NCBI RefSeq assembly: GCF_016865365.1
Contig: NZ_AP024469.1
Span: forward strand, 1,603,001 to 1,667,000
Source of the DNA: Geobacter sp. SVR
GTDB taxonomy: Bacteria; Desulfobacterota; Desulfuromonadia; Geobacterales; Pseudopelobacteraceae
Length of the DNA stretch: 64,000 nt
Reading direction: 5' to 3'
Position 1 is the first letter of the stretch, and each line of letters begins with the position of its first letter. The notes below the pieces were generated by a model, which was not told the DNA's origin, searched no databases, and worked only from the letters and a program-made list of their open reading frames with translations. Shown here piece by piece: positions 1-64,000 of this stretch. Made by a program: the position numbers and the translations under genes.

Positions 1-59
1 ACCTGGTAGAAGGGTCTCTTTTTTGCGCCTGCGCGTGCAAGCCTGATCTTTGTTGCCAT
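1..59 (-). CDS. rpsP: 30S ribosomal protein S16, N-terminal part (runs off the window)
   Basis: Only the first 19 codons lie in the window; on the minus strand they begin MATKIRLARAGAKKRP, the characteristic S16 N-terminus. S16 is a small-subunit ribosomal protein needed for 30S assembly. The ATG at 59 is preceded by a strong AGGAGG about seven bases upstream, which fixes the start. It lies directly downstream of ffh in the same direction. The ffh-rpsP order is common in bacteria, where it often continues into rimM, trmD and rplS. Confidence 0.93.
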   Translation of the reverse strand, partial: MATKIRLARAGAKKRPFYQ

Positions 60-147
60 GGTTTATCCTCCTGAGTTGATTCTTTTTTTTAAAGTTGTGA
101 GCTGCTATGTACCCGGGCAGCGTAGAACTGCCGTTCATGCATCGAAT

Positions 148-1509
148 CTATCCAAAGGGCAGCATACCCTTGCCCAGTCCGCCCATTCCTTTGAGCAGGC
201 CTTTGGGGCCGAGTTTCTGCAATTGCTTCATGACCTTCTGGGCCTCGGTAAAGCGCTTGAGGAGCTGGTTGATCTCCTGAACCGTTGTACCACTTCCCTT
301 GGCTATGCGCAGACGGCGGCTGCCGTTGATAATGTGATGATTGGCCCGCTCGCCCGGCGTCATCGAACGGATAATGGCCTCGATCCGCTTCAGCTCCTTC
401 TCGCTCGGCTGGGCCCCCTGCATCTGCTTCATCATCTTGCCCATGCCCGGGATCATGCCCAGAATCGACTCAATCGATCCCATCTTCTTGATCTGCTGGA
501 GCTGGGCGAGGAAATCTTCCAGGTCGAACTGGTTCTTCTTGAGCTTCTGCTGAAGACGGGCAGCTTCCTTCTCGTCAAAGACCGACTGGGCCTTTTCCAC
601 CAGGGAGAGTACGTCACCCATTCCCAGAATGCGCGAGACAAGCCGGTCGGCGTGGAAGATCTCCAGCGCGTCCAGCTTTTCGCCCAGACCCACAAATTTG
701 ACCGGCTTGCCGGTAACGGCCTTGATCGAGAGGGCTGCGCCCCCTTTGGCGTCGCCGTCAAGTTTGGAGAGAACCACGCCGGTGATGCCGAGGCGATCGT
801 TGAAGCCGCTGGCAACGTTGACCGCTTCCTGCCCGGTCATGGCATCCGCCACGAACAGGATTTCCAACGGCTGAACCGCGCCCTGGATCTCGGCCAGTTC
901 GTTCATCAGAAAATCGTCGATCTGATGACGACCGGCAGTATCAAGGATGACGGTGTCGTAGCCGTTCAGTTCGGCGAACCGCATGGCAGCGGTACAGATG
1001 TCGAGCGGCTTCTGGTCGGCCGAAGAGTCGAATACTTCGAGGCTGAGCTGTCTGCCGACAGTTTTGAGCTGCTCTATGGCAGCGGGACGGTATACGTCCG
1101 CCGGCACCAGCAGGGGACGCCGCTTCAGCCCTTTGATGTGTCGGCCGAGCTTGCCGCAGGTGGTGGTTTTTCCGGCCCCCTGCAGGCCGACCATCATGAT
1201 GGCGACCGGCGGCTTTGCCGCCAGATTGAGGCTGTTGTCCTCGTGTCCGCCCATCACGGCAATCAGCTCGTCATGGACGATCCTGACGACCTGCTGGCCG
1301 GGGGACAGACTCTGCAGCACCTCGGTGCCGACCGCCTTGGTCCGGACCGCCTCAATGAAATCCTTGACCACCTTGAAATTGACATCTGCCTCAAGGAGTG
1401 CCAAGCGCACTTCACGCAGCCCTTCCTTGATATTCTCCTCGGTCATTACCCCTTGGCCGCGGAGTTTTTTAAAAGCAGATTCCAGTTTTTCAGACAGGCT
1501 ATCAAACAT
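148..1509 (-). CDS. ffh: Signal recognition particle GTPase Ffh
   Basis: A 453-residue SRP54 homologue that binds 4.5S RNA and signal sequences of nascent membrane proteins and docks with FtsY. An N-terminal helical domain (about residues 1-85) precedes the GTPase domain with the P-loop GLQGAGKTT at 108-116, the DTAGR motif near 190 and a SKLDGDAKGG guanine-specificity segment near 250. The C-terminal M domain (about 300-440) is methionine- and glycine-rich (GMIPGMGKMMKQM). Length and domain order are normal. The ATG at 1509 has only a weak GAGTGG ribosome site, but a good promoter lies just upstream. rpsP follows 88 bases downstream. Confidence 0.98.
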   Translation of the reverse strand: MFDSLSEKLESAFKKLRGQGVMTEENIKEGLREVRLALLEADVNFKVVKDFIEAVRTKAVGTEVLQSLSPGQQVVRIVHDELIAVMGGHEDNSLNLAAKPPVAIMMVGLQGAGKTTTCGKLGRHIKGLKRRPLLVPADVYRPAAIEQLKTVGRQLSLEVFDSSADQKPLDICTAAMRFAELNGYDTVILDTAGRHQIDDFLMNELAEIQGAVQPLEILFVADAMTGQEAVNVASGFNDRLGITGVVLSKLDGDAKGGAALSIKAVTGKPVKFVGLGEKLDALEIFHADRLVSRILGMGDVLSLVEKAQSVFDEKEAARLQQKLKKNQFDLEDFLAQLQQIKKMGSIESILGMIPGMGKMMKQMQGAQPSEKELKRIEAIIRSMTPGERANHHIINGSRRLRIAKGSGTTVQEINQLLKRFTEAQKVMKQLQKLGPKGLLKGMGGLGKGMLPFG

Positions 1510-1552
1510 CGTTGGTACGCCACTCGATGGACTAATAATTATAAAGAGGATA

Positions 1553-1582
1553 ACTATAAAGTAGACAATTGAAAACTGTCAA
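1553..1582 (-). promoter_or_regulatory. Sigma-70-type promoter for ffh
   Basis: On the minus strand TTGACA (1582-1577) is followed after 18 bases by TATAGT (1558-1553), about 45 bases ahead of the ffh start codon. The -35 is a perfect consensus match and the surroundings are AT-rich. Confidence 0.7.
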
Positions 1583-1674
1583 GAAATATTTATTTTTCGG
1601 GAGTTCCGCTGGGACGCGACAGCGATCGATGAGTTGGGGGCCGAAACCAGGGCTGGAGGGCCATTGAGCGGGCA

Positions 1675-1694
1675 GCGCCGGCACAAGCCGGCGC
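1675..1694. repeat. Perfect GC-rich hairpin between ffh and yedF
   Basis: GCGCCGGC and GCCGGCGC pair perfectly around a four-base ACAA loop. It lies about 115 bases past the yedF stop and could end or stabilise that transcript, but there is no T-run. Nothing else is recognisable between 1583 and 1808. Confidence 0.4.
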
Positions 1695-1808
1695 ATGCCG
1701 ATTACTTCGCCACCCTGTTTCCGGCTCTCTGCGTATCCCGATATTCGCGGGCATTCCGTGCGGAAGGGATAAGGGGGATGAGCGTTTTACGGCCCAGTGA
1801 ATTCGTTG

Positions 1809-2387
1809 TCAAAGTTTTACAACCCGGCCGGCCGTCAGCAGATTCTCGGCCGTGGTGAGCATGTTGGTGGTCTCTCCGACGCGCGGTTTTTCCTTCAGTC
1901 CGAAGTAATCGAGACAGAGGCCGCAGGAAAGAACCTCCACTCCCATTCCCCGCAGTTTTTCCAAGGCTTCGAACACATCCGACCCTTCGGTGCTGAGCAA
2001 CACGCCGGTGTTCATGAAAAAGATGCGGGTGGGGCAGGACCGGGTTTCCAGCAGGGTGTGAATGAAATTCTTCATCAGCAGTCTTCCCAGGTCTTCCGGC
2101 CCGTCTCCCAGGCGGTCGGAGGTGATCAGCAGCACCAGATCCTCCTGCATGCCTGCTTTTTCCCCCTGCGGCACAGCGGAGTCGCCTGCCGTCAAATCGA
2201 CTGCCCAGCCATCTTCCAGGCGCCGTTCGGAAACTTTGAACCCGCGATTGCGGGCAAAACGTGTTACATTTTCAAATGGTGCGCCGTCGTCCAGCAACAC
2301 CTGCAGCTCGGGCTGCTCCTCCAGGGCCCTTTTGACGGCGATTACCGGCGCGGGGCAGGACATGCCCCTGCAGTCGATGACATTCAT
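1809..2387 (-). CDS. yedF: YedF-type sulfurtransferase-like protein (selenium metabolism family)
   Basis: A 192-residue two-domain protein. Residues 1-70 are a TusA/SirA fold beginning MNVIDCRGMSCPAPVI, with the conserved CPxP cysteine at 11. The rest is a DsrE-like domain with a CGLC pair near residue 150. This arrangement matches the family annotated as selenium metabolism protein YedF; its biochemistry is not settled, and persulfide or selenide transfer is an inference from the TusA domain. It overlaps the upstream DUF3343 gene by four bases (ATGA), so the two are translationally coupled. Confidence 0.9.
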   Translation of the reverse strand: MNVIDCRGMSCPAPVIAVKRALEEQPELQVLLDDGAPFENVTRFARNRGFKVSERRLEDGWAVDLTAGDSAVPQGEKAGMQEDLVLLITSDRLGDGPEDLGRLLMKNFIHTLLETRSCPTRIFFMNTGVLLSTEGSDVFEALEKLRGMGVEVLSCGLCLDYFGLKEKPRVGETTNMLTTAENLLTAGRVVKL

Positions 2388-2692
2388 ATTTCGGTAGTCT
2401 CCTTCGAAGAAGTGTCCTTCGCATTCCAGATGACGACGTATTCCGTCGATTGATACCGGGCAACGAATTCCGGCAGGAGCTGTTCACGCTCCAGGTCGTG
2501 CATGATCGACTCCCTGTGTTCCTCTTCGAACCGGATGGCAAGCCCGCAGTCGGTCTGAAGCTGGCGGGGGGCCGGCATAAGCAGCATCGGCAGACGGTGC
2601 TCCTTGAGGAGCGACTCGGCCTTCATCACGCGGTGGGCCGAATTGAATACCGCCAGCAAATTTCCTTCTTTCACCATCAGTCGATTCTCCAT
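2384..2692 (-). CDS. DUF3343 domain protein, partner of YedF
   Basis: A 102-residue protein starting MENRLM, with the DUF3343 pattern VFNSAHRVMKAE and a DCGLAI cysteine segment. DUF3343 proteins are repeatedly found beside yedF or cysteine desulfurase genes and are presumed to help in sulfur or selenium handling; no activity is established. An in-frame start exists at 2809, but the ATG at 2692 has a GGAG site nine bases ahead and gives the usual family length. It overlaps yedF by ATGA. Confidence 0.75.
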   Translation of the reverse strand: MENRLMVKEGNLLAVFNSAHRVMKAESLLKEHRLPMLLMPAPRQLQTDCGLAIRFEEEHRESIMHDLEREQLLPEFVARYQSTEYVVIWNAKDTSSKETTEI

Positions 2693-2771
2693 GGCATCGG
2701 TCTCCAGGCGCGCCATAAGCGGATTGACAAACCAGACGCTTGTTTCTACTATGCCTGAAAGGAGTGGCTCC

Positions 2772-3032
2772 ATGCAAGCACCAATCCCGACGATCGCCGG
2801 ACTGCTCACCCTGGCGTTTCTGATCAGCGTCCCGTGCGGTTATCTGCGCGGGAACTACAGGAAGTATTCTTTCATGTGGTTTCTGCTGATCCATATTCCC
2901 ATTCCGCTCATCGTATTCTTGCGCATCAAGGCCGGGCTCAACTGGCATGTGATTCCTTTGACACTGGGAGGAGCGGTGGCCGGACAGGTCGTGGGGGGCA
3001 TCATCAGCCGCCGGAAGAGCCGACATGGCTAA
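2772..3032 (+). CDS. Small membrane protein of unknown function
   Basis: An 86-residue hydrophobic protein starting MQAPIPT after an AGGAG ribosome site. Three hydrophobic stretches are visible, at about residues 4-20, 30-50 and 58-76, ending in a basic RRKSRHG tail, so a three-helix inner-membrane protein with its C-terminus inside is likely. I do not recognise a family. It is divergent from DUF3343/yedF across about 80 bases, and its 3' end overlaps the dciA start by eight bases. Confidence 0.7.
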   Translation: MQAPIPTIAGLLTLAFLISVPCGYLRGNYRKYSFMWFLLIHIPIPLIVFLRIKAGLNWHVIPLTLGGAVAGQVVGGIISRRKSRHG

Positions 3033-3498
3033 GCGATCTCGAATGCGCCATCCCCGGCTTTTGTCGGACCTTCTAGAGGATGGCCTGAAGGAGCTGGGAA
3101 TTGCCGGACGCCTGCGTGAAGCTGCCATCTGGCGGATCTGGCCTGAAGTGGTCGGCCCGGCGGTCGCTTCCCGCGCACAACCTTTGCGCATCATCGATGG
3201 TGCCCTCACCGTCGCTGTTTCCAGCGGTCCCTGGATGCAGGAGCTCTCTTTCCTGAAGGAGATGATAAAGCAGAAACTGAACGCCAGGCTGGGGGGAGAG
3301 GTTGTCAGGGATATCCTCCTCCGGTCAGGAAAGGTGGCTCAACCGGTCGTCTCCGCCGAAGAATCCGCACCGCTGAAGAATAAACTGACCGAGCATCAGT
3401 TGCAGATGATTGAAGAACAGGCTGCCACAATTTCCGATGCCGAAACCCGGCGTGCCTTTGCCGAGTTGATGAAGTCCAGTCTCGAACTGAAGCGGTGA
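3025..3498 (+). CDS. dciA: DciA-like (DUF721) replicative helicase loader
   Basis: A 157-residue DUF721 protein. The N-terminal 100 residues carry the family hallmarks: LLEDGLKELGI, then WPEVVGPAVASRAQPLRI, then LTVAVSSGPWMQEL. DciA proteins assist loading of the DnaB replicative helicase in bacteria lacking DnaC or DnaI; this is family knowledge, not shown here. The C-terminal 50 residues are charged and less conserved, as usual. It overlaps its upstream neighbour by eight bases and its downstream neighbour by GTGA, so these three genes form a tight operon. Confidence 0.85.
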   Translation: MAKRSRMRHPRLLSDLLEDGLKELGIAGRLREAAIWRIWPEVVGPAVASRAQPLRIIDGALTVAVSSGPWMQELSFLKEMIKQKLNARLGGEVVRDILLRSGKVAQPVVSAEESAPLKNKLTEHQLQMIEEQAATISDAETRRAFAELMKSSLELKR

Positions 3499-3818
3499 AC
3501 GATGTGACGGACTCCATCAACGATGACACTCCCGAGTGGGATGCACTGTGCCACCAGTGCGGCCGCTGCTGCTTCGAAAAGCTGGAAGATGCTCGCGGCA
3601 GGATTATCTACACGCAGAACGCCTGCCGTTACCTCGATGTCATTACCCGCCGCTGCAAAATATTCGGGCGCCGTTTCGAAATCAATCCCGAATGCGTCAA
3701 GCTGACCCCCGAACTGGTACCGCAGCTGCATTGGCTGCCCAGAGACTGCGCGTACCGTCCCCCCGCTGCCAAATACAAGCAGAAGGAACGCCGCGACCGC
3801 CGGAAGCGGCAGCCTTAG
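3495..3818 (+). CDS. YkgJ-family cysteine-cluster protein
   Basis: A 107-residue protein with the CHQCGRCC motif near residues 19-26 followed by further cysteines (CRYL, CKIF, ECVK, DCAY), the pattern of the YkgJ/CxxCxxCC zinc- or iron-chelating family. Function is unknown in most cases. Translation starts with GTG at 3495 overlapping the dciA stop (GTGA). The C-terminus is strongly basic (KQKERRDRRKRQ). Confidence 0.8.
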   Translation: MNDVTDSINDDTPEWDALCHQCGRCCFEKLEDARGRIIYTQNACRYLDVITRRCKIFGRRFEINPECVKLTPELVPQLHWLPRDCAYRPPAAKYKQKERRDRRKRQP

Positions 3819-4136
3819 GCTATTCCGTCCAAATTCGGAGCAACGCCTCGTAGAAACCCATGGCTGCATCAGCCGGAAACGTGGCCCGATGGCACTTCTG
3901 TCCAGGCTCCCGGAACGTCGATCTGCATCCGTCGCTCCGGGTGTATTCCGTAATCCCGCCACATTCGTGTAACGGCGCAGAAAAAACTCTCTTCCGTACA
4001 GGCTGTGCACCGCGCGTCGGTGCCATCTCATTCTCCCATCGATAACAGCCCGGCCCGGAGCAGCCGGGAAAAAAGCCCCGCACTGCAGGTGAGACACGCA
4101 GAGCGAGGCCGGAAATGATTCCTCTGTGCTTGTGGG
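3819..4136. other. Intergenic region between convergent YkgJ and ettA genes
   Basis: About 318 bases without a recognisable gene. The minus strand has a possible 68-codon frame (4026-3820, start MAPTRGAQP, cysteine-rich middle) with a GGGAG sequence ahead of it, but no family match and weak codon bias, so it is not called. A GC-rich imperfect hairpin with an adjacent run of six A lies near 4050-4075. Confidence 0.5.
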
Positions 4137-5816
4137 TCAGCTTCTTGTCAGCTGGCGGTACTTGATGCGGTGGGGGATTTCCGCTGCCGCTCCCAGTCGC
4201 TTCTTTCTGTCCTCTTCATACTCGGAGTAGTTGCCTTCGAACCAAGTTACCCGCGACTCCCCTTCAAAAGCGAGGATATGCGTGGCGATCCGGTCCAGGA
4301 ACCAACGGTCGTGGCTGATGACCACGGCGCAGCCGCCAAAGCTCTCCAGGGCCTCCTCCAGTGCCCGCATGGTATTGACGTCGAGATCGTTGGTCGGTTC
4401 GTCCAGCAGGATCACGTTGGCTCCGCTCTTGAGGATCTTGGCCAGATGAACCCGGTTGCGTTCCCCCCCCGAAAGCAGGCCGACCTTTTTCTGCTGATCG
4501 GAACCGGAGAAGTTGAAGCGCGAAACATAGGCCCGGGAATTGACCGCCACCTTGCCCAGTTGAACCATGTCCTGCCCTTCGGAGATCTCTTCCCAGATAT
4601 TCCGGTCCGGATCCAGGGCGTCGCGGCTCTGATCCACATACGCCAGCTGTACGGTGTCGCCGATCCGGAACGAGCCTGAGTCGGGCTGGTCCTGGCCGGT
4701 GATCATGCGGAAGAGGGTCGTTTTGCCGGCACCGTTGGGGCCGATGATCCCCACAATGCCCCCGCGCGGCAGCCGGAAGTTCATCCCCTCGAACAGGAGC
4801 CGGTCACCGAATCCCTTGGCGACATTGTCGGCCTCGATGACGATATCCCCCAGACGAGGCCCGGCCGGAATGAAGATCTCCAGTTCCCGTGCACGTTTCT
4901 CGCCGGTTTCCGCTGCCAGTTCCTCGTAGGCGCTGATGCGGGCCTGCGATTTGGCATGGCGTCCCTTGGGGGACATCCTGATCCACTCCAGTTCGCGCTG
5001 CAGGGTCCGCTGGCGGTCGCTCTCCTGCTTTTCCTCCACTGCCAGACGGTTCTGCTTCTGTTCCAGCCAGGATGAATAATTCCCTTTCCAGGGAATTCCC
5101 TCGCCCCGGTCCAGTTCGAGAATCCAGCCCGCCACATTGTCCAGGAAATAGCGGTCGTGGGTGACCGCGATGACCGTACCGGGGTAGCCGTGCAGGTGAT
5201 GCTCCAGCCAGGCCACGGTTTCCGCATCCAGATGGTTGGTCGGTTCGTCCAGGAGCAGGATGTCCGGTTTTCTGAGCAGCAGCCGGCACAGGGCCACACG
5301 ACGCTTTTCGCCGCCGGAGAGCACCTTCACGGGTGTGTCGCCTTCGGGGCAGCGCAGCGCATCCATGGCCATTTCCAGCCGGCTGTCCAGGTCCCAGGCA
5401 TCCAGGTGGTCAAGCTTTTCCTGCAGTTCGGCCTGGCGCTCGCACAGCTTTTCGAAATCTGCGTCCGGTTCGGAGAACTTGTCGGTAATGGCATTGAATT
5501 CAGCCAGAAGATCGACTGTTTCCTGGACCCCTTCCTCCACGATCTGGCGCACCGTCTTGGTTTCATCCAGCTGCGGTTCCTGCTCCAGGTACCCGACGGT
5601 GTAGCCGGCCGAGAGCACTGCCTGGCCGTTGAAATCCTTGTCCACCCCTGCCATGATTCTCAGCAGCGAACTCTTGCCGGAACCGTTCAGGCCGAGCACG
5701 CCGATCTTGGCGCCATAGAAGTAGGAGAGGGAGATATCCTTGATGATCGGTTTTTTATCGTAAAATTTGCTGACCCGCATCATGGAATAGATGATTTTGT
5801 TCGGTTCGATTGCCAC
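4137..5816 (-). CDS. ettA: Energy-dependent translational throttle protein EttA (ABC-F)
   Basis: A 559-residue soluble ABC-F protein with two tandem nucleotide-binding domains and no membrane segments. It has Walker [10 protein letters not shown] near residue 42 and GPNGAGKTT near 360, signature [12 protein letters not shown], and two LLDEPTN Walker B segments. The inter-domain linker (about 245-310) with [16 protein letters not shown] and [19 protein letters not shown] is typical of EttA. EttA binds the ribosomal E site and gates entry into elongation according to ATP/ADP. The start is GTG at 5816, with AGGAGG spaced seven bases. Confidence 0.95.
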
Positions 5817-5931
5817 GCTGAAACCTCCTGATTTTACGTGCTGAAAGGAAAACTTCTTTTACACGCTCGGCCCTGCGGCTGTCAACCGCTTTGGCGTCCC
5901 GGCCCCTTACAGTCCGGATGCAGGCATTTGC

Positions 5932-5959
5932 TTGACAAACCCGGCCTGAAAATTATTAT
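5932..5959 (+). promoter_or_regulatory. Promoter of the ferritin-like gene
   Basis: TTGACA (5932-5937), a 16-base spacer and TATTAT (5954-5959): near-consensus, about 50 bases before the start codon. Confidence 0.7.
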
Positions 5960-6008
5960 TAAGCAATATTTTTACTCTGATCACACGCGGCATGAAAGGA
6001 GCCATACC

Positions 6009-6500
6009 ATGAGCATCGATGTGCAGGAGGCTGTGAAACGTTCGATCCAGACCGAAAAGAATGCCATGAATTTCTATCACATGGGTGCCCTCCGCATGAA
6101 GGACCCGGATGCCCGCCGGATGTTCGAAACCCTGGCACGGGAGGAACGTGAACATGCCGGGCATTTTTACCGGATCTACCGCGGCAGCGACATTCCCTCC
6201 CTGGATGCCTTCCTGGATGCCCCGCCCGATCACCAGGCCGCCTGGATGTCTTCCCTGGAGCGTCTGATCGAATCCGATTTCAACGAGAAGAAGGCTCTGG
6301 AACTGGCCATGGAAAAGGAAAAGAATCTGGAAGCGACGCTGCGTGAAACCGCCGCGGAAATCGAAGACGGCGAAGTGCGCGCGGTGTATGAACTGAATGC
6401 CCGCGAAACACACAATCACTACCTGTTGATCGAAGCCGAATATGCCCGCATCATGGGCATGGTGGACGAGTCGGAGATGGATACCTACGTACGGGAGTAA
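6009..6500 (+). CDS. Rubrerythrin/ferritin-like diiron protein
   Basis: A 163-residue four-helix-bundle protein. The ligand helices are visible as EKNAMNFYHMGA (about 18-29), AREEREHAGHFY (about 45-56), EKKALELAME and ARETHNHYLLIEAEY near 138, giving the paired ExxH motifs of the family. It has no rubredoxin domain. Such proteins detoxify peroxide or handle iron in anaerobes; which applies here cannot be told. The start at 6009 follows AAAGGAG, and the gene has its own promoter and terminator. Confidence 0.85.
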   Translation: MSIDVQEAVKRSIQTEKNAMNFYHMGALRMKDPDARRMFETLAREEREHAGHFYRIYRGSDIPSLDAFLDAPPDHQAAWMSSLERLIESDFNEKKALELAMEKEKNLEATLRETAAEIEDGEVRAVYELNARETHNHYLLIEAEYARIMGMVDESEMDTYVRE

Positions 6501-6536
6501 TCACGGTCTTCACGTTTTCCCACGGCAGTGCCTCAA

Positions 6537-6568
6537 CGGCCCATTCTTTCTGGAGGATGGGCCGTTTT
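6537..6568 (+). terminator. Rho-independent terminator after the ferritin-like gene
   Basis: CGGCCCAT pairs with ATGGGCCG around a 12-base loop and is followed by TTTT. Confidence 0.8.
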
Positions 6569-6659
6569 GCTTGTAATTCCTTTTGATTACCGCCATCTGC
6601 ATGTGCTATAAATCCAAACCTCTTGCCTATGACATTCCCACACTACGAGGCCTTTTTTT

Positions 6660-7820
6660 ATGTTGCTTCGCACCGCCATTCCGGCATTGACAGCCTGTGT
6701 GCTGTTTTCCGCATGTTCGAAGAATCAAGAAAAGCCGCGCCCCCGGCCGCCGGCCTTGGTTGCGGTTGCGCCGGCTGCCCAACGGGATGTGCCGGTACAG
6801 CTCAAGGCTGTCGGTACGATGGAGGCCTCGGAGAGTGTCGTCGTCAAGACCCAGATCAGCGGCGAGCTGACCAAGGTGGCATTTCGCGAGGGGCAGGAAG
6901 TCAACAAGGGCGATCTCCTGTTCCAAATCGACCCGCGCCCCTATCAGGCTGCCGTGAGGAAGGCCGAGGCTACCCTGGCCCGTGACAGGGTGGTGATGGA
7001 GAATGCCCGGGCCAACTATGAGCGCTATCGCCACCTCGTCAAGGAGGGCATTGTCACCCAGGAGCAGGCCGAAGCTTTCCGCACCACCGCCGATGCGGCC
7101 GCTGCTAGCGTAGCGGCTGATCAGGCCGAGTTGGAGAATGCCCGCGCCCAGCTTTCCTACTGCACGATCCACTCGCCGATCAGTGGCAGATTGGGCGCCC
7201 TGACGGTCGACCGTGGAAACGTGGTCAAAGCCAACGAAACAGTATTGGTCACGATCAACCGGATCAGCCCGATCCATGTCTCCTTTACCATCCCTGAAAA
7301 AGAGCTGCCTGAAGTCAAGCACCAGATGAGCATCGGCAAACCGGCCCTGGAGGCGGGGGTGGGTGGCGCCGCCGGCATAAGCGAAAAGGGGATTCTGTCA
7401 TTCATCGACAACACGGTTGATCCAACCACCGGAACGATCAGGCTCAAAGGAACCTTCGAGAATGTGCAGAAACGACTCTGGCCGGGCCAGTTCGTCAACA
7501 TCTCGATTACCATGGCCGTGAAGCCGAATGCGGTGGTGGTTCCGACCCAGGCTGTCCAGATCGGCCAGAAAGGGCCCTTCGCCTTTGTCGTCAAGCCGGA
7601 CGCCACGGCCGAAGTCAGACAGGTATCGACCGGCCCGGCCGACCAAGGGATGACGGTCATAGAAAAGGGGCTGCAGCCGGGGGAGCAGGTAGTGGTGGAT
7701 GGACAGATACGGGTGATACCCGGCGCCAAGGTCGAGATCAAGACCGAGAAGGAACCGCCGCTGGCAGCCGCACCCGCGGCACCCAAGCCTGCCGATAACG
7801 GAGCGGTAGCCGGACGATGA
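6660..7820 (+). CDS. RND efflux periplasmic adaptor lipoprotein (HlyD/MdtA type)
   Basis: A 386-residue membrane-fusion protein that links an inner-membrane RND pump to an outer-membrane channel. The signal peptide ends in a lipobox (VLFSAC, Cys19). It is followed by a barrel-sandwich segment (about 55-90), an alpha-hairpin (95-165), the lower barrel-sandwich half with SPISGRLG near 180, and beta-barrel and membrane-proximal domains. The C-terminal 30 residues are Ala/Pro-rich. It overlaps the pump gene by ATGA. No outer-membrane TolC-like gene is adjacent, so an unlinked channel is probably used. Confidence 0.93.
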   Translation: MLLRTAIPALTACVLFSACSKNQEKPRPRPPALVAVAPAAQRDVPVQLKAVGTMEASESVVVKTQISGELTKVAFREGQEVNKGDLLFQIDPRPYQAAVRKAEATLARDRVVMENARANYERYRHLVKEGIVTQEQAEAFRTTADAAAASVAADQAELENARAQLSYCTIHSPISGRLGALTVDRGNVVKANETVLVTINRISPIHVSFTIPEKELPEVKHQMSIGKPALEAGVGGAAGISEKGILSFIDNTVDPTTGTIRLKGTFENVQKRLWPGQFVNISITMAVKPNAVVVPTQAVQIGQKGPFAFVVKPDATAEVRQVSTGPADQGMTVIEKGLQPGEQVVVDGQIRVIPGAKVEIKTEKEPPLAAAPAAPKPADNGAVAGR

Positions 7821-10800
7821 ACCTCTCCGAACTGTTTATAAAGCGTCCGATCATGACCAGCCTGGTGATGCTGGCAATCATGATCTTCGGCCTGTTCTCC
7901 TATCGGCTGCTGCCGGTCAACGACCTGCCGACCATCGATTTCCCCACCATCCAGGTCAGGGCCGACCTGCCGGGCGCCAGCCCGGAAACCATGGCCTCGG
8001 CAGTGGCCACGCCGCTGGAACGCCAGTTTTCGACCATCTCCGGCCTGGACTCCATGACCTCCACCAACGGCCAGGGGATTTCAATCATCGTTCTGAAGTT
8101 CTCCCTGGAAAAAAGCATCGACTCTGCGGCCCAGGACGTGCAGTCCGCCATTGCCAAGTCGGCCCGCCAACTGCCCCAGGACATGCCCACCCCGCCGTCC
8201 TACCAGAAGGTCAACCCGGCTGACCAGCCGGTCCTGTACCTGACACTCAGTTCTCCCACGCTGCCCCTGTCCGAGGTGAACGAATTCGCCGACACGGTCA
8301 TCTCGCCCCGGATCTCCATGATCAACGGCGTGGCCCAGGTGCTGGTGTACGGCTCCCAGAAATACGCCGTGCGGGTCCAGCTCGATCCCAAGGCCTTAAG
8401 CAGCAAAAAGATCGGACTGGATGAGGTTGCCGCGGCCTTGGCCGATTGGAACGTCAACCTGCCGACCGGAGGTCTGCAAGGGGACCGGCAGGCCTTTACG
8501 ATCCAGGCCAGCGGCCAACTCTACCGGGCCGCCGACTTCAAGCCCTTGATCGTTGCGCAGCGCGGCGGCGCGCCGGTGCGTTTGCAGGACATCGCCCAGG
8601 TAAGCGACAGCGTCGAAAACGACAAGATCGCCGCCTGGTACAACACCAAAGGGATCTCCACCCGGGCGATCGTAATGGCCATACAGCGGCAGCCCGGCAC
8701 CAACACCATCGAGGTGGTCGACAGCATCAAGCAGCAGATCCCCAACTTCCGCAGCCAGTTGCCCGCCTCGGTAGAGCTGAATACCCTGTTCGACCGGTCG
8801 GAAACGATCCGCGAATCGGTGGCGGACGTGAAATTCACTCTGCTCTTGACGATCGCGCTCGTGATCATGGTGATCTTCCTGTTTCTGCGCAATCTTTCGG
8901 CCACCGTGATCCCGAGTCTGGCCGTGCCGCTTTCGATCATCGGCACCTTTGCGGCGATGTATGTGCTGGGGTTCTCGGTCAACAACATCACCCTGATGGC
9001 CCTGACCCTGTCGGTCGGTTTCGTGGTGGACGACGCCATCGTCATGCTGGAGAATATCGTCCGCCACATGGAGCATGGCGAGCAGCCCCGGGAGGCCTCG
9101 TTCCGCGGCTCCAAAGAAATCGGCTTCACGATCATCTCCATGACCATTTCCCTGGTGGCGGTCTTCATCCCGGTGCTCTTCATGGCCGGCATGCTGGGCA
9201 GGATGCTGCACGAATTCGCCGTCACGATCACCTGCGCGATCCTGATCTCCGGTGTGGTATCGCTGACTCTGACGCCGATGCTCTGCAGCCGTTTTCTGAA
9301 ACCGCCGGCCGAGGAGACGCACGGGCGATTCTACAACGCCATGGAGCGGCTGTTCGATGGCCTGCTGCGCCTGTACGAGCGCTCCTTGTCCAGGGTGATC
9401 CGTTTCCGGCGCACCACCATGATCGTGACGTTCGTCATGACCGTCGTCACGGTCTGGATGTTCACGCGCATGCCCATGGGGCTTTTGCCTTCGGACGATA
9501 TTGGCGCCATCCAGGCGACCACCGAGGGGGCGCAGGGGATTTCATTCGAGGATTTGAAGCGGCAGCAGCAGAAACTGGCCGATATCGTGCTCCAGGAGCC
9601 CAATGTCGAGGCGTTCATGTCATCGGTGGGGGCCACTGGGTCGCGGGTCGGCGGCAACAGCGGCTCCATGTTCATGAAGCTCAAGCCGCGCCACGAGCGC
9701 ACGCTGAACGCCGACCAGATCATCCAGAAGCTGCGCCCCAAGGTTGCGGAGGTGCCGGGCATCATGATGTTCATGCAGAATCCGCCACCGATACGCCTGG
9801 AAGCGACCACGACCAAGTCCGCGTACCAATTTGTGCTGCAAAGCCCGGATACCGAGGAGTTGTATCGCCAGGCGGCGGAATTCGAACAAAAGGTGCGCAA
9901 CCTGCCGATGCTGCAGGACGTGACCAGCGACCTGCAGATCAAGAACCCCCAGGTGAGCCTGGACATAGACCGCGACCGGGCCGCGGCCCTGGGGGTAACG
10001 GCCCAGAAGATAGAAGATGCGCTCTACTCGGCCTACGGTTCGCGCCAGGTTTCCACAATCTACTCGCCAACCAACCAGTACCAGGTGGTGATGGAACTGG
10101 AACGTCAATACCAGCTCGATCCGACAGCCCTGGGGCTCTTGTACGTCCGCTCCTCTGCCAATCAACTGGTGCCGCTGTCGTCGTTGGGTACCCTCCGCAA
10201 CACTCTGGGGCCCTTGTCGGTCAATCATCTCGGACAGATCACCTCCGTGACGATCTCCTTCAACCTCAAGCCGGACGTGCCGCTGGGGAATGCCGTGTCA
10301 GCCATCGAAAAAGAGGCCAAAAACCTGCCCGCCTCGATCACGACCGGGTTCCAGGGCACCGCCCAGGTCTACCAGGCTTCCACCAAGGGTCTGGCGCTGC
10401 TGCTGGTGATAGCCATCCTGGTGATCTACATCGTGCTCGGCATCCTGTACGAGAGCTACATCCACCCCCTGACGATCCTTTCCGGCCTGCCGTCGGCCGG
10501 CTTCGGTGCCCTGGTCACCCTGCTGATCTTCGGCAAGGATCTGAACCTGTACTCCTTTGTGGGCATCATCATGCTGGTCGGCATTGTCAAGAAGAACGCC
10601 ATCATGATGATCGACTTTGCCCTGGAGGCCCAGCGCAACGAAGGCAAGAGCCCGGTCGATGCCATCTACCAGGGCTGCCTGGTGCGTTTCCGGCCGATCA
10701 TGATGACCACCATGGCGGCCCTGATGGGTACGCTGCCGATCGCGGTCGGGTTTGGTGCGGGGGCGGAATCGCGCCGCGGCCTGGGCTTGGCGGTGGTCGG

Positions 10801-10960
10801 CGGCCTTTTGGTGTCGCAGCTTCTGACCCTCTATATCACGCCGGTGGTTTACTACTACATGGACCGGGCATTGCTGTGGCTGCGGAAGCGCTCGCCAAAA
10901 AAAGCTCAAAGGATGGCTTCGTTTTCCGATACAAAAATAATGACTGAATTTGATCAGTAA
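7817..10960 (+). CDS. RND multidrug efflux permease (HAE1/MdtB-like)
   Basis: A 1047-residue proton-driven inner-membrane efflux pump of the AcrB/MdtB class. It starts MNLSELFIKRPIMTSL, typical of HAE1 pumps, has two large periplasmic loops, and carries the proton-relay pair in VGFVVDDAIVMLENI near residue 405. The C-terminal half holds VGIVKKNAIMMIDFA. Full length and intact. Substrates cannot be read from sequence. It is coupled to the adaptor by a four-base overlap, and the next gene starts 17 bases downstream. Confidence 0.95.
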   Translation: MNLSELFIKRPIMTSLVMLAIMIFGLFSYRLLPVNDLPTIDFPTIQVRADLPGASPETMASAVATPLERQFSTISGLDSMTSTNGQGISIIVLKFSLEKSIDSAAQDVQSAIAKSARQLPQDMPTPPSYQKVNPADQPVLYLTLSSPTLPLSEVNEFADTVISPRISMINGVAQVLVYGSQKYAVRVQLDPKALSSKKIGLDEVAAALADWNVNLPTGGLQGDRQAFTIQASGQLYRAADFKPLIVAQRGGAPVRLQDIAQVSDSVENDKIAAWYNTKGISTRAIVMAIQRQPGTNTIEVVDSIKQQIPNFRSQLPASVELNTLFDRSETIRESVADVKFTLLLTIALVIMVIFLFLRNLSATVIPSLAVPLSIIGTFAAMYVLGFSVNNITLMALTLSVGFVVDDAIVMLENIVRHMEHGEQPREASFRGSKEIGFTIISMTISLVAVFIPVLFMAGMLGRMLHEFAVTITCAILISGVVSLTLTPMLCSRFLKPPAEETHGRFYNAMERLFDGLLRLYERSLSRVIRFRRTTMIVTFVMTVVTVWMFTRMPMGLLPSDDIGAIQATTEGAQGISFEDLKRQQQKLADIVLQEPNVEAFMSSVGATGSRVGGNSGSMFMKLKPRHERTLNADQIIQKLRPKVAEVPGIMMFMQNPPPIRLEATTTKSAYQFVLQSPDTEELYRQAAEFEQKVRNLPMLQDVTSDLQIKNPQVSLDIDRDRAAALGVTAQKIEDALYSAYGSRQVSTIYSPTNQYQVVMELERQYQLDPTALGLLYVRSSANQLVPLSSLGTLRNTLGPLSVNHLGQITSVTISFNLKPDVPLGNAVSAIEKEAKNLPASITTGFQGTAQVYQASTKGLALLLVIAILVIYIVLGILYESYIHPLTILSGLPSAGFGALVTLLIFGKDLNLYSFVGIIMLVGIVKKNAIMMIDFALEAQRNEGKSPVDAIYQGCLVRFRPIMMTTMAALMGTLPIAVGFGAGAESRRGLGLAVVGGLLVSQLLTLYITPVVYYYMDRALLWLRKRSPKKAQRMASFSDTKIMTEFDQ

Positions 10961-10977
10961 CGGCTCGGGAGAGAACA

Positions 10978-11367
10978 GTGGCAGCACAGGCAGCGGAATC
11001 GGTAAAAACCGTCAAGATACCGGATGACATCGAGTACCGGGCGATCGGAGACGCCTTCGGGCTGTTGATCGCCTGCGGCGGTCTCCTGCCCGGCGCGATG
11101 GTGAGCCAACGCAGTCTGGAATACTGGCTGGAGGACATCGTGCCGCTTCTGCTGATCATGGTGATGGGATTCCGTCTGATGCGGAACCTGATGGCGACCA
11201 TGCTTGCGGTTCAGAACGCGCCGCCCCCCCAGCCGGCGCGGCAGGTCGTTCAGCCGGAGGCGGCCGCCATGGCGCAGCTTCCCGAAGTGCCGGGTTACAC
11301 GACGGAGCAGGTTCTGGAGGAAGTCGCCCGGCGCATCGAGGCCAAGCGCGCAGCCGCAGCCCATTAG
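10978..11367 (+). CDS. Unknown protein, probably membrane-associated
   Basis: A 129-residue protein starting at GTG 10978 after GGGAGAG. It has two hydrophobic segments (about 24-42, 52-72), then a Pro/Gln/Ala-rich linker and a charged amphipathic C-terminal helix (TEQVLEEVARRIEAKRAA). I recognise no family. It sits between the RND pump and the GspE-type ATPase in the same direction, spaced 17 and 20 bases, so it is probably in their operon. A role with the secretion ATPase is only positional. Confidence 0.65.
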   Translation: MAAQAAESVKTVKIPDDIEYRAIGDAFGLLIACGGLLPGAMVSQRSLEYWLEDIVPLLLIMVMGFRLMRNLMATMLAVQNAPPPQPARQVVQPEAAAMAQLPEVPGYTTEQVLEEVARRIEAKRAAAAH

Positions 11368-11387
11368 CAGAGTGAGTAAAGGGACCA

Positions 11388-13178
11388 ATGTCATCGCCGA
11401 AAAGACTCACCACCGAGAACGTCGCCCACCTGCTTCACCATCGCGGACTGATTTCAAGCGAGCAGTTCAATGATATAAAGACGCGCGGCAAGGGCCAGGA
11501 GGCGCGCCTTTTGTCCTCCTCCCTGCCGGGCTCCTCGCGCCGGACCCAGCCCGGCACCGAGAACGTCTCGCCGGCCGAGGTGATCGCCTCGTTCAATATG
11601 GAGCTCGGGGGCGCGCCGGGTTCATTTCTGACCGAAGATCTCATCACCGAAGCGGTGGCTGCAGCGGTCGGCATGCCCTACCTGAAGATCGACCCTCTCA
11701 AGCTTAACCTCGATGTCGTCACCGCCCACATACCACGCCCCTTTGCCCTCAGAAACCTGATCGTTGCCGTGGCGGAATCGGGGGGAGTGCTCACCGTTGC
11801 CGTTGCCGACCCCTTCAACAAGGCCGTGATCGATGGCTTGGCCGGTGCCCGTCGTCTCGAAATACGTCCCGTTCTCAGCACCAAAAGCGACATCCTGAAG
11901 ATCCTGCGGGAATTCTACGGGTTCAGGGCCTCCGTCAAGGCGGCCGAATCCGAAGTCGGTTCTGTCGTTGACCTGGGAAACCTGGAGCAGCTTTTCAGGC
12001 TCAAGGGGCACAATGAGATCGGCGACAACGACCGGCATGTGGTGTCCGCAGTCGATTTCATACTGCAGTACGCCTTCGACCAGGGAGCCAGCGATATCCA
12101 TATCGAGCCCAAGCGGGAAAAAACGCTGATCCGCCTGCGGCTGGATGGCGTGATGCACAACATTCACGCCATCCCGAAGCCTCTGCACGCCCCGATCGTA
12201 TCCCGCATCAAGATGCTCTCCCGCATGAACCTGGCCGAAAAACGCCGGCCCCAGGACGGCAGAATCAAGACAACCTTCAATTCCAAGGACATCGAGCTGC
12301 GCGTGTCGACCGTGCCGGTGGCCTTTGGCGAAAAGGTGGTCATCAGGATCTTCGATCCGGACATTCTGCTGCAAAACCTGGACAGCATGGGCTTCTACCC
12401 CCGCGAGATGAGCCTGTACAACTCTTTCATCCGCCGCCCCAACGGCATCATCCTGGTGACCGGTCCGACCGGCAGCGGCAAGACCACCACGCTCTACTCG
12501 ACCCTGCGGGCGCTTTCTTCGCCCGAGGTCAACATCGTCACCGTGGAGGACCCGATCGAGATGGTGATGGAGGAATTCAACCAGATCGGCGTCCAGCAGG
12601 GAATCGGCGTCGGCTTCGATTCGATTCTCCGTAACATCCTGCGCCAGGACCCGGACATCATCATGATCGGCGAGATCCGCGACCGCGAGACAGCCGAAAA
12701 TGCCGTTCAGGCTGCCCTGACCGGTCATCTGGTGCTGTCCACCCTGCATACCAACGATTCGGTTTCGTCGGTGATCAGGCTGTTGGATCTGGGAGTACCC
12801 CCTTTTCTGATCTCAGCCACCCTGATCGGTATCATTGCCCAGCGCCTGGTGAGAAAGATCTGCCCCCACTGCAAACGGGAGCGCGAACTGACCCGGGACG
12901 AGCGGGACTATCTGCAGCTTGGCCGCAAGGCACAACGGGTATGGGAGGGGGAGGGGTGCAAGGAGTGCCGTGGCACCGGTTACAAGGGGCGCACCGGCCT
13001 GTTCGAGGTGCTGGATGTGAACGAGCGCATCCGGTCACGGGTCGCAACAGGGGGAGGGCTGGCCGAGCTTGCGGAGGCCGCGCGGGAGGATGGCCTGGTC
13101 ACGCTGCGCCAGGTAGCCATCCGCAAGATGCTGGAGGGGGCGACCACCTATGAGGAAGTGATCGCCATGACGGGATAA
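11388..13178 (+). CDS. GspE/PilB-family secretion ATPase
   Basis: A 596-residue cytoplasmic hexameric ATPase of type II secretion or type IV pilus systems. The N-terminal GspE/PilB-N domain (about 60-180) is followed by the ATPase core: Walker A GPTGSGKTT near 358, Asp box TVEDPIEM near 384, Walker B DPDIIMIGEIRDRETA near 422 and His box STLHTNDS near 451. A tetracysteine zinc motif (CPHC...CKEC) follows at about 491-525. No other secretion component lies in the window except the secreted cohesin-like protein encoded downstream, so the assignment to T2SS or pilus is open. Confidence 0.92.
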   Translation: MSSPKRLTTENVAHLLHHRGLISSEQFNDIKTRGKGQEARLLSSSLPGSSRRTQPGTENVSPAEVIASFNMELGGAPGSFLTEDLITEAVAAAVGMPYLKIDPLKLNLDVVTAHIPRPFALRNLIVAVAESGGVLTVAVADPFNKAVIDGLAGARRLEIRPVLSTKSDILKILREFYGFRASVKAAESEVGSVVDLGNLEQLFRLKGHNEIGDNDRHVVSAVDFILQYAFDQGASDIHIEPKREKTLIRLRLDGVMHNIHAIPKPLHAPIVSRIKMLSRMNLAEKRRPQDGRIKTTFNSKDIELRVSTVPVAFGEKVVIRIFDPDILLQNLDSMGFYPREMSLYNSFIRRPNGIILVTGPTGSGKTTTLYSTLRALSSPEVNIVTVEDPIEMVMEEFNQIGVQQGIGVGFDSILRNILRQDPDIIMIGEIRDRETAENAVQAALTGHLVLSTLHTNDSVSSVIRLLDLGVPPFLISATLIGIIAQRLVRKICPHCKRERELTRDERDYLQLGRKAQRVWEGEGCKECRGTGYKGRTGLFEVLDVNERIRSRVATGGGLAELAEAAREDGLVTLRQVAIRKMLEGATTYEEVIAMTG

Positions 13179-13207
13179 CTCTGCCGGCTTGCGTGCCCTG
13201 GTGACAT

Positions 13208-13237
13208 GAAGCCGCCCCGGTTTTTCGGGGCGGCTTC
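13208..13237. terminator. Strong hairpin between GspE and the convergent cohesin-like gene
   Basis: GAAGCCGCCCCG and CGGGGCGGCTTC pair perfectly (12 bp) around a six-base loop. It lies between two convergent genes and could serve both strands, although neither side has a long T-run. Confidence 0.6.
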
Positions 13238-13291
13238 GCTATTGGTGGGGCGGAAAAGGCCGGGAATGCTATGGGAGAACGTTCTCCTCGG

Positions 13292-14494
13292 TCATTTCGA
13301 CGGTTGGCGGGCAGCCTTTTTTCGGGCCAGGATATGGCAGGCATAGATGAAGTCGTCCTGGTAATCGTGTCTGGCGTCGCCGTTGAGGTCATATTTCGGC
13401 TTTTTGGCGTCGCCATCCTTCAGAAAGTCCGCAAAACCGGCTTCAGTCGGCGAGAAACCCGCAACAGGGGGGGCAATCGCGAGGGGGAACTCGATCAGGG
13501 CGCTCTCGCTCAGGATGGTAATGACACCCCTGATGGCATTGGCCTGCGGCAGTACCTCCAGGATCCAACCCCCCGTATCGTCATCCCCTTTCAATGAGAT
13601 CATCCGGGCACCGGAAAAGGCGAAGTTGGGCGCGGTGTCGGTTTTGTAGGCATCCACCACCACCTTCACGGCCGATGTGCCGTCGCTGATGGCGCAGTTT
13701 GGTTCCTGGCGGATCAGCGAGGAGGGATGTTCTTCCTGGAGGAGCGCCATCATGCGTGCCGGAGAGCGTTCTCCCTGGTAGGTGCGGAAACGTTCGAGAG
13801 CACTGCGGTAGGTGGTCTGTTTTGGCTCTTTGAGCTCGGTTCGCCCCCCACTCTTTCCGTCAGGCTGCTCGCCGGCTTTGGGTGTTTCCTGAACTTCCTG
13901 GGGCGCAGGAGCCGGTGGAGGTGCGGGTGCCGGTGGGGCCGGTTCCGCCGGCCGCGCCTCGGTTTGCGGCTGATTTCCGGGCAGGGTGATGGTGCCGGGA
14001 ACAAAGCCGGTGCCGCTGGTTGAGGTCGACCCTGAATTGCCCGTGCCAGGGGGGAGGGCGGGGTCATCGTTTTGCGGTTCAAGTACGTTCCCAGGGAGCG
14101 GAGTCGCCTTGCTGTCGATAAAGCTTGCGGAAACCGAGGGGGTTTTTGCGCCGGACTGCCAGTTGGCGAACCGTATCGTGGCGATGCTGCCGCTGCTGCC
14201 CGACAAGCCGCTGGCGCTGATGATGGCGATCTTGATCCTGCCCGCCGCGAAATTTGGATTGGGCAGAAACATTGCTCCGGAAACCAGTCCGCCGGGATTG
14301 ACCGAAGGATTGGAGAGCGGTGCGCCGTAACTGATCAGCAGATCGATTCCCCCCACTCCCTGCATGTCGCTGCCCTGGATGTCGAACGTGCCGTTGCCGC
14401 GGTTGGCAACGGAAACCGTGGCCCCCGGGGCGACCGAAACGCTCAGCAGCGCCAGGAAAACCGCCGCAATTGTTTGCCTGACAAGGCTTTTCAT
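13292..14494 (-). CDS. Secreted cohesin-like protein with C-terminal dockerin/EF-hand-like motif
   Basis: A 400-residue exported protein. A signal peptide (residues 1-24, cut near APGA/TVSV) is followed by a cohesin-like beta domain (about 25-135; NRGNGTFDIQGSDMQGVGG, then GRIKIAIISASG). Then come a Ser/Gly/Thr spacer, a Pro/Ala-rich linker (about 185-225), a globular region, and a terminal loop DLNGDARHDYQDD near 369-381 resembling a single dockerin calcium loop. The ATG at 14494 with GGAGG six bases upstream is preferred over longer frames. It is convergent to the GspE-type gene. Function unknown; extracellular or envelope assembly is suggested by the modules. Confidence 0.75.
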   Translation of the reverse strand: MKSLVRQTIAAVFLALLSVSVAPGATVSVANRGNGTFDIQGSDMQGVGGIDLLISYGAPLSNPSVNPGGLVSGAMFLPNPNFAAGRIKIAIISASGLSGSSGSIATIRFANWQSGAKTPSVSASFIDSKATPLPGNVLEPQNDDPALPPGTGNSGSTSTSGTGFVPGTITLPGNQPQTEARPAEPAPPAPAPPPAPAPQEVQETPKAGEQPDGKSGGRTELKEPKQTTYRSALERFRTYQGERSPARMMALLQEEHPSSLIRQEPNCAISDGTSAVKVVVDAYKTDTAPNFAFSGARMISLKGDDDTGGWILEVLPQANAIRGVITILSESALIEFPLAIAPPVAGFSPTEAGFADFLKDGDAKKPKYDLNGDARHDYQDDFIYACHILARKKAARQPSK

Positions 14495-14636
14495 GGGACC
14501 TCCATACCGAAAAGTGGGGACGTTTCGTTGCGGCAGTGTACCAGAGCTGCAGCACCAAGGGAATACGCAAAAATAACGGTACAGGGGGTTGTGCGGTATC
14601 GGGTATGAACAGTTTGACATCATCCGCAGACCGAGG

Positions 14637-14669
14637 TTGTAAACTTGTCGGTGGTGCTGCGGTTGACAA
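14637..14669 (+). promoter_or_regulatory. BirA biotin-repressor box upstream of bioB
   Basis: TTGTAAACT (14637-14645), exactly 15 bases, then GGTTGACAA (14661-14669). This is one mismatch per arm from the known BirA consensus TTGTAAACC-N15-GGTTTACAA. The right arm contains a TTGACA that may be the bioB -35 element (with TTATCG at 14686-14691), so bound BirA would block transcription when biotin is sufficient. Confidence 0.75.
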
Positions 14670-14710
14670 TGCCTGGTTCTCTGTGTTATCGGTGCTTCCG
14701 GAGGTATTTC

Positions 14711-15703
14711 ATGACCATGCGTAATTTTATCCAGAATTCGGCGGACCAGGTTCTCGAGGGTGGAGTCATCGGAGCGGACGACGCGCTGCGGCTCTCCGAG
14801 GCTGCCGGCCCCGATCTCTACCTGCTGTTTGCCGAAGCGAGCCGGATCAGGGAGCATTTCAAAGGCACCGCTGCTTCGCTCTGCTCGATCATCAATGCCA
14901 AATCCGGCCGCTGTCCCGAGAACTGCGCCTTTTGCGCCCAGTCGTCGGCCCACGCCACCAATGCGCCGGTCTATCCCCTGGTGGATGAGGAGCAGATCGT
15001 AGCCTGCGCCAAAAGCGCCGAGAAAAACGGTGCCCGCTGCTATGGCATCATCACCAGCGGAACCGGCATCGGACCGGGCAAGGAGCTGGAAACCATCTGT
15101 CGCTCACTGCGCCGTATCGCGGCAGAAACCACCATCGAACCCTCCTGCTCGCTCGGTATCCTGGATCGGGAAACGGCCCGGCTACTCAAAGAGGCGGGCA
15201 TGGTGACCTATCACCACAACCTGGAAACCTCCCGCAGTTTCTTCCCCACCATCTGCAGCACCCATGACTACGAAGAGGATGTCGAAACGGTCCGGGCGGT
15301 CAAGCAGGAGGGGCTGCGGGTCTGCTGCGGCGGCATCTTCGGCCTTGGCGAGAACTTCGGCCATCGCGTGGAAATGGCCGAGACCCTGCGGGAGCTGGAC
15401 GTGGACACGGTGCCGATCAACTTTCTCAACCCGGTGGAGGGGACCCGCCTGGCGGATGCCCGCTTCCTGACGCCGATGGAGTGTCTGAAGATCATCGCCA
15501 TCTACCGCTTCATGCTGCCGGGCAAGAGCCTGACGGTCTGCGGCGGCCGGGAGAAGAATCTGCGCGAGCTGCAGTCGTGGATTTTCCTGGCCGGTGCCAG
15601 CGGCATGATGACCGGCAACTACCTGACCACTCCGGGACGCGACCCGGAACAGGATCATCAGATGCTGAGCGACCTGGAGCTGACCGTGGAGACCTGTTCG
15701 TGA
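14711..15703 (+). CDS. bioB: Biotin synthase BioB
   Basis: A 330-residue radical SAM enzyme that inserts sulfur into dethiobiotin, the last step of biotin synthesis. The 4Fe-4S radical SAM motif CPENCAFC lies near residues 67-74, and the 2Fe-2S ligands are in the TIM barrel (CSLG near 148, CCGGIFGLGE near 207). The start MTMRNFIQ at 14711 follows GGAGG; a longer frame from 14645 would cover the BirA box and is rejected. bioD starts within the bioB stop codon. Confidence 0.95.
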   Translation: MTMRNFIQNSADQVLEGGVIGADDALRLSEAAGPDLYLLFAEASRIREHFKGTAASLCSIINAKSGRCPENCAFCAQSSAHATNAPVYPLVDEEQIVACAKSAEKNGARCYGIITSGTGIGPGKELETICRSLRRIAAETTIEPSCSLGILDRETARLLKEAGMVTYHHNLETSRSFFPTICSTHDYEEDVETVRAVKQEGLRVCCGGIFGLGENFGHRVEMAETLRELDVDTVPINFLNPVEGTRLADARFLTPMECLKIIAIYRFMLPGKSLTVCGGREKNLRELQSWIFLAGASGMMTGNYLTTPGRDPEQDHQMLSDLELTVETCS

Positions 15704-16416
15704 GCAGGGGGCTGTTCGTAACCGGAACCGACACCGGGGTAGGCAAGACCGTGGTGGCGGCGGTGCTGGCCCGCCTGTTGAGACTGCGCGGCGTTGACGT
15801 GGGGGTGATGAAGCCGGTCACCAGCGGCTGTCGTGAAGAGCACGGCAGCTTGATTTCGGATGACGCCGAACTGCTCTGCACCGCTGCCGGCATTCCCTGC
15901 TGCCCGGATGTGGCCCCCTATCTGCTGCGCGAGCCGCTGGCGCCGGCCGATGCGGCCCGGATCGACGGCGTGCGCATCGACTTCGAACATATCCGGGAAT
16001 GCTACGACAGACTGGTGAGCCGGCATGAGATCGTGATTGTCGAAGGGGCAGGGGGGCTGATGGTTCCGCTGGTCGGGGGGCTGCTGGTAGCCGACCTGAT
16101 ACGGCAGTTGGACCTGCCGCTGCTGGTTGTGGCCCGCCCGGCGCTCGGCACGATCAACCACACCGTGCTGACCTGCTTCTGCGCCCAGCAGATGGGCCTG
16201 TCGGTAGCCGGGGTGATCATCAACAACTATCCCGAACAGCCGGGCCTGGCCGAGCGGGGCGCTCCGCACCAGATCGGCGGGCTGTGCGGTGCGCCGGTCC
16301 TGGGGCTGTGGCCGCATCATGCGGGAACGGACGAATTCAGGACGGTGGAATATCTGGCGGGCTGGCTCGACAGGCAGCCGGAGACGGATATCGTGTTGCG
16401 GCAGCTGGGTCTCTGA
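15700..16416 (+). CDS. bioD: Dethiobiotin synthetase BioD
   Basis: A 238-residue ATP-dependent enzyme closing the ureido ring of dethiobiotin. It begins with GTG at 15700, overlapping the bioB stop (GTGA). The P-loop GTDTGVGKT lies at about residues 8-16, MKPVTSGC near 39 and EGAGGLMVPL near 118. Length and motifs are typical. With bioB it forms a two-gene biotin operon; bioF and bioA are not in the window. Confidence 0.95.
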   Translation: MSRGLFVTGTDTGVGKTVVAAVLARLLRLRGVDVGVMKPVTSGCREEHGSLISDDAELLCTAAGIPCCPDVAPYLLREPLAPADAARIDGVRIDFEHIRECYDRLVSRHEIVIVEGAGGLMVPLVGGLLVADLIRQLDLPLLVVARPALGTINHTVLTCFCAQQMGLSVAGVIINNYPEQPGLAERGAPHQIGGLCGAPVLGLWPHHAGTDEFRTVEYLAGWLDRQPETDIVLRQLGL

Positions 16417-16636
16417 GCCGGTGACGGTACTATTCCATCCCTCGTCGGCCGAAAGCAATCCACCTGGTATTTCTCTTCCTTAAAATCACACCGAAGCAGA
16501 CACATCCCCGTTTCAATTGTCATTGCAGATACTTCCCCTGTCTCCCGCTGAGGGGCAGGGGAAGTCCTCGAAACGCCAGGCCCGACGTCTCGGCACACCC
16601 GTGTGAGGGTCGGGTGCTCTGTAGTAGAAAGAAAAT

Positions 16637-16655
16637 GAAAATGAATATCATTTTC
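16637..16655 (+). promoter_or_regulatory. Fur box
   Basis: GAAAATGAATATCATTTTC is a perfect 8-3-8 palindrome closely matching the Fur consensus GATAATGATAATCATTATC. It ends four bases before the -35 element of the promoter reading into the HMA/P-ATPase cluster, a position suited to repression. Confidence 0.75.
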
Positions 16656-16658
16656 CTG

Positions 16659-16688
16659 TTGACACTTCCGTTGCTTAGTTTGTATAAA
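16659..16688 (+). promoter_or_regulatory. Promoter of the HMA/P-ATPase cluster
   Basis: TTGACA (16659-16664), an 18-base spacer and TATAAA (16683-16688), about 70 bases before the first gene and adjacent to the Fur box. Confidence 0.75.
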
Positions 16689-16757
16689 TTGACACGATGC
16701 TCCTGTCTTGTATAAGGACAAAGAGAGTGTTGTTCGTGCTTTAAGGAGATCAACACG

Positions 16758-17198
16758 ATGAAGACAAGCGGTTTTGAAGGACGTTTCCGCGCCAGGGATG
16801 AGGCATTCAAGGTGGCCGCGCTGGTTGGAGCAGTCCGTGATGCATTACTGGCCGTGCCGGGTATGGTTGAAGTGGCGGACAACCGCAGGGTTGGCAGCCT
16901 GCTGATCGTGTACGATGTTTCGGCCACAAACAGCGCTGCCGTGCTGGATGTACTGGGCCGGTTCCTGCCGCAGGACAGCAGGGGCGCAGCCAAAGTGTGC
17001 AGATTCTCCCGGCCGGCCGTGGGGTTTACGCTCCCTGGCAAGCGGCGCATGATCAATGCAGGGCTCCTGGCCTCCTTCGTGGCAAGCGCAGCAGGTGCAG
17101 GGCTGCATCTCAAGGCGCTGCACGTGGCGACCGGAATCATCTTCAGCGCCTTTGCCGGCATACACATGTTCGACAAACGGCAGACTCTGCTGTCGTAG
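16758..17198 (+). CDS. HMA-like domain membrane protein
   Basis: A 146-residue protein. Residues about 20-85 resemble a degenerate ferredoxin-like heavy-metal-associated (HMA) domain (VRDALLAVPGMVEVADNRR, then GSLLIVYDV) lacking the CxxC metal motif. They are followed by two hydrophobic segments (about 100-115, 122-140). The start follows AAGGAG. It is the first gene after the Fur box and promoter. Such HMA-like proteins are often encoded with P-type metal ATPases; the role is inferred from the cluster only. Confidence 0.65.
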   Translation: MKTSGFEGRFRARDEAFKVAALVGAVRDALLAVPGMVEVADNRRVGSLLIVYDVSATNSAAVLDVLGRFLPQDSRGAAKVCRFSRPAVGFTLPGKRRMINAGLLASFVASAAGAGLHLKALHVATGIIFSAFAGIHMFDKRQTLLS

Positions 17199-17371
17199 CC
17201 GTACACCGGAATCCGTAACACCTCCCTGCCCGGCAAGCTTCCCTTCCGAAAGGCGGCGGCCATAGAGCAGGGGCCCACCCCATAAAAAAAGCTACTGTTC
17301 GTACAGGCGGCGTTTTGATCCGGATTCCTCCGGTGATTCGGCTTGTATTCAATGTTCGGCAAGGAGACAGC

Positions 17372-17767
17372 ATGGCGCCGTTGAGCATTCTGCCCGGAAG
17401 AATCCGCATCGAAAGCACTCTGGTGGCGGGACGAAGGGACATCATTCGCAGCTTTGAACAGAGGATCATGGAAACGCCGGGCACGCTGGAGGTGTCCGTC
17501 AATCACCGCACCGGCAGGATTCTGGTGCGCTACGACGAAGCTGTCGTCAGCCGCGATCTGCTCTGCGAAACCATCTCCGCCGCCCTTGAAGCGCTCAGGT
17601 TCGGCGAACTGCCGCTGCCGCCGCACCCGGACCACTCCGGCAGCAGGGACAGGGAGCCCGCTGCCGCCAAACACACCCGCAACATTCTGCTGGACATGGC
17701 AGCCCATGTCCTTCTGCCAAAACCCTTTGATCTGCTGGTTCCCGCACTTGGCGTATTACGCGGTTGA
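17372..17767 (+). CDS. Second HMA-like protein
   Basis: A 131-residue protein starting MAPLSILPGRIRIES after AAGGAGACAGC. Residues 4-75 have the beta-alpha-beta pattern of HMA-like domains (PGTLEVSVNHRTGRILVRYD) without CxxC. A charged linker and a hydrophobic C-terminus (AAHVLLPKPFDLLVPALG) follow, which may bind the membrane. The N-terminal pattern resembles that of the P-ATPase encoded downstream, so the cluster contains three related degenerate HMA units. An alternative start at 17315 lacks a good ribosome site. Confidence 0.6.
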   Translation: MAPLSILPGRIRIESTLVAGRRDIIRSFEQRIMETPGTLEVSVNHRTGRILVRYDEAVVSRDLLCETISAALEALRFGELPLPPHPDHSGSRDREPAAAKHTRNILLDMAAHVLLPKPFDLLVPALGVLRG

Positions 17768-17838
17768 TTCGAGCCGTTGCATGCTGAACCACCGCCACCT
17801 CTGGCGGTGTGATTACATTTGATCAGGAGGTCACGCAG

Positions 17839-18231
17839 ATGGAACACGAAAAAGCGGAACATGCCGAAAAGAAAGGCGAAAAGGAGCGTTATCCCGGTCT
17901 GTTCGTGGGTAAGCGGAACCTGTGGCTGCTGGCCGGAGGAGCCGTGGGCGCACTCGCTGCGCTGAGCCTGGAGAAGCTGTCCCCGAAAGTCCGCCCCACT
18001 GCCGTGGGGGTGGTCAAAGAGGGCTATGCCTTCAAGGAGTGGATCGCTGCCAAGGCCGAGCGGGTGAAGGAGGATGTGGAGGACATCGTCGCAGAGGGGA
18101 TCCATAACTACCACAGCGACCTGGAGGCCAGTGCCGATGCCGTGAGGCGTGAAAAAGAGATACTCGACCGCATCGGGAAGTGCGTTGACGAACGGCGTGC
18201 AAAAATGTCACGGGACAAGGGGGAGGCATAA
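17839..18231 (+). CDS. DUF5132-like small membrane protein
   Basis: A 130-residue protein starting MEHEKAEH after AGGAGG. A glycine/alanine-rich membrane segment (about 28-45, LLAGGAVGALAAL) is followed by RPTAVGVVKEGY and a long charged helix (AAKAERVKEDVEDIVAEG), the layout I associate with DUF5132 proteins found beside metal P-ATPases. Family assignment is tentative. The next gene starts two bases after its stop. Confidence 0.6.
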   Translation: MEHEKAEHAEKKGEKERYPGLFVGKRNLWLLAGGAVGALAALSLEKLSPKVRPTAVGVVKEGYAFKEWIAAKAERVKEDVEDIVAEGIHNYHSDLEASADAVRREKEILDRIGKCVDERRAKMSRDKGEA

Positions 18232-18233
18232 CC

Positions 18234-18464
18234 ATGGAAAAAGAGCATGCCGAAGTCAAAAAAGGATTTGCCGGAGGCCGGTACCTGCGCGAAATTCTTA
18301 CCGTGGCAGCCGGAGCGGGTGCCATGCTGGGCGCCTCGTATATCGCCTCCCGCGTCAGGGAAAAGCAGGATACCGAAGCGAGCCTCAGCCGCCTTGAGCA
18401 GATGCTGGACGAGCTGTCGTCAACCGGTGGCCGTAAGGAAGCTGAAGGGGCGACGGGCGAGTAA
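18234..18464 (+). CDS. Small single-helix membrane protein
   Basis: A 76-residue protein with one membrane segment (about 20-40, LTVAAGAGAMLGASYIASRV) and a short predicted coiled coil (LSRLEQMLDEL). It begins MEKEHAEVKKG, echoing the MEHEKAEH start of the gene before, and overlaps the P-ATPase start by one base (TAATG). No family recognised; presumably an accessory of the transporter. Confidence 0.6.
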   Translation: MEKEHAEVKKGFAGGRYLREILTVAAGAGAMLGASYIASRVREKQDTEASLSRLEQMLDELSSTGGRKEAEGATGE

Positions 18465-20536
18465 TGGAATACCGCATCCTCCATGAAACCAGAGACCGTC
18501 TCAGGCTGGGGCTCGCGGTACCTCGCCGCCCCGCGGTGGATGGCGCGCGCATGGAGGCTGTTTTTCACGGTATCGCCGGGCTGCACAGGGTTTCCTTCAG
18601 TCCGCGCACCGGCACCATTCTGTTGCGCCATGACGGCAGGGCTTCCACCCGGGAGGCCCTGTTGTCCTTGGCATCATCCGCCTCCTGTCCCGGTTCGAGG
18701 CGCCCCCGTCCGCTGACCGAGCTGGAACACAAGAAAAAGGTTGTTGTCCGCTCCGGCAGTCTGCTGCTCCTGAGGCCGCTGATTCCCCCGGTCCTGCGGC
18801 CGGCCCTGGCCCTGTACGGCGCTTTGCCCATATTCCGTAAAGGCATGGCCGCACTGGGCAGGCGGGAGCTGAATGTAGATGTGCTCGATGCATCCGCCAT
18901 CAGTGCAGCCATGGCAACCCGGGATTTACTGACCGCCTCGGTCATCTCGTTTCTTCTGAAACTGGGAGAATATCTGGAAGAGTGGGCCAGGGGCCATTCC
19001 CGCCGGCTCTTGGCCGAAATGCTCCATTGCGAGGATGAGTGGGCCTGGGTCGTCAGGGACGGGGAGGAGGTCTGCGTACCCGTTGAGGATGTCCGGACCG
19101 GGGAAACCGTGGTGGTGCGCATGGGCGCACAGATTCCGGTCGACGGCCGGGTGCTGGAAGGGGAGGCCCTGGTCAACCAGTCCAGCCTGACCGGCGAGAG
19201 CATGCCGCTCTTCCGGTGCGCAGGCTCGACGGTCTATGCCGGCACGGCAGTGGAGGAGGGGCTGCTGCGTATCAGGGCCGAACAGATCGGCTCCGCCACG
19301 AGGGTTGCCAGAATGGTAGGCATCATCGAACAGGGGGAGGCACTCAAGGCGGAATGCCAGAGCAAGAGCGAGCAGATGGCCGACAAAGTGGTGCCCTGGT
19401 CGTTCCTGCTGAGCGGCCTCACCTTTGCAGCTACCGGCAGTCCGGCCCGAGCGGCTGCGGTGTTGCTGGTGGATTACTCCTGTGCCATCAAGCTTTCAAC
19501 TCCTCTGGCGATCCTGGCGTCGCTGGCCCGCGCCGTCCGGTCGGGGGTCCTGATCAAGGGGGGCAAATTTCTGGAGCGCTTGGCTGAGGCCGATGCCTTT
19601 GTGCTGGACAAGACCGGCACCCTTACCGATGCCGCACCCCAGGTGGCGGAGGTGGTGGCCTTCAACGGCTTTGAGCGCCAGTTCGTCCTGCGTCAGGCCG
19701 CCTGTGTGGAGGAGCACTTTCCTCATCCGGTGGCCACTGCCGTGGTGCATCGGGCGGCTGACGAGGGGCTGATCCACTCCGAAGAACATGCCGAGGTGGA
19801 GTACGTGCTGGCCCACGGCATCGTCTCCCGGCTGCACGGTACCCGCATCCTGGTGGGAAGCCGCCATTTCGTGCACGAGGACGAAGGGGTGGACGTTACC
19901 GTGGCCGAACCCCACGTGGCTGCCTTTGCCGGACAGGGATACTCGGTACTCTATGTGGCCATGGCCGGCAAACTGGCCGGTCTGATCGCCATTCACGACC
20001 CGCTGCGAGCCGAGGCCTCGACGTTTCTCGCCCTGTTGCGGAAAGAGGGGATCGAAAAGATCGTCATGCTGACCGGCGACAGCGAGGCCACTGCCGCCGC
20101 CATTGCCGGCCGGCTCGGCATCGAGGAGTTCCATGCCCAGGCCCTGCCGGACCGGAAGGTCGAGATCGTGCGGGACCTGCAGCGGCAGGGATACATTGTG
20201 GCCATGGTGGGAGACGGCATCAACGACTCCCCGGCCCTGTCCCACGCCGATGTGGGGATCTCCCTGAAGCATGGGGCCGACATTGCCCGCGAGGCATGCG
20301 ACGTGCTCCTGGTGGAGGGAAACCTGACCAACCTTCTGGAGGCCCGCACGGTCGCCCGGGAGGGGATGGAACTTGTCCACTCCAACTACCGTACCATCAT
20401 TGCCGTCAATTCCCTGGCCCTGGCCATGGCCATAACCGGCATCATGCCGCCGGTCCTTTCGGCGGCGATGCACAACGCCAGTACCATCGGCGTGGGGCTG
20501 AAGGCCCTGAAACCACTGCGTCGCCGGGCGCAGTGA
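18464..20536 (+). CDS. P1B-type heavy-metal-transporting ATPase with non-canonical membrane motif
   Basis: A 690-residue P-type ATPase. It starts with a degenerate HMA-like domain, then has the actuator TGES motif (near 245), the phosphorylation site DKTGTLT (Asp near 381), the P1B HP motif (HFPHP near 418) and the hinge GDGINDSPA near 584. The transmembrane metal motif expected as CPC/SPC reads DYSCAIKLSTP near 335-345, so the proline before the cysteine is absent. The transported metal is therefore uncertain; the Fur box upstream of the cluster points to iron-responsive expression. ATG at 18464 overlaps the previous stop. Confidence 0.88.
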   Translation: MEYRILHETRDRLRLGLAVPRRPAVDGARMEAVFHGIAGLHRVSFSPRTGTILLRHDGRASTREALLSLASSASCPGSRRPRPLTELEHKKKVVVRSGSLLLLRPLIPPVLRPALALYGALPIFRKGMAALGRRELNVDVLDASAISAAMATRDLLTASVISFLLKLGEYLEEWARGHSRRLLAEMLHCEDEWAWVVRDGEEVCVPVEDVRTGETVVVRMGAQIPVDGRVLEGEALVNQSSLTGESMPLFRCAGSTVYAGTAVEEGLLRIRAEQIGSATRVARMVGIIEQGEALKAECQSKSEQMADKVVPWSFLLSGLTFAATGSPARAAAVLLVDYSCAIKLSTPLAILASLARAVRSGVLIKGGKFLERLAEADAFVLDKTGTLTDAAPQVAEVVAFNGFERQFVLRQAACVEEHFPHPVATAVVHRAADEGLIHSEEHAEVEYVLAHGIVSRLHGTRILVGSRHFVHEDEGVDVTVAEPHVAAFAGQGYSVLYVAMAGKLAGLIAIHDPLRAEASTFLALLRKEGIEKIVMLTGDSEATAAAIAGRLGIEEFHAQALPDRKVEIVRDLQRQGYIVAMVGDGINDSPALSHADVGISLKHGADIAREACDVLLVEGNLTNLLEARTVAREGMELVHSNYRTIIAVNSLALAMAITGIMPPVLSAAMHNASTIGVGLKALKPLRRRAQ

Positions 20537-20739
20537 TCGCACGTTTTCCCCATCCTCCTCTGTCCCCTGTTGCTCCCCCCTGATTTTCATTTGCTGGCAC
20601 TGCCTGTTGGGTAGCACCTTCTGCCGATTGATATACTCTCGGAGGCGAATGCGATCGATGTCCGCCGGGAACCCGGCCCGGCGCTCGCAGTAACAATACG
20701 GAAGGAAGAATCGGCAGAAAAAGCACGTAATTCAAAAGC

Positions 20740-20768
20740 TTGACGAAACATCCCGATGTGGTTACCAT
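20740..20768 (+). promoter_or_regulatory. Promoter of the marR-ClC-otsA run
   Basis: TTGACG, a 17-base spacer, then TACCAT. The -10 is weak but the palindrome just downstream supports the position. Confidence 0.5.
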
Positions 20769-20779
20769 GTGTGCTGATT

Positions 20780-20794
20780 ATTAGCAATGCTAAT
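20780..20794 (+). promoter_or_regulatory. Palindromic operator upstream of marR
   Basis: ATTAGCA-A-TGCTAAT is a perfect 7-1-7 palindrome 26 bases before the marR start and just past the predicted transcription start. MarR proteins usually bind such short AT-rich dyads and repress their own genes, so autoregulation is the simplest reading. Confidence 0.6.
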
Positions 20795-20820
20795 TAATAT
20801 TTGATATTGCGGGGGCTGCC

Positions 20821-21285
20821 ATGAAGCAGGAAATCGGAGCGGTCACAGGGGTAATCGACAACCTGCGGCGGCTGTTTCAGGCCATCAATGAGTATTCGAA
20901 AGAGGCCGAGCGCTCGACCGGCCTGACCGGGCCCCAGCTCTGGGCCCTGAAGATTCTGGCCGGCTCCGCTCCGTTGCGGGTTTCCAGCCTGGCCCGCAGG
21001 ATGTGCCTGCGCCCGCCCACGGTCGTGGGGATCCTCGATCGCCTGGAGGCGAAAGGGCTGGTACGGCGCAGCCCCTCCCGGGAGGACCGTCGGGTAGTGG
21101 AGCTTGAACTCACCGAACAGGGCAGGGCCCTGGTGGCGCAAGCTCCCGAAGTGGCCCAGGACATGTTGATAAAAGGGCTGGATGAATTGTCGGACGAACA
21201 GTTTATCTGCGTCGAGCAGGGCATGGGGCTGATGGTGGCGCTGCTCGGAGCGGAGCAGCTTGTCCCGCAGCCACTCCACAGTTGA
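20821..21285 (+). CDS. MarR-family transcriptional regulator
   Basis: A 154-residue winged-helix regulator. The recognition region is LRVSSLARRMCLRPPTVVGILDRLEAKGLV, and the wing is REDRRVVELELTEQG (about 94-108). MarR proteins are dimers that release DNA on binding a ligand or on oxidation; no ligand can be read here. The gene is followed at once by a ClC transporter and trehalose synthesis genes in the same direction, which suggests an osmotic or organic-solute signal (inference). Its probable operator lies just upstream. Confidence 0.85.
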   Translation: MKQEIGAVTGVIDNLRRLFQAINEYSKEAERSTGLTGPQLWALKILAGSAPLRVSSLARRMCLRPPTVVGILDRLEAKGLVRRSPSREDRRVVELELTEQGRALVAQAPEVAQDMLIKGLDELSDEQFICVEQGMGLMVALLGAEQLVPQPLHS

Positions 21286-21298
21286 GCGGGTGTATTGG

Positions 21299-22615
21299 AT
21301 GCATGACATCTTCAAAACGACTCTGACCCGGCAGGCGCGTCTTTCCGCCCATGTCTGGCAGCGCCGCATGGTCTTTTGGGGAGGCGCCGTGGTGGTCGGC
21401 TTCACCGCGGTCCTCTTTTCCCTTGGCAGCGAATATGCCAATCGCCTGTTTCAGCGCCTGCCGGGATACTCCCCCTATCTGCCGCTCCTGGTCACCCCGC
21501 TCGGTCTGACGCTGATCGTTGCCCTGACCCGGCGGTTTTTCCCCGGCTCGGAGGGGAGCGGCATCCCGCAGAGCATGGGGGCCATTGCCCTGACGAACCA
21601 TGCTGACCGGACGAAGGTGCTTTCTCTGCGGATCGCATGCGGCAAGATCGGCCTGACCATGGTCGGGCTGCTGGTGGGGGCCTCGGTGGGGCGCGAAGGC
21701 CCTACCGTGCAGATCGGCTCGGCCATCATGTATTCCCTGTCGCGTTTTGCCCGTTTTTCGCGCCTGGAAGTGGAGCGGGGATTGATCCTGGCGGGAGGGG
21801 CCGCCGGCATAGCCGCGGCCTTCAATACCCCCCTGGCGGGGATTGTCTTTGCCATCGAGGAGCTGAGCCGCTCCTTCGAGGAACGCACCAGCGGCAACAC
21901 CATGACGGCGGTCGTGATCGCCGGTGTCGTTTCCCTGGGCTGCATGGGCAACTACAGCTATTTCGGGCACACCTCCATTTCCCTGCCTCTCAATCTGAGC
22001 TGGATGGCGGCGGTCATCTGCGGCCTTGCGGGAGGACTGGCAGGGGGCATGTTCAGCCTCATACTGATCAGTGTTGCGGCCAAGGGGCTGCCCGGCAGGG
22101 CCGGCAGCATCATGAAAGAATCGCCGGTGCTGTTTGCCGGCATCTGCGGCCTGCTGCTGGCGCTGATCGGCCTTGCGTCCGGCGGCCATACCTATGGCAC
22201 CGGGTATGCGGAGGCCCGCGGGATTATCGAGGGGACGGACAATCTCCCGCCCAGCTACGCCATCATGAAGATGCTGGCCACGCTGGTCTCGTATCTGAGC
22301 GGAATCCCGGGAGGGATTTTTGCTCCTTCCCTGGCGATCGGAGCCGGTTTCGGCGACAATCTGGCCGGGATCATGCCGATCGCGCCGGTCAGCGCCGTGG
22401 TGATCCTGGGGATGGTCGCCTATTTTGCCGGCGTTGTGCAGGCTCCCATCACCGCCTTCGTGATCGTCATGGAGATGACCGACAATCACACCATGATCCT
22501 GCCGCTCATGGCGGCGTCGTTCATTGCCTGCGCGATTTCCCGGAGAATCTGTCCAAAGCCGCTGTACCGGACCATGGCGGAAGGTTTCATATCGCGCATA
22601 AAGTCGCCCGGCTGA
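21299..22615 (+). CDS. ClC-family chloride channel/transporter
   Basis: An integral membrane protein of 438 residues from ATG 21299 (a TTG start at 21260 with GGAG ahead would add 13 residues and overlap marR; the choice is uncertain). All three ClC anion-selectivity signatures are present: GSGIPQS near 85, GREGPTVQIG near 135 with the gating glutamate of exchangers, and GGIFAPSLAIG near 340. There are no CBS domains. Probably an H+/Cl- antiporter or anion channel used in osmotic or acid response; the adjacent trehalose genes favour the former. Confidence 0.9.
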   Translation: MHDIFKTTLTRQARLSAHVWQRRMVFWGGAVVVGFTAVLFSLGSEYANRLFQRLPGYSPYLPLLVTPLGLTLIVALTRRFFPGSEGSGIPQSMGAIALTNHADRTKVLSLRIACGKIGLTMVGLLVGASVGREGPTVQIGSAIMYSLSRFARFSRLEVERGLILAGGAAGIAAAFNTPLAGIVFAIEELSRSFEERTSGNTMTAVVIAGVVSLGCMGNYSYFGHTSISLPLNLSWMAAVICGLAGGLAGGMFSLILISVAAKGLPGRAGSIMKESPVLFAGICGLLLALIGLASGGHTYGTGYAEARGIIEGTDNLPPSYAIMKMLATLVSYLSGIPGGIFAPSLAIGAGFGDNLAGIMPIAPVSAVVILGMVAYFAGVVQAPITAFVIVMEMTDNHTMILPLMAASFIACAISRRICPKPLYRTMAEGFISRIKSPG

Positions 22616-22688
22616 GCGCCGGATGGTGCCCTCCGGCACGGCGTGCCTGTCGGGGGCGCCGTCCGGATGGCGTCAAAGGAGATCAGAT

Positions 22689-24965
22689 ATGGATGTAAGA
22701 AAAGTGACCTCGTCGCTCCGCTCTCTGCACCTTTCCCTCCGTTTCGTGATTCCGCTCGCCATTGCCCTGGGCCTGCTGGCCTATGCCGTAGTGCCGCTGG
22801 TGGACGGCCTGACCCTGCGCTGGGCCGTGCGGGACATGGACATCCGCTCGCGCCTGATCAGCAACACCCTGCAGGAACCGCTGGCCGACCTGCTGCAGAA
22901 GGACGCACGTGCGCGGATCAATGCGCTCCTGTTGCGGGTAACCAAGGACGAACGGCTTCTGGCCGTGGGGATCAGCGACGAGGCCGGAACGTTCCTCTAT
23001 CGCACCGCAGCCTTTCCCCCGGCGCTTTCCGGCAGGGTGCCGGAGGAAAAAACGGGCAAGGACCCCGCCCACCTGATCCGTCTTCCCCAGGGGCCGGTGC
23101 ATGTGGCCGTGTACCCGCTGGAACTGGAGGAGGGTATGCCGCCCCGCTCCCTGGTGCTGGTGCACGACATGAGCTTCATGGAGCGCCGCAGCGAGGCCAC
23201 GCGCAAGTACATCATCGCGCTGTTTGCCGTCATGGGGGTCGTGATCTCCGTCATCACCGTCTTTGTAGCCCATCTGAGCTGGCGGGGATGGATGGAGGGG
23301 GTCAGGGCCATGCTGCGCGGGGAGGGGATTCTCAAGCCGTTTGCCAGTCAGCATGAGGTCGGTTCCGAGCTTCAGCCGCTGGTAGGGGATCTGCGAGCCC
23401 TGCTGCGCAGCCTCGATGCGGAGCGGCGCTTTGCCGACGACGCCACCATCACCTGGAGCCCGGACAGTCTCAAGAACCTGCTGCACAAGCAGTTGGTGGG
23501 AGAGCGGATCATCGTGGTCTCGAACCGCGAACCCTACATCCACGACAAAAAAGAGGGCCGGATCCAGGTGCATCGGCCGGCCAGCGGTCTGGTGACCGCG
23601 GTGGAGCCGGTCATGCGGGCCTGCTCCGGCACCTGGATCGCCCATGGTGGCGGGGCGGCCGACCGGGAAACCGTGGACCGGCACGACCGGGTCATGGTCC
23701 CGCCCCACAAGCCGGAATACAACCTGCGCCGGATCTGGATGAGCAGGGAGGAGGAAAACGGCTACTACTACGGGTTTGCCAACGAGGGGCTCTGGCCGCT
23801 CTGCCATATCGCCCATGTGCGCCCGATCTTCCGCACCAGCGACTGGAAACAGTACGTGAAGATCAACCAGCGCTTTGCCGATGCCGTGGTCAAGGAGGCG
23901 GACAACGACGATCCCGTGGTGCTGGTGCAGGATTACCACTTTGCCCTGCTGCCCGCCATGATCCGCAAGGCCCTTCCCAAGGCCACCATCATCACCTTCT
24001 GGCACATCCCCTGGCCCAATCCCGAATCGTTCGGCATCTGCCCCTGGCGCGAAGAGCTGTTGAAGGGGATGCTGGGCAGCACCATCCTCGGCTTCCACAC
24101 CCCCTATCACTGCAAGAACTTCCTGGAGACCGTGGACCGCTACCTCGAAACCCGCATCGAGCACGAATCATCCACCATCTCCCGCAGGGGACAACTGACC
24201 ATGGTGGAGAGCTACCCGATCTCGATCCAGTGGCCCCCACCCTGGCAGGGGACGCTGCCGCCGATCGGACAGACGTGCCGGGAGGTGCGGGAGGCCCTGG
24301 GTGGGGCTCCCGGCGATCACCTGCTGGGGATCGGGGTTGACCGGATGGATTACACCAAGGGGATTCTGGAGCGTTTTGCCGCGGTGGAGCGCATGCTGGA
24401 GCTGCATCCGGAACTGGCGGGGCGCTTCAGCTTCGTGCAGATCGCCGCCCCCAGCCGCTCGGCCCTGGAGGAGTACCAAACCTTCGAGGCCCGGGTGCAC
24501 GCCCTGGCGGAACGGATCAACAGCCGCTTCGGCCGTCCGGAGCGACCGGCCATCATCCTGAAGGCCGAGCATCACGAACCGGAAGAGGTCAACCGCTATT
24601 ACCGCGCCGCGCAGGTCTGCCTGGTTACCAGTCTGCACGACGGCATGAACCTGGTGGCCAAGGAGTATGTGGCGGCCCGGGACGACGAACGCGGGGTGCT
24701 GGTGCTGAGCCAGTTCACCGGTGCGGCCCATGAACTGCACGAGGCCTTGATCGTCAATCCCTATCACGTGGAGCAGACCGCGGAAGCGCTGTATCAGGCG
24801 CTCGTCATGCCGGAGTACGAGCAGCAGGAACGGATGCGCAGCATGCGCGCCCTGGTGCGGGATTTCAACGTCTACCGCTGGGCCGGCCGCATGCTGCTGG
24901 ACGCCAGCCGGGTGCGCCAGCGCGAGAAACTGGCACTGCGGATCAACAGCAACCTGACAAGCTGA
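22689..24965 (+). CDS. otsA: Trehalose-6-phosphate synthase with N-terminal membrane sensor domain
   Basis: A 758-residue fusion. Residues 1-240 form a sensor-like module: a membrane helix (about 20-42), an extracytoplasmic domain and a second helix (about 175-200, [20 protein letters not shown]). The rest is a GT20 trehalose-phosphate synthase joining UDP-glucose and glucose-6-phosphate: [31 protein letters not shown] and the donor-site [10 protein letters not shown]. The ATG at 22689 follows AAAGGAG. The catalytic domain is thus tethered to the inner membrane, unlike the usual 450-500-residue soluble enzyme. otsB lies about 250 bases downstream. Confidence 0.93.
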
Positions 24966-25218
24966 CCCAACGAGCCAACTTGGCACGCTGAACTCATAAC
25001 GCCTCCCTGCCTCCGCGTCTGAAAGGCCTCTGCCCCCGCATTTTCGCGGCATGGGGTATTTCGTCGGAGGGCCAGCCGATTCAGCCACCGCAGCAGCCCG
25101 GTGACGTTCGGGCCCCGGCTCTTTCAGGCGCTCCGGCAGTACGGCGTCATGAGTTCGGCTTGAGCGCCACCGGAAGATTGACACAAATCAGTTTACGTCA
25201 TGACCAGGGAGCATCCCG

Positions 25219-25983
25219 ATGACCTACCTCTTCAGCCCGGCCGGCAGGACTGCCCTGCGCGAATTCACCGCCCATCCGGCCCTGTTCGCCTTTGATCTCG
25301 ACGGCACCCTGGCCCCGCTGGTCGACGACCCGGCCCTGATAAAGATCCCGGATGAACTGCGCGAGCGCCTGATCCGCCTGAACCGCATGGTGCCGCTGGC
25401 CATCATCACCGGCCGGGCCTGCGCCGATGCGCGCCCCCATCTCGGCTTCGAGCCCGCCTTTCTGGTGGGAAATCACGGTGCCGAGGGATTGCCGGGGCAG
25501 GAACAGCGGGAAAAGGAGTTCCGCCGACTGGGGCGGGAATGGCGGGCCCGGCTGGAACGGTTACTGCCGGACAGCAGGGAGAGCGGCATCTGGCTCGAAG
25601 ACAAGGGGGCCACCTTGTCGCTGCATTACCGCAATGCACCCGACCGGGAGGCTGCCAGAGAGCAGATCGTGCAGGCCGTCATGCAGCTTGAGCCGCTTCC
25701 GAGGCGGGTTTCCGGCAAGCAGGTGGAAAACATCGTGCCCGCAGACGCGCCCCACAAAGGGGATGCGCTGCTCCGGCTCATGGACCACGGTGGTTATTCG
25801 CGGGCACTGTTCGCAGGGGACGACCTGACCGACGAGGATGTGTTCAGGCTGAGGGACCAGCGTATCTTCGGCATCAAGGTCGGGTGCGGGATGCAGAGCG
25901 CTGCTGATTACTGCCTTGAGGACTTCTGTGAGATGACCCGTCTGTTCGATGAAGTCCTGAATTCGCACGTTGGCCTGCCCTGA
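25219..25983 (+). CDS. otsB: Trehalose-6-phosphate phosphatase
   Basis: A 254-residue HAD-superfamily phosphatase that completes trehalose synthesis. The nucleophile motif DLDGTLAPLVDD is near residues 27-38, the threonine motif IITGRA near 67, a lysine region near 185 (APHKGDAL) and the acidic motif FAGDDLTDEDVF near 197. A ribosome site AGGGAG precedes the ATG. It lies 253 bases after otsA; I see no convincing promoter or terminator in that gap, so co-transcription is possible. Confidence 0.92.
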   Translation: MTYLFSPAGRTALREFTAHPALFAFDLDGTLAPLVDDPALIKIPDELRERLIRLNRMVPLAIITGRACADARPHLGFEPAFLVGNHGAEGLPGQEQREKEFRRLGREWRARLERLLPDSRESGIWLEDKGATLSLHYRNAPDREAAREQIVQAVMQLEPLPRRVSGKQVENIVPADAPHKGDALLRLMDHGGYSRALFAGDDLTDEDVFRLRDQRIFGIKVGCGMQSAADYCLEDFCEMTRLFDEVLNSHVGLP

Positions 25984-26025
25984 GCTGCTGCAAGGTAATG
26001 ATCGCTGCCCATGGGGAGGAGAACG

Positions 26026-27072
26026 TCAGTGGTGCCCATGGCGGTGGTGGATGTCGGGCCAGTGCGGGTGCCGGTGAGTCAGGTGTTCGTGAACATGGTA
26101 ATGGTCATGGGGCGTCTGCTCTTCCCTTTTTCGGCCGTGGTCGTGGCGATGCCGGTGGCCCTGGGGGAGATGGGTATGGAGATGGTCATGCCGCTCCCGG
26201 CAGAGCAGGACAACCCCGGCTAGCATCAGGATAGTGGCAAGCCAGAAGGAGAGGGGCGGGCGCTCGGGGAACAGTACCAGCGAGAGCAGGACCCCGATGA
26301 ACGGGCCGACGCTGAAGAAGGTGCTGGTGCGGGCCGAACCGATCTCCCGCAGGGCCCTGATAAACAGGACAAGGCTCAGTCCGCAACTGAACGCCCCGAT
26401 CAGCAGGACGCTGCCCACATGGCCGGCAGTGGCGGTACCCGAACCCAGGGCCAGAGCCAGGAGGATGTTGAACAGCCCGGCTCCGTACCCCTTGATGGCG
26501 GCCAGGGCCGTTGGCGGCAACTCCTCCACCTCTCTGGTGAGGTTGTTGTCGATCCCCCAGAAGACGCAGGCCAGCACTACCAGCAGCCCGGAAACGGAGA
26601 AGGCAGCCTCCCCTCCGGGGCCCAGAACCACCAGGGCCGCGGCCAGTACGATCAGTACCTTGCCGGCCCAGACTGGGAGGCTGACGTGCTCCTTGAAGAT
26701 CAGCCGGGCAATGAGGGTGGTGGCCACGGTCTCCAGGTTGAGCAGCAGGGCCACCTCCGAGGCCGTGCCGTACCTGATGCCATAGGCCAGGCAGGCCGGG
26801 GCGACGACGCCGCCGGACAGGACCGCGCCCAGCAGCGCGCGCCGGTAGCGTGGGGAGATGCGGGACAGTTCGTGGCGCAGGTTGCTCCCCTGGCCCACGA
26901 GAGTCAGGGACAGCCCCATACCGGAGCCCAGGTAGAGCAGGCCGGCCAGGAGCAGGGGGGACATGTCGTTGATCACCAGCTTGCACAGCACCGGTGCAAC
27001 ACCGAACAGGGCTGCGGAGAGCAGGGCCTGGAACGGTCCTCTCAACAAGGATCGGGGGGATGGTGCTGACAT
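26026..27072 (-). CDS. EamA/DMT-family transporter with histidine-rich tail
   Basis: A 348-residue ten-helix transporter built of two EamA repeats (AALFGVAPVLCKL near the start; the second repeat begins about residue 150). After the last helix, about 57 residues contain some 20 histidines in HxH runs, a metal-binding tail. The start MSAPSPRS at 27072 is chosen for its GGAG site; ATGs at 27090 and 27129 also exist. It is the last gene in the direction of the cobalamin-riboswitch cobalt operon, so nickel/cobalt transport or efflux is plausible, whereas the EamA family generally moves amino acids or nucleotide metabolites. Confidence 0.8.
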   Translation of the reverse strand: MSAPSPRSLLRGPFQALLSAALFGVAPVLCKLVINDMSPLLLAGLLYLGSGMGLSLTLVGQGSNLRHELSRISPRYRRALLGAVLSGGVVAPACLAYGIRYGTASEVALLLNLETVATTLIARLIFKEHVSLPVWAGKVLIVLAAALVVLGPGGEAAFSVSGLLVVLACVFWGIDNNLTREVEELPPTALAAIKGYGAGLFNILLALALGSGTATAGHVGSVLLIGAFSCGLSLVLFIRALREIGSARTSTFFSVGPFIGVLLSLVLFPERPPLSFWLATILMLAGVVLLCRERHDHLHTHLPQGHRHRHDHGRKREEQTPHDHYHVHEHLTHRHPHWPDIHHRHGHH

Positions 27073-27141
27073 GTCATGCTCCAGGTTCATCTTTGAAAAA
27101 AAGGACGGAGGAATGGATACTTCCGTCAAAGACAGACAATG

Positions 27142-27246
27142 GCACGCAGATCTTCGCGGATGCGGCTGATTTCCGCGGATTCAATCGTAACGGTGCTTTT
27201 GTTGTCCGCGTAGATCCGCTCAATCCGCGTCATCCGCGTTCCATTA
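27142..27246. repeat. Degenerate GCGGAT-rich intergenic repeat, copy 1
   Basis: A patch of repeated GCGGAT/ATCCGC words in both orientations between the EamA transporter and cbiO genes. Similar patches occur near 34858-34952, 52016-52105 and 56425-56520, always between genes, suggesting a dispersed family. Confidence 0.45.
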
Positions 27247-27250
27247 CCCT

Positions 27251-28114
27251 TCAGGTCCGTTCGTTCAGGTCCGTCTCCAGCATCCGCGCCAGCTCAGTGC
27301 AGGAACGGGGCGCAGCTCCCCCGGCCGACAGCACCCCCCGTTCCACCAGCAGAGGATGGATCAGCGCCACCTGTGGGACACCCAGACCGTGCTGTTCCAG
27401 CACCCCAGTCTGTTGGGGGAAACACTCGGCAGAGAACCGCTTCGCCAGCCGGCCGCGGTCCAGCAGGCAGGCCTCGTCGGCCCAGACATAGGCCAGGTCC
27501 ACGTCATGGGTGGCCATGACAATGGTGATCCCCTGGCAGTGCAGTCGGTGCAGCACCTCCAGCAACTCCCGCTGCATCCGCAGGTCCAGCCCGGCCGTCG
27601 GTTCGTCCAGGATCATAACCTGGGGCCGCATGGCCAGCACTCCGGCGATACAGACCCGTTTCTTCTGGCCGTAGCTCAGGTTGTGCACCGGCTTGTCAGC
27701 GCAACTGGTCATGCCCACCGCTTCCAGGGCCTGCTCCACCCGCTCCCGAACTTCACGCCGCTCCAGTCCCATATTCATGGGTCCGAAAGAGACATCCTCC
27801 CGCACGCTGGCGGAAAAAAGCTGACTGTCCGGGTTTTGGAACACCAGGCCCACCTTGGAGCGAAGTTCGCGTAGCCCCTGGCGGGCGTAGTCCAGGGGCG
27901 AGCCGTTGAACAGGACCTGGCCGTTTCCGGGGCGCAGGATGCCGTTCATGTGCAGAAACAAGGTGGTCTTGCCCGCGCCGTTGGGCCCCAGCAACACGGT
28001 CCGGCTGCCGCGTCGGAGAGACAGAGAGCAACCATCCAGCCCCACGCTGCCGTCCGGGTAGTGAAAACTTACGTTCCGCAGTTCCAGGATATTGTCTTCG
28101 GTTGTCGATATCAT
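27251..28114 (-). CDS. cbiO: Cobalt ECF/ABC transporter ATP-binding protein CbiO
   Basis: A 287-residue ATPase energising cobalt uptake with CbiMNQ. Walker [10 protein letters not shown] is near 44, the Q-loop is in LVFQNPDSQLFSASV, the signature is LSYGQKKRV, Walker B is VMILDEPTAGLD and the switch histidine is in ATHDVDL. The sequence around the Q-loop is typical of ECF-type ATPases. It overlaps cbiQ by four bases. The C-terminal 50 residues extend beyond the core. Confidence 0.93.
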   Translation of the reverse strand: MISTTEDNILELRNVSFHYPDGSVGLDGCSLSLRRGSRTVLLGPNGAGKTTLFLHMNGILRPGNGQVLFNGSPLDYARQGLRELRSKVGLVFQNPDSQLFSASVREDVSFGPMNMGLERREVRERVEQALEAVGMTSCADKPVHNLSYGQKKRVCIAGVLAMRPQVMILDEPTAGLDLRMQRELLEVLHRLHCQGITIVMATHDVDLAYVWADEACLLDRGRLAKRFSAECFPQQTGVLEQHGLGVPQVALIHPLLVERGVLSAGGAAPRSCTELARMLETDLNERT

Positions 28115-28860
28115 GGTATCACCACTGTCAATACGATCAGGCTGCCGCCGGCCAGGACCGCAATAGTCAGGCTGGCGGCGCTCCGCGGATAGCCGGGTTC
28201 CAGAAAGCGCAGCGGCCCGTCGTTATTTCGGGCCAGGGCTCCCTGGTGCAAGGCAAGTGAACGCTGCCAGACCTGTACCATCAGGTTGGCAGCCAGGATG
28301 CCGAGGGAACGCAGGGCCAGCCGTGGAGTGGCCTGCCCCAGGCGGGCCGCCTGGGCCGTATGCATGTCGTGCACCGCCTCGGATAGCACGAACAGCATGC
28401 GGTAGCAGAGAGTCATCAGGTCCAGCAGCACCTCCGGGGTTTTCAGGCGGCGCAGCAGGGCGATGATGTCGTTCATGGGCGTGGTCAGGCCCAGGAAGAG
28501 CAAGGCAGCCAGTCCGCCAAGAGAGCGGGCGCAGACCCGGGCCACGTGGTGCATTTCCTCCGCCGGAACCGGGCGCAGGCTGGGTCCGGCCGGACCGGAC
28601 ATGTTCAGGGAAAGGGACAGGGTCAGGGCGCTGGTGGCCAGGAACAGCAATGCCGGGGCCGCCACCCGCAGGTAGTCCTTGAGCGGTGTGCCGGCCCCCA
28701 GCAGGGTGACAACCGCCAGCACCAGGGCCAGCCCGGCGGCCACGGCCGGACGTGGTGCCATGAACACGGCCGCGAGCCCGCACAGGGTGAAAAGCCCCTT
28801 GGCGGCGGGATCGACCCGCCGCCAGCGGTTGGCATGGGCATGACGCTCCAGGAGCATCAT
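28111..28860 (-). CDS. cbiQ: Cobalt ECF transporter transmembrane protein CbiQ
   Basis: A 249-residue integral membrane coupling subunit with several hydrophobic helices. It carries the cytoplasmic coupling motifs expected in this family around AARLGQATPRLALRSLG and the first-domain signature RVDPAAKGLFTL. It overlaps cbiN (ATGA) upstream and cbiO downstream, consistent with one complex encoded in a single operon. Confidence 0.9.
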   Translation of the reverse strand: MMLLERHAHANRWRRVDPAAKGLFTLCGLAAVFMAPRPAVAAGLALVLAVVTLLGAGTPLKDYLRVAAPALLFLATSALTLSLSLNMSGPAGPSLRPVPAEEMHHVARVCARSLGGLAALLFLGLTTPMNDIIALLRRLKTPEVLLDLMTLCYRMLFVLSEAVHDMHTAQAARLGQATPRLALRSLGILAANLMVQVWQRSLALHQGALARNNDGPLRFLEPGYPRSAASLTIAVLAGGSLIVLTVVIP

Positions 28861-29186
28861 GCCTGTTCTTCCTGTGCCCGCCGCAACCTGACCCGGGTCG
28901 AGGAACTGCCGTACCAGTAGCCGAGGAAACCTGCCCCAATGGCGGCCTGGAGGGAGAAGAGCAATGATGCCACCTCACCGCTGGGGGGCTCCATCAGAGA
29001 TTTTGCCCAGGGCTTGTAGGAAGGGTTGATCTTGGTGATGGCATCCTTTGCCTGATCGTCGGAGCCGGTGAAGATCTCCACCTCTTTACCGTCCGGGCCG
29101 GGCTCCGGCTTCTTGATCATCAGCAGGGGAACGGTAATGAGCACAATCACCAGCACCAGCAGGATGAGATTCTGGAACCGTTTCAT
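28857..29186 (-). CDS. cbiN: Cobalt transport protein CbiN
   Basis: A 109-residue protein with an N-terminal membrane helix (about 7-24), a periplasmic loop containing [12 protein letters not shown], and a second helix near 75-92 ending in a basic tail, the typical CbiN form. CbiN helps load Co2+ into CbiM. It overlaps both neighbours by four bases. Confidence 0.88.
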
Positions 29187-29860
29187 GCCTTCACCTCCTG
29201 AGGGGAAACTACGTTCAGTTCCTGTAATTCACGGGGATTGAAGCGGGCCAGGGCATTGAAGACGATCACCGTCAGGAATCCCTCGCTGATGGCCAGGGGC
29301 ACCTGGGTCACGGCAAAGATGCCGGCGAATTTAAGGAACGAGGCCATGAACCCGCCCGCAGGATCGGGAAACGCCAGGGCCAGTTGCATCGAAGTGGTGA
29401 CATAGGTCATGAGATCTCCCAGGGTTGCTGCCAGGAAGATGCCGACGCCGAAGGGGAGGCGTGCCGTCCTGGCCAGACGGTAGACGGTAAAGGCGGCAAA
29501 CGGCCCTACAATGGCCATGGAGAAGATGTTGGCCCCCAGGGTGGTCAGGCCGCCGTGAGCCAGCAGCAGGGCCTGGAACAGCAGTACCACGCCGCCAATA
29601 GGGGCCATGGCCGCCGGTCCGAACAGCACGGCCCCCAGGCCGGTGCCGGTGGGGTGGGAGCAACTGCCGGTGACCGAGGGCATCTTCAGGGCCGACAGCA
29701 CAAAAGTGAAGGCCGTGGCAACCCCCAGGAGCATACGCTGCTCCGGATTCTCCTTGATTCTCCTGTTGACGGTGGCGAGCCCCCAGGCTACGAAGGGGGC
29801 CGAGGCAATGCTCCAGCCCACGGCATGTTTGACCGGCAGAAAACCTTCCATGATGTGCAT
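29183..29860 (-). CDS. cbiM: Cobalt ECF transporter substrate-binding subunit CbiM
   Basis: A 225-residue membrane protein. The start at 29860 gives MHIMEGFLP, the conserved N-terminus whose amino group and His2 bind Co2+; AAGGAG precedes it, so the longer frame from 29908 is rejected. [18 protein letters not shown] supplies the other conserved loop. Five to seven hydrophobic helices follow. It is the second gene after the cobalamin riboswitch, following the SLH porin. Confidence 0.94.
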
Positions 29861-29949
29861 GAGTGTTTCTCCTTTTGTTGTTGGAATTGTTGGAATAGTG
29901 GTATCCAAGGTACAAGGGCGGCAAGCAGGATCCGCCCCGGCCAGAGCTG

Positions 29950-31593
29950 CTATTGTGTCACTGCCTTGCGTTTGGTCTTGTCCCAGTTGAAGGTCAGCAT
30001 GGCATAGGCGTAGCTCAGGTCCTTGCTGCTGCCGGAAGCCTCCCGGAAGAATCCCTCGGTAAAGAAGTGGTCGTAGGCCAGGGTCAGGGCCAGGTTCTTC
30101 TGGATCTTCCAGGTCAGGCCGAAGTCGGCTTCTATGCCCAGGTGGCGGCTGACGATGCCGGTCGGTACGTTGTTGGCCATGAACTTGTGGCCGGTGGCTG
30201 CAAAGCTCAGACTGTCGGTGAGTTCGATGCCCCAGCCCAGGGTGTAGACCTGCAGACCGCTGGCATGGCTTCCGGCCACATCGATGCCGGAAAGATCGCC
30301 GAACAGATGCATGTCGCCCACAATGGAGGTATCGTTGTTGGGGTTGCGGAATTCTTTCCTGCTGGAGATGCCGTCGGCAGCATTCTGGTCGCCGGAGCCG
30401 ATGGCATAACCGAAGGTCAGGGCATTCTTGAATCCGCCCAGTTCGAATTCGCCGGTCAGGTCGGCATGGCCGCCGTAGGCGTTGACATCTTCGCCGCCCA
30501 GTTTACCGGTCTGGAAGACAGGCTCGATCTCCAGGGAGAGCGGTCCCAGTTTGGAGACACTGCGCAGACCCCAGGTATCCAGGTATTCGCCCCGCTGGGG
30601 CTCGCCTTCGGCAGCCTGGTTGTCGCGGAACACGTACAGGTCAAGCGTGCTGTCCTCGGTCGGGGCATAGGTGGCATAGGCGCCCCACAGGTTGCCGGTC
30701 TGACCACCCGAGAACGGCTTGGCATACACGCCCCCCAGCAGGTCGACACTGAGCCCTGCCAGCGGCTTCAAGCGAAGGCGGGCACCGTCGAAGGTCATAC
30801 CGTCGAAGGCTGTATCGGCACCCTGGATAAAGGCGCTGCCGTACACGAACTCCTGACGACCTCCCTTGAGTGCAGCCCAGTCATGACCGGGAGTGCGTGC
30901 CTCCACGAAGCCCTGATAGAGATTGAAGCGGTCGAACTCGCCATTTCCGCCGGTAAAGCCGTAGCCCTGTCCTTCCAGGTGGATATCGAGGTAATCGGTG
31001 GGATGCCAGTACGCGAACGGCTTGACGCGCCAGGTGAACTGCCCCATATCGAAGCCGGGTTCATGGCCGTCGAACAACCGGAAATTCCTGCCCCACTCGC
31101 CCCTCAGGAAACCGTTCACCCCAAATTTGTAGGTGTAGGCCGGCGTTTCCGGCTCCACCAGATCGAGGATATCCTCAATGCTGGCGCGTTTTGCGCCGTA
31201 TTCGGGCTGCTTGGTCAACTCGCCTTCCAGAGCTTCGTGCAAGGCGGAGATACGGACCAGATCGTCACGCAGCAGGGCTCCGCCCCCCTCCTTGTCATAC
31301 TTGTCCACGACCTTTTCCAGAACGGAAAGCAGACACTGGGCCAGCTCACCTTTTGAACACGGCTTGCCTTCGGGCAGCTTTTTCTGGGCCTCGTACTTGT
31401 CCACCAGATCCTTGATCTCCTGGTAGGCCCAGTTCTCGGCATTTACCTGCTCCGGGATCTGACGTTCGCCGGCCCCTTCCTGGGCCTGGTTCATCTGGGG
31501 CGCCTGGTCCATGGTGCCCGCGCCTTCCTGGGCATGTGCCGCCCCCGCCAACAGCAGCGTGGTCGATAGTATCGGCAGTATCCTCTTAAACAT
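29950..31593 (-). CDS. SLH-domain outer-membrane porin, copy 1 (cobalt operon)
   Basis: A 547-residue exported protein. A signal peptide (residues 1-21, ending AAHA) is followed by a short Gln/Gly-rich segment, an SLH-like module (about 45-115, [19 protein letters not shown]) and a long beta-barrel region with alternating aromatic strands. The last strand, [10 protein letters not shown], lies close to the C-terminus. This resembles SLH-plus-porin proteins such as cyanobacterial iron-uptake porins (resemblance only). It is the first gene behind the cobalamin riboswitch and precedes cbiM, implying an outer-membrane route for cobalt. It is nearly identical to the gene at 56561-58204. Confidence 0.85.
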
Positions 31594-31611
31594 CCTTCAT
31601 TCCTCCTGTGT
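29963..31611 (-). repeat. 1.65 kb direct repeat, copy 1 (SLH porin)
   Basis: Matches 56574-58222 at a constant offset of 26,611 bases. The encoded proteins differ only in the last two residues (TQ versus KE). The base differences I can see lie in the last ~95 bases of the gene (for example GCGTTTGG/GCGCTTGG and AATCCCTC/AACCCCTC). Similarity extends about 18 bases upstream of the ATG and then stops abruptly. Confidence 0.93.
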
Positions 31612-31655
31612 TATGGAATTTCAGGTCAGTCAATCCGGCGATTACGGCTGAAAAT

Positions 31656-31694
31656 AAAAAAAGTCCGCACCTGCAATCGCAGTATGCGGACTTT
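31656..31694 (-). terminator. Riboswitch-controlled terminator before the SLH porin
   Basis: On the minus strand AAGTCCGCA pairs with TGCGGACTT and is followed by a run of seven T. It lies about 60 bases after the cobalamin aptamer and about 60 before the porin ATG, so it is the likely expression platform. Confidence 0.85.
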
Positions 31695-31754
31695 CCGTAT
31701 TCAAAGTCTGATAATGGTTCCACTCTCCCTTTACCGTCGGGACTGGTGAGTGCT

Positions 31755-31934
31755 GAGATCAGGCAGGTCTTCTGGCTCGCGATTCATCCTCCGGGCGCCT
31801 TCCCGATCTTTCGATCAGTGACATCTTGCCCTTTGTCCTCGCTTACAGCGGCGGGTCCGCGGGGGAATCTTTCCTGACGGAAATACACCCCTCTTCCCTT
31901 TTCACCCTTACGGGCACCGTGATCCGGTATTCGG
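31755..31934 (-). ncRNA. Cobalamin riboswitch, cobalt-uptake operon
   Basis: The minus strand carries the conserved cobalamin-aptamer elements in order: AAGGGAAGAGGGGTG, the core GCCGCTGTAAGCGA with a GCAAGATGTCACTG box, GGGAAGGCGCCCGGAGGA, and GCGAGCCAGAAGACCTGCC. With adenosylcobalamin bound, the downstream terminator should form and shut off the porin-cbiMNQO message. Boundaries are approximate. Confidence 0.93.
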
Positions 31935-32011
31935 TTGTCGTACTGATTATGCCCGCTGCGGGAACAGCAGTTCCCTATCCAAAACGGGCAGTTAACCCTA
32001 ACAAATTTCCG

Positions 32012-32599
32012 TCATGAAATCAATGTGCATCCTTGCACCACCAACTTCTCCCCCCATTCCTTTTCCACCATGCGCTGCATCGCTTCGATTCGTCCTCCTT
32101 CCTCCAGAAAGGGGTCCAGGGTGGTGCGGAACTGGTGGGACACGCCGCTGCGCCGCACCAGCTCCGCGCTTGTCCGGGCCGCCGCACCGCTGTCCGGAAC
32201 GCCGGTGATCCGCTCGTACTCCTCGAAGGGGGCCTTGAGATCCATGCCGATCCAGTCCAGATGCGGCAGGCACTCCAGCAGCCGGGCCGGGTATGGGCCG
32301 GCGGTGTGCAGTCCCACCGCGAACCCCATCCCCTTTACTGTTCTGATGGCGTCGGGCAGGTCGGCCTGCATGGTCGGCTCGCCGCCGCTGAACACCACCC
32401 CGTCCAGCAGGCCGCACCGGCTGCGGAGTAGGGCCATGATCTCCAGCCACGGCACTGCTGTGCCGCTCATGGTGGGGAGCAGGTGCCGATTGTGGCAGTA
32501 GCCGCAGCGCCAGGGGCATCCCTGGCAGAAAAGCACCGCCGCCAGCCTGCCGGGGTAGTCGATGGTGGTGAAGGGGAGCAGTCCCCCGATCTCAAGCAT
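32012..32599 (-). CDS. nrdG: Anaerobic RNR activating radical SAM protein NrdG
   Basis: A 195-residue radical SAM activase that generates the glycyl radical of class III ribonucleotide reductase. The iron-sulfur motif CPWRCGYC is near residue 28, SAM-binding GGEP near 76, and FRTTLDPF lies toward the end. The ATG at 32599 overlaps the stop of the 62-residue peptide gene by eight bases (ATGCTTGA), matching the overlap at the previous junction, so this start is preferred over 32647. Confidence 0.9.
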   Translation of the reverse strand: MLEIGGLLPFTTIDYPGRLAAVLFCQGCPWRCGYCHNRHLLPTMSGTAVPWLEIMALLRSRCGLLDGVVFSGGEPTMQADLPDAIRTVKGMGFAVGLHTAGPYPARLLECLPHLDWIGMDLKAPFEEYERITGVPDSGAAARTSAELVRRSGVSHQFRTTLDPFLEEGGRIEAMQRMVEKEWGEKLVVQGCTLIS

Positions 32600-32780
32600 C
32601 TCGCCCGGTTGCCGCGCCCGGCTCCCGGAAGAAGCACCGCGCGGCATGTTCGGCCTTTTTGCCGGTGTTGAAGGACTCCACCGGCCGGTGGTATCCCATG
32701 ACCCTGGTCCAGACCTCGCAGGGCTGGCGTTTCAGGTGTTGCTGCTCTGTTTCCTGTTGCAATGCGTTGTTTTCAGACAT
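32592..32780 (-). CDS. Separately encoded NrdD glycyl-radical peptide
   Basis: A 62-residue peptide containing CEVWTRVMGYHRPVESFN and TGKKAEH (about 21-45). This matches the C-terminal end of class III reductases, where RVxGY carries the radical glycine (E. coli NrdD has RVCGY...RPFN.GK). The radical residue would be Gly29. The upstream nrdD gene lacks this segment and stops just after its zinc motif; the two overlap by eight bases (ATGTCTGA). Either the radical domain acts in trans or a programmed frameshift joins them. Confidence 0.8.
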   Translation of the reverse strand: MSENNALQQETEQQHLKRQPCEVWTRVMGYHRPVESFNTGKKAEHAARCFFREPGAATGRDA

Positions 32781-34806
32781 GAGGCTGTTCTCCTTTGGCG
32801 TGGTAATACCCGCGCACCAGCTCCTGATCGCAGACCGGGCAGTAGCGGTGCTCTCCGGCCAGGTAGCCGTGTTTGGGGCAGATGGAAAAGGTGGGGGTGA
32901 TGGTCAGGTAGGGGATGCGGAAATTCTCCAACACCCGTTTCACCAGCGTGCGGCAGGCCGCAGTGCTGGAGACCGGCTCCCCCAGGTAGAGGTGAAAGAC
33001 CGTGCCGCCGGTGTACTGGCGCTGCAACAGCTCCTGAAGTTCCAGGGCCGCAAAGGGATCGTCGGTGTACCCCACAGGCAACTGGGACGAGTTGGTGTAG
33101 AAGGGAGCTGCGGCAGTGCCGGCCTGGAGCATCTGCGGGTAGCGCTTCTTGTCTTCCCGGGCGAAGCGGTAGGTGGTCCCTTCGGCCGGGGTGGCCTCCA
33201 AATTGTACATGTGGCCGGTCTCCTCCTGGAAGGCCAGCATGCGCGCCCGGATGTGGTCCAGGAAGCGGAGCGCCAGGTCGTGGCCGGCCGGGGTGGTGAT
33301 GTCCTCCTGGTCTGACGTGAAGTTGCGGATCATCTCGTTGATGCCGTTGATGCCGATGGTGGAGAAGTGGTTGCGCAGGGTCCCCAGGTAGCGCCGGGTG
33401 TAGGGGAACAGGCCGTTGTCAATGTGGCGCTGGATTACCTTACGCTTGATCTCCAGGCTGGTGCGGGCCAGGTCCAGCAGCCGGTCCAGGTCTCGGTACA
33501 GGGCTGCCTCATCCCCTGGGTGCAGGTGGCCGAGCCGGGCGCAATTGACGGTCACCACGCCGATGGAGCCGGTCTGTTCGGCCGAGCCAAACAGACCGTT
33601 GCCCCGCTTGAGCAGTTCCCGCAGGTCCAGTTGCAGGCGGCAGCACATGGAGCGGATCATGGTGGGGGAGAGCTCGGAGTTGATGAAGTTCTGGAAATAG
33701 GGCAGGCCGTAGCGGGCGGTCATTTCGAACAGCAGTTCCGCGTTCTTGCTCTCCCAAGGGAAATCGGGGGTGATGTTGTAGGTGGGGATCGGGAAGGTGA
33801 AGACCCGCCCCTTTTCATCCCCTCTTGTCATGACCTCGATATAGACCCGGTTGATCAGGTCCATTTCCTCCTGCAGCTCGCCGTAGGTAAAGGGCATCTC
33901 TTCACCGCCGATGACCGGCACCTGGTTCTTCAGGTCCTCCGGGCAGGTCCAGTCGAAGGTCAGGTTGGTGAACGGGGTCTGAGTGCCCCAGCGGGAGGGG
34001 ACGTTCAGGTTGAAGATCAATTCCTGCATCTGCTGCTTCACGTCTTCGTACGTGAGCCGGTCCTTGCGCACGAAAGCGGCCATGTAGGTGTCGAAGGAGC
34101 TGAAGGCCTGGGCCCCGGCCCATTCGTTCTGCAGGGTGCCGAGGAAGTTGACGATCTGTCCCACTGCACTGGACATGTGTTTGGGGGGGGCTGCCTCCAC
34201 CTTGCCCGGTACGCCGTTGAACCCCTCGGTGAGCAGCATGCGCAGAGACCAGCCGGCGCAGTAGCCGGAGAGCATGTCCAGGTCGTGGATGTGCAGGCTA
34301 CCCTCCCGGTGGGCCTCCCCCACCTCCGGCGGATAGACGTGATTGAGCCAGTAATTGGCCACCACCTTGCCGGAGACGTTCAGGATCAGGCCCCCCAGAG
34401 AATAGCCCTGATTGGCGTTGGCATTGACCCGCCAGTCGGACTGCTCCAGGTATTCGTTGACCGAGGATGCCACGTCCACCACGGTCTTCTGGTCCTGGCG
34501 CAGCTTGTGGCGCTGCTCCCGGTAGACCGCGTAGGCCCGCAGAGTGGCAAAGTGGTTGGCTGAGATCAGGGCCTGCTCCACCACGTCCTGGATCTGCTCC
34601 ACCTGGGGCGGTTCAAGGGGGAAGCGGTGGCGCAGGACTTTCAGTATCTGCCGGGTCAGAAGGTGGGCCTCGTCCTCGGTGAATTCGCCGGTGGCCTTGC
34701 CGGCCCGCAGGATGGCGGACTGGATGCGGTTGGCGTCAAAGGGGGCGCGGGAACCATCGCGTTTGACGACGATTGCCGGGACGGGCAGTGGTTCGGTGTG
34801 GGGCAT
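32773..34806 (-). CDS. nrdD: Anaerobic ribonucleoside-triphosphate reductase NrdD, lacking the radical-glycine tail
   Basis: A 677-residue class III reductase that makes deoxyribonucleotides anaerobically. An ATP-cone opens the protein (VVKRDGSRAPFDANRIQ, about 12-28). The ten-stranded barrel follows with INSELSPTMIRSMCCRLQ and VTVNCARLGH. The protein ends shortly after the zinc site CPKHGYLAGEHRYCPVC, without the usual RVxGY segment, which is encoded by the next frame. The ATG at 34806 follows AAGGAG. A cobalamin riboswitch about 390 bases upstream probably represses it when B12 is plentiful. Confidence 0.92.
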   Translation of the reverse strand: MPHTEPLPVPAIVVKRDGSRAPFDANRIQSAILRAGKATGEFTEDEAHLLTRQILKVLRHRFPLEPPQVEQIQDVVEQALISANHFATLRAYAVYREQRHKLRQDQKTVVDVASSVNEYLEQSDWRVNANANQGYSLGGLILNVSGKVVANYWLNHVYPPEVGEAHREGSLHIHDLDMLSGYCAGWSLRMLLTEGFNGVPGKVEAAPPKHMSSAVGQIVNFLGTLQNEWAGAQAFSSFDTYMAAFVRKDRLTYEDVKQQMQELIFNLNVPSRWGTQTPFTNLTFDWTCPEDLKNQVPVIGGEEMPFTYGELQEEMDLINRVYIEVMTRGDEKGRVFTFPIPTYNITPDFPWESKNAELLFEMTARYGLPYFQNFINSELSPTMIRSMCCRLQLDLRELLKRGNGLFGSAEQTGSIGVVTVNCARLGHLHPGDEAALYRDLDRLLDLARTSLEIKRKVIQRHIDNGLFPYTRRYLGTLRNHFSTIGINGINEMIRNFTSDQEDITTPAGHDLALRFLDHIRARMLAFQEETGHMYNLEATPAEGTTYRFAREDKKRYPQMLQAGTAAAPFYTNSSQLPVGYTDDPFAALELQELLQRQYTGGTVFHLYLGEPVSSTAACRTLVKRVLENFRIPYLTITPTFSICPKHGYLAGEHRYCPVCDQELVRGYYHAKGEQPHV

Positions 34807-34831
34807 GGTGAAGACTCCTTAAAGGCTTTTG

Positions 34832-34848
34832 CCACAGAGGACACAGAG
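34832..34848. repeat. CCACRGAGGACACRGAG dispersed repeat, single arm
   Basis: CCACAGAGGACACAGAG; the same word occurs at 43949-43965 and, with G for A, in an inverted pair at 42451-42515. Confidence 0.6.
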
Positions 34849-34857
34849 AACCCCAAA

Positions 34858-34952
34858 ATCTTCATGGAACGCGGAAAAGGCCGGATTTGAGCGGATAGAC
34901 GCGGATAACCAAAATCTGCGTTCATCCGCCGCATCCGCGTGAATCCGCGTGC
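34858..34952. repeat. Degenerate GCGGAT-rich intergenic repeat, copy 2
   Basis: Alternating GCGGAT and ATCCGCG words in both orientations, related to the patches at 27142, 52016 and 56425. Confidence 0.45.
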
Positions 34953-35060
34953 AATTGCAGTTCAGGTTCATAGTCAGGCAGAGCAAAGCGTGCCCAACTC
35001 TCTGCTGTGGTTTTCTGGTTTGGAGTCCGGGGGGGAGGGTACCGCAACGGAAACAGCCAT

Positions 35061-35099
35061 AAAAAAAGTCCGCATCTGCCGAAGCAGCATGCGGACTTT
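35061..35099 (-). terminator. Riboswitch-controlled terminator before nrdD
   Basis: AAAGTCCGCAT pairs with ATGCGGACTTT, followed on the minus strand by seven T. Its stem is almost the same as that of the terminator before the SLH porin. Confidence 0.85.
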
Positions 35100-35190
35100 C
35101 CGTGTTCAAAGTCGCCTGTTCCCGTTATCCACCTGCTCCCAGTCCCGGAGAGTTCCGGCCGATGTTCTGGCATCGGCCTTCTGAATAGTG

Positions 35191-35375
35191 GTTGGGATCA
35201 TGGCAGGTCTTCTGGCTCGCGATTCGTCCTCCGGGCGCCTTCCCGACCTCATCAGTCAGTGGCATCTTGCCCTTTGTCATCGCTTACAGCGGCGGGTCCG
35301 CGGGGGATTTACACCCCTCTTCCCTATCAAGCCCTTGCGGGCGCCGTGATCCGATATTCGATTGTCATATTTTCG
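35191..35375 (-). ncRNA. Cobalamin riboswitch, anaerobic ribonucleotide reductase operon
   Basis: The minus strand shows AGGGAAGAGGGGTGTA, GCCGCTGTAAGCGATGA, GCAAGATGCCACTG, GGGAAGGCGCCCGGAGGA and GCGAGCCAGAAGACCTGCC, all hallmarks of the cobalamin aptamer. It is highly similar to the one at 31755-31934. It would lower expression of the B12-independent NrdDG when cobalamin is present, presumably because a B12-dependent class II enzyme exists elsewhere (inference). Confidence 0.93.
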
Positions 35376-35395
35376 CAACAAGATATTGCGTCCGT

Positions 35396-35425
35396 CGTAT
35401 AGCACGGTGCCATATTGTGTGTCAA
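35396..35425 (-). promoter_or_regulatory. Promoter of the nrdDG riboswitch transcript
   Basis: Minus-strand TTGACA (35425-35420), an 18-base spacer and TATACG (35401-35396), about 20 bases before the aptamer. Confidence 0.65.
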
Positions 35426-35458
35426 TGGCTTTTCTTTTTGCACGGCCGGAAGCGGACA

Positions 35459-36373
35459 TCACGGCAATGGAAACGTGCCGGCCGCCTGGGCAAGCAGGTA
35501 ATACTCATCCACTTCCTGGATGAGAAAATCGACAAACGCCCGGTTGGCCCGGGAAAGGGTGGTGTTCTTTTTCCAGGCTATGGAGAGATCGAGAAAGAGC
35601 GGCGGATCGCAGGAGATCGCCGCAACCTCCGCATCCCGAGCAACCACCATTTTGAGGAAAAAGGCCAGGCCCAGTTCCTCCCTGACCAGACTTCTGACCA
35701 GGGAAAACAGGTTCGATTCCGCCACCGTAACGGGAGAGAGCCCTTCCCGGGCTGCCAGTTCGTCGATCATCTCCCGCAGGTGATATCCTTCCTCGAACTG
35801 GATCAACGGTTCCCCCAGCAGCTCGGCCAGCGGCATCTTTTTCCGCCCGGCCCAGGCATGGCTGCGATGGACGCAGGCCACAACCTCCTCCCGCACCATG
35901 TGGTGGGAATCGAGCCCCTCCGGCACTGCTCCGGCCACCACTCCCATGTCGATCTCTCCCGACTCGATCCTGCGCTGGATGTTCCAGGCGCTGTCGCCGT
36001 GAACGGACAGGTGCAGGGCCGGATAACGCCGCTTGAAGGCGGAGATTATCCCGGGAAAGAAAAAACTGCTCAGCATCGGGGTCAGGCCGACCCGCACCTC
36101 CCCCTTGAACAGTCCCCGCAGGTCGTCGATCTCCTGCCGTGCCTTTGCCACCCCCTGGCGTATCTCCCGCGCGTGCCGCGCCAGCACCTCCCCCTCGGCG
36201 GTCAGGGTAATCTTCCGGTCCCGCCGGTTGAAGAGCACCACGTCCAGGTCCTCTTCCAGCTTTTTGATGGCAATGCTGAGGGCCGGCTGGGCAATGTGCA
36301 ACTTTTCCGCCGCACCGGTAAAGCTCCCGGAATCGGCCACTTCCAGAAAAAACCGTAACTGTCGCAGATCCAT
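35459..36373 (-). CDS. LysR-family transcriptional regulator
   Basis: A 304-residue LysR protein. The N-terminal winged helix reads MDLRQLRFFLEVADSGSFTG, with AAEKLHIAQPALSIAIKKLE as the recognition region. The C-terminal two-lobed effector domain starts near residue 90 (GEVRVGLTPMLSS). The start at 36373 has GGAGG; a longer frame to 36784 runs into the divergent gene and is rejected. It is divergent from a cysteine desulfurase gene across an AT-rich 108-base gap holding a large dyad, so it probably regulates that operon. Confidence 0.9.
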   Translation of the reverse strand: MDLRQLRFFLEVADSGSFTGAAEKLHIAQPALSIAIKKLEEDLDVVLFNRRDRKITLTAEGEVLARHAREIRQGVAKARQEIDDLRGLFKGEVRVGLTPMLSSFFFPGIISAFKRRYPALHLSVHGDSAWNIQRRIESGEIDMGVVAGAVPEGLDSHHMVREEVVACVHRSHAWAGRKKMPLAELLGEPLIQFEEGYHLREMIDELAAREGLSPVTVAESNLFSLVRSLVREELGLAFFLKMVVARDAEVAAISCDPPLFLDLSIAWKKNTTLSRANRAFVDFLIQEVDEYYLLAQAAGTFPLP

Positions 36374-36387
36374 GTCAGCCTCCGTTT

Positions 36388-36441
36388 GTGTATATATAAA
36401 ATATATAACGACGATAAAAACAATATATTTTTTATATACAC
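36388..36441. promoter_or_regulatory. Large AT-rich inverted repeat between lysR and the cysteine desulfurase gene
   Basis: GTGTATATATAAAATATAT (36388-36406) and ATATATTTTTTATATACAC (36423-36441) are 19-base arms matching at 18 positions, 16 bases apart. It is centred in the divergent promoter region, a likely LysR binding site. The composition is far more AT-rich than the surroundings. Confidence 0.6.
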
Positions 36442-36481
36442 TTTGGTGTTCTATAGTTGGAAAAAACACCGGGAGCGGGAT

Positions 36482-37615
36482 ATGGCGATCTATCTGGACT
36501 GCAATGCAACCACGCCGCTGGAACCGTCCGTCATTGCGGTGATGCGGCGTTTTTTCGAAAAGGACTTCGGCAATGCCGCCAGCCCGATCCACGACCACGG
36601 GGCTTTTGCGCGGAGTGCCGTCGAACATGCCCGAGGCCAGATCGCGGAGGTGGTAAGGGCGCGGCGCGACGAGGTGATCTTCACCAGCGGGGCCACGGAG
36701 AGCAACAATATGGCCATCCTGGGACTGGCGGAGACCGGCAGGCAAAGCGGGCGGCGCCATGTGCTGACCACTGCCATCGAACATAAGGCGGTGCTGGAAC
36801 CTTTCGAGGAGCTGGCGCGGCTCGGTTTCGAAGTGGAGATCCTGCCGGTGCAGGCGGACGGGCGCTTCGAGCCGCAGCGCCTGGCGGATGCGCTGCGCCC
36901 GGACACGCTGCTCGTTTCGACCATGCAGGTAAACAACGAGACCGGGGTGCTGCAGCCCCTGGCGGAAACAGCGGATATCCTAGGGGGCCACGAGGCCTGG
37001 TGGCATGTGGACGCGGCCCAGGGATTCGGCAAGGAGATCGACCAACTCCGCCATCCCCGCCTGGACCTGATCGCCGTCAGCGGGCACAAGATCTACGGTC
37101 CCAAGGGGATCGGCGCCCTGATCGCCCGCAAACGGGATAACCGGCTGCCTCCCCTGCAGCCCCTCATGTTCGGCGGCGGTCAGGAGCAGGGGCTGCGGCC
37201 CGGGACCCTGGCGGTCCCGCTGATAGCCGGGTTCGGCGAAGCAGTCCGGTTGGCGCTCAGGGACCGGGACGCTCGCCGGGAGAAATGCCGGGCATTCCGG
37301 GCCGAGACTCTGGCGGCCCTGGCCCGGCTCGGCGCGGAGCAGAACGGCGACGAGGCCTGCACGCTCCCTCATGCGGTCAATGTCTCCCTGCCCGGCATCG
37401 GCTCGGATCGCGCCATCCATGCCCTGAAAGAGGTCATAGCGATATCGAGCACCTCGGCCTGCACCTCCCATACGCGCACGCCCAGCCATGTCCTGGCGGC
37501 AATGGAGCGCTCTCCGGAGCAGGTGGAATGTTCGATCCGGCTCTCCTGGTGCCATATGACCCCGGAGGTGGACTGGGACAACGTTGTAGATATCCTCGAA
37601 GCTTTACGGAGATAG
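36482..37615 (+). CDS. Cysteine desulfurase (NifS/IscS/DndA-like)
   Basis: A 377-residue PLP enzyme that takes sulfur from cysteine to form a persulfide. It begins MAIYLDCNATTPLEP, has TSGATESNN (near 70), VDAAQG (near 180) and the PLP-lysine segment SGHKIYGPKGIG (near 200). The mobile-loop catalytic cysteine is in SSTSACTSHTRTPSHVL (near 325-340), a loop wording close to DndA-type desulfurases. No dndBCDE or IscU genes are adjacent; two small proteins of unknown family follow instead. The start has GGGAGCGGGAT ahead. Confidence 0.9.
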   Translation: MAIYLDCNATTPLEPSVIAVMRRFFEKDFGNAASPIHDHGAFARSAVEHARGQIAEVVRARRDEVIFTSGATESNNMAILGLAETGRQSGRRHVLTTAIEHKAVLEPFEELARLGFEVEILPVQADGRFEPQRLADALRPDTLLVSTMQVNNETGVLQPLAETADILGGHEAWWHVDAAQGFGKEIDQLRHPRLDLIAVSGHKIYGPKGIGALIARKRDNRLPPLQPLMFGGGQEQGLRPGTLAVPLIAGFGEAVRLALRDRDARREKCRAFRAETLAALARLGAEQNGDEACTLPHAVNVSLPGIGSDRAIHALKEVIAISSTSACTSHTRTPSHVLAAMERSPEQVECSIRLSWCHMTPEVDWDNVVDILEALRR

Positions 37616-37629
37616 GAAAGGAGCGGACC

Positions 37630-37890
37630 ATGGATCAGGTCTTTCAGGAACTTGAAGCGGCCACGATCGAGCAGTACGAACAGCAGGACCTGCCGCAATG
37701 GCTGGCGGACCCGGTACTGGCGGTTGCCAGGAACCCGGAGGCCTATCAGGGCAAGGAGTATCTGGTGGAGATCCTGCTTGCCCAGGTGCGGGAGTATGAC
37801 GTGTATGCCGAGGCCGGTTGCTGCAAGTGGGCCTACGATCACGAGGACATCAAAAGGACCCTGCGCTGGCTGGAGGAGGAGCGGACATGA
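37630..37890 (+). CDS. Small acidic protein A linked to the cysteine desulfurase
   Basis: An 86-residue acidic protein starting MDQVFQELEAATIEQYEQQ after GGAAAGGAG. Its centre, EILLAQVREYDVYAEAGCCKWAY, contains a CC pair. It aligns by eye with the next gene (ILVEQVALYDTYGQTGYLGMGV), so the two are tandem paralogues. It starts 14 bases after the desulfurase stop. No family recognised; a sulfur acceptor or an IscX-like modulator would be conceivable from context only. Confidence 0.75.
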   Translation: MDQVFQELEAATIEQYEQQDLPQWLADPVLAVARNPEAYQGKEYLVEILLAQVREYDVYAEAGCCKWAYDHEDIKRTLRWLEEERT

Positions 37891-38138
37891 CCGTATTCGA
37901 CAGGTTGCGGGCCGCCACCGAGGCGGCCCAAAGCGAGCAGGACCTTCCCGACGGTCTGGCAGAGCAGATCTTCCGGATCATCGAGAACCGGCACGATTTC
38001 CATGGCAGAGAGGCCGACCTGGCCATACTCGTGGAACAGGTGGCGCTGTACGATACCTACGGCCAGACCGGCTATCTCGGCATGGGGGTCAATAATGCCA
38101 TCCTGGAAAATGCGCTGAAAAGGCTGACCGGGAACTGA
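37887..38138 (+). CDS. Small protein B, paralogue of protein A
   Basis: An 83-residue protein that overlaps protein A by ATGA. It shares the pattern D-L-P-x-x-L-A/L, a middle helix VEQVALYDTYGQTGY and a C-terminal helix NNAILENALKRL, but lacks the CC pair. The two paralogues may form a heterodimer (inference). A strong hairpin overlaps its stop codon. Confidence 0.75.
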   Translation: MTVFDRLRAATEAAQSEQDLPDGLAEQIFRIIENRHDFHGREADLAILVEQVALYDTYGQTGYLGMGVNNAILENALKRLTGN

Positions 38139-38164
38139 CGGACCGTCATGGGGCGGTCCGTCAG
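38135..38164 (+). terminator. Hairpin at the end of the desulfurase operon
   Basis: CTGACGGACCG pairs perfectly with CGGTCCGTCAG around eight bases. The stem includes the stop codon of protein B. No T-run follows, so it may act as a 3' stabiliser or Rho-assisted end. Confidence 0.55.
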
Positions 38165-38197
38165 GGATGATGCCGATATCCTTCCATCCCCGCACCG

Positions 38198-38677
38198 CTA
38201 TTTCACGGTCGCATTCTTGATCAGGAAGAAAATCCCTCGTTTGTTGTCGCTCGCCAAGGTCAGGGTGCCTGAAACCGTGACCAGGTCTTCCTGCCATTTC
38301 ACCGGTTCAGAGGTAAAGACCTCCACCACCTCGTTGGGGGCTCCGGGAGGGCAGAAGGCGCAGGTAGGGGCGCGCTTGCTCAGGATGAAATGGGTGAATT
38401 TCTCCTTGGCCTCCAGGGGCAGCATGAAGCCGCTGATCACGGTCTGCCTGCCGTTCATGGCCTTGACCTCCGGGGTATAGGCGATGCCGTAGGAAAAATC
38501 CTGATTCCGCCTGAGCTTGCATTGGGCGAAATGTTTCCAGATCTGGTCCTCCGACTGCATCTGGCGGGGTCCCGGTGGCAAGGGCACCGGATCGCCGGAG
38601 CGGGAAAAACGGGCATCGGGCGGGGTAAAACCGCAGGCCAGCGCTACCATCAGGATGCAGAACACAATGCGTATCAT
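38198..38677 (-). CDS. DUF3299 secreted protein of the zinc-type operon
   Basis: A 159-residue exported protein with a signal peptide (residues 1-16, VALACG, possibly a lipoprotein). It carries the DUF3299 pattern: ISGFMLPLE near 82, then RAPTCAFCPPGAPNEVVEV near 103-121 with a CxxC pair. In Pseudomonas aeruginosa a DUF3299 protein is encoded with a MacB-like ATPase and FtsX permease in a zinc-responsive operon (PA4063-PA4066); the same trio is seen here. The start has GGAGG. Confidence 0.82.
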   Translation of the reverse strand: MIRIVFCILMVALACGFTPPDARFSRSGDPVPLPPGPRQMQSEDQIWKHFAQCKLRRNQDFSYGIAYTPEVKAMNGRQTVISGFMLPLEAKEKFTHFILSKRAPTCAFCPPGAPNEVVEVFTSEPVKWQEDLVTVSGTLTLASDNKRGIFFLIKNATVK

Positions 38678-38686
38678 AGGGCCTCC

Positions 38687-39958
38687 TCAGCGTTGTACCA
38701 ATGTCTTGAAAATGTCGATCCGGTAGACCTGCACCGCCGGCAACAGGGCCGCGGCAGCGCCCACCACCAGGCACAGGGGGAGCAGCCAGGCCTCCTCGGC
38801 CAGGAACAGCCGGCCCGTCATGTGCAGGTGTTTGGTGTGCTCCAGCCAGGCGGCGATACCCCCCACCAGCAGATGACCTGCCACGAGCCCGACAGCCGCG
38901 CTGATCAACGAAACGGCCAGGCTCTCGGTCATCATCAGGGCGAACAGTTTTCCCGGTTTGGCGCCGAAACCGCGCATCAGGGCCAGGTCGTAGCGCCGCT
39001 CGTTCATGGCGTTGTACAGCCCGGCAAAAATGCCGAGGCCGGCCAGTGCGATCAGGAACCAGGCAAAGAAGGTGAGCGTTTCCGTGCCGGTCCCCATGAA
39101 CGAGGTCAGGCGCGCCACCTCGAAGGCCGGGCTGGCCGCTTGCATCGAGGTGGTTCCGTTGATCATGCGGGGAAGCTCCGCCGCTGCAAGCGGCGAATTG
39201 TAGGAAACCAGCAGGGAGGTGATTTCACGCTTGCCTTCGTGTTCATCCGCATCGTGGTGGTCGTGGTCGTCGTCATGGTGGTGCGCCTCCTCCGCATGAT
39301 GCTCGTCATGGTCCTCATCGTGGTCTTCGTCGTGGTGATGGTGCTCGTGGATATGCCAGACGCTCTCCAGGCCGGTCAGGATCAGCCGGTCCACTACGGT
39401 GCCGGTCGGTTCGAGGATGCCGGTCACGGTGTAGGGAAACTCCGCATGCACCTCGCCGCCGGAGGTCAGGCCGTGGGAACCGGCAAAGGAGTCGCCGGGC
39501 CTGAGCCCGCTTCTGGCGGCGGCTTCGGCACCCAGCACGGCTTCCATCTCCTTGTGCCAGTAGCGTCCCCCCGGTTTCAGCCTGGCCTGGTAATGACCGG
39601 GATAGGCCGGGGTGGTGCCGACGATGCGGAAGCCGCGGTAGTTGTCCCCCAGAGAGAGGGGAATGGCCTCACTGATGAGCGGGTGTTTGCCCAGCTTTTC
39701 CGCCTCGTCCAGCGGAATGTTGCCGGTGGGAATGTCCAGGTAAAACACGCTGGAAAGGATGAGCTGCATGGGGCTGCCCTTGCCCCCCACCACCAGGTCG
39801 ATCCCTTTCAGGTTGTTGGAAAAATCGGACTGGAGCTGGGCATTAACCAGCAGCAGGACCACGATCATGGCCACGCCGGCGGCAAAGGTGACGATGGTGA
39901 GGGCGGTGCTCAGCGTCTTGTGGCGCAGATAGGCGAAACTCAGGCTCAGATTGTTCAT
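38687..39958 (-). CDS. FtsX/MacB-type ABC permease with histidine-rich periplasmic loop
   Basis: A 423-residue permease with one N-terminal helix (about 18-40), a large periplasmic domain and three C-terminal helices (from about 295), the MacB/LolC topology. Inside the periplasmic domain a stretch near residues 200-245 contains about 18 histidines mixed with Asp/Glu (HHHHDEDHDEDHDEHH), a probable metal-binding loop. It overlaps the upstream ATPase frame by ATGA. With the ATPase and DUF3299 it likely forms a zinc-linked mechanotransmission or lipoprotein-handling complex. Confidence 0.88.
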   Translation of the reverse strand: MNNLSLSFAYLRHKTLSTALTIVTFAAGVAMIVVLLLVNAQLQSDFSNNLKGIDLVVGGKGSPMQLILSSVFYLDIPTGNIPLDEAEKLGKHPLISEAIPLSLGDNYRGFRIVGTTPAYPGHYQARLKPGGRYWHKEMEAVLGAEAAARSGLRPGDSFAGSHGLTSGGEVHAEFPYTVTGILEPTGTVVDRLILTGLESVWHIHEHHHHDEDHDEDHDEHHAEEAHHHDDDHDHHDADEHEGKREITSLLVSYNSPLAAAELPRMINGTTSMQAASPAFEVARLTSFMGTGTETLTFFAWFLIALAGLGIFAGLYNAMNERRYDLALMRGFGAKPGKLFALMMTESLAVSLISAAVGLVAGHLLVGGIAAWLEHTKHLHMTGRLFLAEEAWLLPLCLVVGAAAALLPAVQVYRIDIFKTLVQR

Positions 39959-41442
39959 CGGTCACCTCCGACCATGATCTGTTTGTGGAAATATTTTTTG
40001 ATGCGCTGGTCGTGGGTGGCGACCACCAGGCTGGCATTGTCGATCGCAGCCAGCTTGAGCAGGAGCCCCATCACGGTTTCGCAGGCCGCGTCGTCCAGGG
40101 CCGAGGTGGGCTCGTCGCCGACAATGATCCGGGGAGCATTGATAACGGCCCGCGCGATTGCCACACGCTGCTGCTGCCCCTGGCTCAATGTCTCGGGTTT
40201 GTCGTCCTTCTTGTCCGCAAGGCCGAGCTGTTCCAGCAGATACAGGGCCTTGGCCCGGTCCTGGGGCAGTCCGGCCGCATAGCGGGCCAGCAGCAGGTTC
40301 TGCATGACCGTCAGGGCACCGGCCATGTGCAGGGTCTGGTAGATGATGCCGATGTTCCTGCCGCGGAACTCGTCCAGGGCCGCTCCCCGCAGGTCGCCGA
40401 AGCTTGTGCCGTCCAGGGTCATTGTTCCGCCGAGCGGGGTCAGCAGGCCCGCCAGGGTGCACAGCAGCGTGGTCTTGCCCGAACCGGACGCCCCGAGGAG
40501 CAGGCAATGCTCTCCGGGAGCAAGCGTGAGCTGCGGCAGTTCCACGACAACCTTGTCTTCGTATCCTGCCTTGAGTTGGGTGATTTCTAACATGGAAACC
40601 TCGTGAGATGATGGGGATGTGGAATGACGGTCGCATCCCGGCGTTTCAGGGATGCCGTTTTTTCCCTTGAGGAAGATCCTGAGCGCGAGCAGGGCGAAAA
40701 ACAGGCCGGCCAGCCCTGCCACGATGACCGGGGCCGTGGGAAGGTCGAGCCTGAACGAGAGGAAAATCCCGGCCATGCTGACCAGCACCCCCACCAGCCA
40801 GCCGGTCACGAGCACCCGGGACGGTTTTCGGAAAAAGAGCCGGCCGATCAGGGCCGGGATAACGAGGAACGAGAAGACCTGCAGGATGCCGGCCATACGT
40901 ACCGATTTCACCAGCACGATGCTGAAGCTGGCAAAGAAGAGCAACTCCGTCGGAAAGCCCCCTTTACCCTCGAAGGATAGGGCATGGAAGCGTTTTCTGA
41001 GCAGGAAATGCAGCAGGCCGACGCAGCCGTACAGGGCCGCGGTGGAGAGGAGTTCATGCGGCGTGACCCACAGGATATTGCCGTTCATGATGGTCTTGAA
41101 CTCCTCCATGCCGTGGGGGCTGCGGTCCAGGATCAGGGTGGCGGCGGAGAAGGAGAAGATGTAGAGCACCCCGATAAAGGCCTCGATGTTCACATGGCGG
41201 GCCGCCGTGCGGGAAAGGGCCAGGACGACCGAGCCGAGCAGGGCGAAAACCAGGGAAAGGAGCAGGCCCCGCTGCTCTCCCACGACAAAGGACAGGGCCA
41301 GGCCGATCCCGATGAACTGGGCCAGGGCCAGGTCAACGAAGATGATGCCCCGCTCCAGGATATGGATGCCGAACCAGGCATGGATCAGGATCAGCAGCAG
41401 GCAGGCCAAAAACGGCCAGATCAGAAAGGTGAGCGCTTCCAT
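39955..41442 (-). CDS. Fused zinc/manganese ABC permease and LolD/MacB-type ATPase
   Basis: A 495-residue open frame. Residues 1-265 are an ABC-3 family permease like ZnuB/TroC (HAWFGIHILERGIIFVDLALAQ), with about eight helices. A 20-residue linker leads to a complete ATPase: Walker A GASGSGKTT, signature LSQGQQQRVA, Walker B IIVGDEPTSALD. The ATPase resembles LolD/MacB partners of FtsX permeases, not ZnuC. An internal ATG at 40593 with ACGAGG ahead could also give a free 212-residue ATPase. Confidence 0.87.
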   Translation of the reverse strand: MEALTFLIWPFLACLLLILIHAWFGIHILERGIIFVDLALAQFIGIGLALSFVVGEQRGLLLSLVFALLGSVVLALSRTAARHVNIEAFIGVLYIFSFSAATLILDRSPHGMEEFKTIMNGNILWVTPHELLSTAALYGCVGLLHFLLRKRFHALSFEGKGGFPTELLFFASFSIVLVKSVRMAGILQVFSFLVIPALIGRLFFRKPSRVLVTGWLVGVLVSMAGIFLSFRLDLPTAPVIVAGLAGLFFALLALRIFLKGKNGIPETPGCDRHSTSPSSHEVSMLEITQLKAGYEDKVVVELPQLTLAPGEHCLLLGASGSGKTTLLCTLAGLLTPLGGTMTLDGTSFGDLRGAALDEFRGRNIGIIYQTLHMAGALTVMQNLLLARYAAGLPQDRAKALYLLEQLGLADKKDDKPETLSQGQQQRVAIARAVINAPRIIVGDEPTSALDDAACETVMGLLLKLAAIDNASLVVATHDQRIKKYFHKQIMVGGDR

Positions 41443-41537
41443 CGGTTCTCCTTCGCGCGCTGCAACGGCGTGACATGACTTTTCAGGACCTCCGGGGCCG
41501 CCGATGCCCCGGAGGTTTGTCGTGAATGGCCGGTCCG

Positions 41538-42425
41538 TTACCGCAGGGCCGCCAGCACCGTATCCATGAAGGCGAACCAGGTGTCGCTCCCCTTCACGGC
41601 ACCCACATCCTGGGGCAGCACGATCACCTTTACCCCTGTTTTGGCGGACAGGGCCTCGGCTTCCTTCAGGCCGTAGGAAGGGGTGACCAGAATGCCGTCC
41701 GGTTTGCTGCTCCGCATGTCGCTGACCAGCTTTTCGATATGGGCCGCCGAGGGGGGAATGCCCGGTTTCGGCTCCACATATGCCGCAATCCCGAAGCCGT
41801 AGTCCGCTGCCAGGTACTCGAAGTAATGGTGATAGGCCACGTAGCGCTTCCCTTTCAGGTCAGGGCGGTTCCACTGTTTGCGTTTTTCCTCGAACCTGGC
41901 GGCAAAGGCCTTGAAATTGGAGCGGTACGCCTCCGCATTGGCCCGGTCCAGGCCGGCCAGGACGGTGGTCATGCCCTCCGCCACGCGCAGCACATTGACG
42001 GGAGAAAAGTTGTAATGGGGGTTGCCGAGCGGATGGATGTCCCCCATGCTCCGCTCCACCACCGCATGCTTTTCGATCACGTTGACGAACCGGGAGCAGT
42101 CCAGGTTGCCCGGCCGGCCCGGCATGATCAGCGGATTCCGGGATTGTTCGATAATGATGGGAAGATAGCCGATCTCCAGGTCCAGCCCCTGGTACATGAC
42201 AATATCGGCCCTGCGGGCGGCCAGGATCATGCTCGGTTTTGCCTCCAGAAAGTGCGGGTCCTGGCTGGGTTTGACCAGGGTGGTGACCGCGACCTTGTTC
42301 CCGCCGATCTCCTGTGCCAGGCTGCCGATCCAGGGCAGGGTGGCGACCACGTTGAGCTTGGCAAAGGCGGGGGAGGCCAGTGTCAGTGACAGCAGGACGG
42401 TGAATGCAAGCATTGTGTTTCGCAT
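41538..42425 (-). CDS. Zinc/manganese ABC transporter substrate-binding protein (ZnuA-like)
   Basis: A 295-residue cluster-9 binding protein. The signal peptide ends near ASPAFA. Metal-ligand segments are DPHFLEAKPS (near 57), GDIHPLGNPHYNFSP (near 130) and VAYHHYFEYLAADYG (near 195). There is no His-rich acidic loop, so zinc versus manganese is open, though the operon looks zinc-like. The ATG at 42425 follows AAGGAG; the longer frame from 42464 is rejected. Confidence 0.9.
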   Translation of the reverse strand: MRNTMLAFTVLLSLTLASPAFAKLNVVATLPWIGSLAQEIGGNKVAVTTLVKPSQDPHFLEAKPSMILAARRADIVMYQGLDLEIGYLPIIIEQSRNPLIMPGRPGNLDCSRFVNVIEKHAVVERSMGDIHPLGNPHYNFSPVNVLRVAEGMTTVLAGLDRANAEAYRSNFKAFAARFEEKRKQWNRPDLKGKRYVAYHHYFEYLAADYGFGIAAYVEPKPGIPPSAAHIEKLVSDMRSSKPDGILVTPSYGLKEAEALSAKTGVKVIVLPQDVGAVKGSDTWFAFMDTVLAALR

Positions 42426-42450
42426 GGTGTATCTCCTTGAAAAGCCTTTA

Positions 42451-42515
42451 ACCACGGAGGACACGGAGTAGGATCAAAACAAGGTCTGCCCGGTTTTCTC
42501 CGTGTCCTCCGTGGT
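42451..42515. repeat. CCACGGAGGACACGGAG inverted repeat
   Basis: ACCACGGAGGACACGGAG (42451-42468) and its exact complement (42498-42515) form an 18-bp perfect stem with a 29-base loop, between the porin and ZnuA-like genes of one operon. It is the complete form of a word seen singly or imperfectly at 34832 and 43949-44075. Confidence 0.75.
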
Positions 42516-42545
42516 AAATCGCCTTTGATTCTTTCGTTAGAACCG

Positions 42546-43910
42546 TCAGAACGTATGGGCCGGATGGGCGCCGATGGTGAAGATCGCCTGCAGGATGCCT
42601 TCGTTGTTCACCCGGCCGCCGGGGTCCGAGCGGTCGTGGGTGTACTGGGCCCGGATGGTGCTGAATTCGGTCGGATTGAACTCCAGGCTACCGGTGGCGC
42701 GCCACGGTTTGCCGCTGAACTGCTGCTGGACCCCGGCCACCCGGAAGGTGTCGTCGAACAGCTCCAGCCGGTCGTAGCGCGCCCCGGCCCGCCAGCGGCC
42801 GTAGCGGTAGAGCGCCTGGATGTAGGCCCCGTCCTGGTGGCGCTTGAGGCGCTCAACGGAGACCGGGGCACCGCTGGGGTCGCTGGTGGTCAGGTCGCCG
42901 TTCTGCACCAGGTAGAGGTATTCCCCCTGCACGGTCACCCCCTGCTGGCCGGACTTCCACTTCCAGACCGCCTCCAGGCCGTAGAGGGCGCTGTCGCCCC
43001 GCAGGTTAAAGGTGTTGCCGGTTGCTTCATCGGCCGGCAGGATGGAGCCGCTGTTGGTGGAGCCGAACAGGACCCAGGGGCCGGCATAGAGGGTGGAATT
43101 GTCGGAGGTGTCCAGCGACACCTTGGCAAAGGCCGAAAAGGCGTGGGGACCCCAGCGGTCGTCCTTGCCGAACAACAGGCTGTTGCTGTCCCCCTGCAGG
43201 ACCTCGATCCCCAGCAGGGTATAGACCGGCAGGGGGGGCAGCCAGGTGAACTGGACCCCATTCTCGCCGCCCAGCCCCTCGGACCCGAGAAAGGCCTTGT
43301 AGGGCAGGGCGATGTCGGCAAAGTCCCAGGCATGGGGATGCTGGGCATTCAGGCGGCTGGTGTTGCTCTTGAAGCGCCCCCCCTTGATCTGGAAGCCGGC
43401 CGGCAGGGAGGTGGTCACGAAGTAGGCCTCTTCCAGTTCGACCCCCTCTTCGTTGATCGGGATGTTGACGTAGAGGTTGAAATAGGGGTCCACCGGGGCA
43501 AAGAGGAACAGCTCGGCGGCATCGATATTGAATCCGTTGTGCAGGCCCCGCCCCTCGGTGGTGAAGCCGGGCACGCCGCGGCTCTCCAGTTCGCTGTTCT
43601 TGAGGTTGGAGACATAGCCCTTGGCGTCCAGCACCAGCGAGACATAGGGGTTGGTCATCAGCGAGCCGCCGAACAGGCCGGTGGGCTTGCCGCTCTGTTC
43701 CGGGACGTGGCTTTCGACCGGCTTCTGCTCGTTCAGGCGGTCTTTGAGGTCATCGATGGTCTTCTGCTGTTCGCGGATGGTCTCGGTCTGCTTGCCCACT
43801 TCCGCATCCAGGCGGTTCAGGCGCGAGTTCAGGTCTTCTTCTGCAAAGGAAAAGGAACCGCAAAGGCACACGGCCATGACGGCGGCCGCGGCAATGACAG
43901 GCGTACGCAT
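42546..43910 (-). CDS. Outer-membrane porin of the zinc-type operon
   Basis: A 454-residue exported protein. A signal peptide (residues 1-23) is followed by a coiled coil (about 25-60, LNSRLNRLDAEVGKQTETI), which may trimerise, and a long beta-barrel with strands such as EGVELEEAYFVTT and AYIQALYRYGRWRAGARYDRL. The start at 43910 follows AGGAGG. Coiled coil plus barrel resembles phosphate- or zinc-regulated porins. Its place ahead of the ZnuA-like gene suggests zinc passage across the outer membrane. Confidence 0.82.
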   Translation of the reverse strand: MRTPVIAAAAVMAVCLCGSFSFAEEDLNSRLNRLDAEVGKQTETIREQQKTIDDLKDRLNEQKPVESHVPEQSGKPTGLFGGSLMTNPYVSLVLDAKGYVSNLKNSELESRGVPGFTTEGRGLHNGFNIDAAELFLFAPVDPYFNLYVNIPINEEGVELEEAYFVTTSLPAGFQIKGGRFKSNTSRLNAQHPHAWDFADIALPYKAFLGSEGLGGENGVQFTWLPPLPVYTLLGIEVLQGDSNSLLFGKDDRWGPHAFSAFAKVSLDTSDNSTLYAGPWVLFGSTNSGSILPADEATGNTFNLRGDSALYGLEAVWKWKSGQQGVTVQGEYLYLVQNGDLTTSDPSGAPVSVERLKRHQDGAYIQALYRYGRWRAGARYDRLELFDDTFRVAGVQQQFSGKPWRATGSLEFNPTEFSTIRAQYTHDRSDPGGRVNNEGILQAIFTIGAHPAHTF

Positions 43911-43948
43911 GCAATCCTCCTGTGTCTGAGTAAACCGATAACACGTGA

Positions 43949-44075
43949 CCACAGAGGACACAGAGTTCTCAGAGGAAAACCTTCAGGGGCAAACGTACCT
44001 GGATGGGCGGGACCAACGGGATGTTGGCAACGTCAAGACTCTGGTTTTTCTCTGTGTTCTCGGTGAACTCTGTGG
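43949..44075. repeat. Imperfect CCACAGAGGACACAGAG inverted repeat
   Basis: CCACAGAGGACACAGAG (43949-43965) faces CTCTGTGTTCTCGGTGAACTCTGTGG-like sequence ending at 44075. It is a decayed version of the perfect element at 42451-42515, again just upstream of a gene of the same operon. Confidence 0.55.
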
Positions 44076-44100
44076 CTGATTGATGGTGTCGAAGGTATGT

Positions 44101-44409
44101 TCAGGCAGGAGGAGCGCGGTTGTGCGGCAGCAGCGGGGCCTTGGCGGCCGGCGCCGTCGGGACGGCGGAGGTGAAGAGGGTGGGGAATTCGACCGGCAGG
44201 CTGAGCAGCACGCGATGTGCCACGGCCGTGTCGGCGCTGTGGTGGTGCGCCACGGCGCAGATGCTGCAATCCGGGTGGTCCTGCTCGTCCGCATGGTGAT
44301 GAAAGGCGGACAGCACCATGGCGGCTGTCAGCAGGAACGACAACAGCAGCGCGCCGGCACGGTTTTTCAGCTTCCGGATGCGGATATGTCCGGGAGGGGC
44401 ATGCGTCAT
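44101..44409 (-). CDS. Small exported His/Cys-rich protein (DUF2946-like)
   Basis: A 102-residue protein with a basic N-terminus and one hydrophobic segment (about 19-36, likely signal peptide). FHHHADEQDHPDCSICAVAHHH (37-58) follows, a clear HHH/CxxC/HHH metal-binding patch; the tail is Ala/Pro-rich. It resembles DUF2946-type proteins found in metal operons. The ATG has no visible ribosome site and lies close to the predicted transcription start, so it may be leaderless. It is first in the zinc-type operon. Confidence 0.65.
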   Translation of the reverse strand: MTHAPPGHIRIRKLKNRAGALLLSFLLTAAMVLSAFHHHADEQDHPDCSICAVAHHHSADTAVAHRVLLSLPVEFPTLFTSAVPTAPAAKAPLLPHNRAPPA

Positions 44410-44414
44410 TCAGT

Positions 44415-44444
44415 AAATAGAAATTATTTTCATTTGATTGTCAA
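44415..44444 (-). promoter_or_regulatory. Promoter with overlapping Zur/Fur-like operator for the zinc-type operon
   Basis: Minus-strand TTGACA (44444-44439), 17 bases, then TCTATT (44421-44416). The spacer and -10 are covered by a dyad AAAT-N2-AAAT-N-ATTT-N2-ATTT (44435-44415), a Fur-superfamily type palindrome. A short Fur-like gene lies immediately upstream. Confidence 0.65.
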
Positions 44445-44462
44445 GTGTCTCCGCAAAAAAAG

Positions 44463-44741
44463 TCATTCCTGTTCAGCGACGTACTCATAGCGGATCGGCT
44501 TGTCGTCAGCCTTGATGTCCCGCGCGATGCCCGATTCCGCCAGCAGCTTGAGCGTGCGGTACACCGTGCTGCACCCTATGTTCTTGTGCCTGGTCCTCAG
44601 GTGCCGGTAGAATTCGTCCACACTCAGGTCCTGGCTGCAGTTGAGGAAGGCATCCACAATGAGATTCCGCTGCCGGGTCCACTTGAGGCCGCGGCTCTGA
44701 ACGATGTAGTCGCGAAATTTCTGTTTGATGTCGGATTTCAC
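44463..44741 (-). CDS. Short Fur-family regulator (DNA-binding domain only)
   Basis: A 92-residue protein matching only the N-terminal winged helix of Fur/Zur/PerR: LKWTRQRNLIVDAFL, then IGCSTVYRTLKLLAESGIA, then RYEYV. Normal family members have 130-160 residues with a metal-binding dimerisation domain; here the frame ends in VAEQE with a TGA. I see no continuation of that domain in the sequence after the stop. It follows the HD-GYP gene by 18 bases and precedes the Zur/Fur-like operator, so it may regulate the zinc-type operon or be a truncated relic. Confidence 0.8.
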   Translation of the reverse strand: MKSDIKQKFRDYIVQSRGLKWTRQRNLIVDAFLNCSQDLSVDEFYRHLRTRHKNIGCSTVYRTLKLLAESGIARDIKADDKPIRYEYVAEQE

Positions 44742-44759
44742 AGGTACCTCTTTCAGTGT

Positions 44760-45503
44760 TTACGCTGCCGCGCTCGCCGCGCCGAGAATCCGTTCCGAAA
44801 ACCTCCGCGCCAGAAAGGCTTCCGGAGCCGCAAGTATTTCCCGTATTTCATCGCGCCGCCTGCCCAGCATGCCGATGACCGCCGGATCGAACTGTGAACC
44901 GGAACAGCGCCTGATCTCGGCCAGGGCCTGTTCGAAGGAACAGCCCCGGCGGTAGGGGCGGTCGCGCAGCAGCGCCGACAGGGTGTCTGCCACTGCCACG
45001 ATCCTTGCCCCCAGCGGAATGTGTTCTTTCCGCAGGCCCTGCGGATAGCCGCTGCCGTCGTACTGCTCGTGATGCCCGAGTATGATGTCAGCCACCCCTC
45101 CCGGAGTATTGAAAGGAGCCACCGGACGCACTATCTCCGCTCCGATCTCCGGGTGGCGTTTCATCCAGCACCACTCGTTCCTGTCCAGGGCCCCCTGCTT
45201 TTGCAGCACCACATCCGGAATCCCTATCTTGCCGATATCGTGGAGGTGCCCGGCGATGTGGACCAGCTCCACTTCCGTCGGATCGAGCCCCATGGCGCCG
45301 GCCAGGATGCGCCCGGTTTCGGCCACGTCATGGGAATGATTGAACAGCTGCGGATCTTTGGCATCGACCGCATTCCCCAGCGCCTCCGCGAACTGGTGCA
45401 GGTTAAGACAACCCGCCAGGCACGGTTCGGAACAACCGGTGTGGGCAACGGGGTTACGTCCGGATGACGGCAGCGGGATGCAGGTTTGCAGAAGAGGTGA
45501 CAT
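44760..45503 (-). CDS. HD-GYP domain protein with N-terminal cysteine motif
   Basis: A 247-residue predicted cyclic-di-GMP phosphodiesterase. The HD-GYP core spans about residues 40-210: FNHSHDVAE, AGHLHDIGKIGIPD, MKRHPEIGAEI, and HHEQYDGSGYP (usually HHERxDGxGYP). The first 35 residues contain C24-x3-C28-x3-C32 (GCSEPCLAGC), which may bind a metal or cluster. It has no receiver domain. It lies between a chemoreceptor gene and the short fur gene in the same direction. Confidence 0.88.
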   Translation of the reverse strand: MSPLLQTCIPLPSSGRNPVAHTGCSEPCLAGCLNLHQFAEALGNAVDAKDPQLFNHSHDVAETGRILAGAMGLDPTEVELVHIAGHLHDIGKIGIPDVVLQKQGALDRNEWCWMKRHPEIGAEIVRPVAPFNTPGGVADIILGHHEQYDGSGYPQGLRKEHIPLGARIVAVADTLSALLRDRPYRRGCSFEQALAEIRRCSGSQFDPAVIGMLGRRRDEIREILAAPEAFLARRFSERILGAASAAA

Positions 45504-45551
45504 AGGTGCCTTTCATTCGCTTTCTCCGGGTAAATCGGAAATTGCCGGCCA

Positions 45552-46811
45552 TTACAGCTTGAATCGTCCGATCAGCCGCTGCAAGCTGCCGGCATTGTCG
45601 TGCAGCAGATTGGACGATGCCGCCGATTCTCTGGCATTGCGGGCAGTCACCTGGGCTGCTTCGACGATGGCGCGGATGTTGTCGGTGATGTCGCTGGTGG
45701 AAGCAGTCTGCCCCTCTGCCGCGGCGGCGATCAGGTCAACCAGTGCGGCAACCGTGCCGATCTGCTGCCGGATATCCTGCAGGGCCTGCCCCGATTTTTG
45801 CGTCTCGACCGTTCCCTCTTCCACCTGGTGGATGCTCTGCCCCATGGTTGAGACGGCATCCCTGATGTCGGACTGGATGGCTTTCAGCATTTCGTCGATC
45901 TCGCGGGCAGCGTTCAGGGCTCTTTCCGCCAGGGCCCTGACCTCGTTGGCCACCACGGCGAATCCGCGTCCCTGGTCGCCGGCCCGGGCCGCTTCGATGG
46001 CCGCATTCAGGGCCAGCAGATTGGTCTGGTCGGCGATATCCTCGATGGTGCTGATGATGCTGCCGATCTGGTCGCTGCGGGCTCCCAGACTCTGCACGGT
46101 CCTGGTTGATTCCTGCACCTGCTCGGAGATCCTGGCCATGACGGCCACGCTCTTGTGCACCACTTCCGCGCCGTTGTGGGCCACCAGCGCCGCGCGGCGC
46201 GCCTCCTCCGTAGCAGTTTGGCAATTGCGGGCAATATCGCCGGAGGTTGCAGCCACTTCGCCGGCTGCCGCGGCTACGGCACTGGCCTGCATCAGAATTC
46301 CCTCCGAACTGCCGGCGATCCGCTCCGATGCCGTTCGAAGCCGGCCGGCAGCGGCGGCTACCTGGGACGATGTGCCTGCCACCTGGCTGATGATGGCGTG
46401 CAGTTTGTCCATGAAAATGTTGAACCAGCCTGCGGCAGCGCTGATCTCGTCGTTACTGGACTGGGTGAAGCGTTTTGTGAGATCTCCTTCGCCTTCGGCC
46501 ACATCGTGAAGTCTCAGCCGCAGTTTTTCGACCGGACCGATGATGCTTCCGGCAACCCACCAGCCGAAAAAGACGGAGGCCACCACCACATACGCTACTG
46601 CACAGAGGAACAGGCGTTTGTCCTCCGACATATATCCCAGCACCCCCAAGCCGGTGGTCAGAGCGGCTCCGCTGGCGAAACTGCCGATGACGCGGGTCCT
46701 GATGGTAAATCTCCGCGGCCATTCGAGCATGCTGCTCTGTGCGATCGGGCGGGACTCCCGATGGGGCCGGCCGATTCCCAATGGTGATACGATCGATTGT
46801 TCCATTGCCAT
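45552..46811 (-). CDS. Methyl-accepting chemotaxis protein without periplasmic domain
   Basis: A 419-residue chemoreceptor. Two membrane helices (about 42-60, 68-88) are separated by only a few residues, so there is no extracellular sensor. A HAMP domain (about 90-145) and the signalling domain follow, with the conserved hairpin tip [27 protein letters not shown] near 265-290. It lacks a C-terminal CheR-binding pentapeptide (ends IGRFKL). ATG 46811 follows GGGAGG. It sits between FeoA-GGDEF and HD-GYP genes, so it may serve the same signal pathway. Confidence 0.92.
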
Positions 46812-46917
46812 GTTTGCCTCCCGGCTTGTTGCGTCTACGGTTTACAGTGTGGCGGAACGATTCCGTGGGGCCCGCCGTCGTATGTCGTTTTCCCGGCGCT
46901 TTACCCGCCCCGTTCAT

Positions 46918-47667
46918 TCAGCTGAGCGCCACCCGGTTTCTTCCCCCCCGCTTGGCGCAATAGAGCGCCCTGTCGGCTTCGGCCACCAGGCGGTCGAAAC
47001 CGCGGCAGGGGGGTACCGTGGCGGCACCGAAACTGACCGTGACCTGACCGCTCCCCTCGAAGGGATGGAATATGGCATCCGCGATCCGCTCCCGGAACCG
47101 GTCGGCGATACGCCGGGCCTCATCGGCCACGGTTCCCCTGAGCAGTATCAGAAACTCTTCGCCACCCCAGCGGCACAACAGGTCGGAGCGGCGCAGCCCC
47201 TGGCGGATGATATCGCTGAAGTGCTTCAGGACGCTGTCTCCCGCATCGTGGCCGAAGGTGTCGTTGATCCGCTTGAAATGGTCGATATCCGCCATCAGCA
47301 GGGAGAGCGGCAGCCCCTCGCTGGCGAAACGCTCCACTTCGTTGCGGATGATGCTGCCGGCGGCGTGGCGGTTGAGACAGCCGGTCAGGTGGTCGTAGTG
47401 GGCCATGTTGCGGATGACTTCGAAGTATGCCTTGATGGGGCGCACCGTGATATGGGCGGCCAGCATGACGTCGAAGCCGATCCGCGTGCCGCCGACGCCG
47501 ATCATCACTTTGCGGGAGACCAGGGGGTCGAAGTGCAGCAGCTCGATCAGCTTGCCCTCCCGCAACCCCATGTTTTTCAGCTGTCTGACCTCCGGGACCG
47601 TCTCGCTGATGGCGACGATCTCCGCGGTTTCCCCCACGAACATCTCATCCACATGCATCAATGCCAT
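46918..47667 (-). CDS. FeoA-like domain fused to GGDEF diguanylate cyclase
   Basis: A 249-residue protein. Residues 8-78 resemble a FeoA/SH3-like domain: VGETAEIVAISETVPEVRQL, KNMGLREGKLIELL, and AAHITVRPI at the end. Residues about 88-249 are a GGDEF domain with DHLTGCLNR, MADIDHFKRINDTFGHDAGD and an active WGGEEF site, preceded by an RRSD inhibitory-site motif. It should make cyclic-di-GMP. FeoA domains are otherwise seen in iron transport or MntR/DtxR-type proteins, and a Fur-like box lies upstream of this gene. Confidence 0.85.
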   Translation of the reverse strand: MALMHVDEMFVGETAEIVAISETVPEVRQLKNMGLREGKLIELLHFDPLVSRKVMIGVGGTRIGFDVMLAAHITVRPIKAYFEVIRNMAHYDHLTGCLNRHAAGSIIRNEVERFASEGLPLSLLMADIDHFKRINDTFGHDAGDSVLKHFSDIIRQGLRRSDLLCRWGGEEFLILLRGTVADEARRIADRFRERIADAIFHPFEGSGQVTVSFGAATVPPCRGFDRLVAEADRALYCAKRGGRNRVALS

Positions 47668-47899
47668 ATCGTTCCTCCGGTAGCGGTATTCCGGGGTTTA
47701 GGGTGTGCCGGTGATTCTGTTCCGAGAGCGGGCAGCCTTGCCGACCGGGGTGAAGGAGGGAGCCCCGGGCGGCAGAGCCGGCCCGCTGCCGGAACAGGCC
47801 TGTGCGGCGGCCGCCTCCGAGCTGAAGCGACGTTCGCGTACCTGTCGGTCGAGCCTGAAACGATGCCGTCTCACATGCTCTTGTATAGTCGTTGATCTT

Positions 47900-47918
47900 G
47901 ATAATTGTTATCGTTATA
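47900..47918 (-). promoter_or_regulatory. Fur-like box upstream of the FeoA-GGDEF gene
   Basis: The minus strand reads TATAACGATAACAATTATC, 15 of 19 positions matching the Fur consensus GATAATGATAATCATTATC. It lies about 230 bases before the FeoA-GGDEF start; the gene on the other side ends here, so only the signalling gene can be the target. Confidence 0.6.
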
Positions 47919-47923
47919 AGGGC

Positions 47924-47966
47924 AAAAAACAGCCGGCAGGGACCATCCGCCTCGGGCAGCACCGGC
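47924..47966 (-). terminator. Possible terminator of the FetMP-type iron operon
   Basis: On the minus strand GCCGG pairs with CCGGC across a long loop and is followed by TGTTTTTT, just past the TlpA-like stop. The stem is short. Confidence 0.4.
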
Positions 47967-47969
47967 CGG

Positions 47970-48470
47970 TTACAGCAGTTCGCGCACGGTCTTGTCGAAA
48001 ACCTCTTCGGTCAGCTCTCCCACGATCATTTTCCTGGCAATGCTGCCACGGTCGATAAAGAAGGTAGTGGGAACGGATTTGACGTTGTACTTCTTGGAGG
48101 CGATCTGGGCCGGATCGCACAGCACCGGATAGGACAGCTTCAGCTTCTTGGCAAAGGCCTCGACCATCTCTTTGGAACTGCCCATATTGACGGCAATTAC
48201 GACCAAACCCCTGTCCGCATAGCGCTTGCTGTACCTGTCCAAAGCCGGCATTCCCTCGACGCAGGCCTTGCAGCCGGTGGTCCAGAACCTGACCACCAGG
48301 GCTTTGCCTTGGAAGTCGGAGAGTTTAACGGTGGCATCGTTAAGATCGAGCACGCTGATCTGGGGAGCCTTGGCACCGACCTGCCAGGTCTGCTCTTTCT
48401 GGCAGCCGGCGCTCAGCACCGCGCATACTAGGAGCATGACCAACAGCAGGAGTGAAGCGGCGCGCCGCAT
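47970..48470 (-). CDS. TlpA-like thioredoxin lipoprotein of the iron operon
   Basis: A 166-residue exported thioredoxin-fold protein. The lipobox LSAGC is near residue 21, and the redox motif is TTGCKAC (CxxC) near 63. VPTTFFID supplies the cis-proline segment. It ends the FetMP/P19-like operon; in Campylobacter jejuni thioredoxin-like proteins likewise end the p19 cluster. The start at 48470 has no clear ribosome site because a repeat element abuts it; an in-frame ATG at 48500 inside the element would add ten residues. Confidence 0.85.
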   Translation of the reverse strand: MRRAASLLLLVMLLVCAVLSAGCQKEQTWQVGAKAPQISVLDLNDATVKLSDFQGKALVVRFWTTGCKACVEGMPALDRYSKRYADRGLVVIAVNMGSSKEMVEAFAKKLKLSYPVLCDPAQIASKKYNVKSVPTTFFIDRGSIARKMIVGELTEEVFDKTVRELL

Positions 48471-48474
48471 GATT

Positions 48475-48622
48475 CTAGCAGGTTGTTGAAAAACAGCCAT
48501 CTCGCCGCCGTCCTCGAAAGCCCCCTTGTGCAGCGTAGCGCTGCTACGCCTCCGCAGGGCTCTCTGCGGGTGCGACGATCTGACTATTTTTGAACAACCT
48601 GAGTTTTTCAACAGTCTGCTAG
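48475..48622. repeat. Terminal-inverted-repeat element, copy A
   Basis: About 148 bases bounded by CTAGCAGGTTGTTGAAAAAC and GTTTTTCAACAGTCTGCTAG (18 of 20 matching as inverted repeats). The interior includes CAGCCATCTCGCCGCC and GGGTGCGACGATCTGAC and internal inverted GGTTGTT/AACAACC words. It resembles a MITE or REP-like element. The stop codon of the ATPase lies in its right end, and the TlpA-like gene starts at its left end. Confidence 0.8.
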
Positions 48623-49278
48623 GCATTGCGGGCAATCCTCCCGTGTTGCAGCCTGACAACCCGGTCGGCGAAGGTGGCCAGTTCGGGGTTGTGGGTAACC
48701 AGCACGATGGTGCGCCCCTCGGCATGCAGTTCCTTGAAGAAATCGAGCACAATGCCTTCGTTGGCTTCATCCAGGTTTCCGGTCGGTTCGTCGGCCAGGA
48801 TGATGGCCGGCTGATTGATCAAGGCCCGGGCAATGCAGACCCGCTGCTGCTCTCCGCCGGAAAGCTGGGAGGGGAGGTGGCCGATGCGATGTCCCAGGCC
48901 GACCCGCGTCAGGACCTCCTCGGCGTCGTTGCGGTCGATCATGCTGTGGTAGTACTGGGCCAGCATGACGTTTTCAAGGGCGGTCAGGTAGGGCACCAGG
49001 TGGAACTGCTGGAAGACCAGGCCGATCTTTTCCCGCCGCACCGTGACGCGCTCCTTCTCGGACAGGGTGGCGGTGGCGACCCCATCCAGGATGTATTCCC
49101 CCTCGCTGGGGGTATCGAGGCAGGAGAGGATGTTCAGCATGGTGGTCTTGCCGGAGCCGGAGGGCCCCATGATGGCGACCCACTCTCCGACCTCGACCTG
49201 CATGTCGATACCGTCCAGAGGGGTGACGCTGCCGAACCGTTTGGTCAGGCCCCTGGTCTCCAGGACTATCTTTGCCAT
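48619..49278 (-). CDS. ABC transporter ATPase of the FetMP-type iron operon
   Basis: A 219-residue ATPase of the MacB/LolD group. Walker A is GPSGSGKTT near 42, Q-loop FQQFHLVP, signature LSGGEQQRV, Walker B IILADEPTGNLD and H-loop VTHNPE. It partners the two FtsX-like permeases upstream. In C. jejuni the equivalent genes (Cj1661-Cj1663) form an ABC complex with the P19 iron system. Both flanks carry copies of the same repeat element; its TAG stop lies inside one of them. Confidence 0.9.
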   Translation of the reverse strand: MAKIVLETRGLTKRFGSVTPLDGIDMQVEVGEWVAIMGPSGSGKTTMLNILSCLDTPSEGEYILDGVATATLSEKERVTVRREKIGLVFQQFHLVPYLTALENVMLAQYYHSMIDRNDAEEVLTRVGLGHRIGHLPSQLSGGEQQRVCIARALINQPAIILADEPTGNLDEANEGIVLDFFKELHAEGRTIVLVTHNPELATFADRVVRLQHGRIARNA

Positions 49279-49295
49279 CTTCTGTCTCCTTTAAA

Positions 49296-49452
49296 AGGTT
49301 GTTGAAAAACAGCCATCTCGCCGCCGTCCTCGAAAGCCTCCTTGTGCGGCGTAGCGCTGTTTATGCCCTTGGGGCACTACGCCTCCGCGGTGCTTTCTGC
49401 GGGTGCGACGATCTGACTATTTTTGAACAACCTGAGTTTTTAACGATCTGCT
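49296..49452. repeat. Terminal-inverted-repeat element, copy B
   Basis: The same element as at 48475-48622 (AGGTTGTTGAAAAACAGCC at one end, AACAACCTGAGTTTTT near the other), with a short internal difference (TTATGCCCTTGGGGC). It lies between the ATPase and the second permease. The two copies are in the same orientation and bracket the ATPase gene. Confidence 0.8.
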
Positions 49453-49483
49453 CTATGAGCGTCGTTTTTTACGGATCCTGAGG

Positions 49484-50611
49484 TCAGTCTTCCTTCAATA
49501 CCCGCGCCGGCACGATCCCCACGGCCATGCGCACCGGCAGTGCCGCTGCCAGCAGCGACGCCAGCAGTGACGGAACCAGGGTCATGGGGAGCACCACCAG
49601 GCGGAAGGCTATCGAGGAGCCGAAAACCGCATGACCCAGCACCTGGGCCAGGACAAAGCCGGCCACCAGCCCGGTCGCCACACCGGCTATCCCGATGATC
49701 AGGGTCTCGGCCAGGAACTGCAGCACGATGTCCCGGTCATGGGCGCCAATGGCCTTCATCAGGCCAATCTCGCGGGTCCGTTCGGAAACCACGGTGATCA
49801 GGGTGGTCATGACACACAGGGTGGTGACGGTCAGGATGATCACGGCGATGATTGCCATCAGCCCTTTGATCTTGTCCAAGATGCGCCCCTCGGAGTAGGA
49901 GATCTTGCGGATCGGTTTGGCATCCAGCTCGGGAAAAGCTTTCTGCATCCCCAGGGCCAGGGCGTCGATATCGGTCCCTTCGGTGACGATGCTCAGCAGG
50001 GCGTGGTTGGCCCGTCCGCCGCTCCCCAGGATCTTCTCCGCCAGATGGATGTTGACGAAGATCTGCTCGTCCTCGGCCTGGCCGGTCTCGGCGATCCCTT
50101 TCACGGTAAGCGCCTTCTGGAAGCCGGTTTCGCTGCGGATGACATTGACCGAATCCCCCACCTTGAGCTCCATCTTCTTGGCCAGGGTTTTGCCGATCAT
50201 GCAGGCGTCCTCGTCGAAATCCACCGTGATCCATTTGCCCTCCACCTGCCAGTAGGGGGAAAGGCGCCGCAGGCCGGCAAAGTCGATTCCCGCCAGCACG
50301 GCATTGCCCAGGTCGAGCCGTACCACGCCGTACAGGTAGGGAGAGGAGCCGGTCAGCTTGTCCCGGGGAACCATGGCAATGGCCCGGGCAATGGTGTCGC
50401 TGTCCAGGCTCCGCTCTCCCTGCGAGGCGGCCGGACCGATGAAGAAGTTGGCCCCGTAGGCACGCAGTTCCCGGCTCATCTTGGCCGAAATGTCGAAATA
50501 GATGCTCGACAGGGCGGTGATGATGGATGCACCGATCATGATCGAGAAAAAGGTGATGAACACGCGGTTCTTGCGGACCTTGAGGGATTTGAACAGGATC
50601 TGCAGAAACAT
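49484..50611 (-). CDS. FtsX-like ABC permease 2 of the iron operon
   Basis: A 375-residue permease with an N-terminal helix (about 15-38, RVFITFFSIMIGASIITAL), an extracytoplasmic MacB-PCD-like domain and three C-terminal helices (from about 250). The ATG at 50611 with AGGA is chosen; a start at 50650 would overlap the previous gene by 14 bases. Equivalent to Cj1662-type proteins. Its substrate is not known; it may aid iron release or reduction in the periplasm. Confidence 0.85.
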   Translation of the reverse strand: MFLQILFKSLKVRKNRVFITFFSIMIGASIITALSSIYFDISAKMSRELRAYGANFFIGPAASQGERSLDSDTIARAIAMVPRDKLTGSSPYLYGVVRLDLGNAVLAGIDFAGLRRLSPYWQVEGKWITVDFDEDACMIGKTLAKKMELKVGDSVNVIRSETGFQKALTVKGIAETGQAEDEQIFVNIHLAEKILGSGGRANHALLSIVTEGTDIDALALGMQKAFPELDAKPIRKISYSEGRILDKIKGLMAIIAVIILTVTTLCVMTTLITVVSERTREIGLMKAIGAHDRDIVLQFLAETLIIGIAGVATGLVAGFVLAQVLGHAVFGSSIAFRLVVLPMTLVPSLLASLLAAALPVRMAVGIVPARVLKED

Positions 50612-50636
50612 GGCGTTCCTGCTGATTTCATGACGT

Positions 50637-51950
50637 TTATCGCCTGCCATGGAGCACCTCCGCGGGATGGAGCCTGGTTATCAGCCGGGAGGGCATGAAG
50701 GAACCGGAAAGGGCGATCAATACCGAAACAGCGATGTTAACCGGGATGACGATCGGGCTGAACGATACGGTGGAGCCGAAAATGGAGAGCCCGATGATCT
50801 GGGACAGGATCGCGCCGGCCCCGCACCCCACAAGACCGCCAACGACCCCCACCACGGCCGATTCGCTCAGAAACAGGAGGTACACCTCCCAGTCGGCGGC
50901 ACCCAGGGCCTTCATCAGACCGATCTCCTTGGCCCGCTCCATGATGGTGGTAACCATCAGCGACGAGATGCCCAGGCCCGAGGCGATGAAGGCGGCAATG
51001 GTCACCACGATCATCAACAACTGGATTTTGCCCACCACCGCGCCTTCGCCGGCCGCCACCTGCCAGATGGGGCGGGAGGTGACATTCGGAATGGCTTCTT
51101 CGATCTGCAGCGATACGGAGCTGACATAGGCCGTGCAATACCAGCGGTCGTACTCGGCGGAATCGAGGCTGTCGGCGCTGTGGCGCGCCTTGCGGGACAG
51201 CTTGTCTTCGGGCACGGTCAGGGCGCTCACGCTGACGGACTGTACCTGGCCCGGCCGGCCGGCAAGCTTCTGCACCGCGGCCAGGGGAGCCACCAGGGCC
51301 GACTCCTCAGGGCCGCCGGTGGTCAGGATGCCCCGGATGGTGTAGCGCTCTTCGCGGGGCTCCTTTCCGGCTGACCTGACCGTTATCCGGTCTCCGGCCT
51401 TCAGGCTCAACTCGCGGGCCAGGGCGGCGCCCGCCAGAATGTCGCTGTCCCCGGTATTCCCGCTTCCCGTTTCCGCGGGCCAGGTCCCCTGCACCTGCCA
51501 GTAGGGGAACACCACCTTGGTGCCGGTATGAAACTCGTCGTCCCCGGCAATGGGCACCTGCTTGTCGAACCAGGTGCCGATCAGGTTGACCCCCTTGCCG
51601 TTCGCCCCGGCCAGGGTTACCGGCGTCTTCAGGAACGGAGCAAAGCCGGCGATGTTGTTGTGCCAGAAGATCTCCTTGATCTTGGGCAGATCGGCTTCAT
51701 TGATGAAGACCCGGTCCTTGAGCGGGTTGTAGTCCACCCCGCCGATCTCCAGGGGAATGGCTTCGCTTTTGGGAACCACGTTGATGTTGGCCCCGTAGGA
51801 TTTCATTTCCCGGGCCATCTTGTCCCCCACGTCGATGGAGATGTTCATCAACGCGGTGATCAGGCTGGCCGACAGGACTATGGTGGCGGCGGCCAGCACC
51901 TTTCTGCGGCGCCCCCGGAAAAAGGACTGTTTCAACATCATGAAAAACAT
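50637..51950 (-). CDS. FtsX-like ABC permease 1 of the iron operon
   Basis: A 437-residue permease with the same topology as its downstream partner: one N-terminal helix, a large periplasmic domain containing a YWQVQGTWP segment shared in form with permease 2 (YWQVEGKWI), and three C-terminal helices ending with FxPSRLITRLHPAEVL. The two are homologous and likely form a heterodimer with the ATPase. The start at 51950 follows GCGAGG. Confidence 0.87.
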   Translation of the reverse strand: MFFMMLKQSFFRGRRRKVLAAATIVLSASLITALMNISIDVGDKMAREMKSYGANINVVPKSEAIPLEIGGVDYNPLKDRVFINEADLPKIKEIFWHNNIAGFAPFLKTPVTLAGANGKGVNLIGTWFDKQVPIAGDDEFHTGTKVVFPYWQVQGTWPAETGSGNTGDSDILAGAALARELSLKAGDRITVRSAGKEPREERYTIRGILTTGGPEESALVAPLAAVQKLAGRPGQVQSVSVSALTVPEDKLSRKARHSADSLDSAEYDRWYCTAYVSSVSLQIEEAIPNVTSRPIWQVAAGEGAVVGKIQLLMIVVTIAAFIASGLGISSLMVTTIMERAKEIGLMKALGAADWEVYLLFLSESAVVGVVGGLVGCGAGAILSQIIGLSIFGSTVSFSPIVIPVNIAVSVLIALSGSFMPSRLITRLHPAEVLHGRR

Positions 51951-52015
51951 TTTAACTGACCTCGCTGGGTAACCTTACGATATCGGAAAATCTTCAGAGA
52001 AATTCAAAGACATGG

Positions 52016-52105
52016 AATGCGGAAAGGGCGGTACAAACGGATCAAAACGGATAATTTCAATTGGATCCTGACGTTTCCGCCGTTTCCGCTTTTTCCGTGT
52101 GCAAT
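52016..52105. repeat. Degenerate GCGGA/TCCGC intergenic repeat, copy 3
   Basis: Facing patches GCGGAAAGGGCGG and CCGCCGTTTCCGC with ACGGATCAAAACGGAT between them. Related in style to the patches at 27142, 34858 and 56425, but more decayed. Confidence 0.35.
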
Positions 52106-52128
52106 GCCTTTCCGGTACTCCTCCGTTG

Positions 52129-53583
52129 TTACGACTCCCGGAAACCCTGCGCCCGGAAATAGCGCGATTCCTGCTGTCCCACATACTTGTCGGGCTCGGC
52201 CTGGAAGCGTTCCAGCGTTCCGGCCGACTCGAAGAAATAGGTGCGACCCTTGTATTCGTAGCGCTGAGGCGCATCGCGGCTGATCAGCTCCTTGCCGCTG
52301 ACCGGGTCCTTGACCTTTACCGTGACCACCTGGGAGAAATAGCGGGCACCCTTGTCCAGTTCCGCCGCGCTGACCAGCACCTCGCCCCCCTCGATCTGGT
52401 GGGGAAGGGGGATGGGGTTGCAGCCCCCGGCCTTGCCGATGGAGGGAATGAAGATCCGCACGTTGCAGGCAATGCAGATGACTTCGTTCTTTTCCTGCAG
52501 GTATCCCATGTCGCCGCACAGCATGCAGGCGTCGTAGACCACGCCGATCTTCCTGCCACCGGAGCGGTTGATCATGAAAAAGCGCACCACGTGCCCGTCG
52601 TCGGTCACATAGGCGTAGCGGTGGAGATTGCCGTCCGCCAGGTCCTCGACCTTCACCCGGATGATCCCCCGGTTGTCGGGCGTCAGCCGCAGCGGCTCCG
52701 AAATCTTGGGGGGGCGGGAGGCGTAGAGATCATGGTACAGGAGCGCCGTCACGAGCAGCAGCACCGTTGCCAGGGCACCGCGGAACCAGCGCTGCTCCAG
52801 CAGCACCCGGCTGAGCGTCTTTCTCCGTTCCGCCATTCCCATTTCCGCCAGTGCATCGGGCGCGGCCTTCGGCCGGTTCCGGAAAAAGGCCAGGGAAAGG
52901 GTCGCCACGGCCAGTATCAGGAGATAGGAAATCAGGGGGGTGTATTTGCCGATCCTGGCGACGATCGAGACGCGGGTGCTGGTAAGCTCGACCAGTTCCA
53001 GGCGCATCATGCCCAGCAGCAGGTCAGCCGACCAGGCGGTCATCAGCAGTGCCGAGACCAACAGCAGCAGGCCTCTGACGGTCCGCTTCCCGTTGCGCGC
53101 GCTCATGTGAACCGTCAGGGGAACGAGTAGGCCGGTAAGCGACAGCCCGGCCAGAATTCCGGCCAGGTTCAGGATCAGTTCGGTGTTCAGCACCGAACTG
53201 GCCGAGACGGTCTGTTCGGTAACGAAGGCTGAAAAGGAGAAGCCCGATACAACGGCCAGGGTGCCGGCAAAGAAGAGCGCCGCTCCATGAACGAGGGTGT
53301 CCCGTATCCGGCTGCGTTGAGGGATGAACACAAGGGCGGCTGCATTGAGCAGGGCCGCCGCCAGGGCTGTGCCGTTAAGGACGGTGCGCGCCGCAGTGAT
53401 GGTTTCATGGCGCAGCGCCAGCGGGTGAAGGATGCAACCGGCCAGTATGCCGCAGGCCACGGCAATCATCAGGGGACGGCAGGGGCGTTTCCCACCGGTT
53501 TGCGGCAGCAGGGGGATCAGCAGCCCGATCACCAGCGACAGGGGTATGAAGGCATGGACGAAATTAACCAGAAAGGCCAGCAT
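52129..53583 (-). CDS. DUF2318 iron-sulfur-type membrane protein with C-terminal YHS-like domain
   Basis: A 484-residue protein with about eight membrane helices in the first 320 residues. An extracytoplasmic DUF2318 domain follows with YDACMLCGDMGY and EVICIACNV (two CxxC pairs near 365-390). A YHS/TRASH-like end carries VKDPVSGKELISRD and YEYKGRTYFFES. Its C. jejuni counterpart (Cj1660) lies in the p19 iron cluster; a redox role in ferric/ferrous conversion is presumed. ATG 53583 after GGAGAAGAG is preferred to TTG 53598. Confidence 0.88.
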   Translation of the reverse strand: MLAFLVNFVHAFIPLSLVIGLLIPLLPQTGGKRPCRPLMIAVACGILAGCILHPLALRHETITAARTVLNGTALAAALLNAAALVFIPQRSRIRDTLVHGAALFFAGTLAVVSGFSFSAFVTEQTVSASSVLNTELILNLAGILAGLSLTGLLVPLTVHMSARNGKRTVRGLLLLVSALLMTAWSADLLLGMMRLELVELTSTRVSIVARIGKYTPLISYLLILAVATLSLAFFRNRPKAAPDALAEMGMAERRKTLSRVLLEQRWFRGALATVLLLVTALLYHDLYASRPPKISEPLRLTPDNRGIIRVKVEDLADGNLHRYAYVTDDGHVVRFFMINRSGGRKIGVVYDACMLCGDMGYLQEKNEVICIACNVRIFIPSIGKAGGCNPIPLPHQIEGGEVLVSAAELDKGARYFSQVVTVKVKDPVSGKELISRDAPQRYEYKGRTYFFESAGTLERFQAEPDKYVGQQESRYFRAQGFRES

Positions 53584-53671
53584 CTCTTCTCCGTTCAACA
53601 GTGGCGAGACGCGCCGGCGGCACGTCTCGCCATTTTTTGACAGGACCCCTTGTCACAAGGGGAGGGTGAGT

Positions 53672-54205
53672 CTACTTGATCGGTACGTACTTGAACTTGT
53701 AATCAACGGTAAAGGTCTGGAACCATTTGCCGACGCCGCTGTATGCGTCGGTATGGCGGCCAAAGCCCTGCTTGGCGGGAGAGTCGATGGTATAGGTGAC
53801 CTTGTAGTTGCCGGCACCCATCATCTTGATGTTGCTGCCGTAGTGGGGGCCGTCCTTGGCGACCATGGGCATGAACTTGCCTTCCTTCTTGGCGCCCGTA
53901 TCCAGGTTCTCCAGCTTGTAGGTCACGGTCAGGTAGGGAATCCATTCACCGGCGCCGAAGCCGTTCGGGTTTCCTTTGAGGGCATGGATATCCGCTTCCA
54001 GGTGGATGTCAGCCTGCGATGCAGCCAGATCGGCACCGCGCGGTTCCATGTCGATCGGCCGGAGATACACGGCAGCGATCTTCATGTGATTGATTTCCTT
54101 TTCCTCGCCCGCCGGATACTCCTTCATCTTCTCCGCCCCATATGCAGCCAGGGAAAGCCCCGACAAAAGGCCCGCCATCAGGCAACCGGTCAACAGCTTT
54201 TTCAT
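53672..54205 (-). CDS. fetP: P19/FetP-family periplasmic iron-binding protein
   Basis: A 177-residue exported protein. The signal peptide ends near LAAYGA. The mature sequence shows the P19/Tp34 family pattern: KIAAVYLRPIDMEPRGADLAAS, IHLEADIHALKGN, EWIPYLTVTYKL and DGPHYGSNIKM. P19 dimers bind copper and iron and work with an Ftr1-type permease. The start follows AAGGAGG. It lies directly downstream of the Ftr1 gene. Confidence 0.92.
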   Translation of the reverse strand: MKKLLTGCLMAGLLSGLSLAAYGAEKMKEYPAGEEKEINHMKIAAVYLRPIDMEPRGADLAASQADIHLEADIHALKGNPNGFGAGEWIPYLTVTYKLENLDTGAKKEGKFMPMVAKDGPHYGSNIKMMGAGNYKVTYTIDSPAKQGFGRHTDAYSGVGKWFQTFTVDYKFKYVPIK

Positions 54206-54331
54206 CTTGAACTACCTCCTTGTTATTTTTCCGGATCATGCCGGTCCATGCGGTTACTGCATAAATCCACATTCAAAATTCAGATGTCTCAGGTCCTATC
54301 CTGTTCATCCTGTCCATCCCTGTAAAAGTTC

Positions 54332-56338
54332 TTACACGTTTTGAAGATTATCCTTGGCTGCCGTCTGTTCTGCATGCAGGTTCCGCTGCCGTGATACCAC
54401 GGCCAGTCCCGCCAGGGCGGCCAGGACGATCAGCGCCTGGGGGATCAGGGTCTGCACGTAGGGATAGACGCCGATGAAGGGCAGGGACGGCATCCACGAG
54501 ATCAGCGAAGGGGTGAACATTTTCCCTTCGATCAGCTCCATGACCCCTTTGCCGGCGAAGACGAACGCCATGTAGTACATGAGCGCACCGGTGAAGAGGA
54601 AGAAAGGGCGTATGGGCAGCTTGACGGCACCGTGGCGCATGGCCAGGTAGATCACCACCAGCAGGCCGCAGCCGATGGCAAACCCGGCCACCAGAGCGGT
54701 CAGGCCGGAGGCGCTGCCGGCATCGACTGCCAGGGCCTGGTAGAAGAGCACGGTTTCGGCCCCTTCGCGGTAGACCGCCAGGAAGGCGGTGAACCACAGG
54801 GTCCACATGGAGCTGGAGGAAATCGAATCTCCCACCTTATCCTTGAGGTAGGCACTCCATTTCTGGGCTTCGGCCTTGGAGATCAGCCAGTAACTGATGC
54901 TGAACAGCACCACGCAGGCCAGCAGCATGGTTGCCCCTTCCATGATTTCCTGGCTGGCGGCCGATGTCTTGAAGACCCATTTCACCAGCACCGCCGTGAT
55001 CACGCTCAGCACCAGGGCGGCAATGCTGCCGTTGTAGATGACCTTGAGCTTGTCCCGGTTGCCGGTCTTGACCAGATAGGCGATGATGGCGGTGATGATC
55101 AGGATCGCTTCGAAGCCTTCCCTCAGGATGATCATCAGCGAGTAGATGAAGATGGCCATGGGAGAATCGCTGCCGGTGCCGAGCATGTCCACGGCCTTGG
55201 CAAAATCCCCTTTCATGGCGCCCAGGGAGGCTTCCAGTTCCGAGGCATCGGCATGGTTCTTCATCTGCCCCACGATCCTGCTGAAGTGTCCTTCCAGGGT
55301 TACCTTGAAGTTGGCGTCCCGGCTGCCGATCTTGGCCTCCATGCCGCTGGCTTCGAAGACGTCGAAGTAGGTGTCCTGCATGGCCAGGAGCGCCTCTTTC
55401 ACCGAACCCTGCTTGTACAGGGCAATGGCCTTGTCGATCTCACGGAACAGGTCTGCCGTAACCGCGCTCCAATCCTTGCCCGAGGTGGCGTTGGCGGCGG
55501 TTCCGGCTGCTTCGCGTTTGGAAACTGCGCCCTCCACCAGGGCCAGTGCCGGCAGATCCGCTTTGATCTCGTCCGACAGGAGTTTCATGCGCTGCTCCAC
55601 CTCGGCCGGAGCGGTCCCCTTGGCGATCATGGCCTGAATTTCGGAAAACCCGGAATTGTTCTCGAAATCTTTCTTTTGGGAGACGGAACGTCTGACCGCC
55701 GTTTCGAGCAGCGTGTTCTTGTAGCCTTCGAACTGGGCCTGAACCACCAGCTCGGCCGCTTTTTTGCGGTCTCCTTTCCGGTAGGTCTCAAGGGCATTTG
55801 CCAGGCCGGTGCGCACGGTTTCCAGCGCCTGGAGCCAGACCGGTTCTCCCTGCGCCTTGCCGGATTCGGCACTCTCTTCGGCATGTTTCGGTTTTGCACC
55901 CTTGTCGGCTTCAGCGACGAGTTCGACCCCTCCTTCCAGTTCAGGGGCCAGGGTCCGCAACTGGGCCATGAAGTCGGTTATCTTCTTTTCCACCGAGCCC
56001 GCCGGTTCCCCGGCCACGATCATCTTGCGGATGGCGACAAACTCCTCCTCCAGCTCGATGTTCTTTTTGGCTGAGACATTGACGCGGATCGGGCCTTCGA
56101 GGTTTTCGTACACTTCGAAGTAGGCCGCCTGGGCCTTGCGCTTGGCTCCCTGTTGGTCACCCTTGCGGTACAGGTCGAGGGCCTGGTTCAGGAAGGTGCC
56201 TGTTTCCTCGATCAGCTCCCGATAATTCAGGGCGTGCTTATCCTTGGCTGCCGCAGTGGAGACGAGCCCCGTCGCAACCATCAGCGCCACGGCGCAGAAG
56301 ATGCCAGCCGCTCTCAGCATTCGTACCATTCTTCCCAT
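54332..56338 (-). CDS. fetM: FTR1-family iron permease with long periplasmic N-terminus (FetM-like)
   Basis: A 668-residue protein. A signal peptide (residues 1-31) is followed by about 360 residues of helical repeats resembling each other (DLYRKGDQQGAKRKAQAAYFEVYENLEGP recurs as TYRKGDRKKAAELVVQAQFEGYKNTLLE, then as ALYKQGSVKEALLAMQDTYFDVFEASGME). The seven-helix permease then carries both REGxE iron motifs, LREGFEAILII near 403 and YREGAETVLFY near 525. It imports iron from the periplasm with P19. ATG 56338 has AGAGGCGG ahead. Confidence 0.93.
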   Translation of the reverse strand: MGRMVRMLRAAGIFCAVALMVATGLVSTAAAKDKHALNYRELIEETGTFLNQALDLYRKGDQQGAKRKAQAAYFEVYENLEGPIRVNVSAKKNIELEEEFVAIRKMIVAGEPAGSVEKKITDFMAQLRTLAPELEGGVELVAEADKGAKPKHAEESAESGKAQGEPVWLQALETVRTGLANALETYRKGDRKKAAELVVQAQFEGYKNTLLETAVRRSVSQKKDFENNSGFSEIQAMIAKGTAPAEVEQRMKLLSDEIKADLPALALVEGAVSKREAAGTAANATSGKDWSAVTADLFREIDKAIALYKQGSVKEALLAMQDTYFDVFEASGMEAKIGSRDANFKVTLEGHFSRIVGQMKNHADASELEASLGAMKGDFAKAVDMLGTGSDSPMAIFIYSLMIILREGFEAILIITAIIAYLVKTGNRDKLKVIYNGSIAALVLSVITAVLVKWVFKTSAASQEIMEGATMLLACVVLFSISYWLISKAEAQKWSAYLKDKVGDSISSSSMWTLWFTAFLAVYREGAETVLFYQALAVDAGSASGLTALVAGFAIGCGLLVVIYLAMRHGAVKLPIRPFFLFTGALMYYMAFVFAGKGVMELIEGKMFTPSLISWMPSLPFIGVYPYVQTLIPQALIVLAALAGLAVVSRQRNLHAEQTAAKDNLQNV

Positions 56339-56424
56339 ATCCGCCTCTTTTCAAAAAAATCGATTGTCCGCGAAGCACACGACACGTAATTACCAGGGCG
56401 ATCAAACCCGTAGGCTGACCAGAA

Positions 56425-56520
56425 CGGCAATGGAACGCGGATTTGGGCGGGTGCAGCGGATTTGCACGGATTCACATCGTGTACCTGTTCGGTTTATCCG
56501 TGAAAATCCGCTGCGATCCT
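56425..56520. repeat. Degenerate GCGGAT-rich intergenic repeat, copy 4
   Basis: GCGGAT words and their complements (AGCGGATTTGCACGGAT...ATCCGTGAAAATCCGC) between the SLH porin and ftr1 genes, in the style of the patches at 27142 and 34858. Confidence 0.45.
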
Positions 56521-56560
56521 GCCTGTACCGCGTGTCATCGCCTTTTGATGTGCTGCAGGA

Positions 56561-58204
56561 TTATTCTTTGACCGCCTTGCGCTTGGTCTTGTCCCAGTTG
56601 AAGGTCAGCATGGCATAAGCGTAGCTCAGATCCTTGCTGCTGCCGGAAGCCTCCCGGAAGAACCCCTCGGTAAAGAAGTGGTCGTAGGCCAGGGTCAGGG
56701 CCAGGTTCTTCTGGATCTTCCAGGTCAGGCCGAAGTCGGCTTCTATGCCCAGGTGGCGGCTGACGATGCCGGTCGGTACGTTGTTGGCCATGAACTTGTG
56801 GCCGGTGGCTGCAAAGCTCAGACTGTCGGTGAGTTCGATGCCCCAGCCCAGGGTGTAGACCTGCAGACCGCTGGCATGGCTTCCGGCCACATCGATGCCG
56901 GAAAGATCGCCGAACAGATGCATGTCGCCCACAATGGAGGTATCGTTGTTGGGGTTGCGGAATTCTTTCCTGCTGGAGATGCCGTCGGCAGCATTCTGGT
57001 CGCCGGAGCCGATGGCATAACCGAAGGTCAGGGCATTCTTGAATCCGCCCAGTTCGAATTCGCCGGTCAGGTCGGCATGGCCGCCGTAGGCGTTGACATC
57101 TTCGCCGCCCAGTTTACCGGTCTGGAAGACAGGCTCGATCTCCAGGGAGAGCGGTCCCAGTTTGGAGACACTGCGCAGACCCCAGGTATCCAGGTATTCG
57201 CCCCGCTGGGGCTCGCCTTCGGCAGCCTGGTTGTCGCGGAACACGTACAGGTCAAGCGTGCTGTCCTCGGTCGGGGCATAGGTGGCATAGGCGCCCCACA
57301 GGTTGCCGGTCTGACCACCCGAGAACGGCTTGGCATACACGCCCCCCAGCAGGTCGACACTGAGCCCTGCCAGCGGCTTCAAGCGAAGGCGGGCACCGTC
57401 GAAGGTCATACCGTCGAAGGCTGTATCGGCACCCTGGATAAAGGCGCTGCCGTACACGAACTCCTGACGACCTCCCTTGAGTGCAGCCCAGTCATGACCG
57501 GGAGTGCGTGCCTCCACGAAGCCCTGATAGAGATTGAAGCGGTCGAACTCGCCATTTCCGCCGGTAAAGCCGTAGCCCTGTCCTTCCAGGTGGATATCGA
57601 GGTAATCGGTGGGATGCCAGTACGCGAACGGCTTGACGCGCCAGGTGAACTGCCCCATATCGAAGCCGGGTTCATGGCCGTCGAACAACCGGAAATTCCT
57701 GCCCCACTCGCCCCTCAGGAAACCGTTCACCCCAAATTTGTAGGTGTAGGCCGGCGTTTCCGGCTCCACCAGATCGAGGATATCCTCAATGCTGGCGCGT
57801 TTTGCGCCGTATTCGGGCTGCTTGGTCAACTCGCCTTCCAGAGCTTCGTGCAAGGCGGAGATACGGACCAGATCGTCACGCAGCAGGGCTCCGCCCCCCT
57901 CCTTGTCATACTTGTCCACGACCTTTTCCAGAACGGAAAGCAGACACTGGGCCAGCTCACCTTTTGAACACGGCTTGCCTTCGGGCAGCTTTTTCTGGGC
58001 CTCGTACTTGTCCACCAGATCCTTGATCTCCTGGTAGGCCCAGTTCTCGGCATTTACCTGCTCCGGGATCTGACGTTCGCCGGCCCCTTCCTGGGCCTGG
58101 TTCATCTGGGGCGCCTGGTCCATGGTGCCCGCGCCTTCCTGGGCATGTGCCGCCCCCGCCAACAGCAGCGTGGTCGATAGTATCGGCAGTATCCTCTTAA
58201 ACAT
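56561..58204 (-). CDS. SLH-domain outer-membrane porin, copy 2 (iron operon)
   Basis: A 547-residue protein identical to the cobalt-operon porin except for the last two residues (KE instead of TQ). It has the signal peptide, SLH-like module and beta-barrel described for copy 1. Its ATG overlaps the stop of the DUF2325 gene by eight bases (ATGTTTAA), and it precedes ftr1 by about 220 bases. It is probably the outer-membrane entry route for iron. The overlap means its upstream ribosome-site sequence is also coding. Confidence 0.85.
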   Translation of the reverse strand: MFKRILPILSTTLLLAGAAHAQEGAGTMDQAPQMNQAQEGAGERQIPEQVNAENWAYQEIKDLVDKYEAQKKLPEGKPCSKGELAQCLLSVLEKVVDKYDKEGGGALLRDDLVRISALHEALEGELTKQPEYGAKRASIEDILDLVEPETPAYTYKFGVNGFLRGEWGRNFRLFDGHEPGFDMGQFTWRVKPFAYWHPTDYLDIHLEGQGYGFTGGNGEFDRFNLYQGFVEARTPGHDWAALKGGRQEFVYGSAFIQGADTAFDGMTFDGARLRLKPLAGLSVDLLGGVYAKPFSGGQTGNLWGAYATYAPTEDSTLDLYVFRDNQAAEGEPQRGEYLDTWGLRSVSKLGPLSLEIEPVFQTGKLGGEDVNAYGGHADLTGEFELGGFKNALTFGYAIGSGDQNAADGISSRKEFRNPNNDTSIVGDMHLFGDLSGIDVAGSHASGLQVYTLGWGIELTDSLSFAATGHKFMANNVPTGIVSRHLGIEADFGLTWKIQKNLALTLAYDHFFTEGFFREASGSSKDLSYAYAMLTFNWDKTKRKAVKE

Positions 58205-58222
58205 CCTTCATTCCTCCTGTGT
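56574..58222 (-). repeat. 1.65 kb direct repeat, copy 2 (SLH porin)
   Basis: Counterpart of 29963-31611. The upstream 18 shared bases encode the last residues of the DUF2325 protein here (TGGMKDV), but are non-coding in copy 1, which suggests copy 2 is the source. Confidence 0.93.
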
Positions 58223-58508
58223 GGTTGATGATATGCATGCACTTCAGACATTCGCGGAGCGTGCACACCCCGCAGGCATGGTGCATAAAGACCGGTATCT
58301 TGTTGGCCTTGGCGGCGCTCAGGGCCTCGTTTCTGGCCCGGTGGGAAACCTTGTTGGTGAAGATCACCACGGCATCGACATTCTTCAGCTTGGCTGCAAT
58401 GCCCGGTTTGGCCGTATTGAAGACACGCAGGCTGACACCGGCGCGCTCGGCTTCGTCCACGTACTGCCGTTCAAGGCGGTCCATGCCGCCGATCAGGACA
58501 ACGCTCAT
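58197..58508 (-). CDS. DUF2325 domain protein
   Basis: A 103-residue protein starting MSVVLIGGMDRLERQY, the typical DUF2325 opening. It continues with DAVVIFTNKVSHRARNEA and a cysteine-rich end HHACGVCTLRECLKC (CxxC...CxxC). DUF2325 proteins are often beside metal transport or regulator genes; their function is unknown and redox or metal sensing is only suggested by the cysteines. The start follows AAGGAGG. First gene of the iron operon, behind Fur-like boxes. Confidence 0.85.
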   Translation of the reverse strand: MSVVLIGGMDRLERQYVDEAERAGVSLRVFNTAKPGIAAKLKNVDAVVIFTNKVSHRARNEALSAAKANKIPVFMHHACGVCTLRECLKCMHIINHTGGMKDV

Positions 58509-58531
58509 GACAATCCTCCTTGAAAAAGATG

Positions 58532-58548
58532 TTGATAGCCATTATCAA
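58532..58548 (-). promoter_or_regulatory. Fur-like dyad close to the DUF2325 start
   Basis: TTGATA-N5-TATCAA on the minus strand (GATAATGGCTATC core), about 25 bases before the start codon. It is a weaker Fur match than the one at 16637. Confidence 0.45.
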
Positions 58549-58737
58549 TTGCTGTTGAAAAAAACGTCGTCGTTTCGAGCTTCCGTTTATGTTGTGGGTG
58601 AATCCGGTGGGTAGTGCGATGCGAAGTCTGTAGTGCAGGAGCACTGTGAATCCGGCGGTCATGTCTCCTGCGGGGGGACCGCCTCACCATGATGCCTCTC
58701 CCGGACGTAGTTCCAGGATAAGGGAATGCTCATGGTT

Positions 58738-58785
58738 GGTATTGAAATTCGTTATCAACATACGGAAGGAGTTGCAGGTTGTCAA
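58738..58785 (-). promoter_or_regulatory. Promoter of the FetMP-type iron operon with Fur-like box
   Basis: Minus-strand TTGACA (58785-58780), a 17-base spacer and TATGTT (58762-58757). Directly after the -10 lies GATAACGAATTTCAATACC (58756-58738), a Fur-like sequence covering the expected transcription start. The leader to the DUF2325 ATG is about 240 bases. Confidence 0.6.
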
Positions 58786-58925
58786 GATTAAAAATATAGG
58801 GGTGCTAAAAAAAGGCTCTCATTACCCGGGCTGGAGCTGTTGCAGCGACGTTTCTCATGAGGAGGAAGTTTCGCAGGAACAGGGATGGGCAGGTATGAGG
58901 GACAGGGGGCGCTGGCGATGGAGGC

Positions 58926-58963
58926 AAAAAAAGGGGATGTCAGATATACCCCGTGACATCCCC
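58926..58963 (-). terminator. Terminator downstream of the MreB-like gene
   Basis: On the minus strand GGGGATGTCA pairs with TGACATCCCC and is followed by seven T. Confidence 0.85.
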
Positions 58964-59098
58964 CTGGATTCTTACTTGCGGCCGTCGTAGTAGAACGAAT
59001 TCCCGTCCTACACGATTATGTCTCTTCCTCCGATGCGCTTGGGATCGCTACCCACCTTTTAGTATCAATTACTTCGAGGACAGGACTCTGCAGTGCAA

Positions 59099-59995
59099 TC
59101 AGTACTTCTCTTTAAAGGAGGACTGTTTCCACTGGTTGAGCAGCATGATGACCGGCAGGATGGCACGCGCTCCTTCCACCACGGAAGTGCGGGGATTGCC
59201 GGAGACGGTGACGCCGATGCCGGTGCGCTGTTCGAGAAATTCCCGAACGCCGGGAATCAGGGCACCACCGCCGGTGAGGCAGATGCCGCTTTCGATGACC
59301 TCGCATCCCAGATCATCGGGTATATCCCGCAAAAAGCTGTCAATGGTGACGGCGATCTCTTCCAGCACCGGTTGCAGGGCAGCGGCCGCCATCTGGCTGC
59401 CGGTCCGGTCGACCGAACGGGCAAGGCCGCAGGTGCGCATCAGGGTATCCGCATATGAATCGTCGATGGCGGCGCACCCTGCCTGGTGCGCGGCATGCAC
59501 GATGGCGCGGCGCATCCGGTCGCACCCGATCCTGATTGCACAGGTGGCACGAATTTTACTCGATCGTATGATGGCGCAGTCACTGACCCCTTCGCCGATG
59601 TCGATCACCATCTGGGCGTAGGGGGAAGAGACGTCAAGGCCCGATCCAATGGCTGCTGCGAGCGGTTCGGGCACCATGGAGACCGATGCAGCGCCGGCCT
59701 TCATGATCGAGTCGAACAGGGATTGCCGTTCTTCGCGCCGCGCATCGCTGGGAGCGCAGGTCAGAACGTACGGTTTTACGATTCCGAATGCCCTGGTCCG
59801 GTCCAGAAGCGGTTTCAGCATGTGCGAAACCGCCTCGCCATCCACCACCACTCCATTGCGGAGTGCCCGTTTCGTACCTACGCAGGAGGGCTGTTCTATC
59901 GTCCGGGATGTGCCTGCGGCAATTCTCGTGGTTGCCGTGCCGACATCCAATGCGACATGCTGCCGCCAGTGCGTGCCTTTGAACATGGATACCAT
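59099..59995 (-). CDS. Orphan MreB-like actin homologue
   Basis: A 298-residue actin/Hsp70-fold protein. Phosphate-1 ALDVGTATTRI (near 15), a connector region, phosphate-2 VIDIGEGVSDCAI (near 130; usual MreB DIGGGTxE) and adenosine motif LTGGGALIPGV (near 247) are visible. It is about 40 residues shorter than normal MreB, and the phosphate-2 glycine triplet is altered. No mreC or mreD is adjacent. It may be a divergent paralogue with a non-shape role, or a pilus/plasmid-type actin. The ATG at 59995 follows GAAGG. Confidence 0.8.
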   Translation of the reverse strand: MVSMFKGTHWRQHVALDVGTATTRIAAGTSRTIEQPSCVGTKRALRNGVVVDGEAVSHMLKPLLDRTRAFGIVKPYVLTCAPSDARREERQSLFDSIMKAGAASVSMVPEPLAAAIGSGLDVSSPYAQMVIDIGEGVSDCAIIRSSKIRATCAIRIGCDRMRRAIVHAAHQAGCAAIDDSYADTLMRTCGLARSVDRTGSQMAAAALQPVLEEIAVTIDSFLRDIPDDLGCEVIESGICLTGGGALIPGVREFLEQRTGIGVTVSGNPRTSVVEGARAILPVIMLLNQWKQSSFKEKY

Positions 59996-60086
59996 GATTG
60001 ACCTTCAATGCCTTTCCGGCGGTCCGACATAAACGCATGCAGAAGCGATGCGGCCGATGTTTGCTTCAGTTCGTTCCGGAACAGGC

Positions 60087-60122
60087 AAAAATGCGAAACC
60101 CCACGGGCCCGTGCCGGTGGGG
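60087..60122 (-). terminator. Terminator downstream of the TIGR03915-type gene
   Basis: CCCCAC pairs with GTGGGG around a GC-rich loop. On the minus strand TTTCGCATTTTT follows. Confidence 0.65.
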
Positions 60123-60256
60123 TCGTGATCCAGAACTGGTTATCTTCATTGTGGAATGCCTTCACCGGTGCGGAATGATCAACCGCTGCGATTTCAGACA
60201 GAACCTGAAAAGACTCGGTCCCGCCAGGCGGGAATACCGTATGATTTCAACACATT

Positions 60257-61045
60257 CTAGTCCAGCGAAAGGGATGAGTCAACTGCCTGTTTGGCGGGGG
60301 AATTGAACTCGGTCAGCTGTTTTCTGTAGCGGAGGGGAACATGTTTCCGTTGCAGCTCCGGATTATGCCGTTCAGGGATGGCAAGGCGCTGGAAGTAGCG
60401 CTGCCAGAGACCGGCGTAGTCCTGTTCACCGGCCGCCGGATCCGGCTGCGCCAGCAGTTCGACATCCGTCACCAGACGCCAGGTCCTGAGGTCGAACAGC
60501 ACAGCCTGTGCGCGGCCGAGGTCGTGGATCATCCAGGGGCGGTCCCCGATGCGGCCGACAAAATGCGGCGCAATCAGTGTCAGGATATCGGCAACCGGTT
60601 CGATCGGCGCATACAGAAAGCCGTCGGCCACCTCGCCGAATCTGACAAATCCCTTGAACTTGTGCGCCTCGTGGGAAACCTGCCGCGCAAGGCGTTCGAC
60701 GGTGTGCACCGGCTCCGTGGCCTGCATCAGGGCCAGGCGGGGTCCTGCTTCAAGCCCCAGCTTGAAATAACGCCACAGCAATCGCTCGATCCCCTCCTTC
60801 CGGCTGTGAAAGGCATAACGGGCAGCGGCAAAAGCCGACTGCGAGACGGTTTCCACGAATGTCTTCCGAAAGGCCAGCGCCGTCTCCCGTACATAGGGCA
60901 CTTCGCAAATGTCGGCACTGAAAAGCCCGTTGTTGCCGTTGCGTTCGCCCGTGAATTCGGGATGGCTCTCCTGCCGCCCGAGCGCTTCGGTCACGGCGCA
61001 GATAAAGCCCTCGAAGCTGTTGTCGTAGCGATAAACATGCATCAC
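60257..61045 (-). CDS. TIGR03915-family putative DNA-metabolism protein (partner of the radical SAM protein)
   Basis: A 262-residue protein with the family opening YRYDNSFEGFICAVTEAL and the later block RVGDRPW-like FVGRIGDRPWMIHDLGR, then YAGLWQRYFQRLAIPERHNP. The family is nearly always paired with the radical SAM/HhH protein encoded just upstream and is predicted to act in DNA repair or modification; biochemical proof is lacking as far as I know. The start overlaps the previous stop by ATGA. Confidence 0.87.
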   Translation of the reverse strand: MMHVYRYDNSFEGFICAVTEALGRQESHPEFTGERNGNNGLFSADICEVPYVRETALAFRKTFVETVSQSAFAAARYAFHSRKEGIERLLWRYFKLGLEAGPRLALMQATEPVHTVERLARQVSHEAHKFKGFVRFGEVADGFLYAPIEPVADILTLIAPHFVGRIGDRPWMIHDLGRAQAVLFDLRTWRLVTDVELLAQPDPAAGEQDYAGLWQRYFQRLAIPERHNPELQRKHVPLRYRKQLTEFNSPAKQAVDSSLSLD

Positions 61046-62346
61046 AACTCTCCCGTCAGGGCCGAAGCGTCCGCTGGGGCAGGCGTGGTGGCAAACAGCT
61101 CCAACTGGTCCAGGCGGGCCGGCCGCCGTGCCGGCGCCAGCAGGCGTTCCATCAGGCGCGGGCCATCCAGTCTGATTCCCCCCAGATAGCGTCCGCCGGC
61201 GGTCAGGAAGTATCGGGCCCGCCTCAGCACCACCCCCAGCTTTTTCAGCTCCGCCTCCCCCAGGCGCGTGACGCGCCGCGCCTGCACGATCCGCTGGGCC
61301 GAGCGGACCCCGATGCCTGGCACCCGCAGCAGGACCTCGTACTCGGCCCGGTTGACCTCTACGGGGAACAGCTCCAGGTGCCGCAGGGCCCAGTCGCTCT
61401 TGGGGTCAAAGCGCATGTCCAGGTTGGGGCGCTCGTCGTCCAGCAACTCGTGGGCGGCAAAACCGTAAAAGCGGAGCAGCCAGTCAGCCTGGTACAGTCG
61501 ATGCTCGCGCAGCAGCGGGGGAGGGGCGAGCGTCGGCAGCCGGTTGTCGTCCGAAACCGGCACAAAGGCCGAATAGTAGACCCGCTTCAGTTCCAGGCGC
61601 TTATACAGCCCTTCGGTCAGGGTGATGATCTCCCGGTCGCTCTCCGGGGTCGCTCCCACGATCAGTTGCGTGCTCTGGCCGGCCGGAGCGAAGCGGGACG
61701 CCCTGGGGGATTCCTTGCGGTTGGCGCGCGATTCGACAATCAGGCCGCTCACCTGGCGCATGGGGTTGATGACCGATTCGCGCGGTTTGTCCGGTGCCAG
61801 CAGCGCCAGGCTGTGGCGTGTGGGAAGCTCGATGTTGATGCTGACCCGATCAGCATAGCGTCCGGCCTGGGCGACCAAAAGCGGATCAGCCCCCGGCACC
61901 AGCTTGAGGTGGATATAGCCGTTGAAGCGCTCCTGTTCCCGGAGTCTGCGCGCCACGTCGATCAGAAGCTCCATGGTGTAATCCGCGGAACGGATCACGC
62001 CGGTGCTGAGGAACAGTCCCTCGATGTAATTGCGGCGGTAAAAGTTCATGGTCAGGGCCACGATTTCGTCCGGGGTAAAGGTGGCGCGGGGGATGTCGTT
62101 GGAGCGGCGGTTGAGGCAGTAGGCGCAATCGTACATGCAGACATTGGTGAGGAGGATCTTGAACAGCGAGATGCAGCGGCCGTCCGCGGTCCAGGTATGG
62201 CAGATGCCGCCGGAAGCGGTATTGCCGAGGCCGCCTGGTCGAGCGGTGCGACTGCTGCCGCTGGACGAACAGGAAACGTCGTATTTGGCGCTGTCGGCCA
62301 GGATTTCCAGGCGCTGTTCAAGGGGAAGTGCTGTCATGGCGGCCAA
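61042..62346 (-). CDS. TIGR03916-family radical SAM protein with helix-hairpin-helix end (putative DNA repair/modification)
   Basis: A 434-residue protein. The radical SAM motif CMYDCAYC is near residues 70-77. A long barrel follows (STGVIRSADYTMELL, YIHLKLVPGADP), then a C-terminal helix-hairpin-helix (VPGIGVRSAQRIVQARR near 345-361) typical of DNA-binding repair proteins. It forms a two-gene operon with the TIGR03915 protein. The exact reaction is unknown. The start may be 62346 or the in-frame ATG at 62337. Confidence 0.88.
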   Translation of the reverse strand: MAAMTALPLEQRLEILADSAKYDVSCSSSGSSRTARPGGLGNTASGGICHTWTADGRCISLFKILLTNVCMYDCAYCLNRRSNDIPRATFTPDEIVALTMNFYRRNYIEGLFLSTGVIRSADYTMELLIDVARRLREQERFNGYIHLKLVPGADPLLVAQAGRYADRVSINIELPTRHSLALLAPDKPRESVINPMRQVSGLIVESRANRKESPRASRFAPAGQSTQLIVGATPESDREIITLTEGLYKRLELKRVYYSAFVPVSDDNRLPTLAPPPLLREHRLYQADWLLRFYGFAAHELLDDERPNLDMRFDPKSDWALRHLELFPVEVNRAEYEVLLRVPGIGVRSAQRIVQARRVTRLGEAELKKLGVVLRRARYFLTAGGRYLGGIRLDGPRLMERLLAPARRPARLDQLELFATTPAPADASALTGEL

Positions 62347-62360
62347 TATAGTTCATATGC

Positions 62361-62377
62361 ACGACATAATATGTCGT
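62361..62377. promoter_or_regulatory. Perfect palindrome upstream of the DNA-repair pair
   Basis: ACGACATA-A-TATGTCGT, an 8-1-8 perfect dyad 15 bases before the radical SAM gene and about 130 before the divergent glycosyltransferase gene. It could bind a repressor, such as a LexA- or Cro-like protein; it does not look like the E. coli LexA box. Confidence 0.55.
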
Positions 62378-62508
62378 ACTCTGTTTGCAGTTCAAAATAG
62401 CGGAAAAGTTTCATACGGCGTGCCCGGAATATGATAGCATTGCGCGACGCTCACGGTGGCGGAAATACTGCCCGAGAACAATCTCGGAAGGGAATATATC
62501 ACACTCGT

Positions 62509-63924
62509 ATGGTGAACGGACGCAGGGAATCGATATCTGATCGTACCGGAAAAACGGTGTCCGCGCTGGTGGCAGTGGTGGTTGTGGCGGCCTGCGGTTT
62601 ACTGGCAACGGTGCCCGAACTGCGCCTGGCGGTGCCGCTGCTGGTCGGGACCACGGCCGTCATGGTAATGGTGCTGGCGTTTCTGCTCTACCGGGGAGAA
62701 CGAGGCACCCTGGCATGGCCGCCGGTCATGATCCTGGGCATTGCCCTGCTGCTGCGCCTGATGTTTGTGTTCTCACCACCGCAGCTCTCCGACGATCTTT
62801 ACCGCTATCTGTGGGACGGCGGCAATCTGCTGCGGGGGATCAATCCCTATGCCGCGGCGCCGGCCGTTGTCCGGCCCCCTCCCGAACTGGCAGCCACGCA
62901 TGCGTTGGTGAACCATCCCCAGTATGTCACCATCTACCCTCCGGCCGCCCAGGTGGTGTTTGCGGCCGGAGCCGCCTGCGGCGGTTCGCTCCTCGGGATC
63001 AAAAGCCTGCTGGTGACGCTGGACCTGGGATTGTGCGCCCTCATGATGGTGCTGCTGCGGCGCCTGGACCTGCCGGTCTGGCGGAGCGCGTTGTACGCCT
63101 GGAACCCGCTGCCGGTGCTGGAGATAGCCGGTTCCGGGCATATCGACGGGGCCGGGCTGACCATGGCAATGGGGGCCTTCTGCCTGATCTTCGGCAATCG
63201 GGACCGTGCGTCCGGTTCACGCTGGCGGCCGCTTCTGGCCGGAGCCCTGCTGGCGGCGGCCGGACTGGTGAAGCTGTTCCCGTTCCTGCTGGCACCAATA
63301 GCGTTCATGCTGCTCGCCAAACGGGAACGCGCCCTGTTTGCCGCCGGTTTTGGCACAGCCCTGGCAGCGCTTGTGCTGTCGTTCATGCCCCATCTGGCCA
63401 ATGGCCTGGCCACCCTGGAGGTATATGCGCGCAATTGGGAGTTTGCCGGCTTCGGATTCAACCTCCTGCGCCGGACGACCGGCTCGGGAACAACTGCCCG
63501 CCTGCTGCTTTCGGGATGCTTGCTGCTGATTGGCGTGGCGCTGTACGGCAGACTGTTGCGTATCCTGCAGCGGGAGCGGGATGCGATCACCGCACGGCGG
63601 CGGGCAATCGAAACCTGCTACGGCATTGCCCTGGCCCTGTTGCTGCTTACTCCCACACTGCAGCCCTGGTATGCGCTCTGTCTGGCGGCATTCCTCCCGT
63701 TCTGTGCCGGGCCTGCCGGGCTCGTGCTCTGCTGGACGGTCTTCCTGACCTATCAGGTGCAGATCCCGTATTTCATTCTGGGGGAGTGGATCGAAAACCC
63801 GGTTGTCACTGCCGCGGTATTCGCGGCACCGGTGACGGCCGGGGTGCTCGGCCGGATGATCGGCGGCGCGGGCGGCATATCTGCGGGGCGGATGAAAGCG
63901 GGTTGCGTCAGTCCGCCCAGTTGA
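62509..63924 (+). CDS. GT-C-type polytopic membrane glycosyltransferase
   Basis: A 471-residue integral membrane protein with about 11 hydrophobic helices. An early extracytoplasmic loop has SDDLYRYLWDGGNLLRGINP (near 85-104), the acidic aspartate-pair motif typical of polyprenol-phosphate-sugar-dependent GT-C enzymes. Later loops hold YPPAAQVVFA and LVKLFPFLLAP. It likely transfers a mannose or similar unit to a lipid or glycan on the outer face of the inner membrane. The start is uncertain: AGGGA lies about 15 bases ahead of ATG 62509. It overlaps the convergent VapC gene by 17 bases. Confidence 0.82.
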   Translation: MVNGRRESISDRTGKTVSALVAVVVVAACGLLATVPELRLAVPLLVGTTAVMVMVLAFLLYRGERGTLAWPPVMILGIALLLRLMFVFSPPQLSDDLYRYLWDGGNLLRGINPYAAAPAVVRPPPELAATHALVNHPQYVTIYPPAAQVVFAAGAACGGSLLGIKSLLVTLDLGLCALMMVLLRRLDLPVWRSALYAWNPLPVLEIAGSGHIDGAGLTMAMGAFCLIFGNRDRASGSRWRPLLAGALLAAAGLVKLFPFLLAPIAFMLLAKRERALFAAGFGTALAALVLSFMPHLANGLATLEVYARNWEFAGFGFNLLRRTTGSGTTARLLLSGCLLLIGVALYGRLLRILQRERDAITARRRAIETCYGIALALLLLTPTLQPWYALCLAAFLPFCAGPAGLVLCWTVFLTYQVQIPYFILGEWIENPVVTAAVFAAPVTAGVLGRMIGGAGGISAGRMKAGCVSPPS

Positions 63925-64000
63925 GAAGGGTAAGGGCAGGGATGCGCCCAAATTCGCGGGTGTTGTTGGTAACCAGGGGAATACCCAGGGACAGCGCGTG
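63908..64000 (-). CDS. VapC-type PIN-domain toxin, C-terminal fragment (runs off the window)
   Basis: The minus strand encodes the last 30 residues of a PIN-domain ribonuclease: HALSLGIPLVTNNTREFGRI, then PALTLLNWAD and stop. The TNNxREF segment is the conserved C-terminal acidic-site motif of VapC toxins. The antitoxin and the rest of the gene would lie beyond position 64000. Its 3' end overlaps the glycosyltransferase gene tail to tail. Confidence 0.85.
   Translation of the reverse strand, partial: HALSLGIPLVTNNTREFGRIPALTLLNWAD

What the first reader, a model, noticed from the sequence alone, without database searches (positions are those of the whole stretch)
38198..42425. Zinc-type importer with permease and a MacB/LolD-like ATPase in one chain, serving two permeases
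The ZnuB-like permease is fused to the only ATPase in the operon, and that ATPase resembles partners of FtsX permeases rather than ZnuC. The next gene is an FtsX permease with DUF3299, the trio known from the zinc-responsive PA4063-PA4066 region of P. aeruginosa. One ATPase may power two different membrane partners, or an internal start (40593) may supply a free ATPase.
Basis: partly seen in the sequence, partly recalled or inferred. Interest (0 to 1): 0.5.

Follow-up and report, generated by a model that had tools for sequence, protein, structure and literature searches.

The report
Metal permease fused to borrowed ATPase
A bacterium has joined, in one protein, a zinc-type import channel and the ATP-burning engine of a different transporter; the channel belongs to a little-noticed family that seems to have lost both its own engine and the part where an engine would dock.

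Summary
One 495-codon frame (39955..41442, minus strand) holds an ABC-3 permease (PF00950) and an intact ABC ATPase, with no stop between them and an ATG at 40593 that coincides with the start of the ATPase in five relatives.

The ATPase belongs with the next two genes. ATPase-FtsX-DUF3299 is the ZrgC-ZrgB-ZrgE / PA4064-PA4066 module, a split MacB. In four of five related loci the ATPase stands alone; in the fifth it continues in frame from a different permease that has its own ZnuC.

The permease belongs to a clade found with a small His/Cys protein, an outer-membrane barrel and a zinc-type binding protein, but with no ATPase: 0 of 38 loci have one within 1.5 kb, against 21 of 21 canonical ZnuB loci. 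All 37 members aligned, plus the window, lack 7 residues at the coupling helix, where an ATPase docks. Four genomes with this permease or its nearest outgroup have no other ABC-3 permease and no recognisable ZnuC.

So the fused ATPase most likely drives FtsX, not the permease. A metal permease family freed from its ATPase is the more novel result. Nothing has been shown at the bench.

The parts
39955..41442 (-). 495-aa fusion: ABC-3 permease (residues 1-262), linker (about 263-283), ABC ATPase (284-495)
40657..41442 (-). permease half, ATPase-less clade; invariant Q42 at the column of PsaC metal ligand His50
40966..40971 (-). codons of residues 158/159, between which 7 residues of the ZnuB coupling helix (AxxxG segment) are missing
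   Evidence: deletion shared by 37 of 37 clade rows aligned; absent from 22 of 22 ZnuB rows
40594..40656 (-). linker, stop-free; contains an inverted repeat (40633-40656) with no unusual folding energy (z -0.08)
39955..40593 (-). 212-aa ATPase (ZrgC / PA4064 type) with its own ATG; stop overlaps the FtsX start (ATGA)
   Evidence: SD energy -7.1 kcal/mol
38687..39958 (-). FtsX/MacB_PCD permease (ZrgB / PA4065 type)
39230..39352 (-). His/Asp-rich stretch of the FtsX protein (about residues 203-243), also present, in varying length, in five relatives (very short in L061)
38198..38677 (-). DUF3299 protein (ZrgE / PA4066 type)
41538..42425 (-). ZnuA/AztC-like metal-binding protein; His58, His137, His199 conserved in 38 of 38 rows
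42546..43910 (-). outer-membrane beta-barrel with N-terminal coiled-coil-like stretch (ORF opens at 43961; ATG at 43910 chosen by eye)
44101..44409 (-). small His/Cys protein (FHHH..D..DHPDCSICAVAHHH), weakly DUF2946-like; same motif upstream of the barrel in 30 of 32 clade loci examined
44463..44741 (-). short Fur-family regulator, 92 aa; link to the operon not tested

Best explanation
Two independent modules have been joined. Upstream is a four-gene metal-acquisition module: small His/Cys protein, outer-membrane barrel, zinc-type binding protein, and an ABC-3 permease. That permease belongs to a clade which has lost its dedicated ATPase and most of the coupling helix, so it is unlikely to be driven by an ABC ATPase in the ordinary way. 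I infer that it passes metal from the binding protein by facilitated or ion-coupled movement. Downstream is a Zrg / PA4064-PA4066 split-MacB module: ATPase, FtsX permease, DUF3299. In this genome the stop of the permease is gone, so the MacB-type ATPase is made partly as the tail of the permease, and probably also as a free 212-aa protein from ATG 40593. The ATPase drives its neighbour FtsX, with which it is probably translationally coupled (ATGA overlap); the permease half is a membrane tether for it, or a passenger. Shown by sequence: the fusion, the module structure, the lack of a neighbouring ATPase, the 7-residue deletion, the intact ATPase motifs. Inferred: which partner the ATPase drives, that a free ATPase is made, how the permease works, and that the metal is zinc.
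For: Relatives of the permease (57-79% identity) sit in barrel-binding protein-permease operons that end in their own stop, while relatives of the ATPase (59-76%) sit with FtsX and DUF3299 elsewhere. ATPase within 1.5 kb: 0 of 38 clade loci (25 with at least 2.5 kb on both sides, 0 of 25) against 21 of 21 canonical ZnuB loci found by the same method. 7-residue coupling-helix deletion: 37 of 37 clade rows and the window, 0 of 22 ZnuB rows. The clade, window included, is one branch of the tree (SH-aLRT 99, deletion columns left out). In S. aureus IsdF an A and a G of the coupling helix are together needed to bind FhuC (PMC10147376); the aligned stretch is the one deleted. Three genomes with the deleted permease (G149, G240, G430) and one with its outgroup form (G130) have no other PF00950 protein, and their best ZnuC-profile scores (147-158 bits) are those of background ATPases (canonical ZnuC 272-369 bits; related genomes without any PF00950 hit 145-164 bits). 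Permease constraint: dN/dS 0.07-0.15 in six pairs. L045: ZnuC present, yet the same kind of ATPase fused to the ZnuB. PA4064/PA4065 described as a two-chain MacB (PMC11481552).
Against: No transport, expression or binding data exist here. A helix remains just before the deletion (residues 149-157 in the model) and a shortened coupling helix might still touch an ATPase. Permeases powered in trans by a distant ATPase are known (IsdF by FhuC), and 21 of 25 permease-bearing genomes do have another PF00950 match. The outgroup ('mid') loci also lack an operon ATPase but mostly keep the helix (5 of 6 rows of normal length), so loss of the neighbouring ATPase alone does not prove ATP independence. A fusion can itself be read as a sign that permease and ATPase work together. 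The SD before ATG 40593 is moderate: 8.7% of ORF positions score as well. The canonical ZnuB loci used as control were fetched because they matched PF00950 well.
Confidence: 0.58

Rival explanations
1. One ATPase, two partners: the fused ATPase powers the permease as well as FtsX, so this species has re-energised an ATPase-less importer with a borrowed MacB-type engine.
For: Physical fusion; the ATPase motifs are intact; it is the only clade member seen with an ATPase at all.
Against: The window permease carries the same 7-residue deletion as the rest of the clade and differs at only 1 position that is 95% conserved in 36 other members, so nothing suggests re-adaptation to an ATPase. In L045 the same kind of ATPase is fused to a permease that has its own ZnuC.
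Confidence: 0.13
2. The clade permeases are ordinary ABC importers energised in trans by an ATPase encoded elsewhere (ZnuC where present, another ATPase otherwise), like IsdF by FhuC.
For: 21 of 25 permease-bearing genomes hold another PF00950 match, and the window genome has a full ZnuABC. Trans sharing is documented. A short helix remains at residues 149-157.
Against: The ATPase-docking AxxxG stretch is deleted in 37 of 37 rows. Four genomes lack both ZnuB and a recognisable ZnuC, although a distant ATPase cannot be excluded there.
Confidence: 0.25
3. The missing stop is a sequencing error or a very recent mutation; the genes are separate in effect and the fusion has no meaning.
For: Many linker codons are one base from a stop; the ATPase start and SD are retained; no near relative shares the fusion (97 genomes searched, own included; only the window's matched over its whole length).
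Against: Single-contig complete genome. A second, independent permease::ATPase frame exists in L045. The stretch before the ATG is stop-free over about 20 codons.
Confidence: 0.12

Closest known systems
ZrgABCDE of Vibrio / PA4063-PA4066 of Pseudomonas aeruginosa (split MacB exporter, Zur-regulated)
   Same: ATPase, FtsX-type permease and DUF3299 protein as neighbours; an ATPase separate from the FtsX chain
   Different: No ZrgA (PF10986) found in this genome (the control genomes gave none either, so inconclusive); the FtsX protein carries a His/Asp-rich stretch; the ATPase is fused to an unrelated permease
ZnuABC / AztABC zinc importers (ABC-3, type II ABC importers; PsaBC structure)
   Same: Permease fold (PsaC Z 24.2, rmsd 3.9 over 255 residues); binding protein with three conserved His; best NCBIfam relatives AztC (binding protein) and anch_rpt_perm / AztB (permease)
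   Different: No adjacent ATPase, coupling-helix stretch deleted, PsaC His50 column is Gln, all scores far below NCBIfam cut-offs
IsdEF-FhuC of Staphylococcus aureus (permease energised by a distant ATPase)
   Same: An ABC permease energised by an ATPase that is not its dedicated partner
   Different: IsdF keeps the coupling-helix A and G that bind FhuC; the clade here has lost that stretch

Membership tests
ABC-3 metal importers (ZnuABC type) | PF00950 permease fold | tested here: met
ABC-3 metal importers (ZnuABC type) | ZnuA-type binding protein with metal-ligand histidines | tested here: met
   H58, H137, H199 in 38 of 38, and His in 6 of 6 ZnuA rows at these columns
ABC-3 metal importers (ZnuABC type) | dedicated ZnuC-type ATPase beside the permease | tested here: not met
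   0 of 38 clade loci within 1.5 kb; controls 21 of 21
ABC-3 metal importers (ZnuABC type) | coupling helix with AxxxG stretch | tested here: not met
   7 residues missing in 37 of 37 rows and the window; present in 22 of 22 ZnuB rows
ABC-3 metal importers (ZnuABC type) | Asp46/His50 metal ligands of PsaC | tested here: not met
   His50 column is Gln (invariant in 23 rows); an Asp lies one column before that of Asp46
ABC-3 metal importers (ZnuABC type) | ATP-driven metal uptake | not testable with these tools
   needs transport assay
Zrg / PA4064-PA4066 split MacB | ATPase + FtsX/MacB_PCD permease + DUF3299 in order | tested here: met
Zrg / PA4064-PA4066 split MacB | ZrgA/PA4063 partner (PF10986) | tested here: inconclusive
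   none in this genome, but no control genome rang
Zrg / PA4064-PA4066 split MacB | Zur-regulated | tested here: inconclusive
   no shared palindrome and no good Zur/Fur-like site upstream of the barrel gene in 32 upstream regions, window included

The most novel reading that the evidence does not exclude
A widespread clade of type II ABC importer permeases has shed both its ATPase and the docking helix and works as a binding-protein-dependent, ATP-independent metal transporter (a TRAP-like logic built on an ABC fold), as part of a conserved four-gene module; the window is the one place where a member has been physically joined to a foreign, MacB-type ATPase.
Probability: 0.42. Interest if true: 0.85.

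Novelty: new variant of a known kind. Interest (0 to 1): 0.58.

Why it matters
ABC importers are defined by ATP-driven transport. A conserved, constrained family that keeps the binding protein and the permease fold but lacks an ATPase beside it and the ATPase docking helix would show that an ABC permease can work another way, and it makes that directly testable: a named strain with the module exists (Geobacter argillaceus ATCC BAA-1139, L040). It also warns annotation pipelines that 'metal ABC transporter permease' need not mean an ABC transporter, and that a fused ATPase need not serve the domain it is fused to.

Tried and rejected
Simple read-through of a ZnuC-like neighbour: rejected, because clade permeases are not followed by any ATPase. 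An RNA element in the linker: no Rfam hit, folding z -0.08, and the inverted repeat is not rare enough to stress (2 matches, which are the two strands of one place, against 0.63 expected). Fusion relatives on plasmids: no record covers 80% of the chain among the 5000 kept, a limit that was reached. FtsX relatives on plasmids are all under 60% identity, and their surroundings were not read. Regulatory motif upstream of the barrel gene: nothing shared. Close FtsX relatives in the phylum: only the window genome among 395 at E 1e-40. A mixed alignment meant for a model of the whole fusion (A3) seems to have put the ATPase-only rows over the permease (identities 24-29%) and was not used; the whole fusion was not modelled. 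Structural look-alikes outside type II ABC permeases (aquaporins and others at Z about 6 or less) were not taken as kin. A first script aligned the window ATPase from wrong coordinates; it was redone.

In one search one of six 'mid' loci (L107) has an ATPase 91 nt away; it lies on the opposite strand and is 384 aa long, so I did not count it as an operon partner. For the small His/Cys protein, L037, L048, L054, L095 (no or too little upstream sequence), L062 and L101 were not tested, and L053 and L092 were negative; outgroup loci 1 of 6.

Literature on an ATPase-less ABC-3 family: searches gave no report in their listings; only open-licence papers are held, so absence from print is not claimed.

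Full report
OBSERVATION. The frame 39955..41442 on the minus strand is open for 495 codons. Residues 5-253 match ABC-3 (PF00950, E 2.4e-23) and residues 304-447 match ABC_tran (E 2.8e-29). The internal ATG at 40593 (residue 284) is exactly where the ATPase starts in five relatives. The ATPase stop overlaps the FtsX start (ATGA) in the sequence. The neighbours are a ZnuA-type binding protein and a beta-barrel upstream, FtsX/MacB_PCD and DUF3299 downstream. The window lies in a single-contig genome of 4.72 Mb that also has a canonical ZnuA-ZnuC-ZnuB set. I did not establish the organism's name; two other genomes of its genus were searched and neither has a full-length match.

TWO MODULES. The relatives fall into two sets that do not overlap in place. 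Permease relatives (57-79% identity) lie in barrel-binding protein-permease operons and end in their own stop codon. ATPase relatives (59-76%) lie in ATPase-FtsX-DUF3299 clusters. One MAG (bin-4284) holds the permease operon (L037), a free ATPase cluster (L057) and a third cluster, L045, where the ATPase is in one frame with a different ABC-3 permease (ABC-3 123.8 bits, ABC_tran 111 bits in one chain). L045 has its own ZnuC upstream and its permease keeps the coupling-helix stretch. So the same kind of ATPase has been joined to two different ABC-3 permeases; in both cases an RBS-like sequence before the ATPase ATG is kept (L045 -13.1, window -7.1 kcal/mol; free-standing relatives -5.1 to -8.2; 8.7% of positions in the window ORF score as low as its own). 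This is modest evidence for a free 212-aa product.

WHAT THE ATPASE IS FOR. Published work describes PA4064/PA4065 as a MacB exporter made of two chains, with PA4066 as a periplasmic partner of unclear function (PMC11481552, passages), and the Vibrio operon as ZrgC (ATPase), ZrgB (permease), ZrgE (DUF3299), strongly induced without zinc (PMC9817125, passages). The window trio matches this order. All ATPase motifs are intact in the window copy. The FtsX relatives share a His/Asp-rich stretch of variable length, consistent with a metal-linked role (inference).

THE PERMEASE CLADE HAS NO ATPASE BESIDE IT. With one method (phmmer with the window ATPase and the genome's own ZnuC against all frames of at least 80 aa), 0 of 38 clade loci have an ABC ATPase within 1.5 kb of the permease; 25 of these have at least 2.5 kb on both sides, again 0 of 25. 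Three loci have one 3.4-4.5 kb away. The control, ABC-3 permeases found by Pfam in the same genomes, gives 21 of 21 within 300 nt. Six more distant outgroup loci (34-44% identity) also lack an operon ATPase; one has an opposite-strand ATPase nearby.

THE DOCKING HELIX IS MISSING. Aligned with 22 ZnuB rows, 37 of 37 clade rows and the window share a clean 7-residue gap in the loop that in ZnuB mostly reads like FDEELA...G. Five of six outgroup rows have normal length there and one has a longer gap. The profile alignment to PsaC (7kyo/7kyp) opens gaps in the same loop, as does that to ZnuB (9oko). That this loop is the coupling helix rests on papers: in IsdF the third cytoplasmic loop, with conserved A213 and G217 (the Gly is also in MntB), binds FhuC, and changing both abolishes binding (PMC10147376, section read); FhuB coupling helices are residues 209-226 and 542-559 with critical Gly 226 and 559 (PMC8660799, passage); in BhuU the coupling helix lies between TM6 and TM7 (PMC5136619, passages). 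That the ABC-3 loop aligned here is the same element is my inference from the shared AxxxG pattern and the shared fold. A tree built without these columns places clade and window on one branch (SH-aLRT 99), spanning Thermodesulfobacteriota, Myxococcota-labelled MAGs, Nitrospirota and Nitrospinota, so a single origin of the deletion is the simplest reading. The clade is under constraint: dN/dS 0.07-0.15 in six pairs; the window copy departs from 36 others at one 95%-conserved position only.

IS IT STILL A TRANSPORTER? The model of the permease (23-row alignment, pLDDT 79.5, pTM 0.78) has the type II ABC permease fold (PsaC Z 24.2, rmsd 3.9 over 255 residues; FhuB, BtuC and BhuU Z 17-20). The binding protein keeps His58, His137 and His199 in 38 of 38 rows, aligned with His in all 6 ZnuA rows. 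But PsaC's metal ligand His50 (Asp46/His50: PMC11779740, section read in part) falls on an invariant Gln42. A small His/Cys protein with HHH..D...DC..C precedes the barrel in 30 of 32 clade loci with enough sequence, and in the window at 44101..44409; it resembles DUF2946 below the cut-off (E 0.016 for the window, 0.0012 for a relative). So the conserved unit is four genes.

COULD AN ATPASE HELP FROM AFAR? In 21 of 25 permease-bearing genomes there is another PF00950 match, so ZnuC might be shared. Four genomes have none: G149, G240 and G430 (clade form, each listed as 100% complete) and G130 (outgroup form, 90% complete). A ZnuC profile scores 272-369 bits on the true ZnuC of six comparison genomes, but at best 147-158 bits in these four. 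In the family of G149 (9 genomes), five genomes with no PF00950 match at all reach 145-164 bits, the same as the three with the permease (148-158), so those scores are background. A distant, unrecognised ATPase is not excluded.

CONCLUSION. The fusion is real and rare: of 97 genomes searched (own included) only the window's has it, with one independent parallel (L045, from the scan). The more important result is the permease clade itself. I rate it a new variant of a known kind; if transport without ATP were shown it would be a new kind of transporter. The paper searches made here list no report of such a clade, within an open-licence library only.

Noticed in passing
window 42440-42526 and 43959-44074: Inverted repeats of the CACGGAGGACACGGAG type lie between the barrel and binding-protein genes and upstream of the barrel gene; 5 matches with up to 3 mismatches in the window against 0.93 expected. 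Looks like a dispersed palindromic element.
   Followed up: partly
L045:4001-5662 (Geobacteraceae MAG bin-4284): Second in-frame fusion of a Zrg-type ATPase to an ABC-3 permease, here a ZnuB-like one with its own ZnuC and a His-rich loop.
   Followed up: partly
L102-L107: Outgroup permeases (34-44% identity) in the same barrel-binding protein-permease order, without an operon ATPase, but mostly keeping the coupling-helix length: possible intermediate stage.
   Followed up: partly
L092 / L117 (genome G315): A canonical ZnuA-ZnuC-ZnuB set with a weak Fur-like hit lies divergently next to the ATPase-less module, suggesting a shared metal.
   Followed up: no
window 44463-44741: A short (92 aa) Fur-family protein upstream of the operon, covering only part of the Pfam model; may be a truncated or unusual regulator.
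   Followed up: no
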